This document shows positions 1 through 64,000 of a DNA stretch of 64,000 nucleotides, piece after piece (within the stretch, counting starts at the first letter, position 1; every line of letters begins with the position of its first letter). Origin of the DNA: Reyranella sp. (GTDB taxonomy: Bacteria; Pseudomonadota; Alphaproteobacteria; Reyranellales; Reyranellaceae). The DNA is taken from contig NZ_SCVC01000021.1 of assembly GCF_004297405.1 (NCBI RefSeq), positions 186,001 to 250,000 of the forward strand, in the 5' to 3' direction. Below the pieces are notes generated by a model. That model saw only the letters and a program-made list of their open reading frames with translations. It ran no database searches and had not been told where the DNA came from. The position numbers were made by a program, and so were the translations under genes.

Positions 1-1009
1 CACGAAACAGGACCGACTGCGCAAGGATGACGAAGTGAGTGTTGGGCGCCGCGAGCATGATGTTCTGAATGATCTCCGGCATGCTCTCGCGCGGCGTGGT
101 GGCGCCGGACAGCATCTGAAGCGGCAGGAGAAACAGCATCAGCAGCAGGCCGAACTGCGGCATCGATCCTGCGGCTGTCGCCAGGAATATGCCCATGCAG
201 GTCGTGGCGAAGATTTGCAGGGCTGCACCGAGCAGGAACAGGGCGACCGAGCCCTGGACCGGCACCGACAGCAATCCCTGCACGACGCAGATCAGGGAGA
301 ATGCGGACGCGACAAAGACGACCAAGCCCATCGACCAGATCTTGCTCAGCATGATCTCGAAGGGCGTGACGGGCATGACCAGGAGGTGTTCGATCGTACC
401 ATGCTCGCGTTCGCGGATGAGGGCGGCGCCGGTCAGGACGATCGACAGCATGGTGATCGCCGAGATGACGTTGTTGATGGAGCCGAACCATGCCTTGTTG
501 AGTTCCTGGTTGAAGCGTGCGCGCAGCGTCAATTCGACGGGCGGCGCGGTGACGCCCCGGTAGCGATCGATGAACTTCGCGATTTCGTCGGTAACGATGA
601 TCTGGATGTAGCCGGCGCCGTTGAAGGCCTGCGTCATGCGGGTCGCATCGACGTTGAGTTGAATGGTCGGCGTGCGTTCGGCGAGGAGGTCGCGCTGGAA
701 GTTCGGCGGAATGTCGAGGGCGAAGGTGTCGAGTCCGGCATCCATCCGGCTGTCCATCTCGCCCGGGGAGATGAGACGCGGAACGACGAAGTAGGGCGGG
801 TAGAACGAGGTGGCGATGCGCGCCGACAAGGGCGAGTGATCCTCGTCGACAATCGAGAGCACCGCATTGTTCAGGGTCTCCGGAATGGCTTTCGAGGCCG
901 TATAGATAGAGATCGTGAAAGAATAGACGATCAGCACCAGCATCAACGGATCCCGGGCGAGCCCCCACAATTCCTTGACGCCGAGCCTCAGGACGTTGGC
1001 GATACGCAT
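1..1009 (-). CDS. ABC-2 type transporter permease (YhhJ-like), 3' end cut by window
   Basis: Read on the minus strand from ATG at 1009 (MRIANVLRLGVKELWGLARD...), the frame stays open to the window edge, giving about 336 residues without a stop. The layout is that of ABC-2 permeases of the YhhJ/RbbA group: one N-terminal membrane helix, a long extracytoplasmic domain (about residues 45-170), then several membrane segments. The conserved stretch EREHGTIEHLLVMPVTPFE precedes the membrane block, as in the family. It starts 2 bases after the stop of the fused ATPase-permease gene, so the two are translated from one mRNA with the HlyD-type adaptor. It probably forms the second transmembrane half of an export or multidrug ABC pump in the inner membrane. 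Substrate unknown. Confidence 0.85.
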   Translation of the reverse strand, partial: MRIANVLRLGVKELWGLARDPLMLVLIVYSFTISIYTASKAIPETLNNAVLSIVDEDHSPLSARIATSFYPPYFVVPRLISPGEMDSRMDAGLDTFALDIPPNFQRDLLAERTPTIQLNVDATRMTQAFNGAGYIQIIVTDEIAKFIDRYRGVTAPPVELTLRARFNQELNKAWFGSINNVISAITMLSIVLTGAALIREREHGTIEHLLVMPVTPFEIMLSKIWSMGLVVFVASAFSLICVVQGLLSVPVQGSVALFLLGAALQIFATTCMGIFLATAAGSMPQFGLLLMLFLLPLQMLSGATTPRESMPEIIQNIMLAAPNTHFVILAQSVLFR

Positions 1010-1011
1010 GC

Positions 1012-3762
1012 TCAGCTCGCCTGCTTCTTGAGAAGCATCGCGCCGAGGCCGAGCAGGACGGGAACGGCAATCAACAAGGCCAGGAATGCGTTCGTCAGGT
1101 CGGCGAATTCGAGCGCCTTGGAAAAGGTGCCTCGCGAAATCGTCACGAAGTAGGTCGTCGGGTAGATCTGTCCGATGAAGGCGCCAAAGCCCTGCAGCGA
1201 AGAGACCGGATCGACCATCCCCGAATATTGGGTGGCGGGGAGAAGCGTGATGAGCGCCGTGCCGAAGATGGCGGCGATCTGGCTCTTCATGAAGGAGGAG
1301 ATGACCAGTCCCATGCTGGTCGCGATGACGATATAGAGGAAGGCAGCGGAGGCGAAGGCGAGGAAGCTGCCGGTGAAGGGGACGCGGAAGATGAAGACCG
1401 CGAACGCCGCCAGCATCAGGAAGTTCAGCATTCCGAGGACGACGTAGGGGAGCTGCTTGCCGATCAGGAATTCGAGCCGCGTGACCGGCGTCACGTAGAA
1501 ATTAATGATCGACCCGAGCTCCTTCTCGCGCACCACGCTGAGGGCAGCGAGCATGGCAGGGATCATCAGGAGCAAGAGCGGTATGACGGCGGGGACCATC
1601 GCCACCAGGCTCTCGATTCCAGGGTTGTAGCGAAAGCGGACGGCGAGATCGAAACTGCCGACGGCTGCTCCTTTGCCGCGAAGCTCGCGGCTCTTTTGGT
1701 TCAGCCAGGTTTGGTGCACGCCCTGGACGTAGCTGCGTACGGTTTCGGCGCGTGACGGCTGCGCGCCATCGATCCAGGCGCCGATCTCGACCTTGCGACC
1801 GCGCGCGACGTCACGGCCGAAGCCTGGTGGAATCTCGATCGCCAGACTGAGTTCGCCGTTGCGCATGCGGCGGTCGAGGTCGGCGTAGTCGGTGATCGGT
1901 GCCTTTTCCGTGAAATAGCGCGAGCCGGCGAGCTGCAGCGCATAGTCTCGGCTCACGGTCGTGTCGTCGCGATCGAGGACAGCGAAGGTGAGATTCTCGA
2001 TGTCCATGTTCATGCCGTAGCCGATCACGAACATCAGGATGACGCTGCCGACCATGGCGAGTGTCGCGCGGATCGGATCGCGCCGCAGTTCGAGTGCCTC
2101 GCGTCGCGAGTAGGCGAACATGCGACGGAAATTCAGGAACTGCCTCGTGCCACCCTGAGGCGCATGGGCCTCCTCGATCTTTGCCGCGCTCGCCGCCGGA
2201 GGTGGCACAGGCGGCGATGCTGGGCCGACCTGTTTGATCGCATCTTCCAGATAGGCGACGAACGCCTCCTCCAGCGTGGCGGCAGAGCGCTTCTCGACAA
2301 TGGCTGCCGGCGTGTCGCTGATCAGTACCTTGCCGGCATGCATCAGCGAAATACGGTCGCAGAGCTCGGCCTCGTTCATGAAGTGGGTCGAGACGAAGAT
2401 CGTCACGTTTTCCTGGCGCGAGAGGTCGGACAGGATCTGCCAGAAGCCGTCGCGCGCGACAGGGTCGACGCCCGAAGTCGGTTCGTCGAGGATCAGGATG
2501 TCGGGAGAATGGATCAACGCCACCGCGAGAGACAGGCGCTGGCGGATGCCGAGCGGAAGCGCGTCGGGCAGCGCGTCCATGACGTCGGCAAGGCCGAAGC
2601 GTCCCACCAGATCGTCGATCCGGCTCGGAATGGCTTCCGGCGGCATGGCGAAGAGGCGGGCGTGGAGATCGAGGTTCTGCCGGACCGTCAGCTCGGAATA
2701 GAGCGAGAAGGCCTGGGACATGTAGCCGACCCGGCGACGCACTTCGATATCGTGGGGATCGACCTCCCGGCCGAACAGGCGTGCCACGCCCGCGCTGGCC
2801 GGCAGGAGCCCGGTCAGCATCTTCATGGTCGTGGTCTTGCCGCAGCCGTTCGAGCCCAGGAAGCCAAAGATCTCGCCACGTCCGATGCGGAAGCTCACAT
2901 CGTCGACCGCCGTGAAGTCGCCGAAACGCATGGTGAGGTGTTCGGCTTCTATGGCGATCGCGTCTGCGGCATCGGGCGCTCGGGGCGGCATGACGACGTT
3001 CTTATGACCGCGGCGGCGCTCCTCCGGCAGCAGCGCGACGAACGCTGCGTCGAGGGTCGCTGCTCCTGTTCGCGTCAGCAGCTCGTCGGGCGTGCCGGTG
3101 TCGAGCAGTCGACCGCCATCCATTGCCGCCAGCCAGTCGAAACGCGCGGCTTCCTCCATGTAGGCAGTCGCCACGATCACGCTCATGCCGGCGCGATCGG
3201 TACGGATTCCGTCGATCAGCTCCCAGAACTGGCGACGCGACAAGGGATCGACGCCCGTCGTTGGCTCATCGAGGATCAGGAGATCGGGATCGTGAATGAG
3301 AGCACAGCAGAGGCCGAGTTTCTGCTTCATGCCGCCCGAGAGCTTGCCGGCCGGCCGATCGGTGAAGGGCGCGAGTCCGGTGCTTTCCAGAAGCTCCGTG
3401 ATGCGACGCCTTCGCTCGTGCGGGCCGAGACCAAACAGCCGTCCGAAGAAATCAACATTCTCGAACACGGAAAGCGTCGGATAGAGGTTCTTGCCGAGGC
3501 CTTGCGGCATGTAGGCGATTCGCGGACAGGTCAGACGTCGATGCGTTGCGTTGGCGATGTCGCCGCCGAGCACCTCGACGCGCCCCTTCTGGACGGACCG
3601 CGCGCCGGCGATCAGGGAGAGAAGGCTCGACTTGCCGACACCGTCCGGCCCGATGAGTCCGACCATCCGCCCCGATGGTATGTCGAGCGTAACGGCTTTG
3701 AGGGCCTGGGTCTTGCCATACGACAGCCCCACCGCTTCGAGCCGCACGACCGGCGCGTTCAT
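1012..3762 (-). CDS. Fused ABC transporter: two ATPase domains plus permease (RbbA/YhiH-like)
   Basis: A 916-residue fusion. ATPase domain 1 has Walker [10 protein letters not shown], signature LSGGMKQK and Walker [14 protein letters not shown]. ATPase domain 2 (about 265-510) has Walker [10 protein letters not shown], a degenerate signature LGIRQRLS and Walker [14 protein letters not shown]. An ABC-2 permease domain with several membrane segments follows (about 550-916). Domain 1 has Ala where the H-loop His normally lies (VATAYMEEA), whereas domain 2 keeps it (VSTHFMNEA). One composite ATP site should therefore be weak and the other canonical. The ATG at 3762 overlaps the upstream adaptor stop as ATGA; a longer start at 3795 is possible but less likely. 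The family is described as RbbA-like exporter subunits; the substrate cannot be read from sequence. Confidence 0.9.
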
Positions 3763-4829
3763 TCGAGCAGCTTGCCGCTGAGGCTGGATGGCCACTCGGC
3801 CTGAGGAGTCAGTCGGACGTAGGCCATGCCCGGCAAGCCGGTCTTGACGTGCTGGATGTATTTTCTCAGCAGTTCCGGAGAGATCTGCGCCTTGACCCGG
3901 AACATGAGCTTCTGGCGTTCCTTTTCGGTTTCAACCGTCTTCGGCGTGAACTGTGCGACGTCCGAGACGAAGGTCACCTTGGCGGGGATCACATACTGAG
4001 GGGCCGCATCGAGGACGAGCCGTACGTCCGTTCCGATCGGCACCTGCCCCACGTCTGCGGTCGGCAGGAAGAAGGTCATATAGACATCGCCGAGGTCGAG
4101 GAGATTGAGCACCCGTCCGCCTGCGGACAGAACCTCTCCCGGCTGCGCCACTCGGTATTGCACGCGGCCATCTCGCGGCGACTTGAGGGTACTGTCGTTG
4201 ATGTCCGCGGTGATGCTCTCGACGGCGGCCTTGGCGACCTCGATCGCAGCACCTGCATCGATCACCTGCGCTTTGGCGGCGCTGACGGCGGCTTCCGTGG
4301 CGGCAAGCTGCGCCTTGGCTGCACCAACCGCAGCTTTCGCACCTTGCTCGGTCGCACGATCGTCGTCGAGAAGCTGCTGCGATACTGTGTTGGTCTTGGC
4401 CAACTGCTCCGTTCGCACGAACTTGCGTTCCGCGGCGTCGAGCTGCGCTTCGCGTTGTGCCACGACAGCTATGGCTGCCGTCCTCTCGGCTTCCCGCTGC
4501 GCCACGAAGCTCTTGGCCGTATCGACATTGATGATCGCCCGTTGCAGTTGCGCCTCGGCCTGGCGGCGCTGGGCTTGCAACTGCTCGGTGTCCATGCGGG
4601 CGAGTACTTGCCCTGCTGTGACGAAGTCACCCTCGTTGACGAGGATTTCTTTGACCCGCCCAGGGATCTTGGCCGAGATGTCGATCTCGATCGCCTCGAT
4701 GCGGCCGTTTCCGCCGGCGATCCCGGCGGGCAGCCCATGGTCTCCAAACCTGTCCCAAGCGTAGTAGGCGGCGCCACCGAGGATTACGACGAGGATGAGG
4801 GGAAGCCAACGTTTCCAGGTCGGAGTCAT
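3759..4829 (-). CDS. HlyD-family periplasmic adaptor (membrane fusion protein, YhiI-like)
   Basis: A 356-residue protein with an N-terminal membrane anchor ([19 protein letters not shown]), a split biotinyl-lipoyl domain ([20 protein letters not shown], then [18 protein letters not shown]), a long Ala/Gln-rich coiled-coil hairpin (about 85-210) and a beta-barrel C-terminus. The ATG at 4829 was chosen over the longer 4919 start because AGAGGCGG lies just upstream and the hydrophobic anchor then begins near residue 6. It is the first gene of the exporter operon and overlaps the ATPase gene by ATGA. It would bridge the inner-membrane ABC pump to the periplasm or an outer-membrane channel. No TolC-like gene is visible here. 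Confidence 0.9.
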
Positions 4830-4929
4830 CGCTGTGCCGCCTCTTCGGTTAGGCCGAGCACCCGGCGGTGAGGCCGGCGCTAAACGACCGTGAAGCCATC
4901 GGCATTTGCGCGCCCGCAAGGGGCCGCTG

Positions 4930-5820
4930 TCAACGGGGCAGGATATCCATCAGCTTGGCGTTGAACGCCTCGGCGGCTTCGTAGGCAACCCAGTGTCCGG
5001 CGTCCTGAATGACATTCATCTCGAAGTCCGGCTGCAGGGCACGGAAGAGATCGATTCGCTCCTGGATGTGCGGATAGGTCGTCGAATCGTATTCACCCCA
5101 GATGCCGGTGAGTGGTGTCTTCACTCGCGGCAGCACTTCGCTCAGCCGGAAGGCTTGCCCCATCTCGCGGCTGCGCGTCTTGGCGCGCGTCGTGTTCAGG
5201 ATCTGCATGTGGATGGCCACGCCATCGACCTTGGCAGGATCATGCAGCATCAGGATTTCGAGATTGCGCCGTGCCTCGGCCGCCAGCACGTCGGGCGTCA
5301 TCTCGGGCAGCAGCTTGCGCAGCTTCGGTCCGGGCTTGCGCGTTGCCTTCAAGCCGCCGGCTCCGACCAGCACGAGGCGACGCAGCCGGTCACCAACCAA
5401 GGTGGCGACATGGCCCGACACCATGCCGCCGAAAGAGAAGCCGGTAATGGCGAAGTCGCGGTCCCTGGGAATCAGCGCATCCATCGCCGTCTTCACGCAG
5501 TTCGTCACGGACCAGATGTCGCGTACGTCATCGGGCGGGTCGCTCTCGCCGAGACCCGGCAGGTCGGCGGCATAGACCGTGAAATGCTGCGACAACGGCA
5601 CGACATTGCGGATCCAGTGAATCCACGAGCCCGAGCCGCCATGGAACAGCAGCAGGATCGGCTTGTTGCCCTGGTCGGCGCCGAAGACGTGCCACATCAT
5701 CGTGCCGCCATTGCCCATCGGCACGCGGACGGCCTGGGAGAGAGCGGCGACGGAGTCGATGGTTTCGGCGGCGGTGCGGCCGTCCGGCATGCGCGGGACG
5801 GCGGAGTAGTCGAGACTCAT
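4930..5820 (-). CDS. Alpha/beta hydrolase
   Basis: A 296-residue single-domain alpha/beta hydrolase. The oxyanion region is LLLFHGGSGSW (about 57-67). The nucleophile elbow is GFSFGG (Ser129) and the His loop is DAGHWVAYEAAE near the C-terminus. DLPGLGESD follows strand 4. There is no signal peptide, so it should be cytoplasmic. It overlaps the stop of the upstream beta-lactamase-like gene by ATGA, indicating translational coupling. The pattern is close to meta-cleavage product or epoxide hydrolase-like enzymes, but no aromatic-ring pathway genes flank it, so the substrate is left open. Confidence 0.85.
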   Translation of the reverse strand: MSLDYSAVPRMPDGRTAAETIDSVAALSQAVRVPMGNGGTMMWHVFGADQGNKPILLLFHGGSGSWIHWIRNVVPLSQHFTVYAADLPGLGESDPPDDVRDIWSVTNCVKTAMDALIPRDRDFAITGFSFGGMVSGHVATLVGDRLRRLVLVGAGGLKATRKPGPKLRKLLPEMTPDVLAAEARRNLEILMLHDPAKVDGVAIHMQILNTTRAKTRSREMGQAFRLSEVLPRVKTPLTGIWGEYDSTTYPHIQERIDLFRALQPDFEMNVIQDAGHWVAYEAAEAFNAKLMDILPR

Positions 5821-6872
5821 TTCGAGATCGCACCCAACAGCCGTTCGACGAAGCCCGGCGCCTGCTTGCGATCGATCCAGCGCAGCACCGTCACGAGGTC
5901 ATGCTCGGGGTCGATCCAGACGATGTGGCTGCCCCAGCCCAGCGCGAAGTAGCTCTTCTCCGACGCTGCCGCGAACTGGCGCCGGTCGGTGTTGAGCCAC
6001 CACATCAATCCGTAGAAGGGCGCGACGGGGCAGGGCTTCACCAGTTCCTCCGTCCAGCCCTTGGGCAGGATCTGCTTGCCCTGCCAGACGCCGCCTTGGG
6101 CGACCAGAAGGCCCATCAAGGCGAGATCGCGTGCAGAGATCACGATGCCGCCACCCCAATGGCCGCCGCCGGGCACGGAAATCATCTCCTTGCCGTCGAT
6201 CGTCACGGTCGAGGTCTTGTAGCCGTCCCACTTCCAGGACTGCGAGCCGCCGATCGGATCCATGATGCGTCGCTTCAGGACCGACGGCAGCGGCTCCTTG
6301 AAGACCTGCAGCAGCGAGTAGCTGAGACGGTTCACCCGCACGTCGTTGTATTCGTAGAAGGTGCCGGCCTTCTTCATCGCCCGGCGCGTGCCCTTGGGCG
6401 CGTCGGCGACGGCGAGGCCGACCACGCGATTGTGGTCGATGCGGTCTTCCTTGCCGAAGACGCTGCCCGACCATTCGCTGGTCTGGGTCAGTAGATGGCG
6501 CCAGGTGATGTCCCGGTTCTGCTCACTCTTGAAGCCATCATCGAGGGCATAGTCGCCGACCTTGTCGTCGAGGCTCTTGATCAGCCCGTCGCCCAACGCC
6601 AGCCCGGCGAGCAAAGCGAGGTAGCTCTTGGCGACGCTGAAGGTCATATCGGGACGGTCGACGTCTCCCCATTCGGCGAGCTTGTGGCCGCCGCGATAGA
6701 CGATGCCCGAATGTCCGCCGCGCGGCGTGACGGGCCCCAGCACCTCGTTGTCCGGGGCCTTCTCGCCGGAATCGTAGGTCATGACGAACTGCCCGTCCGG
6801 CATGTGCATGCTGGCGGGCCACTTGGATTCGGCGGCCTGGGCGAAGGCGATGGCGTCTTTCAGATCGGTCAT
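5817..6872 (-). CDS. Serine hydrolase, class C beta-lactamase/DD-peptidase fold
   Basis: 351 residues from ATG 6872. The catalytic SxxK motif is SVAK (79-82) in DMTFSVAKSYLALLAG; YEYNDVRVN probably supplies the Tyr-x-Asn element and GGGHWGGG lies in the KTG-like region. There is no obvious signal peptide, so it is more likely an esterase-type member of the family than a true periplasmic beta-lactamase. The start at 6872 is preferred over 6959 because the longer form would run into pyrC on the other strand. It is divergent from pyrC with 49 bp between starts, and coupled by ATGA to the downstream alpha/beta hydrolase. Confidence 0.85.
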   Translation of the reverse strand: MTDLKDAIAFAQAAESKWPASMHMPDGQFVMTYDSGEKAPDNEVLGPVTPRGGHSGIVYRGGHKLAEWGDVDRPDMTFSVAKSYLALLAGLALGDGLIKSLDDKVGDYALDDGFKSEQNRDITWRHLLTQTSEWSGSVFGKEDRIDHNRVVGLAVADAPKGTRRAMKKAGTFYEYNDVRVNRLSYSLLQVFKEPLPSVLKRRIMDPIGGSQSWKWDGYKTSTVTIDGKEMISVPGGGHWGGGIVISARDLALMGLLVAQGGVWQGKQILPKGWTEELVKPCPVAPFYGLMWWLNTDRRQFAAASEKSYFALGWGSHIVWIDPEHDLVTVLRWIDRKQAPGFVERLLGAISK

Positions 6873-6921
6873 GCACGCAATCAACATTGGAGCCTGCCCG
6901 GGAGCAAGCGTAGAAAGCGCA

Positions 6922-7980
6922 ATGCCTTTGCCCACTGCGCCTTCCGCCGCTTCGATCACGATCCGCCGCCCCGACGACTGGCACGTTCACCTGCGCGACG
7001 GGCACCTGCTCGCTGCTTGCGCCGTGCACACGGCCCGCCAGTTCGGCCGTGCCATCATCATGCCGAACCTGGTGCCGCCGGTGACGAAGGTGGCGGAGGC
7101 CAGCGCCTATCGGGAACGAATCCGCGCTGCGGTGCCGAAGGATTTGAGCTTCGAGCCGCTGATGACATGCTACCTGACCGATGGCGCCGATCCGGCCGAG
7201 CTGACGCGCGGCAAGACCGAAGGCGTGTGGGTCGCCGCCAAGCTCTATCCGGCGCATGCCACGACCAACTCCGCGCATGGCGTCACGTCGATGGATCGCG
7301 TTGCGAAAGGGCTGGAGGCCATGGAGAAGGCCGGCATGCCGCTTCTCGTCCATGGCGAGGTGACCGATCCCGACGTCGATATCTTCGACCGCGAGGCGGT
7401 GTTCCTCGACAAGGTTCTGGCGCCACTGCTGAAGCGCCATCAGGGTCTCAAGATCGTGTTGGAGCACATCACCACGCGAGAAGGCGTGGCGTTCGTCGAG
7501 GCCCATCCCGGCCGGCTGGGCGGCACGATCACGCCGCATCACCTCAGCTACAACCGCAATGCGATCTTCAAGGGCGGCATCCGTCCGCACTTCTATTGCC
7601 TGCCGATCGCCAAGCGCGAGGAGCACCGTCTCGCTCTGCGAAGGGCGGCGACCTCGGACAGCACGCAGTTCTTCCTCGGCACCGATACGGCGCCGCATAC
7701 CACCGACACGAAGGAATGCGCCTGCGGGTGCGCCGGCGTGTTCAATGCACCGGTAGCGATGCAGGTCTATGCGCAGATCTTTGCCGAAGAGGGCAAGCTG
7801 GACCGGCTCGAAGCCTTCGCCTCGCTGAATGGGCCGGCCTTCTACGGACTGCCGCCGAGCGAGGAGCGCGTGACCTTGCGTGCTGCCGTCCTCGATGCGC
7901 CTGATCACATCGAGGTGCCGGCGCTCGCCAAGACCATCACTGTGTTCCGCCCGGATACGCCCGTGGAGTGGTCGTTCTAG
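6922..7980 (+). CDS. pyrC: Dihydroorotase, class II
   Basis: 352 residues, close to the usual PyrC length of about 348. It interconverts N-carbamoyl-L-aspartate and dihydroorotate in pyrimidine synthesis, in the cytoplasm. The N-terminal zinc motif is RRPDDWHVHLRDG (His21, His23). VHGEV and LEHITTREG carry later metal ligands and GTDTAPHTTDTKECACGCAG carries the catalytic Asp region. The ATG at 6922 is selected because residues upstream of MPLPTAPSAASITIRRPDDW have no family counterpart. It stands alone with its own short divergent promoter region at 6873-6921. Confidence 0.95.
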   Translation: MPLPTAPSAASITIRRPDDWHVHLRDGHLLAACAVHTARQFGRAIIMPNLVPPVTKVAEASAYRERIRAAVPKDLSFEPLMTCYLTDGADPAELTRGKTEGVWVAAKLYPAHATTNSAHGVTSMDRVAKGLEAMEKAGMPLLVHGEVTDPDVDIFDREAVFLDKVLAPLLKRHQGLKIVLEHITTREGVAFVEAHPGRLGGTITPHHLSYNRNAIFKGGIRPHFYCLPIAKREEHRLALRRAATSDSTQFFLGTDTAPHTTDTKECACGCAGVFNAPVAMQVYAQIFAEEGKLDRLEAFASLNGPAFYGLPPSEERVTLRAAVLDAPDHIEVPALAKTITVFRPDTPVEWSF

Positions 7981-8022
7981 GCGAAATTTTGTGCCCTCCG
8001 TGAATTGCTCTATCTTAGGTGT

Positions 8023-8820
8023 ATGAGCAAAAGAGGCATTCCCGCTGGTGCTGTCGTGCGCGGCACCGACAAAGGCTACGACGATCCGGTCAAAACCACT
8101 TTGAAACCCGGCAGCGAGCGGCCGGTCGAAAAGGTCGACCAGAAGTACCCCTACATGCGGCCACGCGATGCCGCGACGCTGATCCTGGTGCGCCAGAAGG
8201 GCAAGGTGCCCGAAGTGCTGCTGGGCTGTCGCGACGCCAAGCACGCGTTCATGCCCAACCGCTACGTGTTTCCCGGTGGCCGGGTCGATCTCGCCGATGC
8301 GCGCGTGCCGGTGGCGACGCCGCTCGATCGCTTCGTCGACGAACGTCTGCAGCGCGCGGCATCACCGCAGCGGGCGCGCGCGCTTGCCGTCGCGGCGGTG
8401 CGCGAGACCTTCGAGGAAACGGGCCTGATGCTGGCCAAGCCGTTGAAGGGCGGCGCACCGAGGCAGGACTACGGCGAGCACTGGCACGGCTTTCTCGATC
8501 AGGGCTTTGCACCGGCACTGGATTGCCTCGACCTGATTGCCCGCGCGGTGACGCCCCCTGGCCGACCGCGCCGCTTCAATGCGCGCTTCTTCATGGCACG
8601 CGCCGAGGACGCAACCGGCGAGATCCGTCATTCGAGCGAGCTTGGCGATGTTCGCTGGGTGCGTCTCGACGAGGCACGGGAACTGCCGCTGCCCACCATT
8701 ACGGGACTGATCCTGGGTGAGATCGGCCGGCTGGTGAAGGAGCCGCCCAATCGCAAGAAGCAGCGCAAGATCCCGCTCTTCACGACGGTGCATCGCAAGC
8801 ACCTGATGATCGAGGAGTAG
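8023..8820 (+). CDS. Nudix hydrolase (NUDT7/NUDT19-like long form)
   Basis: 265 residues. The Nudix box is split: GGRVDLAD is followed by an insertion of about 40 residues before AVRETFEETGLML, which matches the REUXEEXGU core. Such an insertion is typical of the NUDT7/NUDT19-type group, some members of which hydrolyse CoA derivatives; the substrate here is unproven. The ATG at 8023 is preferred over TTG 8005 because AGGT precedes it and MSKRG resembles a normal start. It ends 4 bases before the regB start, so transcription may continue into the two-component pair. Confidence 0.85.
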   Translation: MSKRGIPAGAVVRGTDKGYDDPVKTTLKPGSERPVEKVDQKYPYMRPRDAATLILVRQKGKVPEVLLGCRDAKHAFMPNRYVFPGGRVDLADARVPVATPLDRFVDERLQRAASPQRARALAVAAVRETFEETGLMLAKPLKGGAPRQDYGEHWHGFLDQGFAPALDCLDLIARAVTPPGRPRRFNARFFMARAEDATGEIRHSSELGDVRWVRLDEARELPLPTITGLILGEIGRLVKEPPNRKKQRKIPLFTTVHRKHLMIEE

Positions 8821-8824
8821 CAGC

Positions 8825-10171
8825 GTGGCGGCGCGCGCCGAAAATGCCTCGCCGCCATCTGTCCCTCCGGTCGTGACGCGGCCGTCCAATGCCATGAGCA
8901 TTCTGCCGCGCGGCGGCGTGCGCCTGCGCGCGTTGGTGCTGATCCGCTGGGCCGCGGTCGCCGGCCAGGTCTTCACTGCCGCCGTGGTCCATTGGGGCTT
9001 GGGATTCAGCCTGCCCGTGCTGGCGGTTGGTGGCGCCATCGCTCTGTCGGCGTTGCTCAATCTTACTGTCAGCATCGGCCGCCCGGCGTCGGCGCGCATC
9101 GACGATCGCGAGGCTGCGATCTTCCTCGCCTTCGATATCCTGCAACTGGCGGTGCTGCTCTATCTCACCGGCGGCCTGATCAATCCGTTTTCGCTTCTGT
9201 TGCTGGCCCCGGTCGCGATCGGTGCCACGATCCTGTCGCTCGCCAGCAACATCGCCCTCACCCTGCTCACCATTGCCAGCATCGCCGTTCTCGGCCTCTT
9301 CTATCAGCCGCTGCCGTGGAGAGGACCGCCGCTCCACCTGCCGGAGATTTACCAGGTCGGCGTCTGGGCTGGTCTTTCGCTCACGACCTTGCTGATCACG
9401 CTCTATGGCTGGCGGCTCGCCGAGGAGGCACGGCAGATGGCCGATGCGTTGGCGGCGGCGCAGGCTGCCCTCGCGCGCGAGCAGCGCATGTCGGCACTGG
9501 GTGCGCTGGCTGCAGCCGCCGCGCACGAACTCGGCTCGCCGCTTTCGACCATCGCCGTCGTCACCAAGGAGATGCAGCGCGAAATCGAGGCCGACGATCC
9601 GCTGCGCGAGGATGTCGAGCTCTTAGCGGCCGAGTCCGACCGCTGCCGGTCGATCCTGGCGCGGCTCTCGGTCGATCCGGCCGGTGACGTGTCCGATGCC
9701 TATACCCTGGTGCCCTTGCCGGCGCTGATCGAAGCCGCGGCGCAGAATTATCAGCGTGAGGAGATCAAGATCGCCTTCGAAGCGGGACCCGCAGGCGAGG
9801 GGGCGCCCAGCACGGCGCCGATCCAGGTGCGTAGCCCGGAAATCATGCAGGGTATCGGAAATATCGTGCAGAACGCCGTGTCGTTCGCCCGGCGCGAGGT
9901 GCTGATTTCGACCCGCTGGACATCTGAATGGTCCGAAGTAGAGGTCAGCGACGACGGTCCGGGCTTCTCGGAGGCATTGCTGGACGAACTCGGCACCCCC
10001 TTCATTTCGACCCGCCAGGGTGAGGAAGGCCACATGGGATTGGGCGTTTTCATCGCCAAAACACTACTGGAGCGCACCGGCGCCAGTGTCACCTTTGGAA
10101 ACCGCACGGCTGGTGCGGGTGGCGCCGCAGTGTCCGTGCGCTGGCCAAACCCCGTCTTCAAGGCTACATAG
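8825..10171 (+). CDS. regB: Redox sensor histidine kinase RegB/PrrB
   Basis: 448 residues from GTG 8825 (alternative ATG at 8894). The N-terminal half has about six membrane segments including GGLINPFSLLLLAPV, the conserved GGxxNPF element linked to quinone sensing in RegB. The dimerisation/H-box is AAAAHELGSPLSTI (His234). A Cys at 274 (ESDRCRSIL) sits where RegB carries its redox-active cysteine. The catalytic domain shows QNAVSFAR (N-box-like), DDGPGF and GLGVFIAKTLLERTG. RegB phosphorylates RegA under low oxygen or a reduced quinone pool; regA follows after 23 bp. Confidence 0.93.
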   Translation: MAARAENASPPSVPPVVTRPSNAMSILPRGGVRLRALVLIRWAAVAGQVFTAAVVHWGLGFSLPVLAVGGAIALSALLNLTVSIGRPASARIDDREAAIFLAFDILQLAVLLYLTGGLINPFSLLLLAPVAIGATILSLASNIALTLLTIASIAVLGLFYQPLPWRGPPLHLPEIYQVGVWAGLSLTTLLITLYGWRLAEEARQMADALAAAQAALAREQRMSALGALAAAAAHELGSPLSTIAVVTKEMQREIEADDPLREDVELLAAESDRCRSILARLSVDPAGDVSDAYTLVPLPALIEAAAQNYQREEIKIAFEAGPAGEGAPSTAPIQVRSPEIMQGIGNIVQNAVSFARREVLISTRWTSEWSEVEVSDDGPGFSEALLDELGTPFISTRQGEEGHMGLGVFIAKTLLERTGASVTFGNRTAGAGGAAVSVRWPNPVFKAT

Positions 10172-10194
10172 CGGCCGATGTCGAAGGAGTCCCT

Positions 10195-10785
10195 ATGACC
10201 CAGGACACCGGTGGCAACCGCCCCGTGTCGCCCGTGATCGCCGGTGCGGTGAGCAACAAAGACCGTACCTTGCTGATCGCGGACGACGATGCAGCGTTCC
10301 GCAACCGCATTGCCCGCGCGCTCGAGCAGCGCGGCTTCATCGTGACCGCTGTCGGCTCGGTTGCCGAGGCGCTGGCCCAGACCGCGCGCCCCCCCGCCTT
10401 TGCCGTCCTCGATCTGCGACTGGGCGATGGCAACGGGCTGGAGCTCGTGGGACCGCTGCGTCAGGCGCGACCGGACATTCGCATCGTCGTGCTGACAGGG
10501 TACGGCAACATTGCCACCGCCGTCGCCGCCGTGAAGGAAGGCGCTGTCGACTATCTCGCCAAGCCTGCCGACGCCGACGCGATCGAGCAGGCGCTGACGG
10601 CGCATGGCCGCAAGCTGCCGCCGCCGCCCAGCAATCCGATGTCGGCTGACCGCGTTCGCTGGGAGCATATCCAGCGCGTGTTCGAGCAGTGCGATCGCAA
10701 CGTCTCGGAGACGGCGCGCCGACTCAACATGCATCGGCGCACGCTGCAGCGGATCCTGGGCAAGCACGCCCCCCGCGAGCACTGA
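10195..10785 (+). CDS. regA: Response regulator RegA/ActR/PrrA
   Basis: 196 residues. The receiver domain has the acidic pocket ADDD, the phospho-accepting Asp73 in VLDLRLGDGNGLEL, and the conserved T and K of VVLTGYGN and YLAKPAD. A linker with the proline run PPPPSNPM follows. The C-terminal Fis-type helix-turn-helix SETARRLNMHRRTLQRIL is nearly invariant in RegA. It should control genes for respiration, photosynthesis, or carbon and nitrogen fixation in response to redox. It pairs with the upstream regB. The following livH reading frame opens inside regA. Confidence 0.95.
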   Translation: MTQDTGGNRPVSPVIAGAVSNKDRTLLIADDDAAFRNRIARALEQRGFIVTAVGSVAEALAQTARPPAFAVLDLRLGDGNGLELVGPLRQARPDIRIVVLTGYGNIATAVAAVKEGAVDYLAKPADADAIEQALTAHGRKLPPPPSNPMSADRVRWEHIQRVFEQCDRNVSETARRLNMHRRTLQRILGKHAPREH

Positions 10786-11654
10786 TCACGGCCCAGCTTC
10801 TGCTCAACGCATTGGCGTTGGGCATGGCCTATGCGCTGGTGGCGCTGGGTTTCGTCCTCGCTCTCAATGCTGCCGGCGCCGTCAACTTCGCCCATGGCGA
10901 TCTTGTCGTGCTGGGTGGCGCCGCGGCTGTCGTCATCGGATTGTGGACCGGTTTGCCGGGGCCGTTGCTGCTGCCGTTCGTGGCGCTGGCGCTCGGTATT
11001 GCCGGCATCGTCGCGGCGCGCGTGGCGATCCTGCCGCTGGTCGCTCGTCCGCCTGAAGCGACCTTCGTCGCCACCATCGCGCTCGCTGCCATGATCGAGC
11101 AGGGCCTTACCGTCACGATGGACGCCGCGCCGCGCACTGCGCCGCCACTGTTGGGAACCGGCGCTGTCGAAATCGCCGGTATTACACTCGGCCGTCAACC
11201 GATCGCCATCGTGGTTGTCGGCGCGACGCTGGTCGTTGCCATGTGGTTCCTGCTGGAGCGCACGCAGGTCGGGCGGCGCATGCGCGCGGTTTCGGCCGAC
11301 CGCCACATGGCGCGGGCCGTGGGCATTCCCGTGGCGCGCTATGTCGTCCTGTCGTTGGCGCTGGCCGGCGCCTTGGCCGGCATCGCGGGCTTCCTCCTCG
11401 GTCACCAGTTCCTGGTGGCGCCGACCCAGGGGGCCGGCCACATGCTGAAGGCCTATATCGCCGTCGCCATCGGTGGCTGGGGCAGCGTGCCGGGCGCCTT
11501 GCTGGGCGCGTTGGGCATCGGCCTGTTCGAGACCTTCGTGTCGGCGGCCGTCGGCGATGCCTGGGCTTCGGCGGCGCTCTATCTTGCCGTGCTTGCGGTG
11601 CTGGTCCTGCGTCCGCAGGGCCTGTTCGGCGAGCCGGTCGGCCGACGTGCCTGA
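10782..11654 (+). CDS. livH: Branched-chain amino acid-type ABC permease (LivH-like), start uncertain
   Basis: About 290 residues of a LivH-type permease: LLLNALALGMAYALVALGFVLALN at the N-terminus, then eight or so membrane segments, with the typical coupling region RTQVGRRMRAVSADRHMARAVGI and a terminal LYLAVLAVLVLRPQGLFGE. Family homology begins about 10782, overlapping the regA stop, but the codon there is CTG. Standard starts in frame are ATG 10689 (adding 31 hydrophilic residues inside regA), TTG 10812 and ATG 10824, which would trim the first helix. The stop is certain, the start is not. It forms one membrane half of the transporter encoded with the next two genes. Confidence 0.85.
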   Translation: MITAQLLLNALALGMAYALVALGFVLALNAAGAVNFAHGDLVVLGGAAAVVIGLWTGLPGPLLLPFVALALGIAGIVAARVAILPLVARPPEATFVATIALAAMIEQGLTVTMDAAPRTAPPLLGTGAVEIAGITLGRQPIAIVVVGATLVVAMWFLLERTQVGRRMRAVSADRHMARAVGIPVARYVVLSLALAGALAGIAGFLLGHQFLVAPTQGAGHMLKAYIAVAIGGWGSVPGALLGALGIGLFETFVSAAVGDAWASAALYLAVLAVLVLRPQGLFGEPVGRRA

Positions 11655-11668
11655 GAGGGACGCCTGAG

Positions 11669-13201
11669 ATGCGAGCCCTGGACAAATTCTGGCTCGCTGT
11701 TCTCATCCTGCTGCCGGTGCTGGCCCTGCTCGTGTTGCCGCCGTTCGGTCAACGCATGGTGATCCTGGTCGGCGTCTATGCCCTGATGGGCGTGGGCTAT
11801 CAGCTCGTGTTCGGTCAGCTCGGCGCGCTCAACCTCGCGCAAGGCGCGCTGTTCGGCGTCGGCGCCTACACCGTTGCGTTGACCGCACCGACGCTGGGGC
11901 TGCTGTCGTTACCCGTCGCGATCTTGGCCGCAGCATTGCCGGCGGCGATCGTCGCCGGCCCGATCCTGCGTCTGCAGTCGCACTACTTTGCGCTGGCCAC
12001 GCTGGCGCTTGCGTCGCTGATCCATCTCGCCGCGGTCCATGTCGAGAGCATCACTGGTGGCGCCAATGGGTTGGCGGGTTTCACGGCGTTGTTGCCGCGC
12101 GGACCGATCCTGTTGGTCATCGTCTGGATCTGTTTGATCCTCACCATTGTCGTGCAGGCCCGCTTGTTCGCTGGACCGATGGGTGAACGGGCGCGACTGC
12201 TGCGCCAAGCGCCCCTGGTGGCGGCGACTCTCGGTATCGATGGTGGACGCTGGCGTCTCGTGGCCTTTGTGATCGGCAGTGCGTTGGCGGGTCTTGCCGG
12301 TGGACTCTCGGCGGCCGTGAGCGGCGTTGTCTCACCCGAGATCACCGGCTTTCCCATCATGGTCCTTTGCCTCACCTCCGTGGTTCTGGGTGGCGCACGT
12401 CATCCGATGGGGGCGGTACTGGGGGCGGCGATCGCCGTCTGCCTGCCCGAGCTTCTGCGTGATCTGCAGAGCGCATGGTTGCTGGCTTATGCCGCCGCGA
12501 CGCTGCTGGTCGTGCTCTGGGCGCCCGAAGGGTTGGCGACGCTGATCGATCGCTGGCGCGGCGTCCGACCCGTGCCACCGGTATCGCCCGTAGTCCCGGC
12601 GCACCTGGAGGCCGTCGACGGACCGCAGCGGCTCACGCTCGATGGCGTCGCCAAGCACTTCGGCGGCGTCGCGGCCTTGCAGGGCGTGTCGTTCACGCTG
12701 GAGCGTGGCGAGGTCGTCGGCCTGATCGGCGCCAACGGATCGGGCAAGACGACTCTGCTGAACGTGATCGGGGGACTCGAGTGTGCGGATGGCGGCACAA
12801 TCATGCTCGACGAGCGCCGCATCAACCACCTCGCGCCCCACGCCATCGCGCGGGTCGGTGTCGGTCGCAGCTTTCAGAGCCTCGCATTGACCGGCGATAC
12901 GCGCACTGCTGATATCGCGCATGCTATCGAGACCGGCGCATCGTTCCTGTTGCTCGACGAACCGGCAGCGGGCGCCACGGACCGTGAACGGTCCGATCTC
13001 GCGAGCTTGATCGCACGATTGCGTGCGGCTGGCCGCGGTGTGCTGATCATCGATCACGATATCGAGCTGCTGTCGCGGACCTGCGATCGGTTGATCTGCC
13101 TCGATCGTGGCGCCGTGGTTGCAATCGGTCGGCCTGCCGAGGTCCGTGCCAATCCTATTGTACGCGCCAGCTTCCTTGGCGTCGAAGAGGCCGCGGAATG
13201 A
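11669..13201 (+). CDS. LivM permease fused to a truncated LivG ATPase lacking the ABC signature
   Basis: 510 residues from ATG 11669, preceded by GAGAGGGA. Residues about 1-295 are a LivM-type permease (YQLVFGQLGALNLAQGALFGVGAY; NGLAGF). After a Pro-rich linker, about 320-510 is a LivG-type ATPase with Walker A GANGSGKTT (about 354), Q-loop RSFQS (about 400), Walker B FLLLDEP (about 426) and H-loop IIDHD (about 460). Only about 25 residues separate Q-loop and Walker B, where LivG normally has about 95. The helical subdomain and the LSGGQ signature are missing. The frame is intact throughout. The product may work with LivF, which keeps a signature, or may be impaired. LivM-LivG fusions are known; this deletion is the odd part. 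Confidence 0.88.
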   Translation: MRALDKFWLAVLILLPVLALLVLPPFGQRMVILVGVYALMGVGYQLVFGQLGALNLAQGALFGVGAYTVALTAPTLGLLSLPVAILAAALPAAIVAGPILRLQSHYFALATLALASLIHLAAVHVESITGGANGLAGFTALLPRGPILLVIVWICLILTIVVQARLFAGPMGERARLLRQAPLVAATLGIDGGRWRLVAFVIGSALAGLAGGLSAAVSGVVSPEITGFPIMVLCLTSVVLGGARHPMGAVLGAAIAVCLPELLRDLQSAWLLAYAAATLLVVLWAPEGLATLIDRWRGVRPVPPVSPVVPAHLEAVDGPQRLTLDGVAKHFGGVAALQGVSFTLERGEVVGLIGANGSGKTTLLNVIGGLECADGGTIMLDERRINHLAPHAIARVGVGRSFQSLALTGDTRTADIAHAIETGASFLLLDEPAAGATDRERSDLASLIARLRAAGRGVLIIDHDIELLSRTCDRLICLDRGAVVAIGRPAEVRANPIVRASFLGVEEAAE

Positions 13202-13860
13202 GCGCGCCTGTCCTGCAGGTCGGTGGCCTCGCTCTCGCGGCCGGCGATATCGTGGCGCTGTTGGGCGGCAATGGCGCCGGCAAGACGGGCCTATTCGAGA
13301 CGATCCTGGGTTTCCGGGCGTCGGTGAGACCTGTTCATCTGTTCGGACGAGACGTGACGGGCTGGCCGGTCGAGCGGCGCGTGCTGGCGGGCGTCGGCTA
13401 TGTGCCGGAAGGGCGTCGTGTCTTCGCAGGCCTCACCGTGCGCGAAAACCTCGAAGCCTCCTCGTCATTGGTGCCTGTCGAACGACGGCGTCGAGTCGAG
13501 GAAATGCTGGAGATGTTCCCCATGCTCGGCGAGCGACCAGATGCACGCGCCTGGCTGCTGTCGGGCGGCCAGCAGCAGATGCTGGCATTGGCGCGCGCGC
13601 TGATGAACCGGCCGCGCCTGCTGCTTCTGGACGAACCGACCCTCGGTCTCGCGCCGCTGGTGGTCAATGACTTGCTCAGCCGGCTCGGTCCCATGGCGGC
13701 GGAGGGCATGGCGATTCTGGTGGGGGAGCAGCGCGCAGGGCTCGTGCTTCGTGTCGCCCAGCGCGGACTCGTCTTGAGCCGTGGCCGGATCGTACGCTCC
13801 GGTACGGCGTCTGACCTCGCCGCCGATCCAACTCTTGCCGACCTTATGGCCGGAGCTTGA
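13198..13860 (+). CDS. livF: LivF-type ABC ATPase with shortened N-terminus
   Basis: 220 residues, starting as ATGA over the previous stop. Walker A is GGNGAGKTG, Q-loop area VGYVPEGRRVFAGLTVRENL (diagnostic of LivF), signature LLSGGQQQ, Walker B RLLLLDEPTLGLAP, and VGEQRAG occupies the switch region as VEQN does in LivF. The N-terminal strand and the aromatic A-loop segment normally found before Walker A (of the type YGxxxALxxVSL) are nearly absent. Together with livH and the LivM-LivG fusion it forms an uptake-type ATPase pair. No periplasmic binding protein gene is nearby, so the ligand cannot be assigned. Confidence 0.88.
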   Translation: MSAPVLQVGGLALAAGDIVALLGGNGAGKTGLFETILGFRASVRPVHLFGRDVTGWPVERRVLAGVGYVPEGRRVFAGLTVRENLEASSSLVPVERRRRVEEMLEMFPMLGERPDARAWLLSGGQQQMLALARALMNRPRLLLLDEPTLGLAPLVVNDLLSRLGPMAAEGMAILVGEQRAGLVLRVAQRGLVLSRGRIVRSGTASDLAADPTLADLMAGA

Positions 13861-13868
13861 TCAAGCTC
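13853..13868. terminator. Perfect 16-bp palindrome spanning two convergent stops
   Basis: GAGCTTGATCAAGCTC contains the livF TGA (13858-13860) and reaches the first base of the opposing TAG (13868-13870). It could act as a short bidirectional stop for transcription, but it has no loop and no T-run, so this is only a suggestion. Confidence 0.3.
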
Positions 13869-15223
13869 TATGCGCGTCGGCTTTGAGCGTTCCAGTATTG
13901 CTCGAGATTGGAGATCAGCGCCGGACTGAAATGACAGTAGGCCTGTTCGCGCGCGTAGAGCGCGGCGTAGCGGCGGAAGAGATCGAGCGGTTCCGCCGAG
14001 AGGCGCAGCGCCCGACGATTGCCGATGGCGCCGACAGCACCCGATCCGGTCAGCCGGTCGATGACCTTGCCGATTGTGGCGTCGATCTCGGCTGGCGCCA
14101 CGACCTCGTCGCAGATCATGCGGCCGATATCTGAATCGCAGTCGATGCGGCGCTCGTACATGATCGCCTGGCGGGCGATGCGGTCGCCGACGAAGCGCGC
14201 GAGCCGGAGATTGGCCATCGCCGGGATGATGCCCTCCTTGCGTGCGGGCAGGGTCATGTAGGCATCGCGGCCGGCGATATTGAAGTCGGTCGCCAGCAGG
14301 ATCTGGCAGCCACCGCCGATGGCGAAAGTCTCGACCGCCGAGATCCAGAGCTTTTCGATCGAATCGCCGGCGACTTCATCGGGTGAGACATCGGGCCGGG
14401 CGAGGCCACGGAACATCTTGTTCACGAAGCCCAGGTCGCGGACCAGGAACCACAGGAACGGGATCTTGCCGTAGTAGAGATGCGTGAGGTTGATGCCGGC
14501 ATTGTAGACGCGGCGGCCGGCATACTTGCCTTCCGGCACCACATCGCCGCGCAGCACGGCGACTTCGCTCTGCCGGTCGAGGATGCAGACATCGGCGCCG
14601 ATCTCGGTCGCGGCCTGGGTCGAATTGTCTTCGGAATTGAGGAAGCGGCGGTTGGCGAGCAGCAGCACCGCCGCCTTGCCCTGGCGCTCGACCCGCGCAA
14701 AGCCGAGGTCGAGCCGGCCGTCGCGCTGGAATTTGGCGAGCGCGTCGGCCGATTCCTCGCGCGGCAGCAGCATGGCGTGGCAGAGGTGCATCCCGCAGCC
14801 GGGATCCGCCAGGAATTGATTACAGAGGATGCCCTGGTCGATCTCCACGCCTTCTTTTTCGGACTGACGCAGTTCGGCTTCGGCGGCGACCTCGGCGCGG
14901 GTCGGAACGAGGCCGGGCACAAGGTCGGCCGCGTCATAGACCAGCCGCTCGATACGCACGAACCTGGTCCGGTTGGCGGTCAGTCTATCGTAGATCGAAA
15001 TGGCGTAACGGCGCAGGAAGGCGAACCGGGCGTCGCGCGCCGCCTGCTTCAGCGTCTCCGCCTCGGCATAGGTCTTGTCGTCGCGTTGTGGCTTGGGCGG
15101 GAGCTGGGCGAGCTTACCGGCGAGATGCTGCCAGTAGGCGGTGAAGCGCGGCCCGTCGAATTCGAAGTCACCGCCGTCGGGAACCGGAATCGACTCGACC
15201 GGTGGCGAAATTACCGACCCCAT
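13868..15223 (-). CDS. DpgC-like crotonase-fold protein (enoyl-CoA hydratase/isomerase superfamily)
   Basis: 451 residues. A helical N-terminal part (about 1-190) precedes a crotonase core containing RRVYNAGINLTHLYYGKIPFLWFLVRDLGFVNKM, EKLWISAVETFAIGGGCQ (oxyanion GGG) and LPARKEGIIPAMANLRLARFVG. This architecture, with the YNAGINLT segment and the long N-terminal extension, is that of DpgC, the cofactor-independent dioxygenase acting on (3,5-dihydroxyphenyl)acetyl-CoA. No dpgA, B or D partner is nearby, so the substrate may differ. It is convergent with livF and lies downstream of tRNA-Gly, 43 bp from the tRNA 3' end. The family assignment rests on remembered motif similarity. Confidence 0.65.
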   Translation of the reverse strand: MGSVISPPVESIPVPDGGDFEFDGPRFTAYWQHLAGKLAQLPPKPQRDDKTYAEAETLKQAARDARFAFLRRYAISIYDRLTANRTRFVRIERLVYDAADLVPGLVPTRAEVAAEAELRQSEKEGVEIDQGILCNQFLADPGCGMHLCHAMLLPREESADALAKFQRDGRLDLGFARVERQGKAAVLLLANRRFLNSEDNSTQAATEIGADVCILDRQSEVAVLRGDVVPEGKYAGRRVYNAGINLTHLYYGKIPFLWFLVRDLGFVNKMFRGLARPDVSPDEVAGDSIEKLWISAVETFAIGGGCQILLATDFNIAGRDAYMTLPARKEGIIPAMANLRLARFVGDRIARQAIMYERRIDCDSDIGRMICDEVVAPAEIDATIGKVIDRLTGSGAVGAIGNRRALRLSAEPLDLFRRYAALYAREQAYCHFSPALISNLEQYWNAQSRRA

Positions 15224-15266
15224 GATGCCGACGCTTCCTGCCTTAAGAATCTTTGGCGAAGATTTT

Positions 15267-15341
<75 letters not shown>

Positions 15342-15398
15342 GCTGACAACATTCTAGCCCGCGGTTGCGCTCAAGGTCCAATCGTGTATCTCAAGCCG

Positions 15399-16568
15399 AT
15401 GCTGGACGAGATCATGACCGTCGAAGAACGCGCCGTCGTAGCGCGTGCCCGGGCGTTTGCCGAAGAGCATGTCGCCCCGAACGCCGCCCGCTGGGAGTGG
15501 GACCGGCACTATCCGCTGGAGACGATCAAGGCGGGCTGTGCGCAGGGCTTCAACACGATCGAGCTAGCCAAGAAGCATGGCGGCCAGGGGCTGTCGTTCT
15601 CCTGCAAGCTGCGCGCCTTCGAGGAGATCGCCAAAGCCGATTTTGCTTTCGCCTTCGCCATGATCAATCATCACAATGCCTGCGCACGATTTGCCCGCGA
15701 CGGCCAGCCGGCGCATGTCGCGCGGCTGCTGCCGCGCATGCTGACCGGCGACCTGATCGGTTGTGCCGGCCTCAGCGAACCCGGTGTCGGCAGCGATTTC
15801 GGCGGGCTGGAAATGGAAGCCGTCCGTGTCGACGGTGGCTGGAAGCTGAACGGCGCCAAGGCGTGGATCACCAATGCCGCGGTTGCAGGCCTGTCGGTCG
15901 CTTACGCGCAGACCGACAGGGCGAAGGGCTACCGTGGCATCGCCTGCTTTGCGATCGAGGCGGAGCGGCCGGGCTTCCATCGCGAAAAGCCGTTCGAACT
16001 GCATGGCGGCCACGCCATTGGCGTCGGGGGCTTTCGGCTTGTCGATTACTTCGCACCGGACGAGGCGGTGCTGCATCCGCCGGGCGAGGCCTTCAAGGCC
16101 GCCCTTGCCGGTATCAACGGCGCGCGCGCCTACGTTGCCGCCATGTGCTGCGGCATGCTGCAGGCTTCGCTCGAAACGGCGGTGCGCTACACGCAGCAAC
16201 GCAAGACCTTCGGCCAGCCGGTGCTGGACCATCAGGGCGTGCGCTGGAAGCTCGTGGACGCGGCGACCGATCTCGAAGCCGCGCGGCTTCTCACCTATCG
16301 CGCTGCTCGTTTGATCGACGAGGGCGCCGATGCCGTCCTGCCGGCGGCCTATGCCAAGAAGTTCGCCACCGACATGGCCGTTCAGCGCATCGCCGATTGC
16401 ATCCAGGCGATGGGCGCCAACGGCCTGCGTGCCGACTATCCGCTGGCGCGCCACCTCGCAGGTGCCAAGATCGCGGCCTACACCGACGGCTCGATCGAGA
16501 TGATGAACGAACGTATCGGCGCCGGCCTCGGCCAGGTGTTCGGCGTCGCCAAAGAGGCGGGCGCTTGA
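15399..16568 (+). CDS. Acyl-CoA dehydrogenase family protein
   Basis: 389 residues, the normal length of the family. N-terminal helical domain, then GCAGLSEPGVGSDFGGLE and KAWITNA (FAD-contacting middle domain), then the C-terminal helical bundle with QQRKTFGQPVLDHQGVRWKL and QAMGANGL. At the position of the usual catalytic Glu (YEGTSEIQ type) this protein has AYTDGSIEMMNERIG, so Asp363 would be the base. ATG 15399 is chosen; ATG 15414 is also possible. The frame extending upstream to 15141 crosses the tRNA and is not coding. The stop overlaps the start of the next gene (TTGA), so the two are probably coupled. Substrate unknown. Confidence 0.9.
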   Translation: MLDEIMTVEERAVVARARAFAEEHVAPNAARWEWDRHYPLETIKAGCAQGFNTIELAKKHGGQGLSFSCKLRAFEEIAKADFAFAFAMINHHNACARFARDGQPAHVARLLPRMLTGDLIGCAGLSEPGVGSDFGGLEMEAVRVDGGWKLNGAKAWITNAAVAGLSVAYAQTDRAKGYRGIACFAIEAERPGFHREKPFELHGGHAIGVGGFRLVDYFAPDEAVLHPPGEAFKAALAGINGARAYVAAMCCGMLQASLETAVRYTQQRKTFGQPVLDHQGVRWKLVDAATDLEAARLLTYRAARLIDEGADAVLPAAYAKKFATDMAVQRIADCIQAMGANGLRADYPLARHLAGAKIAAYTDGSIEMMNERIGAGLGQVFGVAKEAGA

Positions 16569-17557
16569 TCCTCTCGACCGTCGAGATGCACACGGGCGGC
16601 GAGCCCACGCGTATCATCGTCGACGGTTGGCCGGTCTTTTCCGGCAAGACGCTGCTCGACAAGCGGCGTGAGGCGAAGGAGCGTTTCGATCAACTGCGCC
16701 GTGGTTTGATGCTGGAGCCGCGCGGCCACGATGGCATGTACGGCGCGCTGGTTGTCGAGCCCGATCATCCCGACGCCGATCTCGCCGTGCTGTTCATGCA
16801 CAACGAGGGCTACAGCACGATGTGCGGCCACGCGACGATCGCTCTGGCGCGCTGGGCGGTCGAGAGCGGAAGAGTGGCGCGTACCGAACCCGAGACCATC
16901 GTGCGCCTGCAGTGTCCCTGTGGCCTCGTCACGGCGCGCGTCGCACCCGACGGCACGGTTCGCTTCGAAAGCGTGCCGGCCTTCGCCTACGTGCTGGACC
17001 GTATCGCGCCGACCGCAACCTGGGGGCCGGTGACCGTCGATATCGCCTATGGCGGCGCTTTCTACGCGATCCTGGCCGTGGACTCGATCGGGCTCGATCT
17101 CAGGACGTCGCCGATGCGGGCCATCGTCGATGCAGGCGAGGAGATAGCATTGGCGGCGGCTAAGGCCATCCCGATCGAGCATCCATCGGAGCCCGACCTC
17201 GCCTTTCTCTACGGCACGATCCTGACTGATGATGGCGACGGCGCGAACGGACAGGCGAGCCGCAACGTCTGCATCTTTGCCGGCCGCCAGATCGACCGCA
17301 GCCCGACTGGCAGCGGCGTTACCGCGCGCATGGCGCTGATGGCGGCGCGGCGGCAGGTTCGCAGCGATGAAGAGCGACTGTTCGAAAGCTGTACTGGCGC
17401 CCATTTCAGCGGCCGTATCGTGCGCGACGCGCCGGCCGTCGGCCCACGCAAGGCGTTGATCGTCGAGGTTGGTGGCCAAGCCCATATCACCGGCGAAAGC
17501 CGCTTCCGTTTCGACGCGGACGATCCGTTGCGCGAAGGGTTTACTCTCAGCACCTAG
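16565..17557 (+). CDS. Proline racemase-family protein, predicted trans-3-hydroxy-L-proline dehydratase
   Basis: 330 residues from TTG 16565, overlapping the previous stop. The proline racemase fold shows VEMHTGGEPTRIIVDG, the first active-site motif MCGH (Cys87) and the second motif DRSPTGSGVTARMAL. In racemases and 4-hydroxyproline epimerases the second motif carries Cys; here it is Thr248. A Cys/Thr pair is characteristic of trans-3-hydroxy-L-proline dehydratase, which makes delta1-pyrroline-2-carboxylate. If TTG is wrong, ATG 16586 would cut into the conserved start. Its 3' end overlaps the convergent PLP enzyme gene by 4 bases. No pyrroline-2-carboxylate reductase lies beside it. Confidence 0.88.
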   Translation: MILSTVEMHTGGEPTRIIVDGWPVFSGKTLLDKRREAKERFDQLRRGLMLEPRGHDGMYGALVVEPDHPDADLAVLFMHNEGYSTMCGHATIALARWAVESGRVARTEPETIVRLQCPCGLVTARVAPDGTVRFESVPAFAYVLDRIAPTATWGPVTVDIAYGGAFYAILAVDSIGLDLRTSPMRAIVDAGEEIALAAAKAIPIEHPSEPDLAFLYGTILTDDGDGANGQASRNVCIFAGRQIDRSPTGSGVTARMALMAARRQVRSDEERLFESCTGAHFSGRIVRDAPAVGPRKALIVEVGGQAHITGESRFRFDADDPLREGFTLST

Positions 17558-18708
17558 GCGTTGTGCGCGCGCTTCAGCGCCTGGTCGAGATCGTCGAACA
17601 GGTCGTTCGTTTCCTCGACGCCGACGGAGAGGCGCAGCAGGTCGGGCGGGCAGGGCGTGCCGGGACCTTCGATGCTGGCACGGTGTTCGATCAGGCTTTC
17701 GACGCCGCCCAGCGATGTCGCCCGCTTCCACAGCTCGACCCGCGCTGCCGTCGCGATGGCCGCACGCTCGCCGCCCTTGACGCGCACCGACAGCATGCCG
17801 CCGAAGCCGCCGGTCATTTGACGGGCAGCGGCCTGATGGCCGGCGAAGGAAGGCAGTCCGGGATAGAGCACCTCGGCCACCATCGGATGGGCCGCAAACT
17901 TTTCGGCGAGCGTTTGGGCCGAGCGGCAAGCCCAGGCGACCCGGGGAAAGAGAGTCCGCATGCCGCGCATCAGCAGCCAAGCTTCGGTCTGGCCGAGGAT
18001 CGTACCGAGCTGCGCACGGATGGTGCGGAGCTTGGCCCAATAGGCGTCGTCGCGCGCGCCGACCAGCGCGCCGGCGATGATGTCGGAATGTCCGTTCAGG
18101 TATTTGGTCGCCGAGTGCATGACGATGTCGGCGCCATGCTCGATCGGTCGCGTCAACACAGGTGTCGCCACTGTCGAGTCGACGCCCAGCAGGGCGCCAG
18201 CCTTGTGCGCGATCTCGGCGATCGCGGCGATGTCGGCCACGCACCAGGTCGGATTGGCCGGCGTCTCGATCCAGACCAGCTTGGTGGCGCCGGGCTTGAC
18301 GGCGGCGGCAACGTCATCGGTGCGATCGGCATCGACGAAATCGATCTTGAGGCCCCAATGCGTGGCAAAGGTCATCAGCCAGTTGCGCAGCGCCCAGTAC
18401 ATGACCTTCGAGGCCACGACATGGTCGCCCGGTGTGAGAGCGAGAAAGCAGGCGGTGGCCGCGCTCATGCCCGAGGAGAAGATCAGGGCCTTGGCCCCGC
18501 CCTCGAGAGCAGCCAGAGTTGTTTCGGCCTGATCGAACGTGGGGTTATCGGCACGGGCGTAGATACGGCCGGAGCGATAGCCATTGTCCTCGTCCCGTAA
18601 ATACGTGCTCGCCATGTGAATGGGCGGCACCACGGCCTTGGTGACCGGGTCGATCCAGCCCATAGCTTGCGCGGCGAGCGACGCAGGAGCAAAGATCTTC
18701 TCGGACAT
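17554..18708 (-). CDS. Cys/Met metabolism PLP-dependent enzyme (cystathionine synthase/lyase family)
   Basis: 384 residues of fold-type I gamma-family PLP enzyme. Landmarks are [40 protein letters not shown] (phosphate grip), [24 protein letters not shown] and the Schiff-base lysine in [12 protein letters not shown] (Lys202). [20 protein letters not shown] is the conserved C-terminal substrate loop. Family members include cystathionine gamma-synthase, beta- and gamma-lyase and methionine gamma-lyase; sequence alone does not decide here. It is cytoplasmic. It is monocistronic, facing the hydroxyproline dehydratase gene and divergent from the TetR-type gene across about 200 bp. Confidence 0.9.
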
Positions 18709-18906
18709 CTGGACACCTTGATTGACGGGCGTGGCTCGATGGCTAGCTTACAGGTTGCTTACGGCGATCGCGCCCTTATAGCGCATCGTCGCATCGGCGG
18801 CGGAGATGCACTAGTATCTTCGTTCAAGCCGAGTAGCCTACACGCTATAGATGTGTCGAAAGAAGGTTGTCGGAGAGGCCGCAACCACTTGCCGGGGGAT
18901 CAGTGC

Positions 18907-19536
18907 ATGGACGGTCAAGCCCTGACTCAATCGAAGCCGCTGCAGAATGCCGGCCGCGGTGATCGCGTCGCCCGTACCCGCGAAGCCATCGTCGCCTCCG
19001 CTCTTGCCCTCGCCGCGGCGGGGCAGGTCGCGCCGATCGTGCGCGACATTGCGCAGATGGCGGGCGTGTCGGCGCGCACGGTGTTCCAGCATTTCGCGGA
19101 CACGGCGGAACTCTATGTCGCGGTTCTCGGCCGCATGCTCGCGGCCCTGGTCGGCGAAGCGCCCGAGCTGGTCGGCAGCTTCGCCTTCGAGGACCGCATC
19201 AACTACCTGGTTAGTCAGTGCGCCGATCGTTACGAGCAGCTCCGCCCGATGTGGACCTTCGTGGAGACGCTGCAGCGTCGCTCCTCCGAGGCTGCGGACA
19301 TGATCTCTCAGATCTACAGCGCAAATACGGCGCACCTTTCGCAGGCCTTCGCCAACGAGCTGGCCGCGCTGCCGGCCGAATCGCGCGAGCGGACGTTGAC
19401 GGCGCTGGCTCTGGCCATCGCCCCGGAGAGCTGGGTCGTGTTGCGCCAGCGGCTCGGCCTGTCGGTCGACGAGGCACGCGACGAACTCAAGTTCGTCGTG
19501 AAGTCCGTGTTCGCAAACGAGACGGCGCGCCGCTAG
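18907..19536 (+). CDS. TetR-family transcriptional regulator
   Basis: 209 residues from ATG 18907. The N-terminal DNA-binding domain is RVARTREAIVASALALAAAG...IVRDIAQMAGVSARTVFQHFADTAELYVAVL, a standard TetR helix-turn-helix. The C-terminal ligand domain is helical and not recognisable. It resembles the TetR-type protein at 54922 in architecture and in the RTR...AGVS.R..FQHF..L.YA pattern, suggesting a paralogous pair. The 3' end overlaps the convergent chaC-like gene by 50 bases. The frame upstream of 18907 has no regulator-like residues. Confidence 0.85.
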   Translation: MDGQALTQSKPLQNAGRGDRVARTREAIVASALALAAAGQVAPIVRDIAQMAGVSARTVFQHFADTAELYVAVLGRMLAALVGEAPELVGSFAFEDRINYLVSQCADRYEQLRPMWTFVETLQRRSSEAADMISQIYSANTAHLSQAFANELAALPAESRERTLTALALAIAPESWVVLRQRLGLSVDEARDELKFVVKSVFANETARR

Positions 19537-20062
19537 CCGCGGCCTGCTTCGCCAGTGCTTCGAGCGCTGGATCGCGCAAACCGAGGTCGTCCAGATGGGC
19601 GACCGTGTTCAGCACATAGTCGAGATTGGTCCCGGTAGCGCCGCGTCCGCGGCGTACCAAGGCTGTTGCCGTAGCAAGCGGCAGCTTGCCGGCAAACTGC
19701 CGGTGCTTGCGATCGGCGAGATAGACCAGCGCCGGGACCGTCCGCCCGTCGTCGAGATGGATCGGTCGGACCGTCTCCTCGTAGACGCCGTCATTGTCGA
19801 TCTCGCGATGGATCAGGTAGCGCCGCACTTCGTCATAGGCGGCCGCCGGCAGGCGATGGGCCAGGCCGCGACAGGCGCCGCCCGGCAGCAGGCCCAGGAT
19901 CAGCCCTGGCTGCTTGGGCGTGCCGCGATAATGCTCGGAGTAGATGCAGAAGGCGCGGTGCCAGCCCTGCAGGCGGGCGGGCTGGGTTTCGGGCGTGGCA
20001 AAGCCCGGATTCCACATCAGCGAGCCGTAGCCGAAGACCCAGCGAGGTTTGGCTGCACTCAC
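19487..20062 (-). CDS. chaC: ChaC-like gamma-glutamylcyclotransferase
   Basis: 191 residues from GTG 20062, which overlaps the tyrA stop as GTGA. WVFGYGSLMWNPGF near the N-terminus is the hallmark of the family, followed by GWHRAFCIYSEHYRGTPKQPGLILGLLPGG and YLIHREIDNDGVYEETV, which probably carries the catalytic Glu. ChaC enzymes cleave glutathione to 5-oxoproline and Cys-Gly in the cytoplasm. It is the last gene of the chorismate mutase-hisC-tyrA operon, which is a positional rather than functional link. Its 3' end overlaps the TetR-type gene on the other strand. Confidence 0.9.
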   Translation of the reverse strand: MSAAKPRWVFGYGSLMWNPGFATPETQPARLQGWHRAFCIYSEHYRGTPKQPGLILGLLPGGACRGLAHRLPAAAYDEVRRYLIHREIDNDGVYEETVRPIHLDDGRTVPALVYLADRKHRQFAGKLPLATATALVRRGRGATGTNLDYVLNTVAHLDDLGLRDPALEALAKQAAASGAPSRLRTRTSRRT

Positions 20063-20943
20063 GCCTGATGGAGATGGATCAGGGCGCGGCGAATTTCGCG
20101 TGTGCGCGTGAAGAGGTCGAACAGCTTGTCGCCTTCGCCCCAGCGGATGGCGCGCTGCAGGTAGAAGAGATCTTCCTGGAAGCGCTGCAGCACTTCGAGG
20201 ACGGCCTCGCGATTGTTCATGAACACGTCGCGCCACATCGTGGGATCGGAGGCGGCGATGCGCGTGAAATCGCGAAAGCCGCCGGCGGCGAATTTCAGCA
20301 CTTCGCTGTTGAGGTGACCGCCGAGATCGTCGGCCGTGCCCACGATCGTGTAGGCGATCAGGTGGGGCAGGTGTGAGGTGATCGCCAGGATGCGGTCGTG
20401 GTCCTTGGGATCGATGCGCTCGACCTGGCTGCCCAGTCCCTTCCAGAAGGCTTCGAGCTTTGCGACCGCAGCGGCATCGCTGTCGGGTAGCGGCGTCAGG
20501 ATGCACCACCGGCCCTCGAACAGGTCGAGCAGCGCGGCTTCGGGGCCGGAGTTCTCCGTGCCGGCCACGGGATGGGCCGGCACGAAGTGCACGCCCTTGG
20601 GAATGTGCGGCGCCATGTCGGCGATCACGGTCTGCTTCACCGAGCCGACATCCGACACGATGCAGCCGGGCTTCAGGCTCGACGCGATAGCCTGGGTGGC
20701 CGGTCCGCAAGCGCCGACCGGCGTGCAGACGATGACCAGGTCGGCATCCTTGCAGGCTGCCGCAAGGTCGGTGCCGCAATGGTCGGCGAGCTTCAGCTTG
20801 TTAGCGAGAGCCGCGGTTTCCGGGCTGCGTGTGGCGGCAACGATGCTCTTGGCCAAGCCGCGCTTGCGTGCCTCCAGGGCAATCGAGCCGCCGATCAGCC
20901 CGATGCCGATCAGCGCGATCTTTTCGAAGATCGGTTGGCTCAT
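20059..20943 (-). CDS. tyrA: Prephenate/arogenate dehydrogenase
   Basis: 294 residues. A Rossmann NAD(P) site GIGLIGGS (12-19) is followed by CTPVGA, SDVGSVKQ, the conserved FVPAHPVAGTENSGP (catalytic His region) and the helical C-terminal domain with ITSHLPHLIAYTIVG and AAGGFRDFTRIAASDPTMWRD. It oxidatively decarboxylates prephenate or arogenate in tyrosine synthesis. The start overlaps the hisC stop by ATGA. HisC-type aminotransferases can also transaminate aromatic keto acids, which fits this gene order. Confidence 0.95.
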   Translation of the reverse strand: MSQPIFEKIALIGIGLIGGSIALEARKRGLAKSIVAATRSPETAALANKLKLADHCGTDLAAACKDADLVIVCTPVGACGPATQAIASSLKPGCIVSDVGSVKQTVIADMAPHIPKGVHFVPAHPVAGTENSGPEAALLDLFEGRWCILTPLPDSDAAAVAKLEAFWKGLGSQVERIDPKDHDRILAITSHLPHLIAYTIVGTADDLGGHLNSEVLKFAAGGFRDFTRIAASDPTMWRDVFMNNREAVLEVLQRFQEDLFYLQRAIRWGEGDKLFDLFTRTREIRRALIHLHQA

Positions 20944-22028
20944 TTCGCTGCTACGAACTTCGTGAGCGAGGCGGCGATAGCTTTCACTTCGGTCTCGGTG
21001 CCGATGGTGATGCGCAGATGTTCGGGCAGACCGTAACCTGCGACCATGCGCGGGATCAGGCCGTCGTTCATCAGCCAGTCGTTGGCAGCGGCCGCCCGTT
21101 CTTTGGAACCGAAGCCGACCAGCAGGAAGTTGCCGACGCTGGGCAGCGGCTTCAGGCCGAGCTTCGTGAGCTCGGTGCTGAGCCAGGGCAGCCAGATATC
21201 GTTGTTGGTGCGGCTGGCGTCGGTGTGGGCAATATCTTCCATCGCCGCGACGCCGGCCGCCTGTGCCGCCAGGTTGACGTTGAACGGCTGACGCAGCCGG
21301 CTCATCACGTCGATGACGCCGGCGGGGCCGTACATCCAGCCGAGCCGCAGTCCGCCCAGCCCGTAGATCTTGGAGAAGGTGCGCGTCATCACGACGTTCT
21401 CGGCCTGGTCGACCAGCTCGACGCCCGACTCGTAGTCGTTGCGGCTGACATACTCGGCATAGGCCGCGTCGATCACCAGCAGCACGTCCTTCGGCAGGCC
21501 GGCATGCAGGCGGCGGACATCGTCCTTGGTGATGTAGGTGCCCGTCGGATTGTTCGGATTGGCGAGGCAGACGATGCGCGTCTTGTTGGTCACCTTGGAC
21601 AGCATCGCGTCGACATCGGCGCGATAGTCCTTCTCCGGCGCCGCCACTGGCGTCGCCCCGACGCCCAGCGCATTGATCGGATACATCAGGAAGCCGAACT
21701 GGCTGTAGAGCAGCTCGTCGCCCGGCCCGCAGTAGGCGCGCACCAGCAGGTTCAGGAGCTCGTCGGAGCCGGCGCCGCAGACGATGCGCGCGGCGTCGAG
21801 CCCGTAGTGACGGCCGATCGCCGTACGCAGCTTGTCGGTGCCGCCGTCGGGATAGCGGTGCAGTTCGGTCGCCATCTTGGCGTAGGCGGCCATCGCCTTG
21901 GGCGAGGGACCCAGCGCACCCTCGTTGGACGAGAGCTTGGCGATGGTTTCCTTGCCCTCGACCGAGTCCTTGCCCGGCACATAGGGCGCAATCTTCATGA
22001 TGCCCGGACGCGGGGTGAGCGCGCTCAT
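20940..22028 (-). CDS. hisC: Histidinol-phosphate/aromatic aminotransferase
   Basis: 362 residues of a fold-type I PLP aminotransferase: KLSSNEGALGPSPKA, YPDGGTDKLR, CGAGSDELL, CLANPNNPTGTYI, DAAYAEYV and the lysine motif TRTFSKIYGLGGLRLGW (Lys about 220). Between chorismate mutase and tyrA it probably serves aromatic amino acid transamination in addition to, or instead of, histidine synthesis. It starts 24 bp after the chorismate mutase stop and is coupled to tyrA by ATGA. Confidence 0.93.
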   Translation of the reverse strand: MSALTPRPGIMKIAPYVPGKDSVEGKETIAKLSSNEGALGPSPKAMAAYAKMATELHRYPDGGTDKLRTAIGRHYGLDAARIVCGAGSDELLNLLVRAYCGPGDELLYSQFGFLMYPINALGVGATPVAAPEKDYRADVDAMLSKVTNKTRIVCLANPNNPTGTYITKDDVRRLHAGLPKDVLLVIDAAYAEYVSRNDYESGVELVDQAENVVMTRTFSKIYGLGGLRLGWMYGPAGVIDVMSRLRQPFNVNLAAQAAGVAAMEDIAHTDASRTNNDIWLPWLSTELTKLGLKPLPSVGNFLLVGFGSKERAAAANDWLMNDGLIPRMVAGYGLPEHLRITIGTETEVKAIAASLTKFVAAK

Positions 22029-22052
22029 GGCAGTCTCCCGTAATGGTTCAGG

Positions 22053-22904
22053 TTACGGCCGGATATCGGCCGGAACAGCGTAGGCGCCGAGCACCGCAAC
22101 GAGACCGTTTTCGAGGCCCAATGCCGCTCCGAGGTCGCGCAGGCGCTGGTCATCGTCGGCGATCACGCCCGGCAGTTCGACGAGATAGTGATGCACGCCG
22201 GCTACAACCTGGTCCAGCGCGGAAGTGAAAGGCGGCAGGCCGACCTTGGCCACAGCGCCGGCAATACGGTCACGGCTGAGGCCGTTCTTGGCTTCGATCG
22301 AGATCAGGGCGCGATCGTCGCCGCTGGGTTCCGGCTCGATACGGCCCAGCACGAAGGCTGAAATACCGCGTGCCCGGGCGTTGGGCATGACGAGAAAGGG
22401 CAGTCGTGCCACGACGTTGGGCAACGTCGCCTCGCCGCTGGCAAGCAACGGCCACCACGGTGCGCTATCGGCTTCGATAGGGGCTGGCACGACGCCGAGC
22501 GTCGTCGGGCTGGCACGCACTGCCGCCAGCACCTGAGCCGGCGTATCGTGGGCGACGAAAGGGATCTGGCAACCGAAGTGATCGCGCGCGAGGTCCCAGT
22601 AGCCCGGCTGGTCGACCGGACGGCAGATGGCAATCTTCAGTCCCGGTGTCTGCATCAGGGTGAAGGAGCTCACCATCTCGCGCCACATGCGATAGATCGC
22701 GGGCACGGGGAAGCCGCCATCGTGGGCAGCCAGCCGCTGACGCATGACCTGGGCTTCGCGGCCCGGGCGCAAGGCCAGGCCGCCGGCCGGCTTGGCGGCA
22801 GAGATTTCACCGACGAGGGCTGCGCGACGACGAATCAGGCCGTGCAGTTCGCCATCGATGGCGTCGATTTCCAGTCGCAGATTGTCGAGGGTCGAAGCGT
22901 CCAT
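22053..22904 (-). CDS. Chorismate mutase (AroQ) with a reduced prephenate dehydratase-like/ACT-like C-terminus
   Basis: 283 residues from ATG 22904. Residues about 1-95 are an AroQ-type mutase (LRLEIDAIDGELHGLIRRRAALVGEI and a second helix ending MWREMVSSFTLMQ). About 105-200 resembles half of a prephenate dehydratase (KIAICRP, then GVVPAPIEAD like GVVPxENS), but the catalytic Thr-Arg-Phe segment is not present (VARLPFLVM instead). About 200-280 looks like an ACT domain (ALISIEAKNGLSRDRIAGAV). The mutase domain should feed prephenate to the co-transcribed tyrA; the remainder may be regulatory. The upstream frame to 23015 would run to the edge of the metX riboswitch and is unlikely. Confidence 0.85.
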   Translation of the reverse strand: MDASTLDNLRLEIDAIDGELHGLIRRRAALVGEISAAKPAGGLALRPGREAQVMRQRLAAHDGGFPVPAIYRMWREMVSSFTLMQTPGLKIAICRPVDQPGYWDLARDHFGCQIPFVAHDTPAQVLAAVRASPTTLGVVPAPIEADSAPWWPLLASGEATLPNVVARLPFLVMPNARARGISAFVLGRIEPEPSGDDRALISIEAKNGLSRDRIAGAVAKVGLPPFTSALDQVVAGVHHYLVELPGVIADDDQRLRDLGAALGLENGLVAVLGAYAVPADIRP

Positions 22905-23014
22905 AAGGCCGGTTGTTCCTGTGCGCAGCGGCGATACTACGTTCGGCCTGCCGGCGTAAAGCCAAACAAATGCAAGGCGCTTGCGCCCAGCCGCAGGGGT
23001 CCGTATAGAACTCA

Positions 23015-23070
23015 CCGTGGAATTTGAGCCGACCGGCTTGCGGCCACGTTAAACACCGCTAAAAGGTCGG
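23015..23070 (+). promoter_or_regulatory. SAM-II riboswitch of metX
   Basis: The RNA fits the SAM-II fold. P1 pairs CGTGG (23016-23020) with CCACG (23044-23048). The pseudoknot P2 pairs CCGACC (23029-23034) with GGTCGG (23065-23070), 6 of 6. The conserved ATTTGA, CTTGC, TTAAA and GCTAAA segments are at their expected places. SAM-II binds S-adenosylmethionine and lowers expression of methionine synthesis genes, here metX and metW. A strong terminator begins 8 bases after P2. Confidence 0.92.
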
Positions 23071-23078
23071 AGCGCTCG

Positions 23079-23112
23079 AAAAAGCCCCCGCCCTTCCGGT
23101 CGGGGGCTTTTT
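23079..23112 (+). terminator. Intrinsic terminator in the metX leader
   Basis: AAAAAGCCCCCG and CGGGGGCTTTTT form a 12-bp stem with loop CCCTTCCGGT, ending in the T-run. It lies between the SAM-II aptamer and the metX start (40 bp downstream), so it is placed to act as the off-state of the riboswitch. No alternative antiterminator pairing is obvious; it could also simply end transcription from the opposite side. Confidence 0.85.
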
Positions 23113-23151
23113 CGTGGGCCTTTCTGTTGTGAAGGCCAGTAGAGAGGTCAT

Positions 23152-24321
23152 GTGCTGGACGACCTGACCGATGCCGAGCGCAAGGCGCTCGCCCAGTGCC
23201 GCCACGCGGTTCTGGGCGTGGAGCGTCCGCTGCGGCTCGACTGCGGTGTCGATCTCGGCCCCTATCGGGTCGCCTACCAGACTTACGGCACCCTCAATGC
23301 AGCCAAAAGCAATGCTGTTCTGATCTGCCACCCGCTGACCTGCGATCAGTTCGTCGCCGAGCGGCACCCCGTGACCGGGAAGGAAGGCTGGTGGGACAGT
23401 CTGGTCGGGCCGGGCAAGGTCCTCGATCCGGCGCATTACTATATCATCTGCGTCAACGTGCTGGGCCATTGCATGGGCACGACCGGGCCGCTGGCGCGCG
23501 ATCCGGCGACCGGCGAGCCCTGGAACCTGCGCTTTCCGGTGGTGACCATCGGCGACATGGTGCGCGCCCAGGCGGCACTGCTCGATCACCTCGGCATCCC
23601 GGACCTGTTCTGCGTCATCGGCGGTTCGATGGGCGGCATGCAGGTGCTCGAATGGGCCGCGACCTACCCCAGCCGGGTCTTTTCGGCCGTGCCGATCGCC
23701 TGCGCCGCGCATCATTCGGCGCAGAACATCGCGTTCCACGAGGTCGGCCGCCAGGCGATCATGGCCGATCCGGAATGGAAGGGCGGCGACTATCGCCTGC
23801 ACCAGACCGTGCCGGCGCGCGGGCTCGCAGTGGCACGCATGACGGCGCACATCACTTATCTTTCGGAGCAGGCGTTGCAGCGCAAGTTCGGCCGCGCCCT
23901 GCAGGACCGCAACGTGCTGGGCTTCAGCTTCGATGCCGACTTCCAGGTCGAGAGTTATCTGCGCCACCAGGGCTCGACCTTCGTCGATCGCTTCGACGCC
24001 AACTCCTACCTCTACATCACGCGCGCCATGGACTACTTCGATCTTGCCGGCGCGAACGGTGGCGTGCTGGCCAACGCCTTCAAGGGCACGCCCACGCGCT
24101 TCTGCCTGATGTCCTTCACCAGCGACTGGCTGTTCCCGACCCGCGAGAGCCGGGAAGTCGTGCATGCGTTGAATGCAGCCGCGGCCAACGTGTCGTTCGT
24201 CGAGGTCGAGAGCGACAAGGGCCACGATGCCTTCCTGCTCGACGAGCCGGAGATGTTCCGTACCCTGTCAGGCTTCCTCAAGGGCGCGGCCGCCGTGCGC
24301 GGCCTCGGTGCCGTGTCGTGA
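23152..24321 (+). CDS. metX: Homoserine O-acetyltransferase (or O-succinyltransferase of the MetX type)
   Basis: 389 residues from GTG 23152, with AGAGAGGT 5 bases upstream; the overlapping ATG at 23150 is out of frame and stops at once. Alpha/beta hydrolase acyltransferase: [12 protein letters not shown], nucleophile [13 protein letters not shown] (Ser about 159), Asp in FTSDWLFPT (about 323) and His in [14 protein letters not shown] (about 358). It activates homoserine in methionine synthesis. Acetyl- versus succinyl-CoA preference cannot be read by eye. It is overlapped by metW (GTGA) and controlled by the upstream SAM-II riboswitch. Confidence 0.95.
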
Positions 24322-24923
24322 CCGCCACCATTCGCGTCGATCTCCAGCTCATCGCCGACATGGTCGAGCCGGGCACGCGCGCGCTCGACGTCGGCTGTGG
24401 CGACGGTTCGCTGCTGGCCTATCTGGTGAATTTCAAGCGCGTCGATGCCCGCGGCATGGAATTGAGCCAGGCGGGCGTGAATGCCTGTGTCGCCAACGGG
24501 CTGTCGGTGATCCAGGGCGATGCCGATGCCGACCTGCGCGACTACCCCGACGATGCCTTCGACTACGTGATCCTGAGCCAGACTCTGCAGGCCACGCGCG
24601 AGCCGCGCGAAGTGCTGCGCCAGATGTTGCGGGTCGGCAAGCACGCCATCGTGTCGTTCCCCAACTTCGCCCATTGGCAGGTCCGGCTGCGGCTGGTGTT
24701 CGGTGGGCGCATGCCCGAGACGCCGTCGCTGCCTTACAAGTGGTACGACACGCCTAACATCCATCTCTGCAGCATCGACGATTTCCGTGCGCTCTGCCGC
24801 GACATGGGCGTGCGGGTCGAGCGGGCAATTGTCCTGAACAGCACGAGCCGTCGCATCCAGATGCCGCCGCTGCTTGCCAACCTGATCGGCGAGCAGGCGG
24901 TGTTCATGCTGCGCCGGGACTAG
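24318..24923 (+). CDS. metW: Methionine biosynthesis protein MetW
   Basis: 201 residues from GTG 24318. It has a class I methyltransferase-like fold with [14 protein letters not shown] as SAM-site motif I, then [28 protein letters not shown] and [17 protein letters not shown]. The family-specific part is [44 protein letters not shown]. MetW accompanies metX in many Proteobacteria and supports homoserine acylation. It is coupled to metX by GTGA and its 3' end overlaps the convergent NAT gene by 4 bases. Confidence 0.95.
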
Positions 24924-25762
24924 GCGCCCTTCGCTTCGATCCGCGTGATCAGGGCATCCCGGTCAGGCAGACGGATGCCGAATTCCTTTTCCAGCGTGTC
25001 GCAGATGGCGGCGGCGTCCTTCAGCATCCGCCGTTGCGGGGACTTGCCGGTGGGATAGATCGTGAAGTTATGGTTGCCGAGGGCCATGCGCTGCCCTGCA
25101 ACGTGACGTGCTGCGATGATGCCTTGGGTGAAAAAGGAATCGTCGCTGTTGGCGAGATAGTAGTTGCTCGCTTTGTAGTCGATCGGGATCTGCGCATTGA
25201 GATCGAACCGGTAGACATCGCTCCAGGTGCCGGCGACCTGGGCCTGCAGCAGCCAATCGGCGCCATCCCGCAACAGCCGAAACGGCTCATGTGGCGTTTC
25301 CTGGACGATATCGGCCACGAATTTCAGCGGACCCGTCGGCGTCATGCCGCCAAAGCCTGCATCGGTGAGGTAGGGACCTTCAGGCAGCGTCACGTGGATC
25401 ATCATGTGGCTGCGGGGTGTTACGTTGTCGGCAGGGGCGCCCCAACGCACTCGTCCCATCAAGCCATGCGCATCGAAGCCGATATGCTGCAGCATGCCGA
25501 GATAGAGGCCGTTCTGCTCGTAGCAGTAGCCTCCGCGGCCGCCATGGACGAGCTTCGCCATCAGCCCGTGCGCCGACAGGTCGGGCGTGTGGCGGAACAT
25601 CGGATCGATGTTCTCGAAGGAGATTGCGGCCACATGATGCGCATGCAGGGCGCGGAGCGTTGGAAGATCGGGCGCCACCGGCCCCGAATAGCCGATGCGG
25701 TCGAGATAGGCTGCGAGATCGGTAGCATCGAAATGAAGACGAGACTGGTCGGCCATGGTCAC
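24920..25762 (-). CDS. Arylamine N-acetyltransferase
   Basis: 280 residues, the typical NAT length. The catalytic triad is visible: Cys80 in GGRGGYCYEQN, His119 in PRSHMMIHV and Asp134 in LTDAGFGG. The N-terminal ISFENIDPM motif is also conserved. NATs transfer acetyl groups from acetyl-CoA to arylamines or hydrazines in the cytoplasm. The start could also be the second Met (25756). It is monocistronic and convergent with metW. Confidence 0.93.
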   Translation of the reverse strand: MTMADQSRLHFDATDLAAYLDRIGYSGPVAPDLPTLRALHAHHVAAISFENIDPMFRHTPDLSAHGLMAKLVHGGRGGYCYEQNGLYLGMLQHIGFDAHGLMGRVRWGAPADNVTPRSHMMIHVTLPEGPYLTDAGFGGMTPTGPLKFVADIVQETPHEPFRLLRDGADWLLQAQVAGTWSDVYRFDLNAQIPIDYKASNYYLANSDDSFFTQGIIAARHVAGQRMALGNHNFTIYPTGKSPQRRMLKDAAAICDTLEKEFGIRLPDRDALITRIEAKGA

Positions 25763-25833
25763 ACATCCGCAACGAAACAGCGCTGCCTCTCAGGATGGTG
25801 CCTCGGCTCAGGCTCGTCCAGCCTACGACCTGG

Positions 25834-26301
25834 TTACCGAGTTGCCGTCGGCGTCGGCCGTTCATAGGTGCGCTCGATTTCGTCTTCCTTGATCTTCCGG
25901 AAGCCGTGGCGTTCGTAGAAGCGATCGGCGGGGCTGCCCTGCAGCACGTCGAGATGCACCGGCTTGGCCAGCGCATCGGCTTCGGCCAGCAGCACCTTGA
26001 GGATCGTCGCGCCGAGCCCGCGATTCTGGAAGCGACGGTCGAGATAGAAGGAGTCGATCGAGATCGCGTCGTTACCGGGCCGGAAGGCGACGCAGCCTGC
26101 CAGCGTGTCGCCGATCAGGATCAGGCGCATACCCGGCTGATCGAAATGCTCGCGGAAGACCCGCCGGGCCCGCGACGGCTCGTAGCGAAAGACGCGCTCC
26201 AAGTGTTCGCGCATGACGTCGATGCGGATCGCCAGCAGCGGCTCGAAGTCGGCTTCGCTCGCCGGTGCGAATCGCCATTCTGGAGCCTCACCGTCAACCA
26301 C
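25834..26301 (-). CDS. GNAT-family N-acetyltransferase
   Basis: 155 residues from GTG 26301, overlapping the YbaK-like stop by 8 bases. The GNAT core is IDSFYLDRRFQNRGLGATILKVLLAEADALAKPVHLDVLQGSPADRFYERHGFRKI, with the acetyl-CoA loop RRFQNRGLG and the beta-bulge/AxxFYxxxGF motif. The longer frame upstream lies inside the YbaK-like gene and does not look like protein. Substrate unknown. It belongs to the oxidoreductase-YbaK-GNAT transcription unit. Confidence 0.85.
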   Translation of the reverse strand: MVDGEAPEWRFAPASEADFEPLLAIRIDVMREHLERVFRYEPSRARRVFREHFDQPGMRLILIGDTLAGCVAFRPGNDAISIDSFYLDRRFQNRGLGATILKVLLAEADALAKPVHLDVLQGSPADRFYERHGFRKIKEDEIERTYERPTPTATR

Positions 26302-26782
26302 GCGCGGCGATCCGCGCGATGCGCGGCTGGGCCGCCGCGATCCAGTCTCTGGTGTCGAGCTCCATCGAGCGGTCGAGGCGGCCTGCATTGAAGAACAGCG
26401 TTTCGTTGGCGAGCAGATCTTCCTCGACCACCACCGCAAGGTCCGGGTTCAGGGCAAAGGGCGGCACTGCGCCCATCACGCAACCTGTCAGCTCCTGCGC
26501 GGTGTCCGGCGAGGCGAAGCCGCATTTGCGCGCCTCGAAGAGCGTGGCCACGGCGTTGAAGTCGAGCTTGCGATTGCCCGGCAGGATCGCCAGCACATGG
26601 CGCCGGCCACCGCCACCGCCGCGCACATCGAGCACCATCGCCTTGGCCGCTTGATCGGGACGGTTGCCGCGGATGGCGCTGATTGCCTCGGATTTTCCTT
26701 CGGCCTCGTGCTCGATGACGCGGAACTTCGCCTTTGCGTCGTTCAGCAGTGCCACGAGCCGGTCGAAGACATCAGACCCCAC
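26294..26782 (-). CDS. YbaK/EbsC-family aminoacyl-tRNA deacylase-like protein
   Basis: 162 residues. The YbaK fold is recognisable from FRVIEHEAEGKSEAISAIRGNRPDQAAKAMVL, followed by HVLAILPGNRKLDFNAVATLFEARKCGFASPDTAQELTGCVMGAVPPFALNPDLAVVVEEDLL. Family members hydrolyse mischarged tRNAs. This stand-alone form resembles the group that keeps the GxxPPF loop. It overlaps the oxidoreductase 3' end by 11 bases and is followed by the GNAT gene, so all three are probably co-expressed. Confidence 0.88.
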   Translation of the reverse strand: MGSDVFDRLVALLNDAKAKFRVIEHEAEGKSEAISAIRGNRPDQAAKAMVLDVRGGGGGRRHVLAILPGNRKLDFNAVATLFEARKCGFASPDTAQELTGCVMGAVPPFALNPDLAVVVEEDLLANETLFFNAGRLDRSMELDTRDWIAAAQPRIARIAARG

Positions 26783-27704
26783 GGATCACCTTCTCGGAAA
26801 GGATCGTCAGTGCATCGTCGAGGCTCGGCACCTGGCCGTTGGCCGGTGCGATCCCGGCATCGACCGTGCGCCGGTGGTTGCGTTCGATGGCTTCGGTCAT
26901 CAGCGGATCGACGCCGGTCTCGCGCAGGGTCTGCGCCACGAGGCCCATCTCCTCCCAGCGCCGATGGGCGTGCACGATGTGCGTCTGCACCAGCATGGCG
27001 ATGAAGTCGCGGAATGGCATCTGGTCGGCATCGGAGAGGCAGGCCAGCACTTCTTCCAGGATGCCCTGGCGTTTCGCCGTCACCAGCGCCTCGACGCCGA
27101 GCGCTTCGACACCCTTGATCAAGGTGCTGCGCAGCATCTTTACCGAGGAAGCGCTGCCGGGCTTCGGACCCAGCAGCTTCGCGTCGAAGCCGTTGGCGTT
27201 CATCCAGGCCACGGCTTCAGTGGCATCCTCTCCCGCGACGAGCATCGGCGCCTTGATGCCCTGCTTGAAGAAGCCGCCCATCACGGCAACGTCGATGTAG
27301 CGTCCTGCGCCCTTCTCGATCTCGGCGCGGTCCTCGTCGGACATCTTGCCGGTCACGGTGCAGAGGTCGAGGAAGTGCACGCCTTTCTTGAGTAGTGGTG
27401 CAGCGGCGGCTGCCGCTTCGAGCGCATGCTCACCCTGCACGGCGCAGATCACGAGATCAGCGTCGCGCAACGTCTCGGTGTAGCTGTCCGAGATCGCAAC
27501 ATCGAGGGCGCGCGCCGCCTTGCCCAACGCGGTACCGCGCGCGTCCTTGTCGAGGGCGGTGTCGATCGCGATCAGGCGTCGCGGCGCATTGTCTCCCAGC
27601 GCGGGTACGCCCCGCCAACCACCTTCGACGCAAAGGCCCTGGGCAATAGCCGAGCCTGCTTCGCCAAACCCGAGCAGCGCGATCACGCGCGGAGAGAAAG
27701 CCAT
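26772..27704 (-). CDS. NAD(P)-dependent oxidoreductase, 6-phosphogluconate dehydrogenase-like with DUF1932-type C-terminus
   Basis: 310 residues from ATG 27704. The Rossmann motif is IALLGFGEAGSAIAQGL (8-24). CAVQGEHALEAAAAAAPLL, HFLDLCTVTG and DVAVMGGFF follow the beta-hydroxyacid dehydrogenase pattern, and GSASSVKMLRSTLIKGVEAL provides the conserved Lys. The C-terminal helical part with SLSDADQMP-like spacing and ETGVDPLMTEAIERNHR fits the DUF1932 group. The frame upstream of 27704 has no homology. The substrate is unknown. It starts 23 bp after the stop of the methyltransferase gene. Confidence 0.82.
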   Translation of the reverse strand: MAFSPRVIALLGFGEAGSAIAQGLCVEGGWRGVPALGDNAPRRLIAIDTALDKDARGTALGKAARALDVAISDSYTETLRDADLVICAVQGEHALEAAAAAAPLLKKGVHFLDLCTVTGKMSDEDRAEIEKGAGRYIDVAVMGGFFKQGIKAPMLVAGEDATEAVAWMNANGFDAKLLGPKPGSASSVKMLRSTLIKGVEALGVEALVTAKRQGILEEVLACLSDADQMPFRDFIAMLVQTHIVHAHRRWEEMGLVAQTLRETGVDPLMTEAIERNHRRTVDAGIAPANGQVPSLDDALTILSEKVIRGV

Positions 27705-27727
27705 GTTATCGATCCGGAGGTGAGGGG

Positions 27728-28504
27728 TCAGGAGGCGGGCGCTTCGCCGTCCTTGCTGTTGCGCGCCGCTTGCGTGTCGCGCGATGTGGCGACCCGAAGT
27801 TTGGGCCGGACGACGGCGAGCTCGGGCGTATGGGCGCGCTCGGCGATGCCGGCATAGAGCTGCTTGCCGGATTCGATGACGCTGACGCCGGCGAAGCGAC
27901 CGAGCCAGCGTTGGCCGAATCGCTCGACGGCAGGGGCCATGCCCATCAGGAGCCGAGAGTTGGTCGGCGGCATATAAAGCGCGCGCGTCTGGCGCAGCGG
28001 CGCGAACATGTTGGCCCGCAGGAGCGCGGCGAGCTGGCCCGCCGAATAGGGATGGCCTTGATAGAAGGGAGAGCGGTCGATTTGCGACCAGAAGCCGGCG
28101 CGAGTCGGGGCCACGACGATCATGCGGCCGCCATCGGACATGACGCGCCAGATCTCGCGCAGCATCGGGCGGAGCTGTTCGGTGCACTCGACGGCATGGA
28201 CCAGCAGCACGCGGTCCACGGAGCGGTCGGGCAGCGGAAGGTCGAGTTCATCGACCAGGGTCGCGTGATTGCGGCCTTCGCGTGGCCAGCGCGTGACGCC
28301 CTGCTGGGCCGGCATGAAGGCCAAGGTGCGGCTGGCTTCCTCGACGAATGGGCGCAGCAGCGGCGTGGCATAGCCCAGACCCAGGACGGCCTCGCCGCGC
28401 ACATTCGGCCACACGTCGCGCAGCCGTGCGCGCAGCAGGCGGGCCGTCATCTGGCCCAGGGTGCTGCCGTAGAACTCCTCAAGGTCGAGGACGTCGCTCC
28501 ACAT
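27728..28504 (-). CDS. Class I SAM-dependent methyltransferase
   Basis: 258 residues. AVLGLGYATPLLRPF is motif I of the methyltransferase fold. LPLPDRSVDRVLLVHAVECTEQLRPMLREIWRVMSDGGRMIVVAPTRAGFWSQID gives motifs II to post-II. It is adjacent to and divergent from gloB, an arrangement common in alphaproteobacteria. The C-terminal 25 residues are hydrophilic and variable. Substrate unknown. Confidence 0.85.
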   Translation of the reverse strand: MWSDVLDLEEFYGSTLGQMTARLLRARLRDVWPNVRGEAVLGLGYATPLLRPFVEEASRTLAFMPAQQGVTRWPREGRNHATLVDELDLPLPDRSVDRVLLVHAVECTEQLRPMLREIWRVMSDGGRMIVVAPTRAGFWSQIDRSPFYQGHPYSAGQLAALLRANMFAPLRQTRALYMPPTNSRLLMGMAPAVERFGQRWLGRFAGVSVIESGKQLYAGIAERAHTPELAVVRPKLRVATSRDTQAARNSKDGEAPAS

Positions 28505-28588
28505 GGCTCGATCCTAGCAGAAATCGCGCCCCTGCTGCCACGGTCCGGCGATGGCCTGCGCATCACAGCTCTGCTAGCGTTGCGCATC

Positions 28589-29365
28589 ATGAGCACCACA
28601 CTAGACATCGTCCGTATTCCGGTCCTGAGCGACAATTACGTGTGGTTGATGCGCGAGCCGCAGAGTGGAGCGGTCGGCGTCGTCGACCCTGCCGTGGCCG
28701 GGCCGATCCTGGCCGAGGCCGAAAAGCGCCGCTGGAAGATCACGCATATCCTGAACACCCACCATCATGGCGACCATGTCGGCGGCAATCTCGAGATCAA
28801 GCAGGCGACGGGCTGCACGATCGTCGGCCCGCGACAGGATCGCGCACGCATTCCCGGCATCGATATCGAGGTCGATGACGGCGACCGCTACCGCTTCGGC
28901 GAGGCCGAGGCGGAGATTTTCTTCGTGCCCGGCCATACCAGCGGCCACATCGCCTATGCCTTCCGCGAGCAGAAGGCGCTGTTCTGCGGGGATACGCTGT
29001 TTGCGCTCGGCTGCGGGCGCATGTTCGAAGGCACGCCGAAGCAGTTCTGGACATCGCTCAGCCGTCTGCGTGCGCTGCCAGACGAAATGCGCGTCTACTG
29101 CGCCCATGAGTACACGCAGTCGAATGCACGTTTCGCCGTGACCGTCGAACGCGACAACAAGAAGCTATTCGAGCGGTCCGCCGCCATCGATGCCGCGCGG
29201 GCCAAGGGCGAGGCCACCGTGCCGTCGCTCCTGGGCGAAGAGAAGGCCACCAACCCCTTCCTGCGCGCCGACGTGCCGGCAGTGCAGGCGGCGGTCGGCA
29301 TGGTGGGCGGCGACCCGGTCGCGGTGTTCGCCGAAGTGCGTCAGCGCAAGGATGTGTTCCGCTAG
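28589..29365 (+). CDS. gloB: Hydroxyacylglutathione hydrolase (glyoxalase II)
   Basis: 258 residues. The metallo-beta-lactamase zinc motif is THHHGDHVGG (57-66). Other ligands are in VPGHTSGH, FCGDTLFALGCGRMFEGTP and YCAHEYTQSNARFA. The C-terminal helical domain ends in the substrate-binding part with RADVPAVQAAVG. It hydrolyses S-D-lactoylglutathione to D-lactate and glutathione, completing methylglyoxal detoxification. It is divergent from the methyltransferase gene across 84 bp, and convergent (4-base overlap) with the MFS gene. Confidence 0.95.
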   Translation: MSTTLDIVRIPVLSDNYVWLMREPQSGAVGVVDPAVAGPILAEAEKRRWKITHILNTHHHGDHVGGNLEIKQATGCTIVGPRQDRARIPGIDIEVDDGDRYRFGEAEAEIFFVPGHTSGHIAYAFREQKALFCGDTLFALGCGRMFEGTPKQFWTSLSRLRALPDEMRVYCAHEYTQSNARFAVTVERDNKKLFERSAAIDAARAKGEATVPSLLGEEKATNPFLRADVPAVQAAVGMVGGDPVAVFAEVRQRKDVFR

Positions 29366-30498
29366 CGCCTGACTAGGCAGAAGTAGCCGGCGAGTCCCAA
29401 GGCTAAAGAGAGCGCCGCGTAGAGCGGCGTTTGCGGCACGTTGAGGAACAGCCAGGGCGCGGTGAGTGGGCCGACAGCGGCGCCGAAGTCGCGCCACGTC
29501 GAATAGCTGGCCTGGCTGGAGAGCACGCCGCCATGGCCGCGCTCGATCACCAGCACGGGGATCAGCGTGTTGAACATGCCGCGCGTCATGACGATCAGAA
29601 GCGCGCCCAGCAGTTCGTGATCGGCGGCGATCAGCACGAAGCCGCCCACCAGGAGGATGGCGTTGGCGATCGCGATGCGTCGCGCGCCGAAGCGGTCGCC
29701 GATCCAGCCACCGATCGGCCCCGTCGTGACCTCGACCAGCCAGCGCAGCGCCAGCAGCATCGCCGTCGCCATGATGGCCGCCATCGAGGTGATCGAGTCC
29801 TTCATCAGGAAGGCGAGGGTGAGCAGGAACACGCCGTCGCCGGCGAAGCCCATCACGAAGCCCCAGACTTCGAGCCGGTGCGGGACGGGCAGCTTGAAGC
29901 CATTCTTGGCGATCGGTTCGGGTGGCAGGCGCGGCAGGATCAAGGCGGCGGCAAGCGCGATCAAGGTCAGCCCGCCATAGATCAGGAAGACCGAGCGAGC
30001 ATCGAGCTGCAGGACGATCCAGGCGCCACCGACCAGCGAGGCCGCCTGCACCAGGCCGATCGCCGCACGGCTCGCGCCGACACGTTTGCCGGCGTTGGCG
30101 CGGTCGCTCACTGCATAGGCCAAGGTGGCGAGATTGAGCGAGGCATAGGAGATGCCCCAGAGGATGCGCGCAAAGATCTGGACGGTCGCGTCCTCGAACA
30201 AGCCGTAGGCCGTCGTCGAAATGGCCGAACCGACTGCGGCGGCGATCATCAGCGCATGCGGGCCGATGCGTTCGCCGATATGAGCGACGGCTGAGTTGGC
30301 GAGCAGGCGGATCCAGCGGTTGAGTGACAGCAGCACGCCGACCATGGCCAGACTCAACCCGAACTGGTCATGGTAGAGCGGCAACACGGCATAGAGCAGC
30401 GTGTCGCCAATCATGCCGATGGCGATCACCAGCCCCGGCAGCGCCATGCCGACGGGGGCGGCGCCGGGGGGCGTGTTGGGCGCGGCGGTTGCGCTCAC
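29362..30498 (-). CDS. MFS transporter
   Basis: 378 residues from GTG 30498, 10 bases after the esterase stop; a Met 18 codons on is an alternative. About twelve membrane segments are visible in two bundles separated by a cytoplasmic loop around PPEPIAKNGFKLPVPHRLEV. The MFS motif A-like loop appears as GGWIGDRFGARRIAIAN in the second half. Substrate not predictable. It is co-directional with, and probably co-transcribed behind, the upstream esterase. Confidence 0.85.
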   Translation of the reverse strand: MSATAAPNTPPGAAPVGMALPGLVIAIGMIGDTLLYAVLPLYHDQFGLSLAMVGVLLSLNRWIRLLANSAVAHIGERIGPHALMIAAAVGSAISTTAYGLFEDATVQIFARILWGISYASLNLATLAYAVSDRANAGKRVGASRAAIGLVQAASLVGGAWIVLQLDARSVFLIYGGLTLIALAAALILPRLPPEPIAKNGFKLPVPHRLEVWGFVMGFAGDGVFLLTLAFLMKDSITSMAAIMATAMLLALRWLVEVTTGPIGGWIGDRFGARRIAIANAILLVGGFVLIAADHELLGALLIVMTRGMFNTLIPVLVIERGHGGVLSSQASYSTWRDFGAAVGPLTAPWLFLNVPQTPLYAALSLALGLAGYFCLVRR

Positions 30499-30508
30499 GC
30501 CGGAGGCC

Positions 30509-31462
30509 TCACTGGTCGCGCAGGACCAGCGCCTCGCGCAGTGCCGCGGCGCAAAGCGTCGTGCCGCGTCGGGCGCCATGCAGCAGCATTGGTGAGCTCA
30601 GGAAGCCGTGCAGCATGCCGCCGAACTCCACGAGATCGGCCTGCGTGCCTTCCTGGTGCAGGCGGAAGGCGTAGGCCCGGCCTTCATCGCGCAGCGGGTC
30701 ATATCCCGCCGTGACCACCAGCGCCGGCGGCAGGCCGGCGAGCGAGGCGGCGCGGATCGGCGAGACGCGCCAGTCGCCGCGCGTTGCCTTTTCGGGCGTG
30801 TAGTGGTCGAAGAACCATTCCATGGTCACGGCATTGAGGCCGTAGCCGTCTTCATACCGGCGGTAGGATTCAGAGCGCGCGACCGCGTCCGTCACGGGAT
30901 AGGCGAGGAGCTGCAGGCGCAGCTTCGGTCCACCATTGTCGCGTGCCCAGATCGACACGGCCGCCGCGAGATTTCCGCCGGCGCTGTCGCCACCGATCGC
31001 AAGCCGCGAGGTGTCGATGCCGACCGAGCCGCCATTTGCGGCCACCCACTTCAGCCCGGCCACGACATCATCGAAAGCGCCGGGGAAGCGCGCTTCGGGT
31101 GCCAGACGATAGTCGATATGGAAGACCACGATGCCGGCTTCGATCGCGAGCTGGGCGCAGAGCACATCGTGGCTGTCGAGGTTGCCGAACACCCAGCCAC
31201 CGCCATGGGCGTAGACCAAAGCGGGCAGCTTGGAGTCGGCCGGCGCCGAGGTCGGCCGATAGATGCGCACGGGCAGCTCGCCCGCCGGTCCAGGAATGGT
31301 GCGGTCGACCACTTTCACCTCGGCCGGGCGCGGTCCCTGCGCGGCGGGGCGCAGTGCGAGATACTGCGCGCGTGCATCCTGCGGGCTCAGCGTGTTCCAG
31401 GCCGGACGGTTAGCCGCCGCCATCAGATCGATCAGCCGCTGTGATTCCGGATCGAGTGCCAT
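30509..31462 (-). CDS. Alpha/beta hydrolase, hormone-sensitive lipase (HSL) family esterase
   Basis: 317 residues from ATG 31462. The HSL oxyanion motif is YAHGGGWVFG (HGGG 86-89), followed by DYRLAPEARFPGAFDD, the nucleophile GGDSAGGNLAA (Ser160), DPLRDEG with the acidic residue and GMLHGFLSS with the His. It should hydrolyse short-chain esters in the cytoplasm. The frame continues upstream to 31591, but those residues overlap the promoter of the divergent DUF2333 gene and look non-coding. Confidence 0.9.
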   Translation of the reverse strand: MALDPESQRLIDLMAAANRPAWNTLSPQDARAQYLALRPAAQGPRPAEVKVVDRTIPGPAGELPVRIYRPTSAPADSKLPALVYAHGGGWVFGNLDSHDVLCAQLAIEAGIVVFHIDYRLAPEARFPGAFDDVVAGLKWVAANGGSVGIDTSRLAIGGDSAGGNLAAAVSIWARDNGGPKLRLQLLAYPVTDAVARSESYRRYEDGYGLNAVTMEWFFDHYTPEKATRGDWRVSPIRAASLAGLPPALVVTAGYDPLRDEGRAYAFRLHQEGTQADLVEFGGMLHGFLSSPMLLHGARRGTTLCAAALREALVLRDQ

Positions 31463-31558
31463 GTCGCAAAACTCCCTACAAACTTCATTCAACCGACAAA
31501 CATGCACTCTAGCAGGCAGCGCCCCTGTTTCGTCACGAGCCGAATGGTAAGGTGGGCT

Positions 31559-32599
31559 ATGACATTCGAACCGGACTACGGCGCACCACAACCGGCAGCG
31601 CCTTCCTGGTGGCGGCGGACCTGGGAACGCGCGCGGTCATGGCGTCCGGGACGGTCTGCGGCGTCGGCGACCGCAGCACCTGCAGGCCGCAGATCGATAT
31701 GGGGCTGGACCTGGCGCGTCCTCGTCGTCCTGATCCTGCTTTACTATCCGGTCGGCGCGATCATCACCGAGGATATCGACGACGATCCGCAATTCACGGC
31801 GCGTGGGGTTGCGCCTGGCGAAAGCCGCGCCGTAGCGACCGCGGCGGATCTCGTGACGCGCGAGGTCGACGTCCACACTTGGACGCCGATGATGCCGTTC
31901 TTCACGCCGGCGGGCCTGCTCGACAACATGCCGAACTTCCAGCGCGGCATCATGTCGGCGCTGGGCCGGTTCAGCACCGAGCTGATGGACCAGCTCGGCC
32001 GTACGCGCGGCTCCAGCCAGACTGACCGTGACCTCGAGCAGGCGCGCGGCTTCCTGAACGAACAGCCCAATATCTGGTTGTGGCAGCCCAGCGTTTCGCT
32101 GTTGCCGTCGACGACCTCGGCGCAGAAGTATCGCGCCGGCCGCGACAAGCTCCTGGCCTACAACAAGCGCCTGGGCTCGGGGCAGGCCATCTTCGAGCGC
32201 CGCGCCGACAATCTGCAGGCCCTGCTCGACCGCATCTCCAACGATATCGGCTCGGACTCTGCGACGATCGACCAGCATGTCATCGAAAAGGCGGGCGATC
32301 TGTTCGATTCGACCTGCGACGACATCTTCTATTTCAACAAGGGCCGCATCTACGCCTATTACCTGCTGCTGCGCGATCTCGGCATCGACTTCCAGAACGT
32401 CATTCGCGATCGCGAGCTCACCAACGCGTGGAACGGCACGATGGAAACCTTCCGAGTGGCAGCCCAGCTCGATCCCTGGGTCGTCTGGAACGGCTATCCC
32501 GACGCGCTCCTGATCCCCAACCACCTCCTCGCGCAGGGCTTCTACCTGCTGCGGGCACGCACGCAGTTGCGTGAAATCAGCAACATCCTCCTGAAGTAG
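31559..32599 (+). CDS. DUF2333-family membrane-anchored protein
   Basis: 346 residues from ATG 31559, with AAGGTGG just upstream. A short Pro/Arg-rich N-terminus leads to one membrane helix (WTWRVLVVLILLYYPVGAIIT, about 50-70), then a long extracytoplasmic helical domain (WTPMMPFFTPAGLLDNMPNFQRG, DIFYFNKGRIYAYYLLLRDLG). The sequence matches what I know of DUF2333; the function of that family is unknown. It is 8 bases upstream of the TSUP gene, so it probably belongs to that transcription unit. Confidence 0.8.
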   Translation: MTFEPDYGAPQPAAPSWWRRTWERARSWRPGRSAASATAAPAGRRSIWGWTWRVLVVLILLYYPVGAIITEDIDDDPQFTARGVAPGESRAVATAADLVTREVDVHTWTPMMPFFTPAGLLDNMPNFQRGIMSALGRFSTELMDQLGRTRGSSQTDRDLEQARGFLNEQPNIWLWQPSVSLLPSTTSAQKYRAGRDKLLAYNKRLGSGQAIFERRADNLQALLDRISNDIGSDSATIDQHVIEKAGDLFDSTCDDIFYFNKGRIYAYYLLLRDLGIDFQNVIRDRELTNAWNGTMETFRVAAQLDPWVVWNGYPDALLIPNHLLAQGFYLLRARTQLREISNILLK

Positions 32600-32607
32600 G
32601 CGCCAGA

Positions 32608-33534
32608 GTGGAGATTTATCTGCCCATTGCCGAGCAGTCGATGAACGTGTTCATCCTGCTCGGACTGGGGGCTGCAGCCGGCCTGTTGGCGGGCATGTTC
32701 GGTGTCGGCGGCGGCTTTCTTGCGACACCGCTGCTGATCTTCGTCGGTATCCCACCGGCGGTTGCCGTCGCCAGTCAGGCCAACCAGGTGATCGCCAATT
32801 CGGTGTCCTCGCTGCAGGTGCAGTGGCGACGCGGCAACGTCGACCTGCGCATGGGGCTGGTGCTCCTGTTGGGGGGCATGATCGGCTCGTCGGCCGGTGT
32901 CTCGCTGTTCACTTACTTGAAGCGCATCGGCCAGATCGATTTCGTCATCGCGGTTCTCTACGTCGTGATGCTGTCGTCGATCGGCCTCCTGATGCTGGCC
33001 GAGAGCCTGCGTACTTATCTCAAGCGCCGGCGCAATCCCGAGGGACCGCGCGGCAAGCTGCACACGCACTATCTCGTGCACCGCCTGCCGCTGAAGCTGC
33101 GCTTCTACAAGTCGAAACTCTACATCAGCGCGCTGCTGCCCCTCGGGCTGGGCTTCTTGATCGGCATCCTGTCGGCGATCCTGGGCGTGGGCGGCGGCTT
33201 CGTGCTGGTCCCGGCCATGATCTATCTGCTCGGCATGCCGACCTCGGTGGTGATCGGCACGTCCAACTTCCAGATCCTGTTCGTGGCGGCCAACGTCACC
33301 TTCCTGCAGGCCGTGACCAACGGCACCGTCGACGTGGTGCTGGCGCTGCTGCTGATCCTGGGCGGCGTGGTCGGCGCGCCGATTGGCTCGCGGATCGCGG
33401 CCAAGTTGCCGGGCGTGGCGCTGCGCGGGCTGATGTCGATCCTGGTCCTGGCCGTGGCCGCCGAACTTTTGACCGAGCTGCTGCGCACGCCAAGTTCGAT
33501 CTATTCCCTCGGCACCCGCGAGGTGTTGCCGTGA
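32608..33534 (+). CDS. TSUP/TauE-SafE family anion permease
   Basis: 308 residues from GTG 32608. It has two repeated halves, each starting with the family motif: GMFGVGGGFLATPLL (about 30) and AILGVGGGFVLVPAMIYLLGMP (about 192). Six to eight membrane segments are visible. The cytoplasmic insert LRTYLKRRRNPEGPRGKLHTHY lies in the middle. Members export or import sulfonates, sulfite or other sulfur compounds. Together with the following TIGR02186-type gene (GTGA overlap) and the UspA gene it forms a cluster I recognise from other alphaproteobacteria. Confidence 0.9.
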   Translation: MEIYLPIAEQSMNVFILLGLGAAAGLLAGMFGVGGGFLATPLLIFVGIPPAVAVASQANQVIANSVSSLQVQWRRGNVDLRMGLVLLLGGMIGSSAGVSLFTYLKRIGQIDFVIAVLYVVMLSSIGLLMLAESLRTYLKRRRNPEGPRGKLHTHYLVHRLPLKLRFYKSKLYISALLPLGLGFLIGILSAILGVGGGFVLVPAMIYLLGMPTSVVIGTSNFQILFVAANVTFLQAVTNGTVDVVLALLLILGGVVGAPIGSRIAAKLPGVALRGLMSILVLAVAAELLTELLRTPSSIYSLGTREVLP

Positions 33535-34376
33535 ACTGCCGCCGGCTCGCCCTTTGGGTTCTGCTGGCCGCACTGCCGGCAGCCTTTGCGTCACCGGCAT
33601 TTGCCCAACGTGTCGAGCCGCCGCCGGCGAATTTGCCGCCCATGGGCGGCCCGCCCGATGCCAGTGTGCCGCCCTCCGTGCCGACCGAGCCGACGACGCC
33701 GGAACTGATCGTCGATCTTTCGCTCGCCCGCGTGTCGATCACCTCGGCCTTCCAGGGCGAGAGCATCCTGATGTTCGGCATGTTCGACCCGCCGGGCGAG
33801 ATCGTGGTCGTGGTGCAGGGGCCGGCGGCGCGCGAGACGGTGATGCGCAAGCAGCGCGTGCTGGGCCTGTGGCTGAATACCGGCCGGCAGTCGTTCGACG
33901 ATGTCCCAGCCTACTACGCCATCGCCGCCAGCCAGCCATTGCAGCGCCTCCTGGCGCGTGGTGCGGGTGGCGAGATCCTGTCACTGGAGGATCGGCTCTC
34001 GACCATCAAGCCGGCGACTCCGCGCCTCTCCGAGGAACTGGCGAAGTTCCGGTCCGGCCTGGTCGAAGTGAAGCGGCGGGAGGGTCTCTATCCCGCGGCG
34101 ATTGGTCAGGTGACGGTGCAGGCCGGTCGGTTGTTTCGTGTCGACCTGCCGTTTCCGTCGCGGTTGCCGGAGGGGATCTACGAGGTAAAGGCCTACCTGC
34201 TGCGCGATGGCGTGATCGTGGCAGCGGTGTCGCGGCCTCTGCCGGTGGGCAAAGTCGGGTTCAGTGCCCAACTCGCCGGTTGGTCGGTCCACGACGGGCC
34301 GCTCTATGGCCTCGGCGCAATCCTGATGGCGTTGATTGCCGGATGGTTGGGCGGCGCCATCGTGCGGCGTCTCTGA
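33531..34376 (+). CDS. TIGR02186-type exported membrane-anchored protein
   Basis: 281 residues from GTG 33531, overlapping the TSUP stop. It has a signal peptide (RLALWVLLAALPAAFASPAFA), a Pro-rich linker, a beta-rich extracytoplasmic domain (LIVDLSLARVSITSAFQGESILMFGMFDPPGEIVVVVQGP) and a C-terminal membrane helix (GLGAILMALIAGWLGGAIV) followed by RRL. The topology places the bulk in the periplasm. Its position after a TauE/SafE permease suggests a subunit or accessory of that transporter. The biochemical role of the family is not known. Confidence 0.82.
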   Translation: MNCRRLALWVLLAALPAAFASPAFAQRVEPPPANLPPMGGPPDASVPPSVPTEPTTPELIVDLSLARVSITSAFQGESILMFGMFDPPGEIVVVVQGPAARETVMRKQRVLGLWLNTGRQSFDDVPAYYAIAASQPLQRLLARGAGGEILSLEDRLSTIKPATPRLSEELAKFRSGLVEVKRREGLYPAAIGQVTVQAGRLFRVDLPFPSRLPEGIYEVKAYLLRDGVIVAAVSRPLPVGKVGFSAQLAGWSVHDGPLYGLGAILMALIAGWLGGAIVRRL

Positions 34377-34413
34377 TCGTACGACGTCTTTTTTAGTAAG
34401 GGGGAAGCGGATC

Positions 34414-34896
34414 ATGAGCGTGCAGCCCAGGACCGACGAGCGCGTCTTCCTCGTGGTCGTCGATGAAAGCCCGGAAATGCCCAACGCGCTGCGCTACGCC
34501 TGTCGCCGCGCCAAGCGGACGGGCGGCCGTGTCGCCATGCTCTATGTCATGGAGCCGCCGGAGGGCCAGCAATGGGGCGCAGTGGTCGAGCTGATGCGCG
34601 AGGAGGCGCGCCAGCAGGCCGAGCTGGTTGTGGCGCGCCACGCCGATGTCGCCGTCTCCCTCACCGGCCAGCCGCCGGCGACTTACATCCGTGAGGGCAA
34701 GAGTCGCGACGAACTGATCAAGCTGCTGAGCGAGGACAAGTCGATCTCCGTTCTGGTGCTGGGAAGCGCCTCCGGCGTCGAAGGTCCGGGGCCGCTGGTC
34801 ACTGCTTTCACAGGCAAGCTCGGTGGACAGCTTCGCATCCCGCTGACCATCGTTCCCGGCGCGCTTACCGAGGCAGAGATCGACGCCATTTCCTGA
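34414..34896 (+). CDS. Universal stress protein (UspA family)
   Basis: 160 residues from ATG 34414; AAGGGGGAAG lies 6 bases upstream. The fold is suggested by VFLVVVDESPEMPNALRYACRRAKRTGGRVAMLYVME (strand 1 and helix 1) and VLVLGSASG near the ATP-loop position, though the usual GxxGxxS loop is altered to GSASGVEGPGPL. It is the last gene of the DUF2333-TSUP-TIGR02186 cluster. Cytoplasmic; exact role unknown. Confidence 0.82.
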   Translation: MSVQPRTDERVFLVVVDESPEMPNALRYACRRAKRTGGRVAMLYVMEPPEGQQWGAVVELMREEARQQAELVVARHADVAVSLTGQPPATYIREGKSRDELIKLLSEDKSISVLVLGSASGVEGPGPLVTAFTGKLGGQLRIPLTIVPGALTEAEIDAIS

Positions 34897-35198
34897 TCTC
34901 TCATGACCCATGTGTCATGTTTGGTTGCGAAATCTGCGTCGATCTGCTTCTCACGCTTCTTTGTATCTAGTGCCGGGGTCAGGGTTGCGTTCAGGGAATG
35001 AATAGTTAATCTTTTGGAAAATAATAATAATAAGTGAATTTTCCATAATATTTATACAATTGTTTCGAAGAATCGTCTTGATCGGCTTTGCGGCGGTTCC
35101 TACGTCCAAGGCTATCGAGTGGGGGCGGAGACGTCCTGTCCCCCAGCCTGAGCGACGCGAAGCGGGATCTCCGCGGAGCGTTCGACACGGAGGTAGGT
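34897..35198. other. 302-bp intergenic region with an AT-rich island and inverted repeat
   Basis: No gene is visible. Bases 34995-35065 are far richer in A and T than the rest of the window and hold the trinucleotide run AATAATAATAATAA. An 8-bp inverted repeat TGGAAAAT (35015-35022) / ATTTTCCA (35038-35045) flanks that run. It may be the promoter and operator region of the NifU-like gene, whose GGAGG lies at 35189-35193. Confidence 0.6.
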
Positions 35199-35744
35199 TT
35201 GTTCATCCAGACCGAGCAGACGCCAAATCCGTCTACCCTGAAATTTCTCCCGGGCCGGGTGGTCATGGAGAAGGGGACAGCGGACTTTGCCAACGTCGAG
35301 GCTGCCACGCCGTCGCCGCTTGCCAAGCGGTTGTTTGCGGTGGAAGGCGTCGAGCGTGTGTTTTTCGGTTCCGACTTCGTGACCGTCACCAAGACGGCCG
35401 ACCGGGACTGGCAGATCCTCAAGCCGTCGATCCTCGGCGGCATCATGGAGCATTACACTTCGGGCGATCCCGTAATCGCCGAAGAACAGGCAGCTTCCGT
35501 TTCTGCCGATGACGACGAAGTCGTCGCGCAGATCAAGGAGTTGCTCGATACCCGCGTCCGGCCCGCTGTGGCCCAGGATGGCGGCGATATCGTCTTTCAC
35601 GACTTCCGCGATGGCATCGTCTACCTGCACATGCAGGGATCCTGCTCGGGCTGCCCGAGTTCGACGGCCACGTTGAAGATGGGCATCGAAAATCTTCTGA
35701 AGCACTACGTGCCAGAAGTTGTGGAAGTGCAGGCGGCCCAGTAG
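35199..35744 (+). CDS. NifU-family iron-sulfur scaffold/carrier (NfuA-like)
   Basis: 181 residues from TTG 35199, placed by homology to the usual start (F)IQTEQTPNPSTLKFLPG and by GGAGG five bases upstream. An N-terminal Nfu-N domain (1-88) is followed by the C-terminal NifU domain with the Fe-S binding CSGCPSS (CxxC) near 150. It carries Fe-S clusters to target proteins in the cytoplasm. The frame extending upstream is open but lacks family homology. It is a stand-alone gene. Confidence 0.92.
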   Translation: MFIQTEQTPNPSTLKFLPGRVVMEKGTADFANVEAATPSPLAKRLFAVEGVERVFFGSDFVTVTKTADRDWQILKPSILGGIMEHYTSGDPVIAEEQAASVSADDDEVVAQIKELLDTRVRPAVAQDGGDIVFHDFRDGIVYLHMQGSCSGCPSSTATLKMGIENLLKHYVPEVVEVQAAQ

Positions 35745-35847
35745 CGGGCCGCCTTCCGATCTAAGCGTAAGCGTAGGAGGGGTTCGCGGCCGTGGGGGCG
35801 GCCGCGCGATCTGTCGTTCGTTCGAAAACGAAACGAAGAGTGTGGCA

Positions 35848-36984
35848 ATGCGACTATCTATTCGACCTGCAATGCAAAGCGGGCGCAAATATGCTTTCCC
35901 TGCCGCCTGGGCTGCGATGTTTACCGCAGGCGTGGGCTTTCACGAACCCGCACCGTCGATCGACGTGGCATCCTACCTCTCCTTTGTGACAGTGGGCTCT
36001 GCGCAAGCGCAGACTCAAATGCTCGGCGAACCAGTGTTTCTGGCCGTGAATGCCGATCCGGCCGCGCTCATCTTCGTGCGCCATGAGATGGCCGAAGTCG
36101 CCGATACGCCGCGCACGTCCCGTGATTCCGCGAATGCTTCGGTGAATGGTTCCTCCGGTGGCCATGGCCGCTTTGCCGCTCCCGGCAATGCCGTCCGCCG
36201 GCAGGTGCAGGTCCGCGCGATCAGCCCGCGTTCCGCCGACGAACTCGCCGGTTTCTTCCGCGACGTTGCCTATACGTTGACCGACGTCCGTCTGGGCGAA
36301 GCAGTGCCGCCGCTCAAGGTCGATCGCGTGCCGGGCGATCTCAGCGCCAAGGACGGCAACGAGCGCAAGATGCTGTTCATCACGGCGTTGCTGCCCGTCA
36401 TCCTCGAGGCCAACCAGCGTGTGCTCGCCGACCGCGAGCAACTCCTCTATCTGCGTAACAAGCTCACCACCGACCCGCGGATGCTGACGGCCGTCGAGCG
36501 TGTCTGGCTGGACGACTTGGCCGACCGCTACGAGAGCTCGATCGACAAGCTCGATGAATTGGTCCGTCGCGTCGATATCGTACCGCCGTCGATGGCGATC
36601 GCGCAGGCCGGTGTCGAATCGGGCTGGGGCACCTCTTTCGCCGCGCGCAACGGCAATGCCCTCTTCGGTCAGATCCAGGTTACCGGCCGCCACAGCGTCG
36701 AAGTTCCCTGGAAGCCGGGGGCGGGCATGCCACAGCCTTTCGCCGATGTCGGCGAGTCGACCGACGCCTATGTCATCAATCTCAACACGCATCCTGCCTA
36801 TGCCAGCTTCCGCGCCGAGCGCGCTGCCATGCGCGAGCGCGCCGAACATCCCGATGGCTTCCGCCTGATCGGCACCTTGCTGCGTTACTCGGAGCGTGGC
36901 CAAGGTTACGTGCAGTTCGTGCGCCAGATCATGCGCGAGAACGAGCTCACGGACTTCGATCGGGCGCGGCTCTCGAGCTTCTAG
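35848..36984 (+). CDS. Bax-like glucosaminidase domain protein
   Basis: 378 residues from ATG 35848. A hydrophobic N-terminal segment (YAFPAAWAAMFTAGVGFHEPAP) suggests export. A Ser/Gly-rich linker follows. The C-terminal half (about 210-375) matches the FlgJ/Bax glucosaminidase fold: VPPSMAIAQAGVESGWGTSFAARNGNALFGQ with catalytic Glu about 257, YVINLNTHPAYASFRAERAAMR, and YSERGQGYVQFVRQIMREN. It should cleave or bind peptidoglycan in the periplasm. Monocistronic and convergent with ddpX. Confidence 0.85.
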   Translation: MRLSIRPAMQSGRKYAFPAAWAAMFTAGVGFHEPAPSIDVASYLSFVTVGSAQAQTQMLGEPVFLAVNADPAALIFVRHEMAEVADTPRTSRDSANASVNGSSGGHGRFAAPGNAVRRQVQVRAISPRSADELAGFFRDVAYTLTDVRLGEAVPPLKVDRVPGDLSAKDGNERKMLFITALLPVILEANQRVLADREQLLYLRNKLTTDPRMLTAVERVWLDDLADRYESSIDKLDELVRRVDIVPPSMAIAQAGVESGWGTSFAARNGNALFGQIQVTGRHSVEVPWKPGAGMPQPFADVGESTDAYVINLNTHPAYASFRAERAAMRERAEHPDGFRLIGTLLRYSERGQGYVQFVRQIMRENELTDFDRARLSSF

Positions 36985-37002
36985 ATCGAGCGCACTGGCG
37001 TA

Positions 37003-37560
37003 TCACATCATTGGGCGCGGCAGGTCGGCGTCGCTGACCAGCGGATAGCGACGCGCTTCGAAGAGCTGATAGTGCCACCATTCGTTGCGGTAGAAATCCC
37101 ATCCCGCCGAGGTCATGAGGCCCATCAGCAGCAGGCGGTTGCGCTGCGCCTCGACCGACACGTCGGTTCGCGCATGGTGCGAGAGCGGCGTAAAGGCATC
37201 GAAGGCGGTGCCCATGTCGAGTTCCTTACCTTCGGCATCGAGCAAAGTGAGATCGACGGCTACGCCGCGCGAATGCGGCGAACCGCGGCGCGGATCGGCA
37301 AGGAATTCAGGATCCGGGCAGGCCTTCCACAGGGCCCATTGCGCCTCGGTCGGCCGCAGCGCGTCGAAGATACGCAGCCGAAAACCGAGGGCGCGCGCGA
37401 GCGCGATCGCTGCGCCGAGCTTTTCGGCGGCCTCGCGATGCAGCCAGCATTCGGCATTCCGGTAGACCGGTCGTCCCGTTAGATTTGCGTCCGTCGCATA
37501 GGCCAGTGTCACGTCGACATCGAAGTCGGGCGGGGCGATCGCAACCAAGTCGAGCTTCAT
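37003..37560 (-). CDS. ddpX: D-alanyl-D-alanine dipeptidase (VanX/DdpX)
   Basis: 185 residues from ATG 37560. The M15D zinc-peptidase motifs are complete: SPHSRGVAVDLTL (His96, Asp103) and EWWHYQ (Glu160, His163), with Arg in FDALRP (69). There is no signal peptide, as in cytoplasmic members. It hydrolyses D-Ala-D-Ala, recycling cell-wall dipeptide rather than giving vancomycin resistance in a Gram-negative. Its start codon shares the CATG at 37558-37561 with that of divergent tsaB. Confidence 0.93.
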   Translation of the reverse strand: MKLDLVAIAPPDFDVDVTLAYATDANLTGRPVYRNAECWLHREAAEKLGAAIALARALGFRLRIFDALRPTEAQWALWKACPDPEFLADPRRGSPHSRGVAVDLTLLDAEGKELDMGTAFDAFTPLSHHARTDVSVEAQRNRLLLMGLMTSAGWDFYRNEWWHYQLFEARRYPLVSDADLPRPMM

Positions 37561-38269
37561 GACCACACATTGCCCAGCCCCTCGAGGCGGCGCCAGCACC
37601 GTCCTCGCCTTTGATTGCGCCGTCAGCGGGCAGAGCGTGGCGGTCGTGCGCAATGGTGCCTGCCTCGCGGTGGCGCGTGAGGAGGGCCGCGACCAGGCGG
37701 CGCGGCTCCTGCCGGCGATCGGCGAAACCCTCGAACGAGCCGGCATCGGGCGACGTGAGATCGATCTGATCGCCGTGACGGTCGGCCCGGGCAGCTTTAC
37801 CGGCGTGAGGGTGGGGCTCGCTGCGGCGCGCGGCCTCGCCGTCGGGCTGGGCGTGCCGCTGGCGGGAGTATCTACAACCTCGGTCCTGCTCGCGCAGGCA
37901 TCGACGACCGAACGTCTGGCTGTTGCGGCTGTCGATACGCATCTCGGCGACTGGTTCTGTGCGCTCGGTGAAGGCGAGGCCTTGCCATTTGCGACGTCGA
38001 CGCAAGACCTGGTGGCCCGGCTCTCGGGACGCGCCTGCCTCGTCATCGGTCATGGGGTGAAGCCTCTCGTGGAAGCGCTGGTCGCCGATGGCACGGATGC
38101 GACCGCGTCGGATACTCCGCCTGATCCCGTGATACTCGCCGGCTTGGCCCTGCGTTCGAGCGTCGAGGCATGGGCTGTGCAGAATCGCGAGGAGGGCCTG
38201 CCGCGGCCGCTCTATCTGAGAGGGGTCAACATCACCCTGCCCGACGGCGCCCGTCGTACGGTCGAATGA
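37559..38269 (+). CDS. tsaB: tRNA threonylcarbamoyladenosine (t6A) protein TsaB
   Basis: 236 residues. ASKHA-fold motifs are VLAFDCAVSGQSVAVV (phosphate-1 loop region) and VTVGPGSFTGVRVGLAAARGLAVGLGVPLAGVST, the TsaB signature. TsaB partners TsaD and TsaE in making t6A37 on ANN-decoding tRNAs. The ATG at 37559 overlaps the divergent ddpX start by two bases, leaving no promoter space, so a slightly later start is conceivable. It is coupled to rimI by ATGA, the usual tsaB-rimI arrangement. Confidence 0.93.
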   Translation: MTTHCPAPRGGASTVLAFDCAVSGQSVAVVRNGACLAVAREEGRDQAARLLPAIGETLERAGIGRREIDLIAVTVGPGSFTGVRVGLAAARGLAVGLGVPLAGVSTTSVLLAQASTTERLAVAAVDTHLGDWFCALGEGEALPFATSTQDLVARLSGRACLVIGHGVKPLVEALVADGTDATASDTPPDPVILAGLALRSSVEAWAVQNREEGLPRPLYLRGVNITLPDGARRTVE

Positions 38270-38739
38270 CCAGCGACGAACCTGCCCCGTGCGTTTTGGG
38301 CGCTCTCGACCTCGATCGTGCTGCACGCCTTCATCGCGAAGCCTTCGTGCCGATGGGGGAGCGTGGCTGGACGCGTCAGGATATCGCCGGCCTTCTCGCC
38401 TCGCCGGGAACGGCCGGGTTCTTGCTGGAGGGGAAAAGCGGCGATGTCGGCATGGCGATCTGCCGCGTCGCTGCCGATGAGGCAGAACTGCTGACTGTTG
38501 CGGTGAACCCGCACCATCGTCGTCGCGGGGCTGGTCGCCGGTTGTTGGAGGCCGTGATCGGACAGGTCCGGCTTGCCGGCGCCCGGACCCTATTCCTTGA
38601 AGTCGGCGTGGATAATCCAGCCGCGCGCGCTCTTTATGATTCTCTTGGCTTCATCGTTGCCGGCCGTCGCGCAGGCTACTATGCGCGTGTCGATGCCCCG
38701 CCAGCTGACGCCGTTATCATGCGTCTCACTCTCAACTGA
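38266..38739 (+). CDS. rimI: Ribosomal protein S18-alanine N-acetyltransferase RimI
   Basis: 157 residues from ATG 38266 (ATGA with tsaB). GNAT core: AELLTVAVNPHHRRRGAGRRLLEAVIGQVRLAGARTLFLEVGVDNPAARALYDSLGFIVAGRRAGYY, with the acetyl-CoA loop RRRGAG and the GRRxxYY ending typical of RimI. It acetylates the N-terminus of S18. It is convergent, with no gap, with the TusA-like gene. Confidence 0.93.
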   Translation: MTSDEPAPCVLGALDLDRAARLHREAFVPMGERGWTRQDIAGLLASPGTAGFLLEGKSGDVGMAICRVAADEAELLTVAVNPHHRRRGAGRRLLEAVIGQVRLAGARTLFLEVGVDNPAARALYDSLGFIVAGRRAGYYARVDAPPADAVIMRLTLN

Positions 38740-38982
38740 TTACGCCCGGCGGATCGTCACGATATGGGTGTCGCCATCGGCTTCGATCCCCAGGATTGTA
38801 TGGCCCTCGTCGCGGGCCGCACGGGGGACATTGCGCAACGGCTCCTCGCCGCGTAGCCGGACGCTCAGGGTCTCCCCCGATTTCAGGCGCTCCAGACGCA
38901 GCTTGGTGCGCACGAAGGTCATGGGACAGACCTCACCGGTAATGTCGATGTCATGGTCTGCCTGTATAGGCTTGTCGGACAT
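38740..38982 (-). CDS. TusA/SirA-like sulfurtransferase family protein
   Basis: 80 residues from ATG 38982, the usual size of the family. ADHDIDITGEVCPMTFVRTKLRLERLKSGETLSVRLRGEEPLRNVPRAARDEGH shows the conserved Cys-Pro at the start of helix 1, but the motif is CPMT rather than the CPxP of classical TusA. Such variants may handle sulfur or selenium transfer; the role here is unproven. It is divergent from fur across 46 bp. Confidence 0.85.
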   Translation of the reverse strand: MSDKPIQADHDIDITGEVCPMTFVRTKLRLERLKSGETLSVRLRGEEPLRNVPRAARDEGHTILGIEADGDTHIVTIRRA

Positions 38983-39028
38983 GTCCCCAACTATACCGCG
39001 AACTCCGGCCAGTGTAGGGTATGTCGTC

Positions 39029-39466
39029 ATGCCTGACCGGAAATCCAAACTCGAAGTTCTTTGCGCCGAGCGCGGCCTGAAGATGACCGACCAGCGCCGC
39101 ATCATTGCGCGCGTCCTTTCGGAAGCCTCGGATCATCCCGATGTCGAGGCTGTGCATCGTCGGGCAACGGCGATCGATGCCAATATTTCGATCGCCACTG
39201 TCTACCGGACGGTGCGGCTGTTCGAGGAGGCCGGCATTCTCGCCAAGCACGATTTCGGCGACGGTCGCGCGCGCTATGAAGAAACACCCGAAGAGCACCA
39301 CGATCACCTGATCGACATTCAGAGCGGCAAGGTTGTGGAATTCCACAACGACGAGATCGAGGAACTGCAGCGCAAGATTGCTGAAAAGGCCGGCTACCGC
39401 CTTGTCGGTCACCGCCTCGAGCTCTACGGGGTGCCGCTGGACAGCAAATCCGACCGCCAAAAATGA
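39029..39466 (+). CDS. fur: Fur-family transcriptional regulator (alphaproteobacterial Fur/Mur)
   Basis: 145 residues from ATG 39029. The winged helix is MTDQRRIIARVLSEASDHPDVEAVHRRATAIDANISIATVYRTVRLFEEAGIL, followed by HDFGDGRARYEETPEEHHDHLIDIQSGKVVEFHNDEIEELQ with the His/Glu metal site. There are no CxxC structural zinc pairs and no GCPWHD heme motif, so it fits the Fur/Mur branch of alphaproteobacteria better than Zur or Irr of the Bradyrhizobium type. It is expected to repress metal uptake genes. Confidence 0.9.
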   Translation: MPDRKSKLEVLCAERGLKMTDQRRIIARVLSEASDHPDVEAVHRRATAIDANISIATVYRTVRLFEEAGILAKHDFGDGRARYEETPEEHHDHLIDIQSGKVVEFHNDEIEELQRKIAEKAGYRLVGHRLELYGVPLDSKSDRQK

Positions 39467-39532
39467 GTGGACGGAGCCCGAGACACCTCGATAATGGGCA
39501 CATGATCGGGGCGGCCCCCTTGCGGATCACAC

Positions 39533-40384
39533 ATGCGCATCGACCGCGCTGACAGCGAAGCCGAGCTTCTCGGCCCACCTGTCTCCAACGCGGAGATCGT
39601 GAAGGTCGTTGCTGGCGACTTCGAGGTTCGCCTGGCACAGAGCGCTGCTGAGATCGATGCAGCACAGGCCTTGCGTTATCAGATCTTCTTCGAGGAGATG
39701 GCGGCGCACCCGACGCCTGAGGTGGCGGCGCGCCGGCGCGACTTCGACAAATTCGACACTGTCTGCGACCATCTGCTGGTGCTCGACCGTCGCCGCGGCG
39801 AGGGGCCGGAGGGCATCGTCGGCACCTATCGCTTGATGCGCCGTGCCGCGGCCGCGCAGATCGGGACATTCTATTCCGCCTCGGAGTACGACATCCGCGC
39901 GATGATCGACTACCCGGGAGAGGTCCTGGAGCTTGGTCGTTCCTGCATCGCCAAGGACGCGCGCAACACCGCGACCATGCAGATGCTGTGGCGGGGCATC
40001 GCGCTCTACGCCTACCATTACAACATTCAGGTGATGTTCGGCTGTGCCAGCTTGCCTGGCATCGATCCTTCGCAGCACGCCATGGCGCTGAGCTACCTGC
40101 AGCATCACCATCTGGCGCCGCCGGAAATTCGCGTGCGCGCCGTCGACAGCCGCTACATCAAGATGGATATGCTGGAGCCCGGTTCCTACGATCCGCGCAA
40201 GGCGATGGCGCGTGTGCCGCCGCTCATCAAGGGCTATCTGCGGCTCGGTGGCTTCGTGGGTGACGGCGCGGTCATCGACCACGAATTCAATTGCACCGAC
40301 GTCTTCATCACCGTGAAGACCGAGCTGGTGACGGAGAAGTACATCCGCCACTACGAACGCGGGATGCGTGACCAGCACGACTGA
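39533..40384 (+). CDS. olsB: L-ornithine N-alpha-acyltransferase (OlsB-like)
   Basis: 283 residues. This is the GNAT-related hemolysin-like acyltransferase family: EVRLAQSAAEIDAAQALRYQIFFEEM, DFDKFDTVCDHLLVLD, GTYRLMRR, YPGEVLELGRSCIAKDARNTATMQMLWRGIALY and the MFGCASLPGIDP stretch. OlsB acylates ornithine with a 3-hydroxyacyl group from ACP, the first step of phosphate-free ornithine lipids. The next gene, an OlsA-type acyltransferase, overlaps it by 17 bases. Confidence 0.88.
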   Translation: MRIDRADSEAELLGPPVSNAEIVKVVAGDFEVRLAQSAAEIDAAQALRYQIFFEEMAAHPTPEVAARRRDFDKFDTVCDHLLVLDRRRGEGPEGIVGTYRLMRRAAAAQIGTFYSASEYDIRAMIDYPGEVLELGRSCIAKDARNTATMQMLWRGIALYAYHYNIQVMFGCASLPGIDPSQHAMALSYLQHHHLAPPEIRVRAVDSRYIKMDMLEPGSYDPRKAMARVPPLIKGYLRLGGFVGDGAVIDHEFNCTDVFITVKTELVTEKYIRHYERGMRDQHD

Positions 40385-41249
40385 CGCACCGCTTGCAGCG
40401 ATGTGGATCGGTTCCCCCCTGCGCGGCGCGTTCCGGCTCGTGAGCTACCTCCTGCTCACCATCATCGCATTGCCGTTCCATCTGCTCGCTTTGGCGCTGC
40501 GGGTGAGGCCGGTCGTGCGTTGGCTGCCGGTGTTCTATCATCGCATGGTCTGCGTGATCCTCGGCATCAAGGTGAAGGTCAACGGCCAGCGTTCGACGGT
40601 GATGCCGACGCTCTTCGTCTGCAACCACGTCTCCTATCTCGATATCGAAGTGCTGGGGGGACGCATTCCCGGCTGCTTCGTCGCCAAGGCGGAAGTCGCG
40701 ACCTGGCCGTTTTTCAGCACGCTTGCCAAGGCGCAGCGCACGATCTTCGTCGACCGGCGTTCGAGCAAGACCAGCAACAGCCGCGACGAGATGCTGAAGC
40801 GCCTGGATACCGGCGACAATCTCATGCTGTTTCCCGAGGGCACCAGCAGCGATGGCACGCGTGTGCTGCCTTTTCGCAGCGCGCTTTTCGCCGTGGCCCA
40901 GCTCCGCCGCGACGAAAGGCCGATCGTCGTCCAGCCGGTGGCGATCTCCTATACGCGTCTCGACGGCATTCCGCTCGGCCGCTACTGGCGGCCGCTCTTC
41001 GCCTGGTTCGGCGACCTCGACCTGGTGCCGCACCTCTGGCAGATGGTCTGCCTCGGCGAAACCGAGGCGGTCGTGACCTTTTTTCCGCCGGTCGACATAG
41101 ACAGGCTCGGTGACCGCAAGAAGCTTGCCGAATATTGCTTTCAGCAGGTCTCCGCCGGCGTCCAGTCGGCGAATGCTGGCCGCCCGGATTTGCTGCCATC
41201 CCTGGATCAGCCCGCCCTCGATTCGGCGGGCGCGACCCCTCGACCCTGA
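40368..41249 (+). CDS. olsA: Lyso-ornithine lipid O-acyltransferase (OlsA/PlsC family)
   Basis: 293 residues from GTG 40368 (ATG 40401 also possible). An N-terminal membrane helix ([21 protein letters not shown]) precedes the PlsC motifs NHVSYLD (NHX4D, block I), [13 protein letters not shown] (block II), [12 protein letters not shown] (block III) and QPVAISY (block IV). It adds the second acyl chain to lyso-ornithine lipid or acts on lysophosphatidate; the overlap with olsB favours the former. Inner membrane, cytoplasmic face. Confidence 0.87.
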
Positions 41250-41293
41250 GGGTCGGTGGTGATAGAACCGCGCCGTTCCAGCAACGGAGACCG

Positions 41294-42714
<1,421 letters not shown>

Positions 42715-42718
<4 letters not shown>

Positions 42719-43695
42719 GCGATCCATCGGCGAACGCTCCCGCCCGCGCGGCCGATGTGCGCCGCATGACCTTCGACGACAATGCGCTGCTTGCCGTGCT
42801 CTACGGCAATCACGACCGCAATCTCGTGCGCATCGAGCAGCTCACGAACGCGCAGCTCAGCGCGCGAGGCAACCAGCTCGCCATCGCCGGCGCCCCCGAT
42901 GATGCGGCGGTGGCGCAGAAGGCGATCTCGGGCCTCTACGAGCGGCTGAAGCGTGGCCTGTCCATCGAGTCCGCCGACGTCGATGCCGCCGTGCGCTTTG
43001 CCCGCACGAGCAACGAGGGCGGCGACGGCGAAGGCATCCGCACGCGGCGTCGTACCGTGCAGGCGCGCTCACCCGGCCAGCGCACCTATCTCGCCGCTTT
43101 GCGCGAGCGTGACATGGTCTTTGCTTTGGGGCCGGCGGGCTCGGGCAAGACCTATCTTGCCGTGGCGATGGGCGTCTCGCTGCTGCTGGCCGGCAAGGTC
43201 GAACGCATCGTTCTGTCGCGACCGGCTGTCGAGGCGGGCGAGCGGCTGGGCTTCCTGCCCGGCGACATGAAGGAAAAGATCGACCCCTATCTCCGGCCGC
43301 TTTACGACGCGCTGCACGACATGATCCCGGCGGAGCAGATTGCTCATCGCATGGAGTCCGGTGAGATCGAGATTGCGCCGCTTGCCTTCATGCGCGGCCG
43401 CACGCTCGCGCATTGCTTTGTCATTCTCGACGAGGCGCAGAACACCACGCCGATGCAGATGCGCATGTTCCTGACCCGGCTAGGCGAGGGCTCGCGCATG
43501 GTGATCACCGGCGATCCCAGCCAGACCGACCTGCCGGGTGGACAGAAGTCCGGCCTCAACGACGCGGTCGACACGTTGAAGGACGTCGACGGCGTGCGCT
43601 TCGTGCGACTCACTTCCAAGGACGTCGTGCGCCACGACCTCGTGACCCGCATCGTCGAAGCCTATGACGCGCGCGACAAAAAAGCCAAAAGCTGA
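42715..43695 (+). CDS. phoH: PhoH-family ATPase (PhoL-like)
   Basis: 326 residues from GTG 42715. An N-terminal KH-like region ([20 protein letters not shown]) leads to the PhoH ATPase domain: [18 protein letters not shown] (Walker A about 139-146), [35 protein letters not shown] and [40 protein letters not shown]. It is coupled with ybeY, as in most Proteobacteria, and is linked to rRNA and RNA maturation. Confidence 0.95.
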
Positions 43696-44155
43696 ACCAT
43701 CACTTGGCTGCACGATCGTCGTGCTCGACGAGGGCTGGTCGAAAGCGCTTCCCGACGCTGCAAGGCTCGCGCGCCGCGCCGCGCGTGCGGCCTTTGCGGG
43801 AACACGGCGGCGAGGCCGGCGTTCCCTGAACGTCGCCCTGGCGGACGACAAGGCTGTGCGCAAGCTGAACGCGCGCGATCGTAAGAAAGACAAGCCGACC
43901 AACGTCCTGTCCTATCCGTCGGGCGAGCGTGAATTCCTGGGTGACATCGTGTTGGCGCGGCAGACCGTGTGGCGAGAGGCACGTGATCAGCGCAAGTCAC
44001 CGTCCGACCATTTCACGCATCTCGTCGTGCACGGCACATTGCACCTGCTGGGCTACGACCACGAAACCGGCGAAGCCGATGCCGAACGTATGGAAGCGCT
44101 GGAGCGGCGCGTGCTGGCGAAGCTCGGGATCGCCGATCCTTACCTTGCACGCTGA
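43664..44155 (+). CDS. ybeY: rRNA maturation endoribonuclease YbeY
   Basis: 163 residues, overlapping the end of phoH by 32 bases. The zinc motif is VHGTLHLLGYDH (His123, His127, His133). LNARDRKKDKPTNVLSYP and GDIVLARQTV are also conserved. YbeY acts in 16S rRNA 3'-end maturation and ribosome quality control. In many relatives corC follows directly; here an inverted reductase gene lies between. Confidence 0.95.
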   Translation: MTRATKKPKAEPSLGCTIVVLDEGWSKALPDAARLARRAARAAFAGTRRRGRRSLNVALADDKAVRKLNARDRKKDKPTNVLSYPSGEREFLGDIVLARQTVWREARDQRKSPSDHFTHLVVHGTLHLLGYDHETGEADAERMEALERRVLAKLGIADPYLAR

Positions 44156-44158
44156 GCG

Positions 44159-45010
44159 CTAGAGCATTTCGAGCGGCTGCTTGCCCTTGGGTGGTGGAAA
44201 CGCGCGGTCGAGTTCGGCCAGGATCTGCGGTGAGAGTTTGACGTCGAGGGCGCCGAAGTTTTCCTTCACGCGGTCGCGGCTCGCTGATTTCGGAATAGTG
44301 ACGACGCCCGGCTGGGCGAGCAGCCAGGCGAGCGCGAGTTGTGCTGACGTGCAACCTACCTCATCGGCGAGCTTCTTGAGCGGCGCCTTGCGCAGCAGCC
44401 CGCCTTGGTCGAGTGGTGAATAAGCCATCAGCGGAATCGACCTTTTGCGCATCCACGGCAGCAGGTCGAACTCTGGTCCACGGCGCGACAGACAGTAGAG
44501 CACCTGATTGCTGGCGGTCAGGCCCTTATCGAGACGGGCGGCATCTTCCATATCGTCGAGATCGAAATTGCTGACGCCGAAGTCAGCGATCTTGCCGGCG
44601 TCGCGCAGGCGATGAAATGCCTCGAACGTCTCTTCGAGGTGTGCGCCGCCGCGCCAGTGCAGCAGATAGAGATCGATCCGTTCCAGCCGCATCCGCTTCA
44701 GGCTGCGTTCACAGGCGGCGATCGTGCCACTGCGGGTAGCGTTGTGCGGATAGACTTTGCTCACGATGTAGGGCGGCGAGGTTCGGCCCTGGAGCGCGTC
44801 GCCGACGATCTCCTCGGCGGCGCCTTCGCCATACATCTCCGCCGTGTCGATCATCGGATAGCCGAGATCGAGGCCGTACTTCAGCGCGTCGAGCTCCTCG
44901 ACACGCCGCCGCGCGCTCTCGCCCATGCGCCAGGTACCGAGGCCGAGGACCGGCATTGTCTTGCCGGAAGGCAAATTGCAGGAACGCATCAGGAACTTCC
45001 ATGATTGCAA
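44159..45010 (-). CDS. Aldo/keto reductase
   Basis: 283 residues. The tetrad is visible: Asp55 and Tyr60 in IDTAEMYGEG, Lys85 in YIVSKVYP and His118 in DLYLLHWRGG. The cofactor site IPKSASRDRVKENF at the C-terminus is typical for NADPH. It reduces an unidentified carbonyl substrate. It is inverted relative to both neighbours and lies 3 bases from the ybeY stop, interrupting an otherwise conserved gene order, which suggests a later insertion. Confidence 0.92.
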   Translation of the reverse strand: MQSWKFLMRSCNLPSGKTMPVLGLGTWRMGESARRRVEELDALKYGLDLGYPMIDTAEMYGEGAAEEIVGDALQGRTSPPYIVSKVYPHNATRSGTIAACERSLKRMRLERIDLYLLHWRGGAHLEETFEAFHRLRDAGKIADFGVSNFDLDDMEDAARLDKGLTASNQVLYCLSRRGPEFDLLPWMRKRSIPLMAYSPLDQGGLLRKAPLKKLADEVGCTSAQLALAWLLAQPGVVTIPKSASRDRVKENFGALDVKLSPQILAELDRAFPPPKGKQPLEML

Positions 45011-45039
45011 CGCGGGAGCGATAGCCTATCTTAGCGATC

Positions 45040-45990
45040 ATGCCGGACTCCACAGCGCACAGTACACGGCCGGGCTCCCACAGCCCGGCGTCTACAAGCG
45101 AGCCCGCGGTTTCGACCCCATCACTGGTCCCCGAGGCGCCCTCTAATGGCGGGTTGCTGCGTGCAATCCTGCGTCGCCTCCGGCGGCGCGAAAAGAACGA
45201 AGCTGTTCGCGAAGCGATCGAGGAGCTGATCGAGGAGACGCCGGAGAGCGATACGCCGATCAGTGAAGATCAGCGCGTTCTCCTCGCCAACATTCTGAAG
45301 CTGCGCGACAAGACCGTGGCCGACGTCATGGTGCCGCGGGTCGATATCTCCGCGATTGCCGCCGATACGCCGCTCGACGAGGTCGTGCGCCTGATCCAGG
45401 CCGAAGCGCATTCGCGCTACCCGATCTATCGCGAGTCACTCGATGATGTGATCGGCATGATCCACATCAAGGACGTGCTGGCCTACTGGGGCACCGCCAA
45501 GAAATTCAATCTGCGGGATATTCTTCGCCGCGTCGTTTTCGTCGCGCCGACCTTGCCGGTACTCGACATGCTGCTCGATATGCGCCGCTCGCGCACGCAC
45601 ATGGCGCTGGTGGTCGACGAGTTCGGTGGCACCGACGGGCTTCTCACCATCGAGGATCTCGTCGAGGAGATCGTGGGTGAGATCGAAGACGAGCACGACG
45701 TGGCGCAGACGCCCACGGTCGCACGTCGCGTCGATGGTACGATCGACGTCAACGGCCGCACACCCATCGGGCTCCTCGAGGAGGAGATCGGCCGCGTCCT
45801 GTCCGACGACGAGCGGCGCGAGATTGACACCGTGGGCGGCCTGATCTTCTCGCTGCTCGGCCGCATTCCCGAGCGCGGTGAAGTGGTTCGTCATCCCTCT
45901 GGTGTCGAGTTCGAGATTCTCGACGTCGATCCCAGGCGCATTCGCCGCCTGCGAGTCCGGCCGCCGACCCAGTCGGCGCCGGTCGCCTGA
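45040..45990 (+). CDS. corC: CorC/HlyC-family CBS-domain protein
   Basis: 316 residues. A hydrophilic N-terminus is followed by two CBS domains (VMVPRVDISAIAADTPLDEVVRLIQAEAHSRYPIYRESLDDVIGMIHIKDVL and RRVVFVAPTLPVLDMLLDMRRSRTHMALVVDEFGGTDGLLTIEDLVEEIVGEIEDEHD) and a C-terminal CorC_HlyC domain (GGLIFSLLGRIPERGEVVRHPSGVEFEILDVDPRRIRRLRV). Members are linked to magnesium/cobalt efflux. It is directly upstream of lnt, as in many Proteobacteria. Confidence 0.92.
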   Translation: MPDSTAHSTRPGSHSPASTSEPAVSTPSLVPEAPSNGGLLRAILRRLRRREKNEAVREAIEELIEETPESDTPISEDQRVLLANILKLRDKTVADVMVPRVDISAIAADTPLDEVVRLIQAEAHSRYPIYRESLDDVIGMIHIKDVLAYWGTAKKFNLRDILRRVVFVAPTLPVLDMLLDMRRSRTHMALVVDEFGGTDGLLTIEDLVEEIVGEIEDEHDVAQTPTVARRVDGTIDVNGRTPIGLLEEEIGRVLSDDERREIDTVGGLIFSLLGRIPERGEVVRHPSGVEFEILDVDPRRIRRLRVRPPTQSAPVA

Positions 45991-46003
45991 TCGCAGCATC
46001 ATC

Positions 46004-47512
46004 GTGAAGAACCTCACGGGCTGGCGCGCCGCCGGCGTCGCCTTCATCGCTGGCGCCTTGGCCGCGCTCGCCATGCCGCCGTTGCAGTGGCTGCCGTTGG
46101 CCGTCCTGGGTGTCGTGGTCTTCGTCTGGCAGTGGGATGCGGCATCAGGCCCCAAGAGCGCGCTCTGGCGCGGATGGGCCTGGGGTCTCGGCCATTTCGC
46201 GGTCGGGTCCTATTGGATCCTCGACGCCTTCTTCGTGCCACCGGCCGACTACGCCTTTGCGGGGCCGCCGATCGTGATCGGATTGGCCGCGCTTCTGGGA
46301 TTCTTCCCTGGCCTCGCGGGTGCAGCGGCAAAGTCGGCTGCGCTGCGCTGGCCGCGGCTCGGTGGACGCCATTGCCGGCTGCTGCTGCTCGCCATCGCCT
46401 GGACGGCGACGGAATGGCTGCGCGGACATGTCTTCACCGGCTACCCATGGAACCCGCTCGGCCATGTCTGGGCCTTCGCCACACCGCTGATCCAGAGTGC
46501 CGCGCTGTTCGGTGTCTATGGGCTAGGCCTTATGAGCTTCCTTGTGCTTGCTGCCCCGGCGGCTGGCTGGCGGGCATCGATCGCGGCACTGGTGCTGGTT
46601 GGTCTTGCGGGCTTTGGTGGACAGATGGCCATGGCGCCGGTCAACGCGGCCGAAGGCCCGCTGGTGCGCATCGTGCAGCCCAACACGCCCCAGGCGGAAA
46701 AGTGGCTGCCGGAGAATCGCGCGACACAGTTGGCCAAGCTCGTGGAGATGAGCCGGCGTGCGGGCTTCGATCGGCTGAGCGCCGTGGTCTGGCCGGAGAC
46801 GGCGCCGCCGTTCATCGTCGAACCAGGCTCACCGGCCCTCAAGGTAATGGCTGCGGCCGCTCCGCCGGGCGGCTATCTGCTCACTGGTGCGGCGAGAGGG
46901 ACTGGCATCCGGGGTGATGGCGTCTGGAATTCGCTGCTGGTGATCGATCCTACGGGCGCGATCGTGGCGCACTACGACAAGGTCCACCTCGTCCCGCTCG
47001 GCGAATACATCCCCTTCCATCGCCAACTCGCTCCGGTTGCGGGCTTCATCGGTCGCGGCTCGTTCGAAGAAGGCGAGGCGCGGGTAACTCTGGACCTGCC
47101 GGGCCTGCCATCGGTCTCGCCGGTGATCTGCTACGAGGTGATCTTTCCGGCGGCGGTCACCGGCCCGGGCGCCCGACCGCGCTGGCTGCTGAACGTCACC
47201 AACGATGCCTGGTTCGGCCTGTCGAGTGGGCCCTACCAGCACCTCGCCAGCGCCCGGATGCGGGCAGTCGAGGAGGGGCTACCCATGGTCCGCGCCGCCA
47301 ACACCGGCGTCTCGGCCATAATCGATGCTTATGGCCGCGTGCTAGCTGCACTTGATATGCAGCAGGAGGGGGTCATCGATCACCCGCTGCCGGTGGCCCG
47401 TGACATGACGCCCTACGGGCGGTGGGGCGACTGGGTTCTGCTCGTCCTTCTTGCAGCCGCCACAATTGTGCTGGTTGTCTCATCTCGTTTCGCCAAGTCT
47501 GAAAACGCTTAG
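46004..47512 (+). CDS. lnt: Apolipoprotein N-acyltransferase
   Basis: 502 residues from GTG 46004, 13 bp after corC. Six or more N-terminal membrane segments precede a nitrilase domain with the catalytic triad Glu265 (VVWPETAPP), Lys326 (HYDKVHLVPLGEYIPF) and Cys376 (VICYEVIFP). One C-terminal membrane helix anchors it. It N-acylates mature lipoproteins at the periplasmic face of the inner membrane. Confidence 0.95.
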   Translation: MKNLTGWRAAGVAFIAGALAALAMPPLQWLPLAVLGVVVFVWQWDAASGPKSALWRGWAWGLGHFAVGSYWILDAFFVPPADYAFAGPPIVIGLAALLGFFPGLAGAAAKSAALRWPRLGGRHCRLLLLAIAWTATEWLRGHVFTGYPWNPLGHVWAFATPLIQSAALFGVYGLGLMSFLVLAAPAAGWRASIAALVLVGLAGFGGQMAMAPVNAAEGPLVRIVQPNTPQAEKWLPENRATQLAKLVEMSRRAGFDRLSAVVWPETAPPFIVEPGSPALKVMAAAAPPGGYLLTGAARGTGIRGDGVWNSLLVIDPTGAIVAHYDKVHLVPLGEYIPFHRQLAPVAGFIGRGSFEEGEARVTLDLPGLPSVSPVICYEVIFPAAVTGPGARPRWLLNVTNDAWFGLSSGPYQHLASARMRAVEEGLPMVRAANTGVSAIIDAYGRVLAALDMQQEGVIDHPLPVARDMTPYGRWGDWVLLVLLAAATIVLVVSSRFAKSENA

Positions 47513-47543
47513 AAATTCAGGCGCTTAACGAACAAGGTTCGGC

Positions 47544-47571
47544 TTGCATTATGCTCGAAAGGGGCTAAAGT
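47544..47571 (+). promoter_or_regulatory. Possible promoter upstream of the XRE regulator
   Basis: TTGCAT (47544-47549) and TAAAGT (47566-47571) with a 16-base spacer resemble a sigma-70 promoter. The operator-like motif at 47592 lies just downstream. Assigned by inspection only. Confidence 0.35.
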
Positions 47572-47591
47572 GATATGCGACATGCGCGCAT

Positions 47592-47608
47592 AGATATGCA
47601 TTTCTGCA
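47592..47608 (+). promoter_or_regulatory. Operator-like motif copy 1 (AGATATGCAWTTYTGCA)
   Basis: AGATATGCATTTCTGCA, containing TGCA-N4-TGCA. It lies 97 bp before the XRE-type regulator start. A weaker GATATGC at 47573 is spaced 20 bp upstream, about two helical turns. It matches the copies at 54392 and 54837 at 15 of 17 positions or better. Confidence 0.55.
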
Positions 47609-47704
47609 CATGTGAAGTCGGGACGGTTTGAGACGCCCGTTCGGCACTTTTGTGCCGAAGCGGCGTTTAACCTCGTGATTTGTATCCGGAAAGATGGGGA
47701 CCCC

Positions 47705-48172
47705 ATGGCGAGATCGCATCCCGTTGATGTTCACGTCGGAGCGCGTATGCGCCAGCGACGCACTCTCCTTGGCATGAGCCAGGAGAAGCTCGGGACGGCG
47801 GTCGGCCTCACCTTCCAGCAAATTCAGAAGTACGAACGTGGTTCAAACCGCATCGGCTCCAGCCGGCTCTTCGAATTCGCGAAGGTGCTGGACGTACCAG
47901 TCTCCTATTTTTTCGACGAGATGCCGTCCAATGCTCTCGCCGGTCGGCCGATGTCAGGCCGTGGCCGCAAGAGCGGCTTCGGCGAGGCGGCCACGCCGTT
48001 CGAGCAGGAGAAGGATCCGCTGATCAAGCGCGAGACGCTCGAATTGGTGCGCGCCTACTACAAGATTCGCGAAAGCCGCGTGCGCAAGCGCATCTTCGAG
48101 ATGGTCAAGGCAGTCGGAGCGGCCAGCCATGCCGAGGTCCTCGGGGGCCGCAAGGGCCGCAACAAGGACTAG
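47705..48172 (+). CDS. XRE-family helix-turn-helix regulator
   Basis: 155 residues from ATG 47705. The N-terminal HTH is VGARMRQRRTLLGMSQEKLGTAVGLTFQQIQKYERGSNRIGSSRLFEFAKVLDVPVSYFFDEM. The C-terminal half (PLIKRETLELVRAYYKIRESRVRKRIFEMVKAVG) is helical and basic. This gene, between lnt and metK, is conserved in alphaproteobacteria. Its own leader holds an operator-like site, suggesting autoregulation or control by another regulator. Confidence 0.9.
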   Translation: MARSHPVDVHVGARMRQRRTLLGMSQEKLGTAVGLTFQQIQKYERGSNRIGSSRLFEFAKVLDVPVSYFFDEMPSNALAGRPMSGRGRKSGFGEAATPFEQEKDPLIKRETLELVRAYYKIRESRVRKRIFEMVKAVGAASHAEVLGGRKGRNKD

Positions 48173-48260
48173 CGGTCGCCGAAAGGCCACCGCCTGAGGC
48201 ATGCGAGCCTCTTGATTTCTCCTGTCAGTTGGAGTTTTTAACGGCGCGGCTTCGATGGTC

Positions 48261-48376
48261 GAAGTCGCCGCGGACGGATTTGGACGACTTGCCACCGCGC
48301 TAATAAAGGCTAAGCCGGACGTTGGCGGTCTTTCCGCCCTGCCCGGGAGTCCAGCGACAACCGTGGAGGGCTTAAA
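48261..48376 (+). promoter_or_regulatory. metK leader with SAM-II-like aptamer and possible SD-sequestering switch
   Basis: P1 can pair CGCGG (48269-48273) with CCGCG (48295-48299). Inside and after it lie GGATTTGG, CTTGCC, TAATAAA and GCTAA in the order of SAM-II, but the P2 pseudoknot pairing is not evident. Downstream, GCCCT (48336-48340) can pair with the ribosome-binding AGGGC (48367-48371), and this competes with a hairpin GGCGG/CCGCC (48324-48338). That is a plausible translational switch for metK. It is a divergent SAM-II relative or an unnamed metK element. Confidence 0.5.
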
Positions 48377-49663
48377 GTGGCGCTCAAAGACTATATTTTC
48401 ACCAGCGAGTCGGTTTCCGAAGGCCATCCGGACAAGGTCTGCGATCAGATCTCGGACGCCATTCTTGACGCGTTCATCGCCAACGACGTGAAGCTCGGCC
48501 ATGCCGACGACAGCCACGCCAACACCCGTCTGGGCTGCGAGACGCTGGCTACGACCAATAAGATCGTGATCGCTGGCGAAGGCCGTGCGTCGGAGCCGTA
48601 CATGAAGAAGTACGGCAAGCACACCATCGTGAACCGCGAGGCCATCTCCGAGATCGCCCGCGATGTGGTGCGTGACATCGGCTACGACCAGGACGGCTTC
48701 TCCTTCCATGGCGCCGACATCGACGTGCTGCTGCACGGTCAGTCGCCGGACATCGCCATGGGCGTCGATGCCAAGAAGAAGGGCGGCAATCTCGGCGAGC
48801 AGGAGGGCGCGGGCGATCAGGGCCTGATGTTCGGTTTCGCCTGCCGCGACAGTGAGGAGTACGAGAAGGGCTCGTTCATGCCGGCCCCGATCTATTTCTC
48901 GCACAAGATTCTCGAGGTGCTGAGCAAGGCGCGCCGCTCGGGTGAGCTGCCCGACCTGCAGCCCGACGCCAAGAGTCAGGTGACGGTGCGTTACATCGAC
49001 GGCAAGGCCGTCGGCGCCACCAAGGTCGTGGTTTCCACGCAGCACCGCGAAGCCAACAAGAAGGGCAAGAAGTACAACTCGGGCATGATCCGCGAGATGA
49101 TCGCCGGTCACGTCGAGAAGTCGCTGCCGAAGGGCTGGATGCCAAAGAAGGCGGCCGACTTCTTCGTCAACCCGACGGGCAACTTCGTCGTCGGCGGCCC
49201 CGATGGCGATTGCGGCCTCACGGGCCGCAAGATCATCGTCGACACTTACGGCGGCTATGCCCCGCATGGCGGCGGCGCCTTCTCGGGCAAGGACCCGACC
49301 AAGGTCGATCGCTCGGCTGCCTATGCCGCGCGCTATCTCGCCAAGAACGTCGTTGCTGCCGGCCTCGCTGATCGCTGCCTGATCCAGGTGGCCTATGCGA
49401 TCGGCGTCGCCGATCCGATGTCGCTCTATGTCGACACGCAGGGCACCGGCAAGGTCGACGAGCGCAAGCTCGAGAAGATCCTTTCGGACCTCTTCCCGCT
49501 GCGGCCGACGAACATCCGCCGCTCGCTCGAGCTCAACAAGCCGATCTACCGGCGCACTGCGGCCTACGGCCACTTCGGCCGCAAGCCGGAGAAGGACGGC
49601 GGCTTCTCCTGGGAGCGCACCGACCTCGTGCCCGAACTGAAGCGCGCCTTCAGCGCCCGCTAA
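48377..49663 (+). CDS. metK: S-adenosylmethionine synthetase
   Basis: 428 residues from GTG 48377, preceded by GGAGGG. It has the three-domain MetK fold with [24 protein letters not shown] (ATP/Met site), [32 protein letters not shown] and [19 protein letters not shown] (P-loop-like). It makes SAM from methionine and ATP. It is about 40 residues longer than the E. coli enzyme, with insertions including [15 protein letters not shown] and [10 protein letters not shown] strong terminator follows. Confidence 0.97.
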
Positions 49664-49683
49664 AGCGGCAAGCCTACTCTTCG

Positions 49684-49717
49684 AAAGGCGCGCGGGGTTC
49701 TGCCTCGCGCGCCTTTT
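49684..49717 (+). terminator. Intrinsic terminator after metK
   Basis: AAAGGCGCGCGGG and CCTCGCGCGCCTTTT form a stem of about 12 bp around TTCTG, ending in TTTT. It begins 20 bases after the metK stop and ends the metK transcript. Confidence 0.88.
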
Positions 49718-49776
49718 GCTTGAGGACTCGGCGCCAACTAATTGAGTCTTAATGTCTTTCCGGGTACCCTCCGGAA

Positions 49777-51945
49777 ATGGCTCCGCTTGAGAACGGCGGC
49801 TTTCAGCAGTCCCTGTGGGACAGTGCGAGCCGTCCCCGCGTCGACTCGCTCATGAGGGCCCTGCTGTACATCGCCCAGCAGATCGGCCGGCCGGTGAGCG
49901 AAGCCGATGTGCGGCGCCTCGCGGCGGTTCCGGCTTCGGGCCTGGATGAAGCGGCCTTCCTGATGGCCGGTTCGCGACTTGGCCTGGCCGCCGATGCTGT
50001 CGATCTCACGATAGCGAGACTAGACGAGCTGTCTCTGCCTTTTGCCCTGCTGGCGCCTGATCGGACAGTGCATGTCGTCGTCTCCGGTCGGGCCCATCGC
50101 TGGACCGTCCTCGACGTGGTCGAGGGCCGCGCCTGGCAACTCGGTGACGACGAGCTGTCGGCGCTGGGCTCGCGTGCATTGGTGTTGCGTGAGCCCGCGC
50201 TCAGGCAGGCAACAGAGCAATGGTACATGCCGTTGTGGGCGCGCGTGCGGCCTGTCGTGCTCAAGCTCGCGGCCGCCTCGTTCCTGATCAACGTGCTTGG
50301 TCTCCTGACACCGCTCTTCGTGATGCTAGCCGTCAATACGGTGATCGGCCGCCATCCGCCGGAGAGCCTGTCGTCGGTGATGACCGTCCTCTGCATCGGC
50401 ATGCTGATAGCCTATGCAGCGGATTTCGGTCTGCGTGTGTCGCGTGGCTGGCTGTCGGCGCGGACTGGCGCGCGGCTCGATGCGCTGATGAGCGCGGAGG
50501 TGTTGCATCACCTCGTGGCGTTGCCCTTTCGGCACTTCGAGCGCACGCCATCGGGAATCATTGCCGAGCGGTTGCGTCAGCTCGACGTGTTGCGCTCCTT
50601 CCTCACTGGCCAGATGCCGGTGCTGGCGATCGATCTTCTCTTCGTGGCGCTGTTCCTCATCGCCACCTTCGCCATCAGTACCATCCTGGGACTCGTTGCC
50701 GCCCTTGCCGTTCCCGTGCTGATCGGCGTGTCGCTCGTCATGCATCGTGCTCAGCGCCGGCTGGCCGATGAAAGTTTCCAGGCGCTCGCGGCCAAGAGTT
50801 CGACGCTCACCGAGACGGTGACCAATGCCGCCACTATCAAGGCGCTGGGGCTCGAAGCCGAGGTCGAGAGGCGCTGGCAGACGCGGGTCGAGCAATCAGC
50901 CCACACCAGCTTGCGCGCCAACAACTTGGCCAATATCGCGGCCAGTGCTTCGGGCACCTTGCAGCTTGTGGCGTCGCTCGCCATCGTCGTGATCGGTGTC
51001 GGCGAGATCGCCGATCATCAGCTGACTGTCGGCGGGCTGATCGCGGCCAACATGCTGGCGGCGCGAGCTCTGCAGCCGATGCGGCAACTGGTCGGCGCCT
51101 GGCACCAGCTTCAGGCCGTGGGAGCTGCCTTCAAGCGTATCGACGAGTTGATGAGCGAACCGGTAGAGAGCCCGCCGGGCGAGTTCGCGCCCATGCCGCC
51201 ACTGGCAGGCGACATCACGCTCGATCGTCTGACTTACCGCGCCGACGAGCGCGGGCCGGCGATCCTGCGCGATGCCGACCTCAATGTGATGGCGGGTGAG
51301 ATCCTGGGCATCGTCGGACCTTCCGGTTCCGGCAAGAGCACCATCGCCAATTTGATTCAGGGCCTCGTGCTGCCAATCGATGGCCGCGTGCTGGTCGACG
51401 GCACCGATATCGCCCACATATCGCCAGCGCAATTGCGTGCGCAGATTGGCGCCGTGCCGCAGGACGTCCAGCTCTTCACCGGGTCGGTGCGCGAGAACAT
51501 CGCGATGGGTGTCGCCGACAAAGATCCTGGCCGCGTCGTTGCAGTCGCCAAGTTCGTCGGTGCGCACGAATTCATTCAGCGCCTGCCGCAGGGCTACAAC
51601 ACCGTGCTGGGCGAACGCGGGCAGGGCCTGTCGACCGGCCAGCGCCAGCTCCTTTGCATCGCGCGCGCGTTGATCCGCAATCCGCGCATCCTGATCCTCG
51701 ACGAAGCCACCAGCGCGCTGGATCCCGCTACCGAGGAACAGCTTCTGCGCCAGCTCAAGGGCAATACGCGTGGCCGCACCGTGATCATGATCACCCATCG
51801 GCTGGCGCCACTCGCCATCGCCGACCGTGTTGCTCTGGTGATGGACGGACGTATCGAGCGCGTCGGTCCGCCGACCGAGATCATGGCCTATGCTCGCATC
51901 CGCATGGCCGAGGCGAGCCGCGGACGGACACCCAGTGCTAGGTAA
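49777..51945 (+). CDS. Type I secretion ABC transporter with inactive C39-like domain
   Basis: 722 residues. Residues about 20-135 form a peptidase-C39-like domain (LLYIAQQIGRPVSEADVRRLAAVPASGLDEAAFLMAGSRLGLAADAV) that lacks the catalytic Cys, as in RTX-toxin and adhesin exporters. Six membrane segments follow (about 160-450), then the ATPase with Walker A GPSGSGKST (about 513), signature LSTGQRQ (about 617) and Walker B ILILDEATSALDP (about 637). It should export an unprocessed substrate with an HlyD-type adaptor and outer-membrane channel. Neither partner nor substrate is beside it. Confidence 0.88.
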   Translation: MAPLENGGFQQSLWDSASRPRVDSLMRALLYIAQQIGRPVSEADVRRLAAVPASGLDEAAFLMAGSRLGLAADAVDLTIARLDELSLPFALLAPDRTVHVVVSGRAHRWTVLDVVEGRAWQLGDDELSALGSRALVLREPALRQATEQWYMPLWARVRPVVLKLAAASFLINVLGLLTPLFVMLAVNTVIGRHPPESLSSVMTVLCIGMLIAYAADFGLRVSRGWLSARTGARLDALMSAEVLHHLVALPFRHFERTPSGIIAERLRQLDVLRSFLTGQMPVLAIDLLFVALFLIATFAISTILGLVAALAVPVLIGVSLVMHRAQRRLADESFQALAAKSSTLTETVTNAATIKALGLEAEVERRWQTRVEQSAHTSLRANNLANIAASASGTLQLVASLAIVVIGVGEIADHQLTVGGLIAANMLAARALQPMRQLVGAWHQLQAVGAAFKRIDELMSEPVESPPGEFAPMPPLAGDITLDRLTYRADERGPAILRDADLNVMAGEILGIVGPSGSGKSTIANLIQGLVLPIDGRVLVDGTDIAHISPAQLRAQIGAVPQDVQLFTGSVRENIAMGVADKDPGRVVAVAKFVGAHEFIQRLPQGYNTVLGERGQGLSTGQRQLLCIARALIRNPRILILDEATSALDPATEEQLLRQLKGNTRGRTVIMITHRLAPLAIADRVALVMDGRIERVGPPTEIMAYARIRMAEASRGRTPSAR

Positions 51946-52405
51946 AGTCGGCGAAGTCCGGATCGTTGAGACGGGCGAGCCGCTCCGACGCCAGTCGCGC
52001 GCAGTCGATCAGCAATGCCTTGCGCCGGGCCGCAGCCACGGGATGTCGTGACGGTCGGCGCAGGATTTCGCCACCGTAGGCGTCGGCCACAATCAGGCCT
52101 ACCTCTTGAGCGATCAGCTCCTGCGGAAAGTCGATCGGCACGGCGAAGAAGAGCTGGTCGCACCAAGCGAGGTAGTCCGACCACTTCTGGTCGACACGCC
52201 AATCCTCGATCGAAGATTTCACCTCGACGATCGTCAGCTCGCCGTTGGCGCTGATCGCCATGACATCGGCGCGGCGACCATCCGGTAGGGGCAGCTCGAG
52301 GAGCACGGAGTAGCCGGCCTGGCGTAGCAACCGGCAGGTGCCGCGACAGACGGCGAGGGTGATCTCGGGGCGCGTCGATCGCGCTGAAGAGGGTGGCGTT
52401 TCCAC
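51938..52405 (-). CDS. mmcB: MmcB-family DNA repair protein
   Basis: 155 residues from GTG 52405. RPEITLAVCRGTCRLLRQAGYSVLLELPLPDGRRADVMAISANGELTIVEVKSSIEDWRVDQKWSDY has the restriction endonuclease-like core with an Asp...Glu-x-Lys site (DVMA...VEVKSS). MmcB is a SOS/mitomycin-linked repair protein of alphaproteobacteria. It starts directly after the Sel1-repeat gene stop and overlaps the convergent exporter gene by 8 bases. Confidence 0.88.
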   Translation of the reverse strand: METPPSSARSTRPEITLAVCRGTCRLLRQAGYSVLLELPLPDGRRADVMAISANGELTIVEVKSSIEDWRVDQKWSDYLAWCDQLFFAVPIDFPQELIAQEVGLIVADAYGGEILRRPSRHPVAAARRKALLIDCARLASERLARLNDPDFADFT

Positions 52406-53602
52406 CTATCGGCGTGGCGCCATGAGGCGGGGCTGGCCGTCGTCTTGCGGCAGCTCGGAGGTCGGCTTGAACGCTTGGGCGAGGGCTTCGGCGCGCTTGC
52501 GGTCGCGATCGGAAACTTTGTCGGCGAGCTTGTCGCGCGCTGCGCTGGCGTCGGGGCGGCCGCTGCGTTCGGCGAGCAGTAGCCATTTGTAGCCTTCGGC
52601 CGGATCAGTCGCGCCGCCAGCACCACTTACCAGCAATACGCCCAGCGCCTGCTGCGCTTCGGTAAGCCCTTGCTGCGCAGCGCGGTTGTACCAGAGCTGG
52701 GCTTGCGCCGGATCGCGCGGGACACCGACGCCGCCGAGATAGGCATTGGCGAGCTTGAACTGCGCCGATGGCACGCCGCCGTTGGCGGCGAGTTCGTACC
52801 AAGCGATGGCGATCTTCAGCGCTTTGTCGTTGGCAGCTTTGTCGCGTTGCATAGGCATGCGCACGGCAATGTCGCCGAGCGCGAGTGCGGCCTCTGGTAC
52901 GCCGTTCTCCTGAGCCTGCACCAGCCAGCGATGGGACGCCGAGAGATCTTTCTTGACGCCGGCGCCTTCGGACAGGGCGAGGCCGTAGCGCAGCGCGGCC
53001 GTGGGATGGCCTTTCTCCGCAGCACGGCGGAACAGATCGGCGGCGCGCGTCGTATCGGCCGCCACCGGCGGAGCGGCTTCGTCCATCGCGCGTCCGAGGG
53101 TGTAAAGCGCATAGGGGTCGCCGTCGGAAGCTGCCTTCTCGAGCCAGGCGCGCGCCTGGACGAGATCGCGTGGCACGCCTTGGCCGCGAAGATAGAGCAG
53201 GCCGAGATTGGTCTGGGCGCGGCGATGGCCTTGCTCGGCGGCCTTGGTGAACAGCTCGGCGGCGCGCGTGTCTTTGCGCGGCTGGCCGGCGTCGCCACGG
53301 GCATAGACCAACCCAAGTCGGTGTTGGCCTTCGGCCGATCCGGCATCGGCTGCACGTTGGATCAGCCGAAGTCCTTCGGCCGTAGCGCCGCGCTCGATCA
53401 GGATGGCGCCAAGCCAGGCGTCTGCATCGGCGCTGCGCAGCGCGCGCAGCGCCTGCTCGGCCGTGGCCACGTCGCCCTGGCGATAGGCCGTGACCGCAGG
53501 GCGCAGTGCCGCCGCGACATCCGACGCATCGCTTCGCTGAGCTTGAGCGGCTGTGCTCGCGACGAGCAGCGCCGCGACCAGCGCCGCTCGTGCGGCAATC
53601 AT
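52406..53602 (-). CDS. Exported Sel1-like repeat protein
   Basis: 398 residues with a signal peptide (AARAALVAALLVASTAAQA). At least seven Sel1-like repeats follow, of the type AAELFTKAAEQGHRRAQTNLGLLYLRGQGVPRD, so it forms an alpha-solenoid scaffold in the periplasm. The C-terminal tail is Lys/Arg rich. Function unknown. Coupled by ATGA to the upstream smaller Sel1 protein. Confidence 0.88.
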   Translation of the reverse strand: MIAARAALVAALLVASTAAQAQRSDASDVAAALRPAVTAYRQGDVATAEQALRALRSADADAWLGAILIERGATAEGLRLIQRAADAGSAEGQHRLGLVYARGDAGQPRKDTRAAELFTKAAEQGHRRAQTNLGLLYLRGQGVPRDLVQARAWLEKAASDGDPYALYTLGRAMDEAAPPVAADTTRAADLFRRAAEKGHPTAALRYGLALSEGAGVKKDLSASHRWLVQAQENGVPEAALALGDIAVRMPMQRDKAANDKALKIAIAWYELAANGGVPSAQFKLANAYLGGVGVPRDPAQAQLWYNRAAQQGLTEAQQALGVLLVSGAGGATDPAEGYKWLLLAERSGRPDASAARDKLADKVSDRDRKRAEALAQAFKPTSELPQDDGQPRLMAPRR

Positions 53603-54096
53603 TTCGTCTTGAACTGGAAGGCCATCGCTGCGGCCTTGGCCTTCTCGACTTCGTCGGGCTTCAGTTCACGAGCCGCCTGATCGAGGGCGAGCTGGGCGTT
53701 GGGTACGTTCCACTTCTCGGCAATGGCGCACCACTTGTAGGCCTCGAACAGGCTCTTCGGTACGCCCTTGCCTTCGGCATAAGCGCCAGCCAACGGGATC
53801 ATCGCCGGCAGATAGCCGCGCTCGGAAGCATCGAGCAGAAGTGGCGCGGCTTTGCTGAGGTCGAAGAGCTTGGATTCGGCGTTGCCGTAGATGTAGAGGC
53901 CAAGCAGGAACTGGGCGCGCGGATCGCGTTCCTTGGCAAGGACCTGCAGGTCCTTTTCCGCCGCGACGACATCGCCGGCTTGCAGTGCCTTTACGGCTTC
54001 TTCCATGTTGGCGGAGGCGGGCAGGGCGAGCGCGCCCAACATCACGACAGCGCTGGCCAAAGGAAGAAGAGCACGGCAGGAACGGACAAGGCGCAC
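53599..54096 (-). CDS. Exported small Sel1/TPR-like protein
   Basis: 165 residues from GTG 54096, preceded by GGGAGC and giving a clean signal peptide (VRLVRSCRALLPLASAVVMLGALALPASA). Two or three Sel1/TPR-type helix pairs follow (ALQAGDVVAAEKDLQVLAKERDPRAQFLLGLYIYGNAE; AYAEGKGVPKSLFEAYKWCAIAE). The open frame reaches 54252, but the extra residues would hide the signal peptide. Probably a periplasmic partner of the next, larger Sel1 protein. Confidence 0.82.
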   Translation of the reverse strand: MRLVRSCRALLPLASAVVMLGALALPASANMEEAVKALQAGDVVAAEKDLQVLAKERDPRAQFLLGLYIYGNAESKLFDLSKAAPLLLDASERGYLPAMIPLAGAYAEGKGVPKSLFEAYKWCAIAEKWNVPNAQLALDQAARELKPDEVEKAKAAAMAFQFKTK

Positions 54097-54549
54097 GGAG
54101 AAGCTCCCGATGTCTGTGGCCGGTCGTGCCGGCCGATATTGGCATGACGCCGCGTCGTCTAGCATGGAATTAGGGCTGAAACACGAAACGCCGCCGATCC
54201 GCGCGGCACGATCTGTAGTTTGCATTGAGTTCTGACGGCTTGTGCACTGCAAATTCTCATTAACCTATTGCAAACACGACATTTTCTTTCTCGACCGCCT
54301 TATTGTGCGCGTTGCCTGCATTCCCCTTCCCGACTATCTGATGAGCGAATTGTGCAGGAATCCTTAGTCTTTTGGAGACCTCGCCAAATTCAGATATGCA
54401 ATTTTGCAACTAACGGGAGTGGGTTCTCATTTGTTAGGGTGCCCTCATAAGAGACGCTTCAGCGTCGTCGAAATTCATATCTGGAAGGAATTCAAAGCTG
54501 GCTGCGCTTCTCTGGAGCGCGCCGTACACCAAGATCCGAATGCCCGCCG
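54097..54549. other. AT-rich intergenic region without a convincing gene
   Basis: About 450 bp. Bases 54215-54430 are AT-rich and contain several TTTGCA/TGCAAA elements (54219, 54247, 54268 areas) plus operator-like motif copy 2 at 54392. A 75-codon frame from 54404 overlaps the sRNA-like hairpins and has no recognisable protein features, so it is not called. Confidence 0.5.
54392..54408 (+). promoter_or_regulatory. Operator-like motif copy 2 (AGATATGCAWTTYTGCA)
   Basis: AGATATGCAATTTTGCA, with the same TGCA-N4-TGCA core as copies 1 and 3. It lies upstream of the first sRNA-like hairpin cluster and could regulate it. Confidence 0.55.
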
Positions 54550-54675
54550 GCGGCCTCCCAAGCCGCTCGTTGAAGCCCCCTTCCCACACACCCCAGGGCT
54601 TCGACAACCCCACACCCAGGCGGGTTTCTAAGGAAGGCCGGTCGTTCCCCAAGCGGCCGGCCTTTCGTATTTTTG
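54550..54675 (+). ncRNA. Candidate small RNA A with anti-SD hairpin loops and terminator
   Basis: Three hairpins in a row: CGGC-CTCCCAA-GCCG (54551-54565); GAAGCCC/GGGCTTC (54572-54602) with a C-rich loop containing CCTTCCC; and a terminator AAGGCCGGTCG/CGGCCGGCCTT-type stem (54634-54664) followed by TCGTATTTTT. The loops can pair with Shine-Dalgarno sequences, as in alphaproteobacterial suhB/alpha-r14-like sRNAs. It resembles cluster B at 55583. The 5' end is not defined. Confidence 0.5.
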
Positions 54676-54830
54676 ACCTGTTTGCGGGACGTGGTCGACC
54701 CTTCCGAGATACTAGTAAAAGGCTGGATCCGCGCCGACGGGCGCATCAATTCTGCGCGCCTTCTGCAATGTCAGATCACCCAAAAACGCCTATCTCGGAG
54801 AAAAAATACCGCGAAAATCAGGCATATTAT

Positions 54831-54859
54831 TTGACAAGATATGCATTTTTGCAGATTAC
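54831..54859 (+). promoter_or_regulatory. Promoter of the TetR-like gene with operator motif copy 3 in the spacer
   Basis: A perfect -35 TTGACA (54831-54836) is followed by exactly 17 bases, AGATATGCATTTTTGCA (54837-54853), then GATTAC as a weak -10. The conserved motif thus fills the whole spacer, a position where a bound repressor would block RNA polymerase. The TetR-type gene starts 63 bases on. Confidence 0.6.
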
Positions 54860-54921
54860 GGCGGTGCGGCGGCATGTTAAGATTCAGCCATTAAAGCAAA
54901 TCTTATTTTATCGGTTCACCT

Positions 54922-55572
54922 ATGAAAATTGTCGGATTCCCAATCGACGTAACGCGTTCGCAGGATGGCCGCATCGTTCGTGGCCTGCGGACCCGCCAAG
55001 CCTTGATCCAGGCAACCCTCGACCTCATCCAAGCCGGTGACGTCGAACCGACGTCCGCCGCCATCGCCACCATCGCCGGTGTTTCGAGCCGCGCGCTCTT
55101 CCAGCACTTCACCAGCCTCTCCGATCTCTACGCGGCGGCCTTCGATCTTGCGGTCGGCCGCGCCTTCGATGGCAACCGGCCCGTCGACGCTACGGCGCCG
55201 CTGTCCCGTCGCATCGAATTGCTGGTCTCCGATCGCGCGCAGCTCTTCGAGGAGTGGCTGCCGGTTTGGCACTTCGCCGAGCGCGTGCGCAGCGTGGCGC
55301 CCGCCGTCGGCATGGGGGTCGTGCAGCTTCGCCGGCTTCTACGCGAAAGGATCGCCGCATGGTTCGAGGTCGAACTGAGCAATCTCGATCCAGGCTCGCA
55401 CGATCTCGTGCTCGATTCGCTCGATCTGGCCTTCGGCCTCGATAGCTGGATGAACATGCGCGAACAGCTTCGTCTTTCGCCGATGCATGCCTCGCGGACC
55501 TGGCGTTTCACCGCGCAGGCAATCGTCCTGCAGGCGCTCACAGTTCCCGATCTGCCCGTGGCGGTGGCCTAG
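54922..55572 (+). CDS. TetR-family transcriptional regulator
   Basis: 216 residues from ATG 54922. TetR DNA-binding domain: RIVRGLRTRQALIQATLDLIQAGDVEPTSAAIATIAGVSSRALFQHFTSLSDLYAAAF. The ligand-binding half (about 75-216) is helical and unassigned. It resembles the regulator at 18907. Its promoter carries operator-like motif copy 3. An sRNA-like hairpin cluster with terminator follows 10 bases after the stop. No dedicated target operon adjoins it. Confidence 0.85.
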   Translation: MKIVGFPIDVTRSQDGRIVRGLRTRQALIQATLDLIQAGDVEPTSAAIATIAGVSSRALFQHFTSLSDLYAAAFDLAVGRAFDGNRPVDATAPLSRRIELLVSDRAQLFEEWLPVWHFAERVRSVAPAVGMGVVQLRRLLRERIAAWFEVELSNLDPGSHDLVLDSLDLAFGLDSWMNMREQLRLSPMHASRTWRFTAQAIVLQALTVPDLPVAVA

Positions 55573-55582
55573 TCAGCCACCG

Positions 55583-55690
55583 AGGCGAAGCTCCTCCCAA
55601 CACCCCAAAGGCTTCGTTTCAAACCTCCCACACCAGTCACGGGCCATCGCGGAGGCCGGCCGTTCCCCAAGCGGCCGGCCTCTTCCGTTT
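55583..55690 (+). ncRNA. Candidate small RNA B (or TetR 3' UTR) with CCTCCC loops and terminator
   Basis: CGAAGC (55586-55591) pairs with GCTTCG (55611-55616) around a loop with CTCCTCCC. A second exposed CCTCCC lies at 55624-55629. The terminator has a 10-bp stem, GAGGCCGGCC (55652-55661) with GGCCGGCCTC (55673-55682), and loop GTTCCCCAAGC, followed by a weak T-tract. The terminator loop and stem match cluster A nearly base for base, showing common origin. Anti-SD loops suggest a trans-acting sRNA. Confidence 0.5.
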
Positions 55691-55694
55691 CGGC

Positions 55695-55724
55695 AAAGAA
55701 AAAGGCGACGGCATTGCCGTCGCC
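55695..55724 (-). terminator. Intrinsic terminator of the cytochrome c' gene
   Basis: On the minus strand GGCGACGGC (55724-55716) pairs with GCCGTCGCC (55712-55704) and is followed by TTTTTCTTTG. It lies about 30 bases after the cytochrome gene stop. Confidence 0.85.
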
Positions 55725-55755
55725 TTCATCTCGAAAGCGCCGATATCGGTTGGGC

Positions 55756-56211
55756 TTAGTTCGCCTTGGCGCGGAACTTGTCGTGGCACGCACCGCAGGC
55801 CTTGCCGGTCTCGCCGAAGGCTGCCGTCAATGCCTCGAGATTGCCCGACCCGGCGGCGACGGCGAGCTTGTCGTAGGCGGCGTCGGCTGCCTTGTTGGCT
55901 GCCTGGAAGCCGGCCATGTCGGTCCAGATCGCGGGGAGAGCCTTGGTCTCGCCCTTGTCGGAGCCGGCCGGGAACATCTTCACGAAGGAGGCTTCGAGGG
56001 TTTTGAGCTTGGCCGCCTGCTCGACGGCGCCGCTGGTCGCTCCCTTGGCGTCGATGATGCCCTTGATCGCGCGCATCGCGGCGGCGGCCTGCTTGCGGTT
56101 CTCCTTGCGCTCGGCGATCACGTCGCCTTGGGCCATGGCGATCGTCGCGCCGCCCACCATCGCACCGGCAGCAAGCGCGCCGATCAGTGCCACAACCAGA
56201 GTCTTCCTCAT
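55756..56211 (-). CDS. Cytochrome c' (class II c-type cytochrome)
   Basis: 151 residues from ATG 56211, with AGGGGA upstream. A signal peptide (MRKTLVVALIGALAAGAMVGGATIAMA) is followed by a four-helix-bundle protein with the heme motif CGACH at the extreme C-terminus (Cys139, Cys142, His143), the mark of cytochrome c'. Periplasmic. Such proteins bind NO or act in electron transfer. It is divergent from a cytochrome b561-like gene, a likely membrane electron partner. Confidence 0.93.
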   Translation of the reverse strand: MRKTLVVALIGALAAGAMVGGATIAMAQGDVIAERKENRKQAAAAMRAIKGIIDAKGATSGAVEQAAKLKTLEASFVKMFPAGSDKGETKALPAIWTDMAGFQAANKAADAAYDKLAVAAGSGNLEALTAAFGETGKACGACHDKFRAKAN

Positions 56212-56399
56212 AGGCCATCCCCTATAAATTCAACGGATCGGCGGGCAATTTATGCCTAGCCGATGGGGTATTTGTTGCAGAGGTTGAGCCGGAAGCGAAC
56301 AAGACTTCTGCGGAACGCCCCATCACGACTGCGTGTGCTGGGACTTGCGTGAAGGGACACCGGCCTGACAATGGCCGCGAAAGGGAGACGAACGATCGC

Positions 56400-57098
56400 A
56401 TGGCCGGCAAGACTTCGACACGGATCCTCGTCTGGGATGTTCCCGTCCGTCTTTTCCATTGGACCCTCGCGCTGCTGCTGGTGGTTTCCTATTTCACCGC
56501 CCGCGCCGGCGGCGACTGGATGAAGCTGCACTTCTGGTCGGGTTACGCGATTCTCACGCTGCTGTTCTTCCGTATCGCCTGGGGCTTCCTCGGCAGCACG
56601 ACGGCGCGCTTCTCGAGCTTCCTCAAGGGGCCTTCGGCAGCGCTTGCGCATCTCGGCCATCTGCTGGGCCGCGGTCGTCCGCGCGATGCTGGCCACAATC
56701 CGCTGGGCGGCGCGATGGTGGTCGTCCTGATTCTTGCCGTGCTGGCGCAGGCCGCGACTGGGCTCTTCGCCGCTGATACCGACATGGGCATGGTGAATGG
56801 CCCGCTGGCCTTGAAGGTCGCGGATAAGTGGGTCGAGCGCGCCACCGATTTTCATTCCTTCTGGATCAACGTGCTGTTGATCCTGACGGGTCTGCATGTG
56901 CTGGCCGTTCTCTTCTACCTGGTCTGGAAACGGCAGAACCTGATCGGCGCCATGTTCACCGGACGCAAACCAGCCGATGATGTGGTCGAGCCGGGCGCGG
57001 CTACGCCGAAGCTCGTCTTCGTTTCGAACCGCCTCGCGATATCGCTGCTACTGGTATCGGCAGCGTTGGTCTATTTCATCGTCCGCGCGGGCGGCTGA
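56400..57098 (+). CDS. Cytochrome b561-family di-heme membrane protein
   Basis: 232 residues from ATG 56400. VWDVPVRLFHWTLALLLVVSYFTA carries the first heme His. Further His are in MKLHFWSGYAILTLLFFRIAWGFLG, in FHSFWINVLLILTGLHVLAVLFYLVWKRQNLIGAMFTG and elsewhere. Four core membrane segments are present, plus one at the C-terminus (RLAISLLLVSAALVYFIV). It probably transfers electrons from the quinone pool to a periplasmic c-type cytochrome such as the divergent cytochrome c'. Confidence 0.92.
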   Translation: MAGKTSTRILVWDVPVRLFHWTLALLLVVSYFTARAGGDWMKLHFWSGYAILTLLFFRIAWGFLGSTTARFSSFLKGPSAALAHLGHLLGRGRPRDAGHNPLGGAMVVVLILAVLAQAATGLFAADTDMGMVNGPLALKVADKWVERATDFHSFWINVLLILTGLHVLAVLFYLVWKRQNLIGAMFTGRKPADDVVEPGAATPKLVFVSNRLAISLLLVSAALVYFIVRAGG

Positions 57099-57179
57099 CC
57101 TGCGCGCGCGGTCTTGCTGGCCCCAAATCACCCCTCTAGGGTGATCTTCACTGATCTCGTGAAATCTGGATTTTGCACC

Positions 57180-58028
57180 ATGAAATTTACCGGTACCGAC
57201 TCCTACGTTGCCAGCGACGACCTGCGCGTGGCCGTGAATGCGTCCATCGCGTTGCAGCGTCCGCTGCTCATCAAGGGCGAGCCGGGCACCGGCAAGACCG
57301 TGCTGGCGCATGAAGTCGCCAAGGCGCTGAACGCCCCGATCATTGAGTGGCACATTAAGTCGACCACCAAGGCTCAGCAGGGCCTCTACGAGTACGACGC
57401 GGTGTCGCGTCTGCGCGACAGCCAGTTGGGCGACGAGCGCGTGAAGGACATCTCGAACTACATCAAGCGCGGCAAGATGTGGGAGGCTTTCACCGCCGAG
57501 ACCCGGCCGATCCTGCTGATCGACGAGATCGACAAGGCCGACATCGAGTTCCCGAACGACCTGCTGCTCGAGCTCGATCGCATGCAGTTCTACGTCTACG
57601 AGACGCAGCAGACGATCAAGGCGGAGCAGCGCCCGATCGTGATGATCACCTCGAACAACGAGAAGGAACTGCCGGACGCCTTCCTGCGCCGTTGCTTCTT
57701 CCACTACATCCGCTTCCCCGATCGCGAGACGATGACGCAAATCGTCGACGTCCACTTCCCGGACCTGCAGCGCAACCTGCTGCGCGAGGCGCTGAACGTT
57801 TTCTACGACATCCGCGAAGTGCCGGGCCTCAAGAAGAAGCCCTCGACCTCCGAGCTGCTCGACTGGCTGAAGCTCCTCATGGTCGAGGACATGTCGCCCG
57901 AGTCGCTGCGGTCCAAGGATTCCAAGCAGCTCATCCCGCCGCTGCACGGTGCGCTGCTCAAGAACGAACAGGACGTCCACCTGTTCGAGCGTCTGGCCTT
58001 CATGGCGCGCCGGGAGCAGCGCCAATAA
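57180..58028 (+). CDS. MoxR-family AAA+ ATPase
   Basis: 282 residues from ATG 57180. Walker A is LLIKGEPGTGKTVLAHEVAKAL (about 30-50) and Walker B is ILLIDEIDKADIEFPNDLLLELD (about 111-118). Sensor 1 is IVMITSNNEKELPDAFLRRCFFHYIRFPD. MoxR ATPases act as chaperones that mature metalloenzymes or cofactor sites together with a von Willebrand A partner, which is the next gene (18 bp). CoxD-type proteins are close relatives. Confidence 0.93.
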   Translation: MKFTGTDSYVASDDLRVAVNASIALQRPLLIKGEPGTGKTVLAHEVAKALNAPIIEWHIKSTTKAQQGLYEYDAVSRLRDSQLGDERVKDISNYIKRGKMWEAFTAETRPILLIDEIDKADIEFPNDLLLELDRMQFYVYETQQTIKAEQRPIVMITSNNEKELPDAFLRRCFFHYIRFPDRETMTQIVDVHFPDLQRNLLREALNVFYDIREVPGLKKKPSTSELLDWLKLLMVEDMSPESLRSKDSKQLIPPLHGALLKNEQDVHLFERLAFMARREQRQ

Positions 58029-58046
58029 CTCCATAGGAGTCACGCC

Positions 58047-59228
58047 ATGTTCGTGAACTTCTTTCTCGAGCTCCGTCAGGCCAAGTTGCCGGTCTCCATC
58101 AAGGAATACCTTTCCTTGATGGACGCGATGGACAAGGGTGTCGCCGAATACAGCGTCGACGACTTCTACTACCTGTCGCGCGCCGCACTGGTGAAGGACG
58201 AGCGTAACCTCGACAAGTTCGACCGCGTGTTCGGCCATGTCTTCAAGGGACTGGAGGCGCTGCCTGCCGAAGGCATCACCGCCGAGATTCCCGAGGAGTG
58301 GCTGCGCAAGCTCGCCGAGAAGCTTCTGACCGAAGAGGAGAAGAAGCAGATCGAGGCGATGGGTGGTTGGGAAAAGCTCATGGAGACGCTGAAGAAGCGC
58401 CTCGAAGAGCAGCAGAAGCGCCATCAGGGCGGCAGCAAGTGGATCGGCACGGCCGGCACGTCGCCGTTCGGCGCCTACGGCTTCAATCCCGAAGGCGTGC
58501 GCATCGGCCAGGATAAGAATCGCGAAGGCCGTGCGGTCAAGGTGTGGGACAAGCGCGAGTACAAGAATCTCGACGACACGGTCGAGATTGGCACGCGCAA
58601 CATCAAGATCGCGCTGCGCCGGCTGCGCAAGTTCGCGCGCGAGGGCGCCGAGGTCGAGCTCGACATGCCCGACACGATCCGCTCGACGGCGCGCAACGCG
58701 GGCTACCTCGACATCAAGATGGTCCCGGAGCGGCGCAACAAGGTGAAGCTGCTGCTGCTGTTCGACATCGGCGGCTCGATGGATGCGCATATCCGCGTCT
58801 GCGAGGAGCTGTTCTCGGCGGCGCGCACCGAGTTCAAGCACCTCGAATTCTTCTACTTCCACAACTGCCTCTACGAAAAGCTGTGGAAGGACAACCGCCG
58901 TCGCCACGTCGATACCTTCTCGACGGCGCAGCTCCTGCATACCTATCCGCCCGATTACAAGGTCATCTTCGTCGGTGACGCCTCGATGAGCCCCTACGAG
59001 ATCGCCTATCCCGGCGGCTCGGTGGAGCACTGGAACGAGGAGGCGGGTCAGGTCTGGATCCAGCGCATGGCCGACACCTATCGCAGCATGGTGTGGCTGA
59101 ACCCGGTGCCCGAGCGGCACTGGAGCTACACGCCGTCAATCCAGCTCCTGCAGCAGCTCTCGAGCAATCGCATGTTCCCGCTGACGTTGGGCGGCCTCGA
59201 TAGCGCGATGAAGGAACTGAACAAGTAG
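58047..59228 (+). CDS. VWA-domain protein, CoxE-like
   Basis: 393 residues. The N-terminal half is helical (FFLELRQAKLPVSIKEYLSLMDAM...) with a Lys/Glu-rich coiled coil about 85-130. The C-terminal von Willebrand A domain has the metal-adhesion motif LLFDIGGSMD (about 238; the usual DxSxS is DxGxS) and VIFVGDASMSPYEI. It is the usual partner of the MoxR ATPase just upstream, forming an enzyme-maturation pair. The client is not obvious; a ThDP-dependent enzyme follows by 16 bp. Confidence 0.9.
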   Translation: MFVNFFLELRQAKLPVSIKEYLSLMDAMDKGVAEYSVDDFYYLSRAALVKDERNLDKFDRVFGHVFKGLEALPAEGITAEIPEEWLRKLAEKLLTEEEKKQIEAMGGWEKLMETLKKRLEEQQKRHQGGSKWIGTAGTSPFGAYGFNPEGVRIGQDKNREGRAVKVWDKREYKNLDDTVEIGTRNIKIALRRLRKFAREGAEVELDMPDTIRSTARNAGYLDIKMVPERRNKVKLLLLFDIGGSMDAHIRVCEELFSAARTEFKHLEFFYFHNCLYEKLWKDNRRRHVDTFSTAQLLHTYPPDYKVIFVGDASMSPYEIAYPGGSVEHWNEEAGQVWIQRMADTYRSMVWLNPVPERHWSYTPSIQLLQQLSSNRMFPLTLGGLDSAMKELNK

Positions 59229-59244
59229 TATTGGGGGAGCGAAG

Positions 59245-60879
59245 ATGAAGACCGGACCGGCCGTCGCCGAAATCCTGAAGCGCGAGGGCGTCGAGTATCT
59301 CTTCGCTTACCCCGTCAACCACTTGATCGAGCATTGCGCGGCGATCGACATCCGTCCGATCATCGTGCGCCAGGAGCGCATCGGCCTGCACATGGCCGAT
59401 GCCATGTCGCGGCTGACCAAGGGCCGCAAGATGGGCGTGTTCTGCATGCAGAGCGGGCCGGGCTCGGAGAATGCCTATGGCGGCGTCGCCCAGGCGTTCG
59501 GCGAATCGGTGCCGCTGCTGGTCATCCCCGCAGGCTATTCGCGCCGCATCGCGCACGTGCCGCCGAATTTCAATTCGACGATCACCATGGCCCACGTCGC
59601 CAAGCATGCCGAGCCGATCAGCTCGGGCGCCGACATCGAGAACATCATGCGCCGGGCCTTCAGCCTGCTGCGCAACGGCCGTGGTGCGCCGGTCATCATC
59701 GAGTTTCCCGCCGAGGCCAACGGTGAGGATGCGCCCGATCCGCTGACCTACCAGCCCGTCGTCGCCACCAAATACGGTCCCGATCCCGCCGCGGTGAAGG
59801 AAGCCGCCAAGGCGCTGGTCGAGGCCAAGCGACCGGTCATCTATGCTGGCCATGGCGTGCATTGGGCCGAGGCCTATGACGAGCTGAAGGAACTGGCCGA
59901 ACTGCTGGCGATTCCGGTCTGCACGTCGCTGCAAGGCAAGAGCAGCTTCGACGAGACCCATCCACTGTCGCTCGGCTCGGGCGGTCGCGCCTATCCCAAG
60001 GCGGTGCGCTACTTCCTCGACAATTGTGACGTGCTGTTCGGCATCGGCTGCTCCTTCACCGAAACCAACTTCGGCGTCTCGATGCCCAAGGGGAAGGTGG
60101 TGATCCACACGACGCTCGATCCCAACCACCTGAACAAGGACGTGCGCTGCAAGTACGGCCTGGTCGGTGACGCCAAGCTCGCGTTGAGAGCCATGATCGA
60201 CGAATGCAGCAAGCTCGTGGGGGGCCAGAAGCGCGATGCCGGCCCGGTGGTGGCCGAGATCAAGCCGATCGCCGACGAGTGGCTGCGGGAGTGGATGCCG
60301 AAGCTGACCAACAACGAGGCGCCTCTCAATCCCTATCGCGTGCTGTGGGATCTGCAGCACACGGTCGACGTCGCCAACACCATCATCACGCACGACGCCG
60401 GCAGCCCGCGCGACCAGCTTTCGCCCTTCTGGAAGACGACCGCGCCGCACACCTATATCGGCTGGGGCAAGACCACGCAGTTGGGTTACGGCCTTGGCCT
60501 CGCGATGGGCGCCAAGCTCGCCTGCCCGGACAAGCTCTGCATCAATGTTTGGGGCGACGCCGCCATTGGCTTCACCGGCATGGATTTCGAGACGGCGGTG
60601 CGCGAGCGCATCCCGATCATGTCGATCCTGCTCAACAACTTCTCGATGGCGATCGAGCTTCACATCATGAAGATCTCGACCGAGAAGTACCGCTCGACCG
60701 ACATCTCCGGCGACTACGCCGCCATGGCGCGCGCTTTCGGCGGCTACGGTGAGCGCATTACCAAGGTCGAGGACATCGTGCCGGCCATCAAGCGTGGCAT
60801 CGAGCAGACCAAGAAGGGCGTGCCGGTCCTGCTGGAATTCATCACCTCCAAGGAAGTGACGATTTCGGTTCCGAAGTAA
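59245..60879 (+). CDS. Thiamine diphosphate-dependent enzyme, acetolactate synthase-like
   Basis: 544 residues with the three-domain ThDP fold. The N-terminal Pyr domain has the activating Glu in IVRQERIGLHMADAMSRLTKGRKMGVFCMQSGPGSENAYGG. The middle domain has AGHGVHWAEAYDELKELAELLAIPVCTS. The PP domain has VWGDAAIGFTGMDFETAVRERIPIMSILLNNF (Mg/ThDP GDx...NN motif). Relatives are acetolactate synthases and 2-oxo acid decarboxylases. It may share the operon with the MoxR/VWA pair. Substrate unknown. Confidence 0.9.
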   Translation: MKTGPAVAEILKREGVEYLFAYPVNHLIEHCAAIDIRPIIVRQERIGLHMADAMSRLTKGRKMGVFCMQSGPGSENAYGGVAQAFGESVPLLVIPAGYSRRIAHVPPNFNSTITMAHVAKHAEPISSGADIENIMRRAFSLLRNGRGAPVIIEFPAEANGEDAPDPLTYQPVVATKYGPDPAAVKEAAKALVEAKRPVIYAGHGVHWAEAYDELKELAELLAIPVCTSLQGKSSFDETHPLSLGSGGRAYPKAVRYFLDNCDVLFGIGCSFTETNFGVSMPKGKVVIHTTLDPNHLNKDVRCKYGLVGDAKLALRAMIDECSKLVGGQKRDAGPVVAEIKPIADEWLREWMPKLTNNEAPLNPYRVLWDLQHTVDVANTIITHDAGSPRDQLSPFWKTTAPHTYIGWGKTTQLGYGLGLAMGAKLACPDKLCINVWGDAAIGFTGMDFETAVRERIPIMSILLNNFSMAIELHIMKISTEKYRSTDISGDYAAMARAFGGYGERITKVEDIVPAIKRGIEQTKKGVPVLLEFITSKEVTISVPK

Positions 60880-60949
60880 CGACAAGTTGTCGTCCAGGCC
60901 GTAGCGACGAACCTTTCCCCCTAAGGGGAAAGGTGCTTCGCTGTCGGGC

Positions 60950-62020
60950 ATGACCACCATCCTTACGCCGACCGGTGAGCACGACGTCGCGACGCGCGAC
61001 GGCCTCTGGATGAGTGCGGCCGATGCGGAGAAGGTCACCGGCTGGACCCTGAAGCCCGAAGGAATGTGTCGCGCGGAGCTTTGCGTACCTCTGCCGGCCT
61101 CGGCCGTGAGGGGTGCCGACGTCGACGTTGCGGCTTTCTGGACGAAGCTCGGTGGGCCGGCGATCGCCAGCGAGGCGGGCGACGTATGGGCGCTGGGCGC
61201 ACCGGCCGATGACCGCAATCACGCCCTCGAAGGGCTCATGGCGCCGGACTTCACCTTGCCCGATGTCGACGGCGTGCCGCGTTCGCTGTCGCAGCTCAGG
61301 GGCACCAAGGTCTTCCTTGCTACATGGGCCAGTTGGTGAGGCTGCCGCTTCGACTTGCCCGTGTGGCAGACTCTCTACGATGAGCTGAAGGACAAGGGGT
61401 TCATGGTCGTGGCCGTGGCGGAAGAAAGCCGTGGTGCCGAGCATGCGCGTCCCTGGATCGACCAGGCGCGGGCAGGCAGCCTGTCCAGCTACTGGCAGCT
61501 CATCGACACCGAGCACCGCCTCGAAGATCTCTACAATCTCGTGAACGTGCCGCAGGCCGTGTGGATCGACGAACGGGGCCGCATCGTTCGGCCGCCGGAG
61601 ACGGCCGGTTCGACCGATCATTTCCGGCGCATGGATCTCTCGACCCGTACGATGTCGGCGGCTGATCAAGCCGCACGCCTTGCCGCACGCCAAGCCTATC
61701 TCGATGCCGTTCGCGAATGGGTGAATACTGGCCTGCACGCCATGCCTCCGGATGTCGCCCGCGCCCGCTTGCCCAAGGTGACGCCCGAGATCGCCGAGGC
61801 GAGGGCTCGCTTCAGGTTGGGTGTGTGGCTGCGTGGCCATGATCGTGCCGACGAAGGTGATCGTCAGATGGCAGAGGCGAGCCGGTTGCATCCCGACTCG
61901 TGGAGCATGTGGCGGCAGGCGCGTGACCTCGAGGAAGTCGGCAAGGCGTCGGGCCCCGACTTCTGGAAACGCGTGCAGGCGTTGGGAAACCGACCCTACT
62001 ACCCACCACCGAAACTCTAA
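60950..62020 (+). CDS. Redoxin/TlpA-like protein with in-frame UGA, predicted selenoprotein
   Basis: If UGA at 61337-61339 is read as selenocysteine, one open frame of 356 residues runs from ATG 60950 to the stop at 62020. Residues about 95-230 are a thioredoxin-fold redoxin: LMAPDFTLPDVDGVPRSLSQLRGTKVFLATWASW, then Sec130, then GCRFDLPVW and a cis-Pro-like VPQAVWIDERGRIV. Sec130 replaces the redox Cys that follows WASW in TlpA/redoxin proteins, giving a U-G-C motif. The N-terminal 90 and C-terminal 100 residues are family-specific. There is no signal peptide. Standard annotation would split it at 61339/61355. It follows the ThDP enzyme by 70 bp. Confidence 0.8.
61337..61373 (+). promoter_or_regulatory. 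SECIS-like stem-loop starting at the UGA
   Basis: GAG (61338-61340) and CTGCC (61342-61346) pair with GGCAG (61365-61369) and CTC (61371-61373), leaving one G-A mismatch and an 18-base loop that contains GU. Bacterial SECIS elements are hairpins directly 3' of the UGA with G/U in the apical loop, so position and size fit. Confidence 0.5.
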
Positions 62021-62221
62021 TTGTTGCGTGACATTGTTGGGTGCTTTTCGCGCGGCGTTCGTCCGTGGCCTGTACTGCAATTAGTCATGTAGATGATTGC
62101 GGTGGCCTCTTTGACATCCCGTCCACCGAGAATCTTGATGCAATCTTGACGTGAATACTACCTTGGATTCGGCTTCCCTTCGTTAAGGTCCGGCGGGAAA
62201 GTTGGAAACCGGGGTGGGGTA

Positions 62222-64000
62222 ATGGAGCGAAGCGGCAAGCGGAGCGGCACGCTCCGCAGGGGGATGCTGCCATTTCTTTCGCCTGAGGCGACAGCGCCAA
62301 AGGGGCGACAGCCGGCTTGGCGTTCGCTGCGGACGGGCTTGCTCGCCAGCAGTGCATTGGGGGCCTTGGTCCTCACGGCCGGCGTGGCCAATGCCGAAAA
62401 TTTCTCTGTTACCAACAATAACGATGGCGGGCCCGGCTCCCTGCGCCAGGCCATCATCGATTCCAACTCCTTCGCTGGCCCCAACTCCATCACGATCAAC
62501 TCAGGCGTCGGCACCATCGTGCTCGGCAGCGACCTACCGCAGGTCATGTCCAGCGCCACGATCTCCGGCAACGGCGCCACGATCTCGGGCAACAACCTGT
62601 ACCGCGGCCTGTCGATCGGCGCCTTTTTCGCCACGACGCCAGTGGCGGTCAGCGTCACGGTCGAGAACCTGACGATTGCCAACACCAAAGCCCAGGGCGG
62701 CAGCGGCGCGCAGGGTGGCGGCGGCGGTGCCGGCTTGGGTGGTGCGTTGTTCGTAGCCGACAAGGGCAATCTGACCGTCCGCAATGTCAACCTGGTCAAC
62801 AACACGGCGGCCGGCGGCAACGGCGGGTTGTCGAGCGGCTCGGATGCCGGTGGCGGCGGCGGCATGGGCGGCAACGGCGGTAGCACGGCAGCCGATGGAC
62901 AAGGCGGCGGCGGCGGTTGGGGCGGCGGCGCCAATGGCGGCAATGGAGGGCAGAACGGCTCGACTGGAACAATATCGAGTGCCATGCCGGGCGGTAACGG
63001 TGGCAACGGCAGTACCTCGGGCGGGGCCGGTGCTCAGGGCGGCGGCGGTGGAGGTGGCGGTGGCACCGGCGCAGGCGGTGGCGGCGGTGGCGTCGCCGGC
63101 GGCAACGGCACGAATGCCGATGGCGGCAGCGGTGGTTTTGGCGGTGGTGGCGGCGGTGGCTCGACGGGGACCGGCGGAACCGGCGGCTTCGGCGGCGGTG
63201 GCGGCGGCAGCACTGGCACGGCAGGCGGTGTTGGTGGCTTCGGCGGCGGCGGCGGCGGTCGCACCGGTGGCGCGGGTGCAGTCGGCGGCTTCGGCGCTGG
63301 CGCCGGCAATAGCTCGGGCAACGCGGCAGGCGGTGGTGGTGCGGGCCTTGGCGGCGCGATCTTCGTCCAAGAGGGCGGAACCCTCAATTTCGGCGGGACC
63401 TTGGCGATCAACGGCAACACCGTCGCGGGCGGTACCAGCGGCGGCAACGGTGCCGGCGCCGGGTCGGGCTTCGGCGGAGCCCTGTTCCTGCAAGGCGACG
63501 GCACGATCCAATTCAGCCCGGACAGTGGCCAGACGCAGACAGTGTCCGACGCCATCGCCGATCAGAACGGCTCGGGCGGCACCGGCAGCTACGCACTCCT
63601 CAAGAGTGGTGCCGGGACATTGGTTCTGAGCGGCACGAACAGCTACTCCGGCGGCACTCAGATCAACGACGGCACACTCTCGGTGTCGGCCGATCCCAAT
63701 CTCGGCAAGGCGGGCACCGGCATCTCGCTCAGTGGCGGCACCCTGCAGGCCACGGCGAGCTTCACGGCCGGACGTACTCTGACGCTGAATGGCACCGGCG
63801 GCACCATCGAGACGGCCACGGGCACGACGCTCACTCTCAACAACGGTGTCCACGGCGCCGGTGGCCTGATCAAGACCGGAGATGGGACGCTGATCCTGGA
63901 TGGGACCATCTCTCCGCCCGGGGTCAACTATGCCGGTGCGACCATTGTCCGGCAGGGTACCCTCGGTGGCCAGCTCTCGGCCGCCAGCGCTTACACGATC
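62222..64000 (+). CDS. Glycine-rich autotransporter, 3' end cut by window
   Basis: An open frame of 593 codons from ATG 62222, still open at the edge. A long extended signal peptide precedes a cut after VANA (residue about 58). About 60-160 has a polymorphic-toxin/adhesin-like beta domain (NNNDGGPGSLRQAIIDSN). About 165-390 is very rich in Gly with runs of GGGG, GGFGGGG and GTGG repeats. After that come autotransporter-associated beta-strand repeats (GAGTLVLSGTNSYSGGTQINDGTL; GTLILDG). It should be a passenger domain secreted through a C-terminal barrel that lies outside the window. Confidence 0.88.
   Translation, partial: MERSGKRSGTLRRGMLPFLSPEATAPKGRQPAWRSLRTGLLASSALGALVLTAGVANAENFSVTNNNDGGPGSLRQAIIDSNSFAGPNSITINSGVGTIVLGSDLPQVMSSATISGNGATISGNNLYRGLSIGAFFATTPVAVSVTVENLTIANTKAQGGSGAQGGGGGAGLGGALFVADKGNLTVRNVNLVNNTAAGGNGGLSSGSDAGGGGGMGGNGGSTAADGQGGGGGWGGGANGGNGGQNGSTGTISSAMPGGNGGNGSTSGGAGAQGGGGGGGGGTGAGGGGGGVAGGNGTNADGGSGGFGGGGGGGSTGTGGTGGFGGGGGGSTGTAGGVGGFGGGGGGRTGGAGAVGGFGAGAGNSSGNAAGGGGAGLGGAIFVQEGGTLNFGGTLAINGNTVAGGTSGGNGAGAGSGFGGALFLQGDGTIQFSPDSGQTQTVSDAIADQNGSGGTGSYALLKSGAGTLVLSGTNSYSGGTQINDGTLSVSADPNLGKAGTGISLSGGTLQATASFTAGRTLTLNGTGGTIETATGTTLTLNNGVHGAGGLIKTGDGTLILDGTISPPGVNYAGATIVRQGTLGGQLSAASAYTI

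Follow-up and report, generated by a model that had tools for sequence, protein, structure and literature searches.

Can an ABC importer dispense with the helical subdomain of one of its two NBDs and still be maintained as a transporter? The question is raised by a fused livM-livG gene in the window analyzed here, a stretch of 64,000 nucleotides from Reyranella sp. (assembly GCF_004297405.1, contig NZ_SCVC01000021.1, positions 186001 to 250000; coordinates below count from the first letter of the window). The signature motif closes the ATP sandwich, and the helical subdomain helps form the groove for the coupling helix; to our knowledge, both are regarded as defining and as necessary for every ABC NBD. 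One published account likewise describes NBDs as a RecA-like domain plus a helical domain (PMC7756269). In the open-licence PMC literature, we came across no transporter NBD described as lacking the helical subdomain.

The fusion gene livMG (11669-13201, + strand) encodes 510 amino acids in one open, clean frame, as an earlier note on this DNA had proposed. Residues 1 to 300 (11669-12568) form the LivM transmembrane domain, with helices in the AlphaFold2 (AF2) model and a match to Pfam BPD_transp_2 at residues 31 to 270 (115.7 bits; Pfam cut-off, 26.8), as expected of the permease of a HAAT/LivFGHM-type importer. A linker (residues 301-320, 12569-12628), the fastest evolving part of the protein with a median dN/dS of 0.59, leads to the LivG NBD (residues 321-510, 12629-13198), delimited by Pfam, AF2, and structural superposition. 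Four of the motifs of a canonical NBD, all reported in the earlier note, are in place on the + strand: Walker A, GANGSGKTT (residues 354-362, 12728-12754); the Q-loop, FQ (residues 402-403, 12872-12877); Walker B, LLLDEP (residues 427-432, 12947-12964); and the H-loop, IDHD (residues 461-464, 13049-13060). Walker A, the Q-loop, the catalytic Glu of Walker B, and DHD are present in all 34 readable orthologs from the genus. What the LivG half lacks is a helical subdomain with an LSGGQ-type signature. Only 26 residues separate Gln 403 of the Q-loop from Asp 430 of Walker B. The corresponding numbers are 88, 90, 90, and 90 in four full-length LivM-LivG fusions that served as references, namely, two paralogs from the same genome (L073 and L074, the only NBDs of this genome used for comparison) and one fusion from each of two congeners (L071 and L072). 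The shortening that had been noted, to about 25 residues, is thus real, although the figure of about 95 given for the full length was slightly high. Pfam ABC_tran matches the LivG NBD at profile positions 1 to 71 of 137 only, and the LivG equivalog model NCBIfam NF008449 scores 134.6 bits, below its cut-off of 362.

At the junction (residues 404-424, 12878-12940, + strand; SLALTGDTRTADIAHAIETGA), a degenerate remnant of the LivG signature helix, LTGDTRTADIAHAI, is joined to the Q-loop. By itself, phmmer pairs the remnant LTGDTRTADIAHAIETGA with a segment of an LptB, and in the wider pairing with LptB, which covers LTGDTRTADIAHAIETGASFLLLDEP, the helix that normally starts with the signature is still recognizable. 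Judged from these alignments, the deletion starts just behind the Q-loop and reaches as far as the signature, of which LivG retains a degenerate form. The earlier claim that both LSGGQ and the subdomain are gone therefore holds for the subdomain, whereas the signature helix survives in degenerate form. Two places where a substitute might have been found were also considered. No other gene of the operon was seen to encode the subdomain, with livH, livMG, and livF packed end to end, and a compensating change in the LivM coupling helix was dropped as a candidate because canonical paralogs have a loop similar to REAPLVAATLGI, e.g., REAPDLAESLGI in L074.

The AF2 model of LivMG, built with 32 sequences, has a mean pLDDT of 83.7, and the blocks of the NBD score 80 to 95 except for the junction block, residues 401 to 410 (61), and the last block (45). 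The modeled LivG NBD superposes on LptB (4p33_A; Z, 26.3; 1.5 Å; 185 of 235 residues) and on MJ1267 (1gaj; Z, 23.2; 1.9 Å; 186 of 253 residues), leaving 50 to 67 residues unaligned, a size that fits the missing subdomain. Among solved structures, LptB, the NBD of LPS export, comes nearest to the LivG core, and phmmer gave an E value of 1.1e-28 for an LptB; LptB itself is a homodimer with a helical subdomain and an LSGGE signature and belongs to a different transporter class. Among the VIA-align matches listed, which are filled by the NBD, there was no independent structural match to the transmembrane part. The model of the partner LivF reached a pLDDT of 94.8. As modeled, LivG is an otherwise intact, folded NBD core minus its helical subdomain.

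The same architecture extends across the genus. Among 65 Reyranella genomes, 34 hold a readable ortholog (E<1e-100; identity, 63 to 86%), named carriers of the deletion being R. massiliensis 521 and R. soli NBRC 108950, and the helical subdomain is absent in 34/34. The full region, whose presence in sister strains the earlier note had named as evidence against its own claim, was found in no Reyranella ortholog and only in other genera, and that claim stands. The Gln-Asp spacing is 25 to 26 residues in 32 genomes and 20 to 21 in two (L032 and L034), in which the signature remnant is gone too. The frame is open in every readable copy, with no frameshifted copy among them; beyond these 34, two genomes (G066 and G078) carry the operon interrupted by a contig end. 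In one genome (G088, locus L070), livMG at 3293-4708 has lost 24 more residues, leaving 18 instead of 42 between Walker A and the Q-loop, again in an open frame.

Sister genera offer intermediates. A shortened subdomain is found in seven LivM-LivG fusions, which come from sister genera in the family and from one genome of the order, with spacings of 65 to 77 residues (65 in L061, 73 to 77 in L062 and L064 to L067, and 74 in L068; L063 and L069, cut by contig ends, were left out) and signatures such as LAPGERRR, LPAG[RQ]RRL, and LSPATRR. LivF has a longer N terminus in these loci (L061, L062, and L064 to L068) than in Reyranella. The gene order histidine kinase, response regulator, livH, livMG, livF recurs in L061, the nearest of them, and not in the other sister-genus loci. 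Since the sister genera retain a shortened subdomain, the loss was stepwise and is older than the genus; on the sequences compared, the simplest placing of its completion is before the Reyranella crown. Farther away, where the best 8 candidates per genome were scored with one genome per species, a LivG NBD query matched the window's own genome only among 385 genomes across the class (E≤1e-26). Among 398 genomes of the phylum (E≤1e-21), it matched 15, one of them the window's own, and the same deletion was absent from the 13 measurable genomes of the other 14 (L114 could not be parsed), Walker A and DEP being 109 to 133 residues apart versus 68 here, a range that spans all NBDs, including both NBDs in the 8 genomes where two were parsed.

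The partner gene livF (13198-13860, + strand) encodes 220 amino acids, with an ABC_tran match of 92.3 bits and a score of 169.9 bits against the cut-off of 441 for the LivF equivalog. The earlier note was right that LivF keeps its own signature: LSGGQ (residues 121-125, 13558-13572, + strand) lies within WLLSGGQQQM, which is identical in 34/34 genomes, so that LivF has the LLSGGQQQM signature expected of an NBD throughout. It had missed that LivF is shortened N-terminally. The Reyranella protein starts about 15 residues late relative to L061, L062, L065, and L066 and therefore is missing the strand that bears the A-loop position; in the sister genera, the residue there is Tyr (L062, L064, L065, and L066), His (L067), or Arg (L061 and L068). 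Walker A of LivF, GGNGAGKTG (residues 23-31, 13264-13290, + strand), drifts within the genus, the residue following GKT varying freely among T, S, A, E, G, and R, and is destroyed in 3/34 genomes. In these three (L014, L015, and L017), the motif reads GEDSAEKT, GEDSARKT, or GDDSIAKT, the catalytic Glu is replaced by Gln (DQP), and the protein ends at 175 amino acids, with WLLSGGQQQM retained; the lost tail was sought downstream of livF, and no trace was seen. The three form one clade in a tree of the histidine kinase and response regulator (HK+RR tree). Going by these motifs, the catalytic half of the site would come from LivG and the signature half from LivF in this clade, and neither protein could complete a site with itself. 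A LivF of 175 amino acids with a broken Walker A and Glu changed to Gln was recorded for L078 (7851-8375), L079, and L077, where the livMG stop and the livF start overlap (GTGA/ATGA) and livMG is shorter by about 20 C-terminal residues. In the other 31/34 genomes, LivF has a usable Walker A, Glu, and EQR; the second site may therefore still bind ATP there.

Next, we compared the two composite ATP sites that a LivG-LivF pair could form. Site C was scored as the LivG A-loop F, Walker A, Q, DEP, and H plus the LivF LSGGQ, and site D as the LivF Walker A, Q-loop position, DEP, and H-loop position plus the LivG signature remnant, with residues that we picked ourselves from motif definitions. Over the 34 genomes, 17 of 18 positions were invariant at site C and 5 of 16 at site D, as counts uncorrected for shared ancestry, against a background majority-residue frequency of 0.78 to 0.80. 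The suggestion that one of the two composite sites could still form is thus supported by the near invariance of its residues. A pair of different NBDs in which one composite site is conserved and the other eroded is the pattern of a degenerate-site heterodimer; the further feature of such heterodimers, a RecA-like and a helical subdomain in both NBDs, is not found, as LivG is without the latter. The genes are under purifying selection, with dN/dS of about 0.1 to 0.3. In a close trio (Nei-Gojobori), medians were 0.12 for LivM, 0.14 for the LivG NBD, 0.10 for LivF, and 0.09 for LivH. Over 406 core pairs (excluding L014, L015, L017, L019, and L070), they were 0.20, 0.29, and 0.21 for LivM, the LivG NBD, and LivF, and 0.17 for LivH over 378 pairs, these wider values being rough because synonymous divergence is high. 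The most reduced LivF has a dN/dS of 0.20.

The second permease gene, livH (10782-11654, + strand, with a putative start codon), is placed by synteny and by a BPD_transp_2 match of 117.2 bits on 10689-11651 (cut-off, 26.8). Its conserved N terminus (10780-10830) is without ATG, GTG, or TTG and reads from a conserved CTG ATC AC; in the window, L036, and L038 to L040, this CTG overlaps the stop codon of the response regulator, and in L044 and L052 it lies further downstream. Translation might start at this CTG, coupled to the upstream stop, or about 14 codons further on, at an internal ATG. Upstream, at 8825-10785, lie a HisKA/HATPase_c histidine kinase and a Response_reg/HTH_8 regulator, which we take to be RegB/RegA-like; the regulator is 94 to 98% identical even in congeners without the transporter. 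Gene order at the locus is conserved among Reyranella carriers. In 26/65 genomes, livHMGF is absent and the response regulator adjoins an enoyl-CoA-hydratase-like gene (presence could not be judged in G025, G086, and G072; G074 has two copies of the regulator, of which one was examined). Presence changes at least six times on the HK+RR tree, which has 60 rows (G026, G006, G064, G070, and G087 were dropped for too little sequence of the pair; no response regulator was found in G072). The operon is present in the outgroup and in G085, the basal member, so its distribution is most simply explained by several losses of the entire operon. Its absence from 26 genomes shows livHMGF to be dispensable, yet it is not decaying where retained. 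No Peripla_BP_6 binding protein, the only such family searched, occurs within the window, all 39 matches in the genome lying elsewhere, so that the dedicated periplasmic binding protein expected beside an importer operon was not seen. Elsewhere in the window, 1012-3795 on the - strand encodes a 927-residue chain in which an ABC-2 membrane domain is joined to two ABC_tran stretches, an exporter-like fusion.

Taken together, we consider it probable that the locus encodes a heterodimeric importer of the branched-chain-amino-acid type (LivH, LivM-LivG, and LivF) running on one ATP site. A sequencing or assembly deletion in this genome has a negligible probability: we found nothing to support it, and the sharing of the deletion by 33 other Reyranella genomes rules it out. 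That the operon is decaying, the deletion being an early step of pseudogenization, was one of two outcomes that the earlier note had foreseen. While the absence of the operon from 26/65 genomes, with its repeated presence changes, and the progressive shortening of LivG or LivF in some lineages, such as the additional 24 residues in L070, could be read in this way, low dN/dS in all genes and even in the most reduced LivF, the open frame of 34/34 readable copies, a deletion older than the genus, and losses that resemble excision of the whole operon rather than decay in place largely refute this reading, which we regard as very improbable. The other outcome foreseen, a minimal working transporter, fits the data; that it works is something we infer.

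Another reading holds that the complex binds ATP but no longer pumps, being instead an ATP-gated facilitator or a sensor that works with the upstream histidine kinase and response regulator. Such a role would accord with an operon that follows this pair, livH overlapping the regulator's stop or lying close to it in both Reyranella and L061, with a window devoid of Peripla_BP_6 proteins, and with the weakened coupling to be expected of LivG. It is nevertheless unlikely, as a binding-only site needs neither the catalytic Glu nor the H-loop His that LivG keeps in 34/34 genomes; moreover, the kinase and regulator persist in 26 genomes without the transporter, and other sister genera have the transporter away from the pair. 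It is also conceivable, if quite unlikely, that LivF works as a homodimer, with LivG a vestigial, nonmotor appendage of LivM, or that LivMG borrows a complete NBD from a paralogous Liv system. LivF alone is indeed a near-complete NBD in 31/34 genomes, and paralogous Liv-type sequences are plentiful, but the LivF proteins of L014, L015, and L017, without the Walker A glycines, the Glu, and the C terminus, cannot power a homodimer, and invariant catalytic residues in LivG are unexpected for an appendage.

For the importer running on one ATP site, the following mechanism can be proposed. LivG would give the A-loop, Walker A, Q-loop, Walker B with its Glu, and H-loop, and LivF would give the LSGGQ that closes over that ATP. 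LivG and LivF would close on this single LivG-held ATP, sealed by the LivF signature, and hydrolysis would reset the pump; LivG-LivF dimerization, the hydrolysis of one ATP per cycle, and the import of a substrate are all presumed in this scheme. LivF would be moved via its normal helical subdomain, and LivG via the covalent bond with LivM and what is left of its RecA-like surface, the LivM-LivG link presumably replacing the lost coupling-helix socket. The opposite site, made of the LivF Walker A and the LivG signature, is degenerate, so that the signature-bearing subdomain of LivG would have become unneeded and been lost stepwise; LivF, for its part, has shed its A-loop strand and, in one subclade, also Walker A, the catalytic Glu, and its C terminus. 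It is tempting to speculate, and we lean slightly toward this view, that the two NBDs are complementary halves of one motor, with LivG binding and hydrolyzing ATP and LivF becoming increasingly a supplier of the signature only, a course completed in the G001/G028/G036 subclade.

Compared with known systems, the complex resembles LivFGHM/HAAT importers (LivG, e.g., MJ1267, 1g6h; LivM-LivG fusions) in its two BPD_transp_2 permease domains and two different NBDs but departs from them in a LivG minus its helical subdomain (26 versus 88 to 90 residues), in the shortened N terminus of LivF, and in a window without Peripla_BP_6. With CFTR, MRP1, TM287/288, and Pdr5, it shares one conserved site and one eroded in both NBDs; these are described as exporters (CFTR as a channel) in which residues are changed and both subdomains kept, whereas here the system is importer-type and a subdomain is deleted. 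Degenerate-site ABC transporters are well described, and in Pdr5 all NBS1 motifs are altered (PMC7756269). If the proposed reading is true, a single ATP site is enough for an ABC importer to work, and on one side it can do without the helical subdomain and hence an ordinary coupling-helix socket. The natural series, in which the subdomain goes from full through shortened to absent while selection continues to act and several further reductions occur, amounts to a collection of ready-made deletion mutants and makes the need for two ATP sites and two coupling sockets testable, and the Reyranella complex would provide a one-site importer for comparison with CFTR and with degenerate-site exporters such as Pdr5.

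Follow-up and report, generated by a model that had tools for sequence, protein, structure and literature searches.

Rhizobial ar14/NfeR1 (SmelA075) is an anti-Shine-Dalgarno sRNA, which silences mRNAs by pairing at their initiation region (PMC10746234, PMC3927594). By definition, ar14 folds into three hairpins that all expose the same CCUCCUCCC loop (PMC10746234). In Rhodobacter sphaeroides, the CcsR1-4 sRNAs are derived from the 3′ UTR of ccaF1, a protein gene involved in their fate (PMC8625941). A transcription factor controls sRNA genes within a feedback circuit in the LuxR/HapR-Qrr, LuxT-qrr1 and VqmA-VqmR systems (PMC2680268, PMC8043402, PMC13251380).

In the stretch analyzed here (the window, 64,000 nt of a 6.46-Mb alphaproteobacterial genome), RNA A, a gene for a TetR-family regulator of 216 aa and RNA B follow one another on the + strand, flanked by a minus-strand gene (53599-54252) and a minus-strand cytochrome c′ gene (55756-56211). 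The source organism, Reyranella, is a bacterium of soil and water. The initial annotation had described two related hairpin clusters flanking a TetR-like gene, and both were recovered in place. A search with the TetR protein yielded 49 further loci, in Reyranella and Reyranella-like assemblies, and RNA A was present upstream of tetR in 48 of 49 loci; the sole exception (L086) begins at a contig end near tetR. The mean identity to the window was 89% for RNA A, 80% for the tetR DNA and 57% for the A-tetR spacer, which suggests that the constraint on A is stronger than that on the protein gene. In the open-licence literature, nothing relevant was found for Reyranella, small RNA and TetR, and to our knowledge the RNA family of A and B, which is absent from Rfam, is undescribed. 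Elsewhere in the window, a SAM_alpha riboswitch (RF00521) was detected at 23007-23082 (+) with 51.5 bits, above its gathering score.

The clusters had been likened to suhB/alpha-r14-type sRNAs, an assignment that we had to abandon. In the region 54200-55760, the ar14 model (Rfam RF02344) scored 23.6 bits (E 0.067) at A and 20.7 bits (E 0.29) at B against a gathering score of 58.8; suhB was unlisted up to E 10 in the same region and had no match at its gathering score in the window. The sub-threshold ar14 scores and the absence of a suhB match thus give no support to membership of A or B in either family. Three hairpins with identical CCUCCUCCC loops were not found: the loops of A are CUCCCAA, CCUUCCCACACACCCCA and UUCCCCAAG, and B carries CUCCUCCC in one hairpin only. 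Like ar14/NfeR1, A and B have several C-rich-loop hairpins with variable stems and conserved loops, and an intrinsic terminator. In contrast to the threefold CCUCCUCCC of ar14/NfeR1, the loops here are CCCUUCCCACACACCCC and UUCCCCAA, and both hairpins of A are enclosed by a closing stem. NfeR1 is under LsrB and NtrC control, whereas a TetR gene adjoins the RNA here.

The core of RNA A (54539-54668, +; 151 bits with the covariance model) consists of a closing stem around two hairpins, a C-rich linker and an intrinsic terminator. The closing stem (AGCCCGCC...GGCGGGCU) encloses hairpin H1 (54549-54567, +; loop CUCCCAA) and hairpin H2 (54569-54605, +; loop CCUUCCCACACACCCCA), both as predicted from the fold, and the terminator (54632-54666, +) exposes the conserved loop UUCCCCAAG. 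Comparison among loci places a putative 5′ leader at 54447-54538 (+); it is shorter in one divergent clade, and no conserved start codon was seen in it. The RNA folds at -66.8 kcal/mol (z -6.7 relative to dinucleotide shuffles) into four helices, and the C-rich loops vary hardly at all; in the alignments the H2 loop (CCCUUCCCACACACCCC) is almost unchanged through the genus. The consensus was taken from a structure-guided covariance model, since an automatic consensus fold suffered from misalignment and was dropped. In this model, fitted to 48 copies of A, 99.3% of the cells are paired. Two-sided changes occur at 9 of 36 pairs (3 of 6 in H1); shuffles gave 2.6 such pairs, and slid partners no more than 2. 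These counts lean towards the structure, which the alignment had been made to follow. Among the copies, loops and linkers vary in length by one or two bases, which is evidence against coding. Matches of the A model on the antisense strand corresponded to terminator stems. Collectively, the alignments show that selection maintains the structure of RNA A.

RNA B (55573-55690, +) occupies the tetR 3′ region immediately behind the stop codon and comprises a counterpart of the second hairpin of A (55582-55620, +; loop CUCCUCCCAACACCCCA from the fold), a C-rich linker, a small CCCAGYCACGGG hairpin and a terminator-like hairpin (55651-55683, +) with the same loop as in A. It folds at -46.8 kcal/mol (z -5.2 relative to dinucleotide shuffles), and its own alignment shows two-sided changes at 7 pairs. 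The common terminator that had been proposed is there: over 29 nt the terminator arms of A and B, which are separated by 1018 nt, are 97% identical, and both RNAs contain the GAAGC...C-rich loop...GCTTC hairpin. Exposed CCTCCC-type loops had also been claimed. Here the main loop of A reads CCCCCUUCCCACACACCCC rather than CCUCCC, but CUCCC does occur in the small first hairpin of A and CUCCUCCC in the window's B. In a whole-genome search, the model of A matched B with 70 bits (E 1.1e-10), from which we conclude that A and B are homologous, as expected of the duplicated structured RNA that had been suspected. The same model matches B in ∼31 loci with 54-94 bits; more divergent species have no B after tetR. 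No promoter specific to B was recognised, and B looks more like an element of the tetR 3′ UTR than like a second independent sRNA gene, although it could possibly give rise to a second, 3′-UTR-derived sRNA. With its neighbouring homologous copies and with B in the tetR 3′ UTR, the locus resembles that of CcsR1-4. Unlike CcsR1-4, A has its own operator-bearing promoter, and the protein gene encodes a TetR regulator, not CcaF1.

A repeat detected within the locus led to a 20-bp operator-like motif (RTATGCRNNNTTGCANNTNA). It occurs as ATATGCAATTTTGCAACTAA in the RNA A promoter (54394-54413, +) and a second time in the tetR promoter (54839-54858, +), and these are its only two exact matches in the 6.46-Mb genome, compared with none for the reversed control; the chance count expected in the window from shuffles is 0.00. 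When two mismatches were allowed, the matches were at background level (17 forward and 8 reverse vs. 12 and 9 for the control). The exact motif is present in 55 of the 61 genomes of the genus, nearly always as the A/tetR promoter pair, with no control match in any of them. In every locus holding it, a copy precedes tetR by 79 to 85 nt. In almost all promoters of A and of tetR, the operator start is followed at a fixed spacing of 36-38 nt by a -10-like element, seen as a conserved block (TTgtTaaGtT). In the window these elements are TGTTAGGGT for RNA A (54432-54440, +), with a predicted transcription start near 54447, and TGTTAAGAT for tetR (54875-54883, +), whose predicted start site leaves a 5′ UTR of ∼30 nt. 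A common and rare operator at a regulator gene and at an sRNA gene is the arrangement of an autoregulated regulator-sRNA module, and in this respect the suggestion of a regulator-sRNA module was borne out at the sequence level.

The model of RNA A found matches in 55 of the 61 Reyranella-genus genomes. The genomes without RNA A either lack the neighbouring cytochrome c′ gene as well or end at a contig edge, so that its absence is uninformative on dependence, an assembly gap being as likely. Outside the genus (385 genomes of the class, strict filters), a single 30-bit match (G393) was obtained and judged to be due to chance. The covariance model also revealed an extra RNA copy distant from the tetR locus in six genomes of the genus. 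Such third copies have an exact operator upstream in G002, G003 and G016 (L148, L149 and L150, on C1, C8 and C1, respectively) and keep the H2 loop, suggesting that the operator accompanies the RNA family and is not a feature of this locus alone. L148, L149 and L150 carry a further inverted half-site (GCATATCT), which precedes the operator by some tens of bases. The operator is degenerate at the extra copy of G014, and none was recognised at L152 (G049, C227) and L153 (G026, C177); the extra copies of G049 and G026 are possibly decaying or under different control.

The regulator (54922-55572, +) matched Pfam TetR_N (PF00440) with 24.2 bits at a cut-off of 24. Its structure predicted by AlphaFold (pLDDT 84, 10 helices) matches TetR-family chains such as NalC, KstR and EilR, and the Pfam match and the model together place the protein in the TetR family, with a TetR_N HTH and an all-helical ligand-binding domain. 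An NCBIfam search with the protein gave weak matches only, from which no ligand could be named. The N-terminus (MKIVGFPVDVSRSQDGR; 54922-54987 in the window) is highly conserved among the orthologues, and its first nine residues are modelled at low confidence.

We consider it about two-thirds probable that the locus is a dedicated module, in which TetR controls itself and RNA A through the shared operator, the C-rich loops engage G-rich translation starts by base pairing, and B is a duplicated copy forming the tetR 3′ end. TetR would bind the ATATGCA-N4-TTGCA operator beside its own promoter and beside that of RNA A, with joint control of tetR and the sRNA as the consequence, and this control would extend to the distant extra sRNA copy in three further genomes. 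Transcription of RNA A and its control by TetR are inferred; the position of the operator, which abuts the -35 region, fits both repression and class-II activation. RNA A is predicted to terminate at its intrinsic terminator with the C-rich loops exposed. RNA B would have arisen by duplication and come to form the 3′ end of the tetR mRNA, for which it would act as terminator.

It may be asked whether the adjacent TetR is the protein that binds the motif. In L082 and L083 the recognition helix reads PKATLASYF and AAHDLERMF, vs. SSRALFQHF, and both operators are unchanged, so that the binder might be another protein; each genome also encodes many TetR paralogues. RNA A would then still be an sRNA with B as its homologue, but the motif would be bound by some other factor, for instance a global regulator or another TetR paralogue, and the adjacent TetR would be only a target. 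A global factor, however, would have more than the two or three exact sites seen per genome, almost all of which are at tetR or at an A-type RNA, and we regard another binder as unlikely.

On the module reading, the loops of A would pair with the G-rich translation-initiation regions of mRNAs and block their translation, in the manner of the NfeR1 or CcsR anti-Shine-Dalgarno sRNAs. Sequences upstream of starts were compared with internal controls, and the H2 loops paired preferentially with the upstream regions of 42 window starts (p 0.015 for A and 0.018 for B), in a crude test with uncurated starts, 7 loops and raw p values, of which a cruder earlier version gave no signal. The positive controls in this test, the 16S tail (p 0.005) and the ar14 motif (p 0.029), gave comparable values. 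We regard anti-Shine-Dalgarno action as likely. No conserved target mRNA was found in searches with the complement of the invariant loop ahead of a start codon (TGTGGGAAGG-N(2-12)-ATG). The recurrent TGTGGGAAGG matches were rejected: they fell in the antisense strand of the RNA itself, in a coding stretch of what we take, from the translations, to be a zinc-type dehydrogenase and in the coding sequence of a presumed lgt. A secreted protein of ∼184 aa (MIRAI...) has, in many species (L162, L173, L182, L186-L215), a ribosome-binding site containing GTGGGAAGG, to which the H2 loop of A is complementary. It keeps GTGGGAAGG even in two genomes in which the RNA was not detected (G009 and G020), and it had no match at E 1e-20 in the window's genome, which makes it a lead only. 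Base pairing between the tetR start and the leader of A was also rejected: the leader matched its cognate tetR no better than it matched other tetR starts, and no better than shuffled leaders did.

The lack of a target in these searches would suit another role, in which A and B are mainly elaborate terminators, A insulating tetR from upstream transcription and B ending the tetR mRNA, with loops that serve a protein or the stability of the RNA instead of mRNA pairing. Both RNAs do finish in a strong terminator-type hairpin, and B begins where the tetR coding sequence ends. A plain terminator, however, has no use for the conserved promoter and operator that A possesses; moreover, the upstream multibranch domain of A shows compensatory changes and conserved loops, and A relocates to distant loci along with its operator. 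We therefore give this explanation still less weight than that of another binder. That A is a cis-acting tetR leader, such as a riboswitch or attenuator, is highly improbable: A is on the same strand ∼250 nt upstream of tetR and has a multibranched, aptamer-like core, but it ends in a terminator, every locus has a conserved tetR promoter separating A from the start codon, third copies reside at unrelated loci, and the C-rich loops are unpaired in the model.

When the proposed TetR-sRNA module is compared with the Vibrio circuits, the regulator belongs to the TetR family, as do LuxR and LuxT. In contrast to those systems, tetR and the sRNA gene are adjacent; the Vibrio factors act on many or other genes, whereas the exact operators in the window's genome are found only at tetR and the sRNA. 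The luxR mRNA is an sRNA target, but the tetR mRNA offers no evident Shine-Dalgarno target: a G-rich Shine-Dalgarno sequence is absent from its 5′ UTR, so that the regulator would probably escape silencing by its own anti-Shine-Dalgarno sRNA. More tentatively, and with the odds slightly against it, the whole TetR regulon may consist of TetR itself and a family of C-rich-loop sRNAs, the protein being a ligand sensor that acts only through RNA and the RNA copies having spread with the operator.

What is new here is (i) an RNA family; (ii) the linkage of this family to a TetR gene throughout the genus; and (iii) an operator that has no other targets. Given the rarity of the operator, one protein, two promoters and one RNA are enough for a test of the circuit. 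If the proposed module is correct, it would add an RNA family from a common, little-studied alphaproteobacterial genus, and it would represent a simple natural one-component sensor, whose recognisable direct outputs are only itself and sRNAs.
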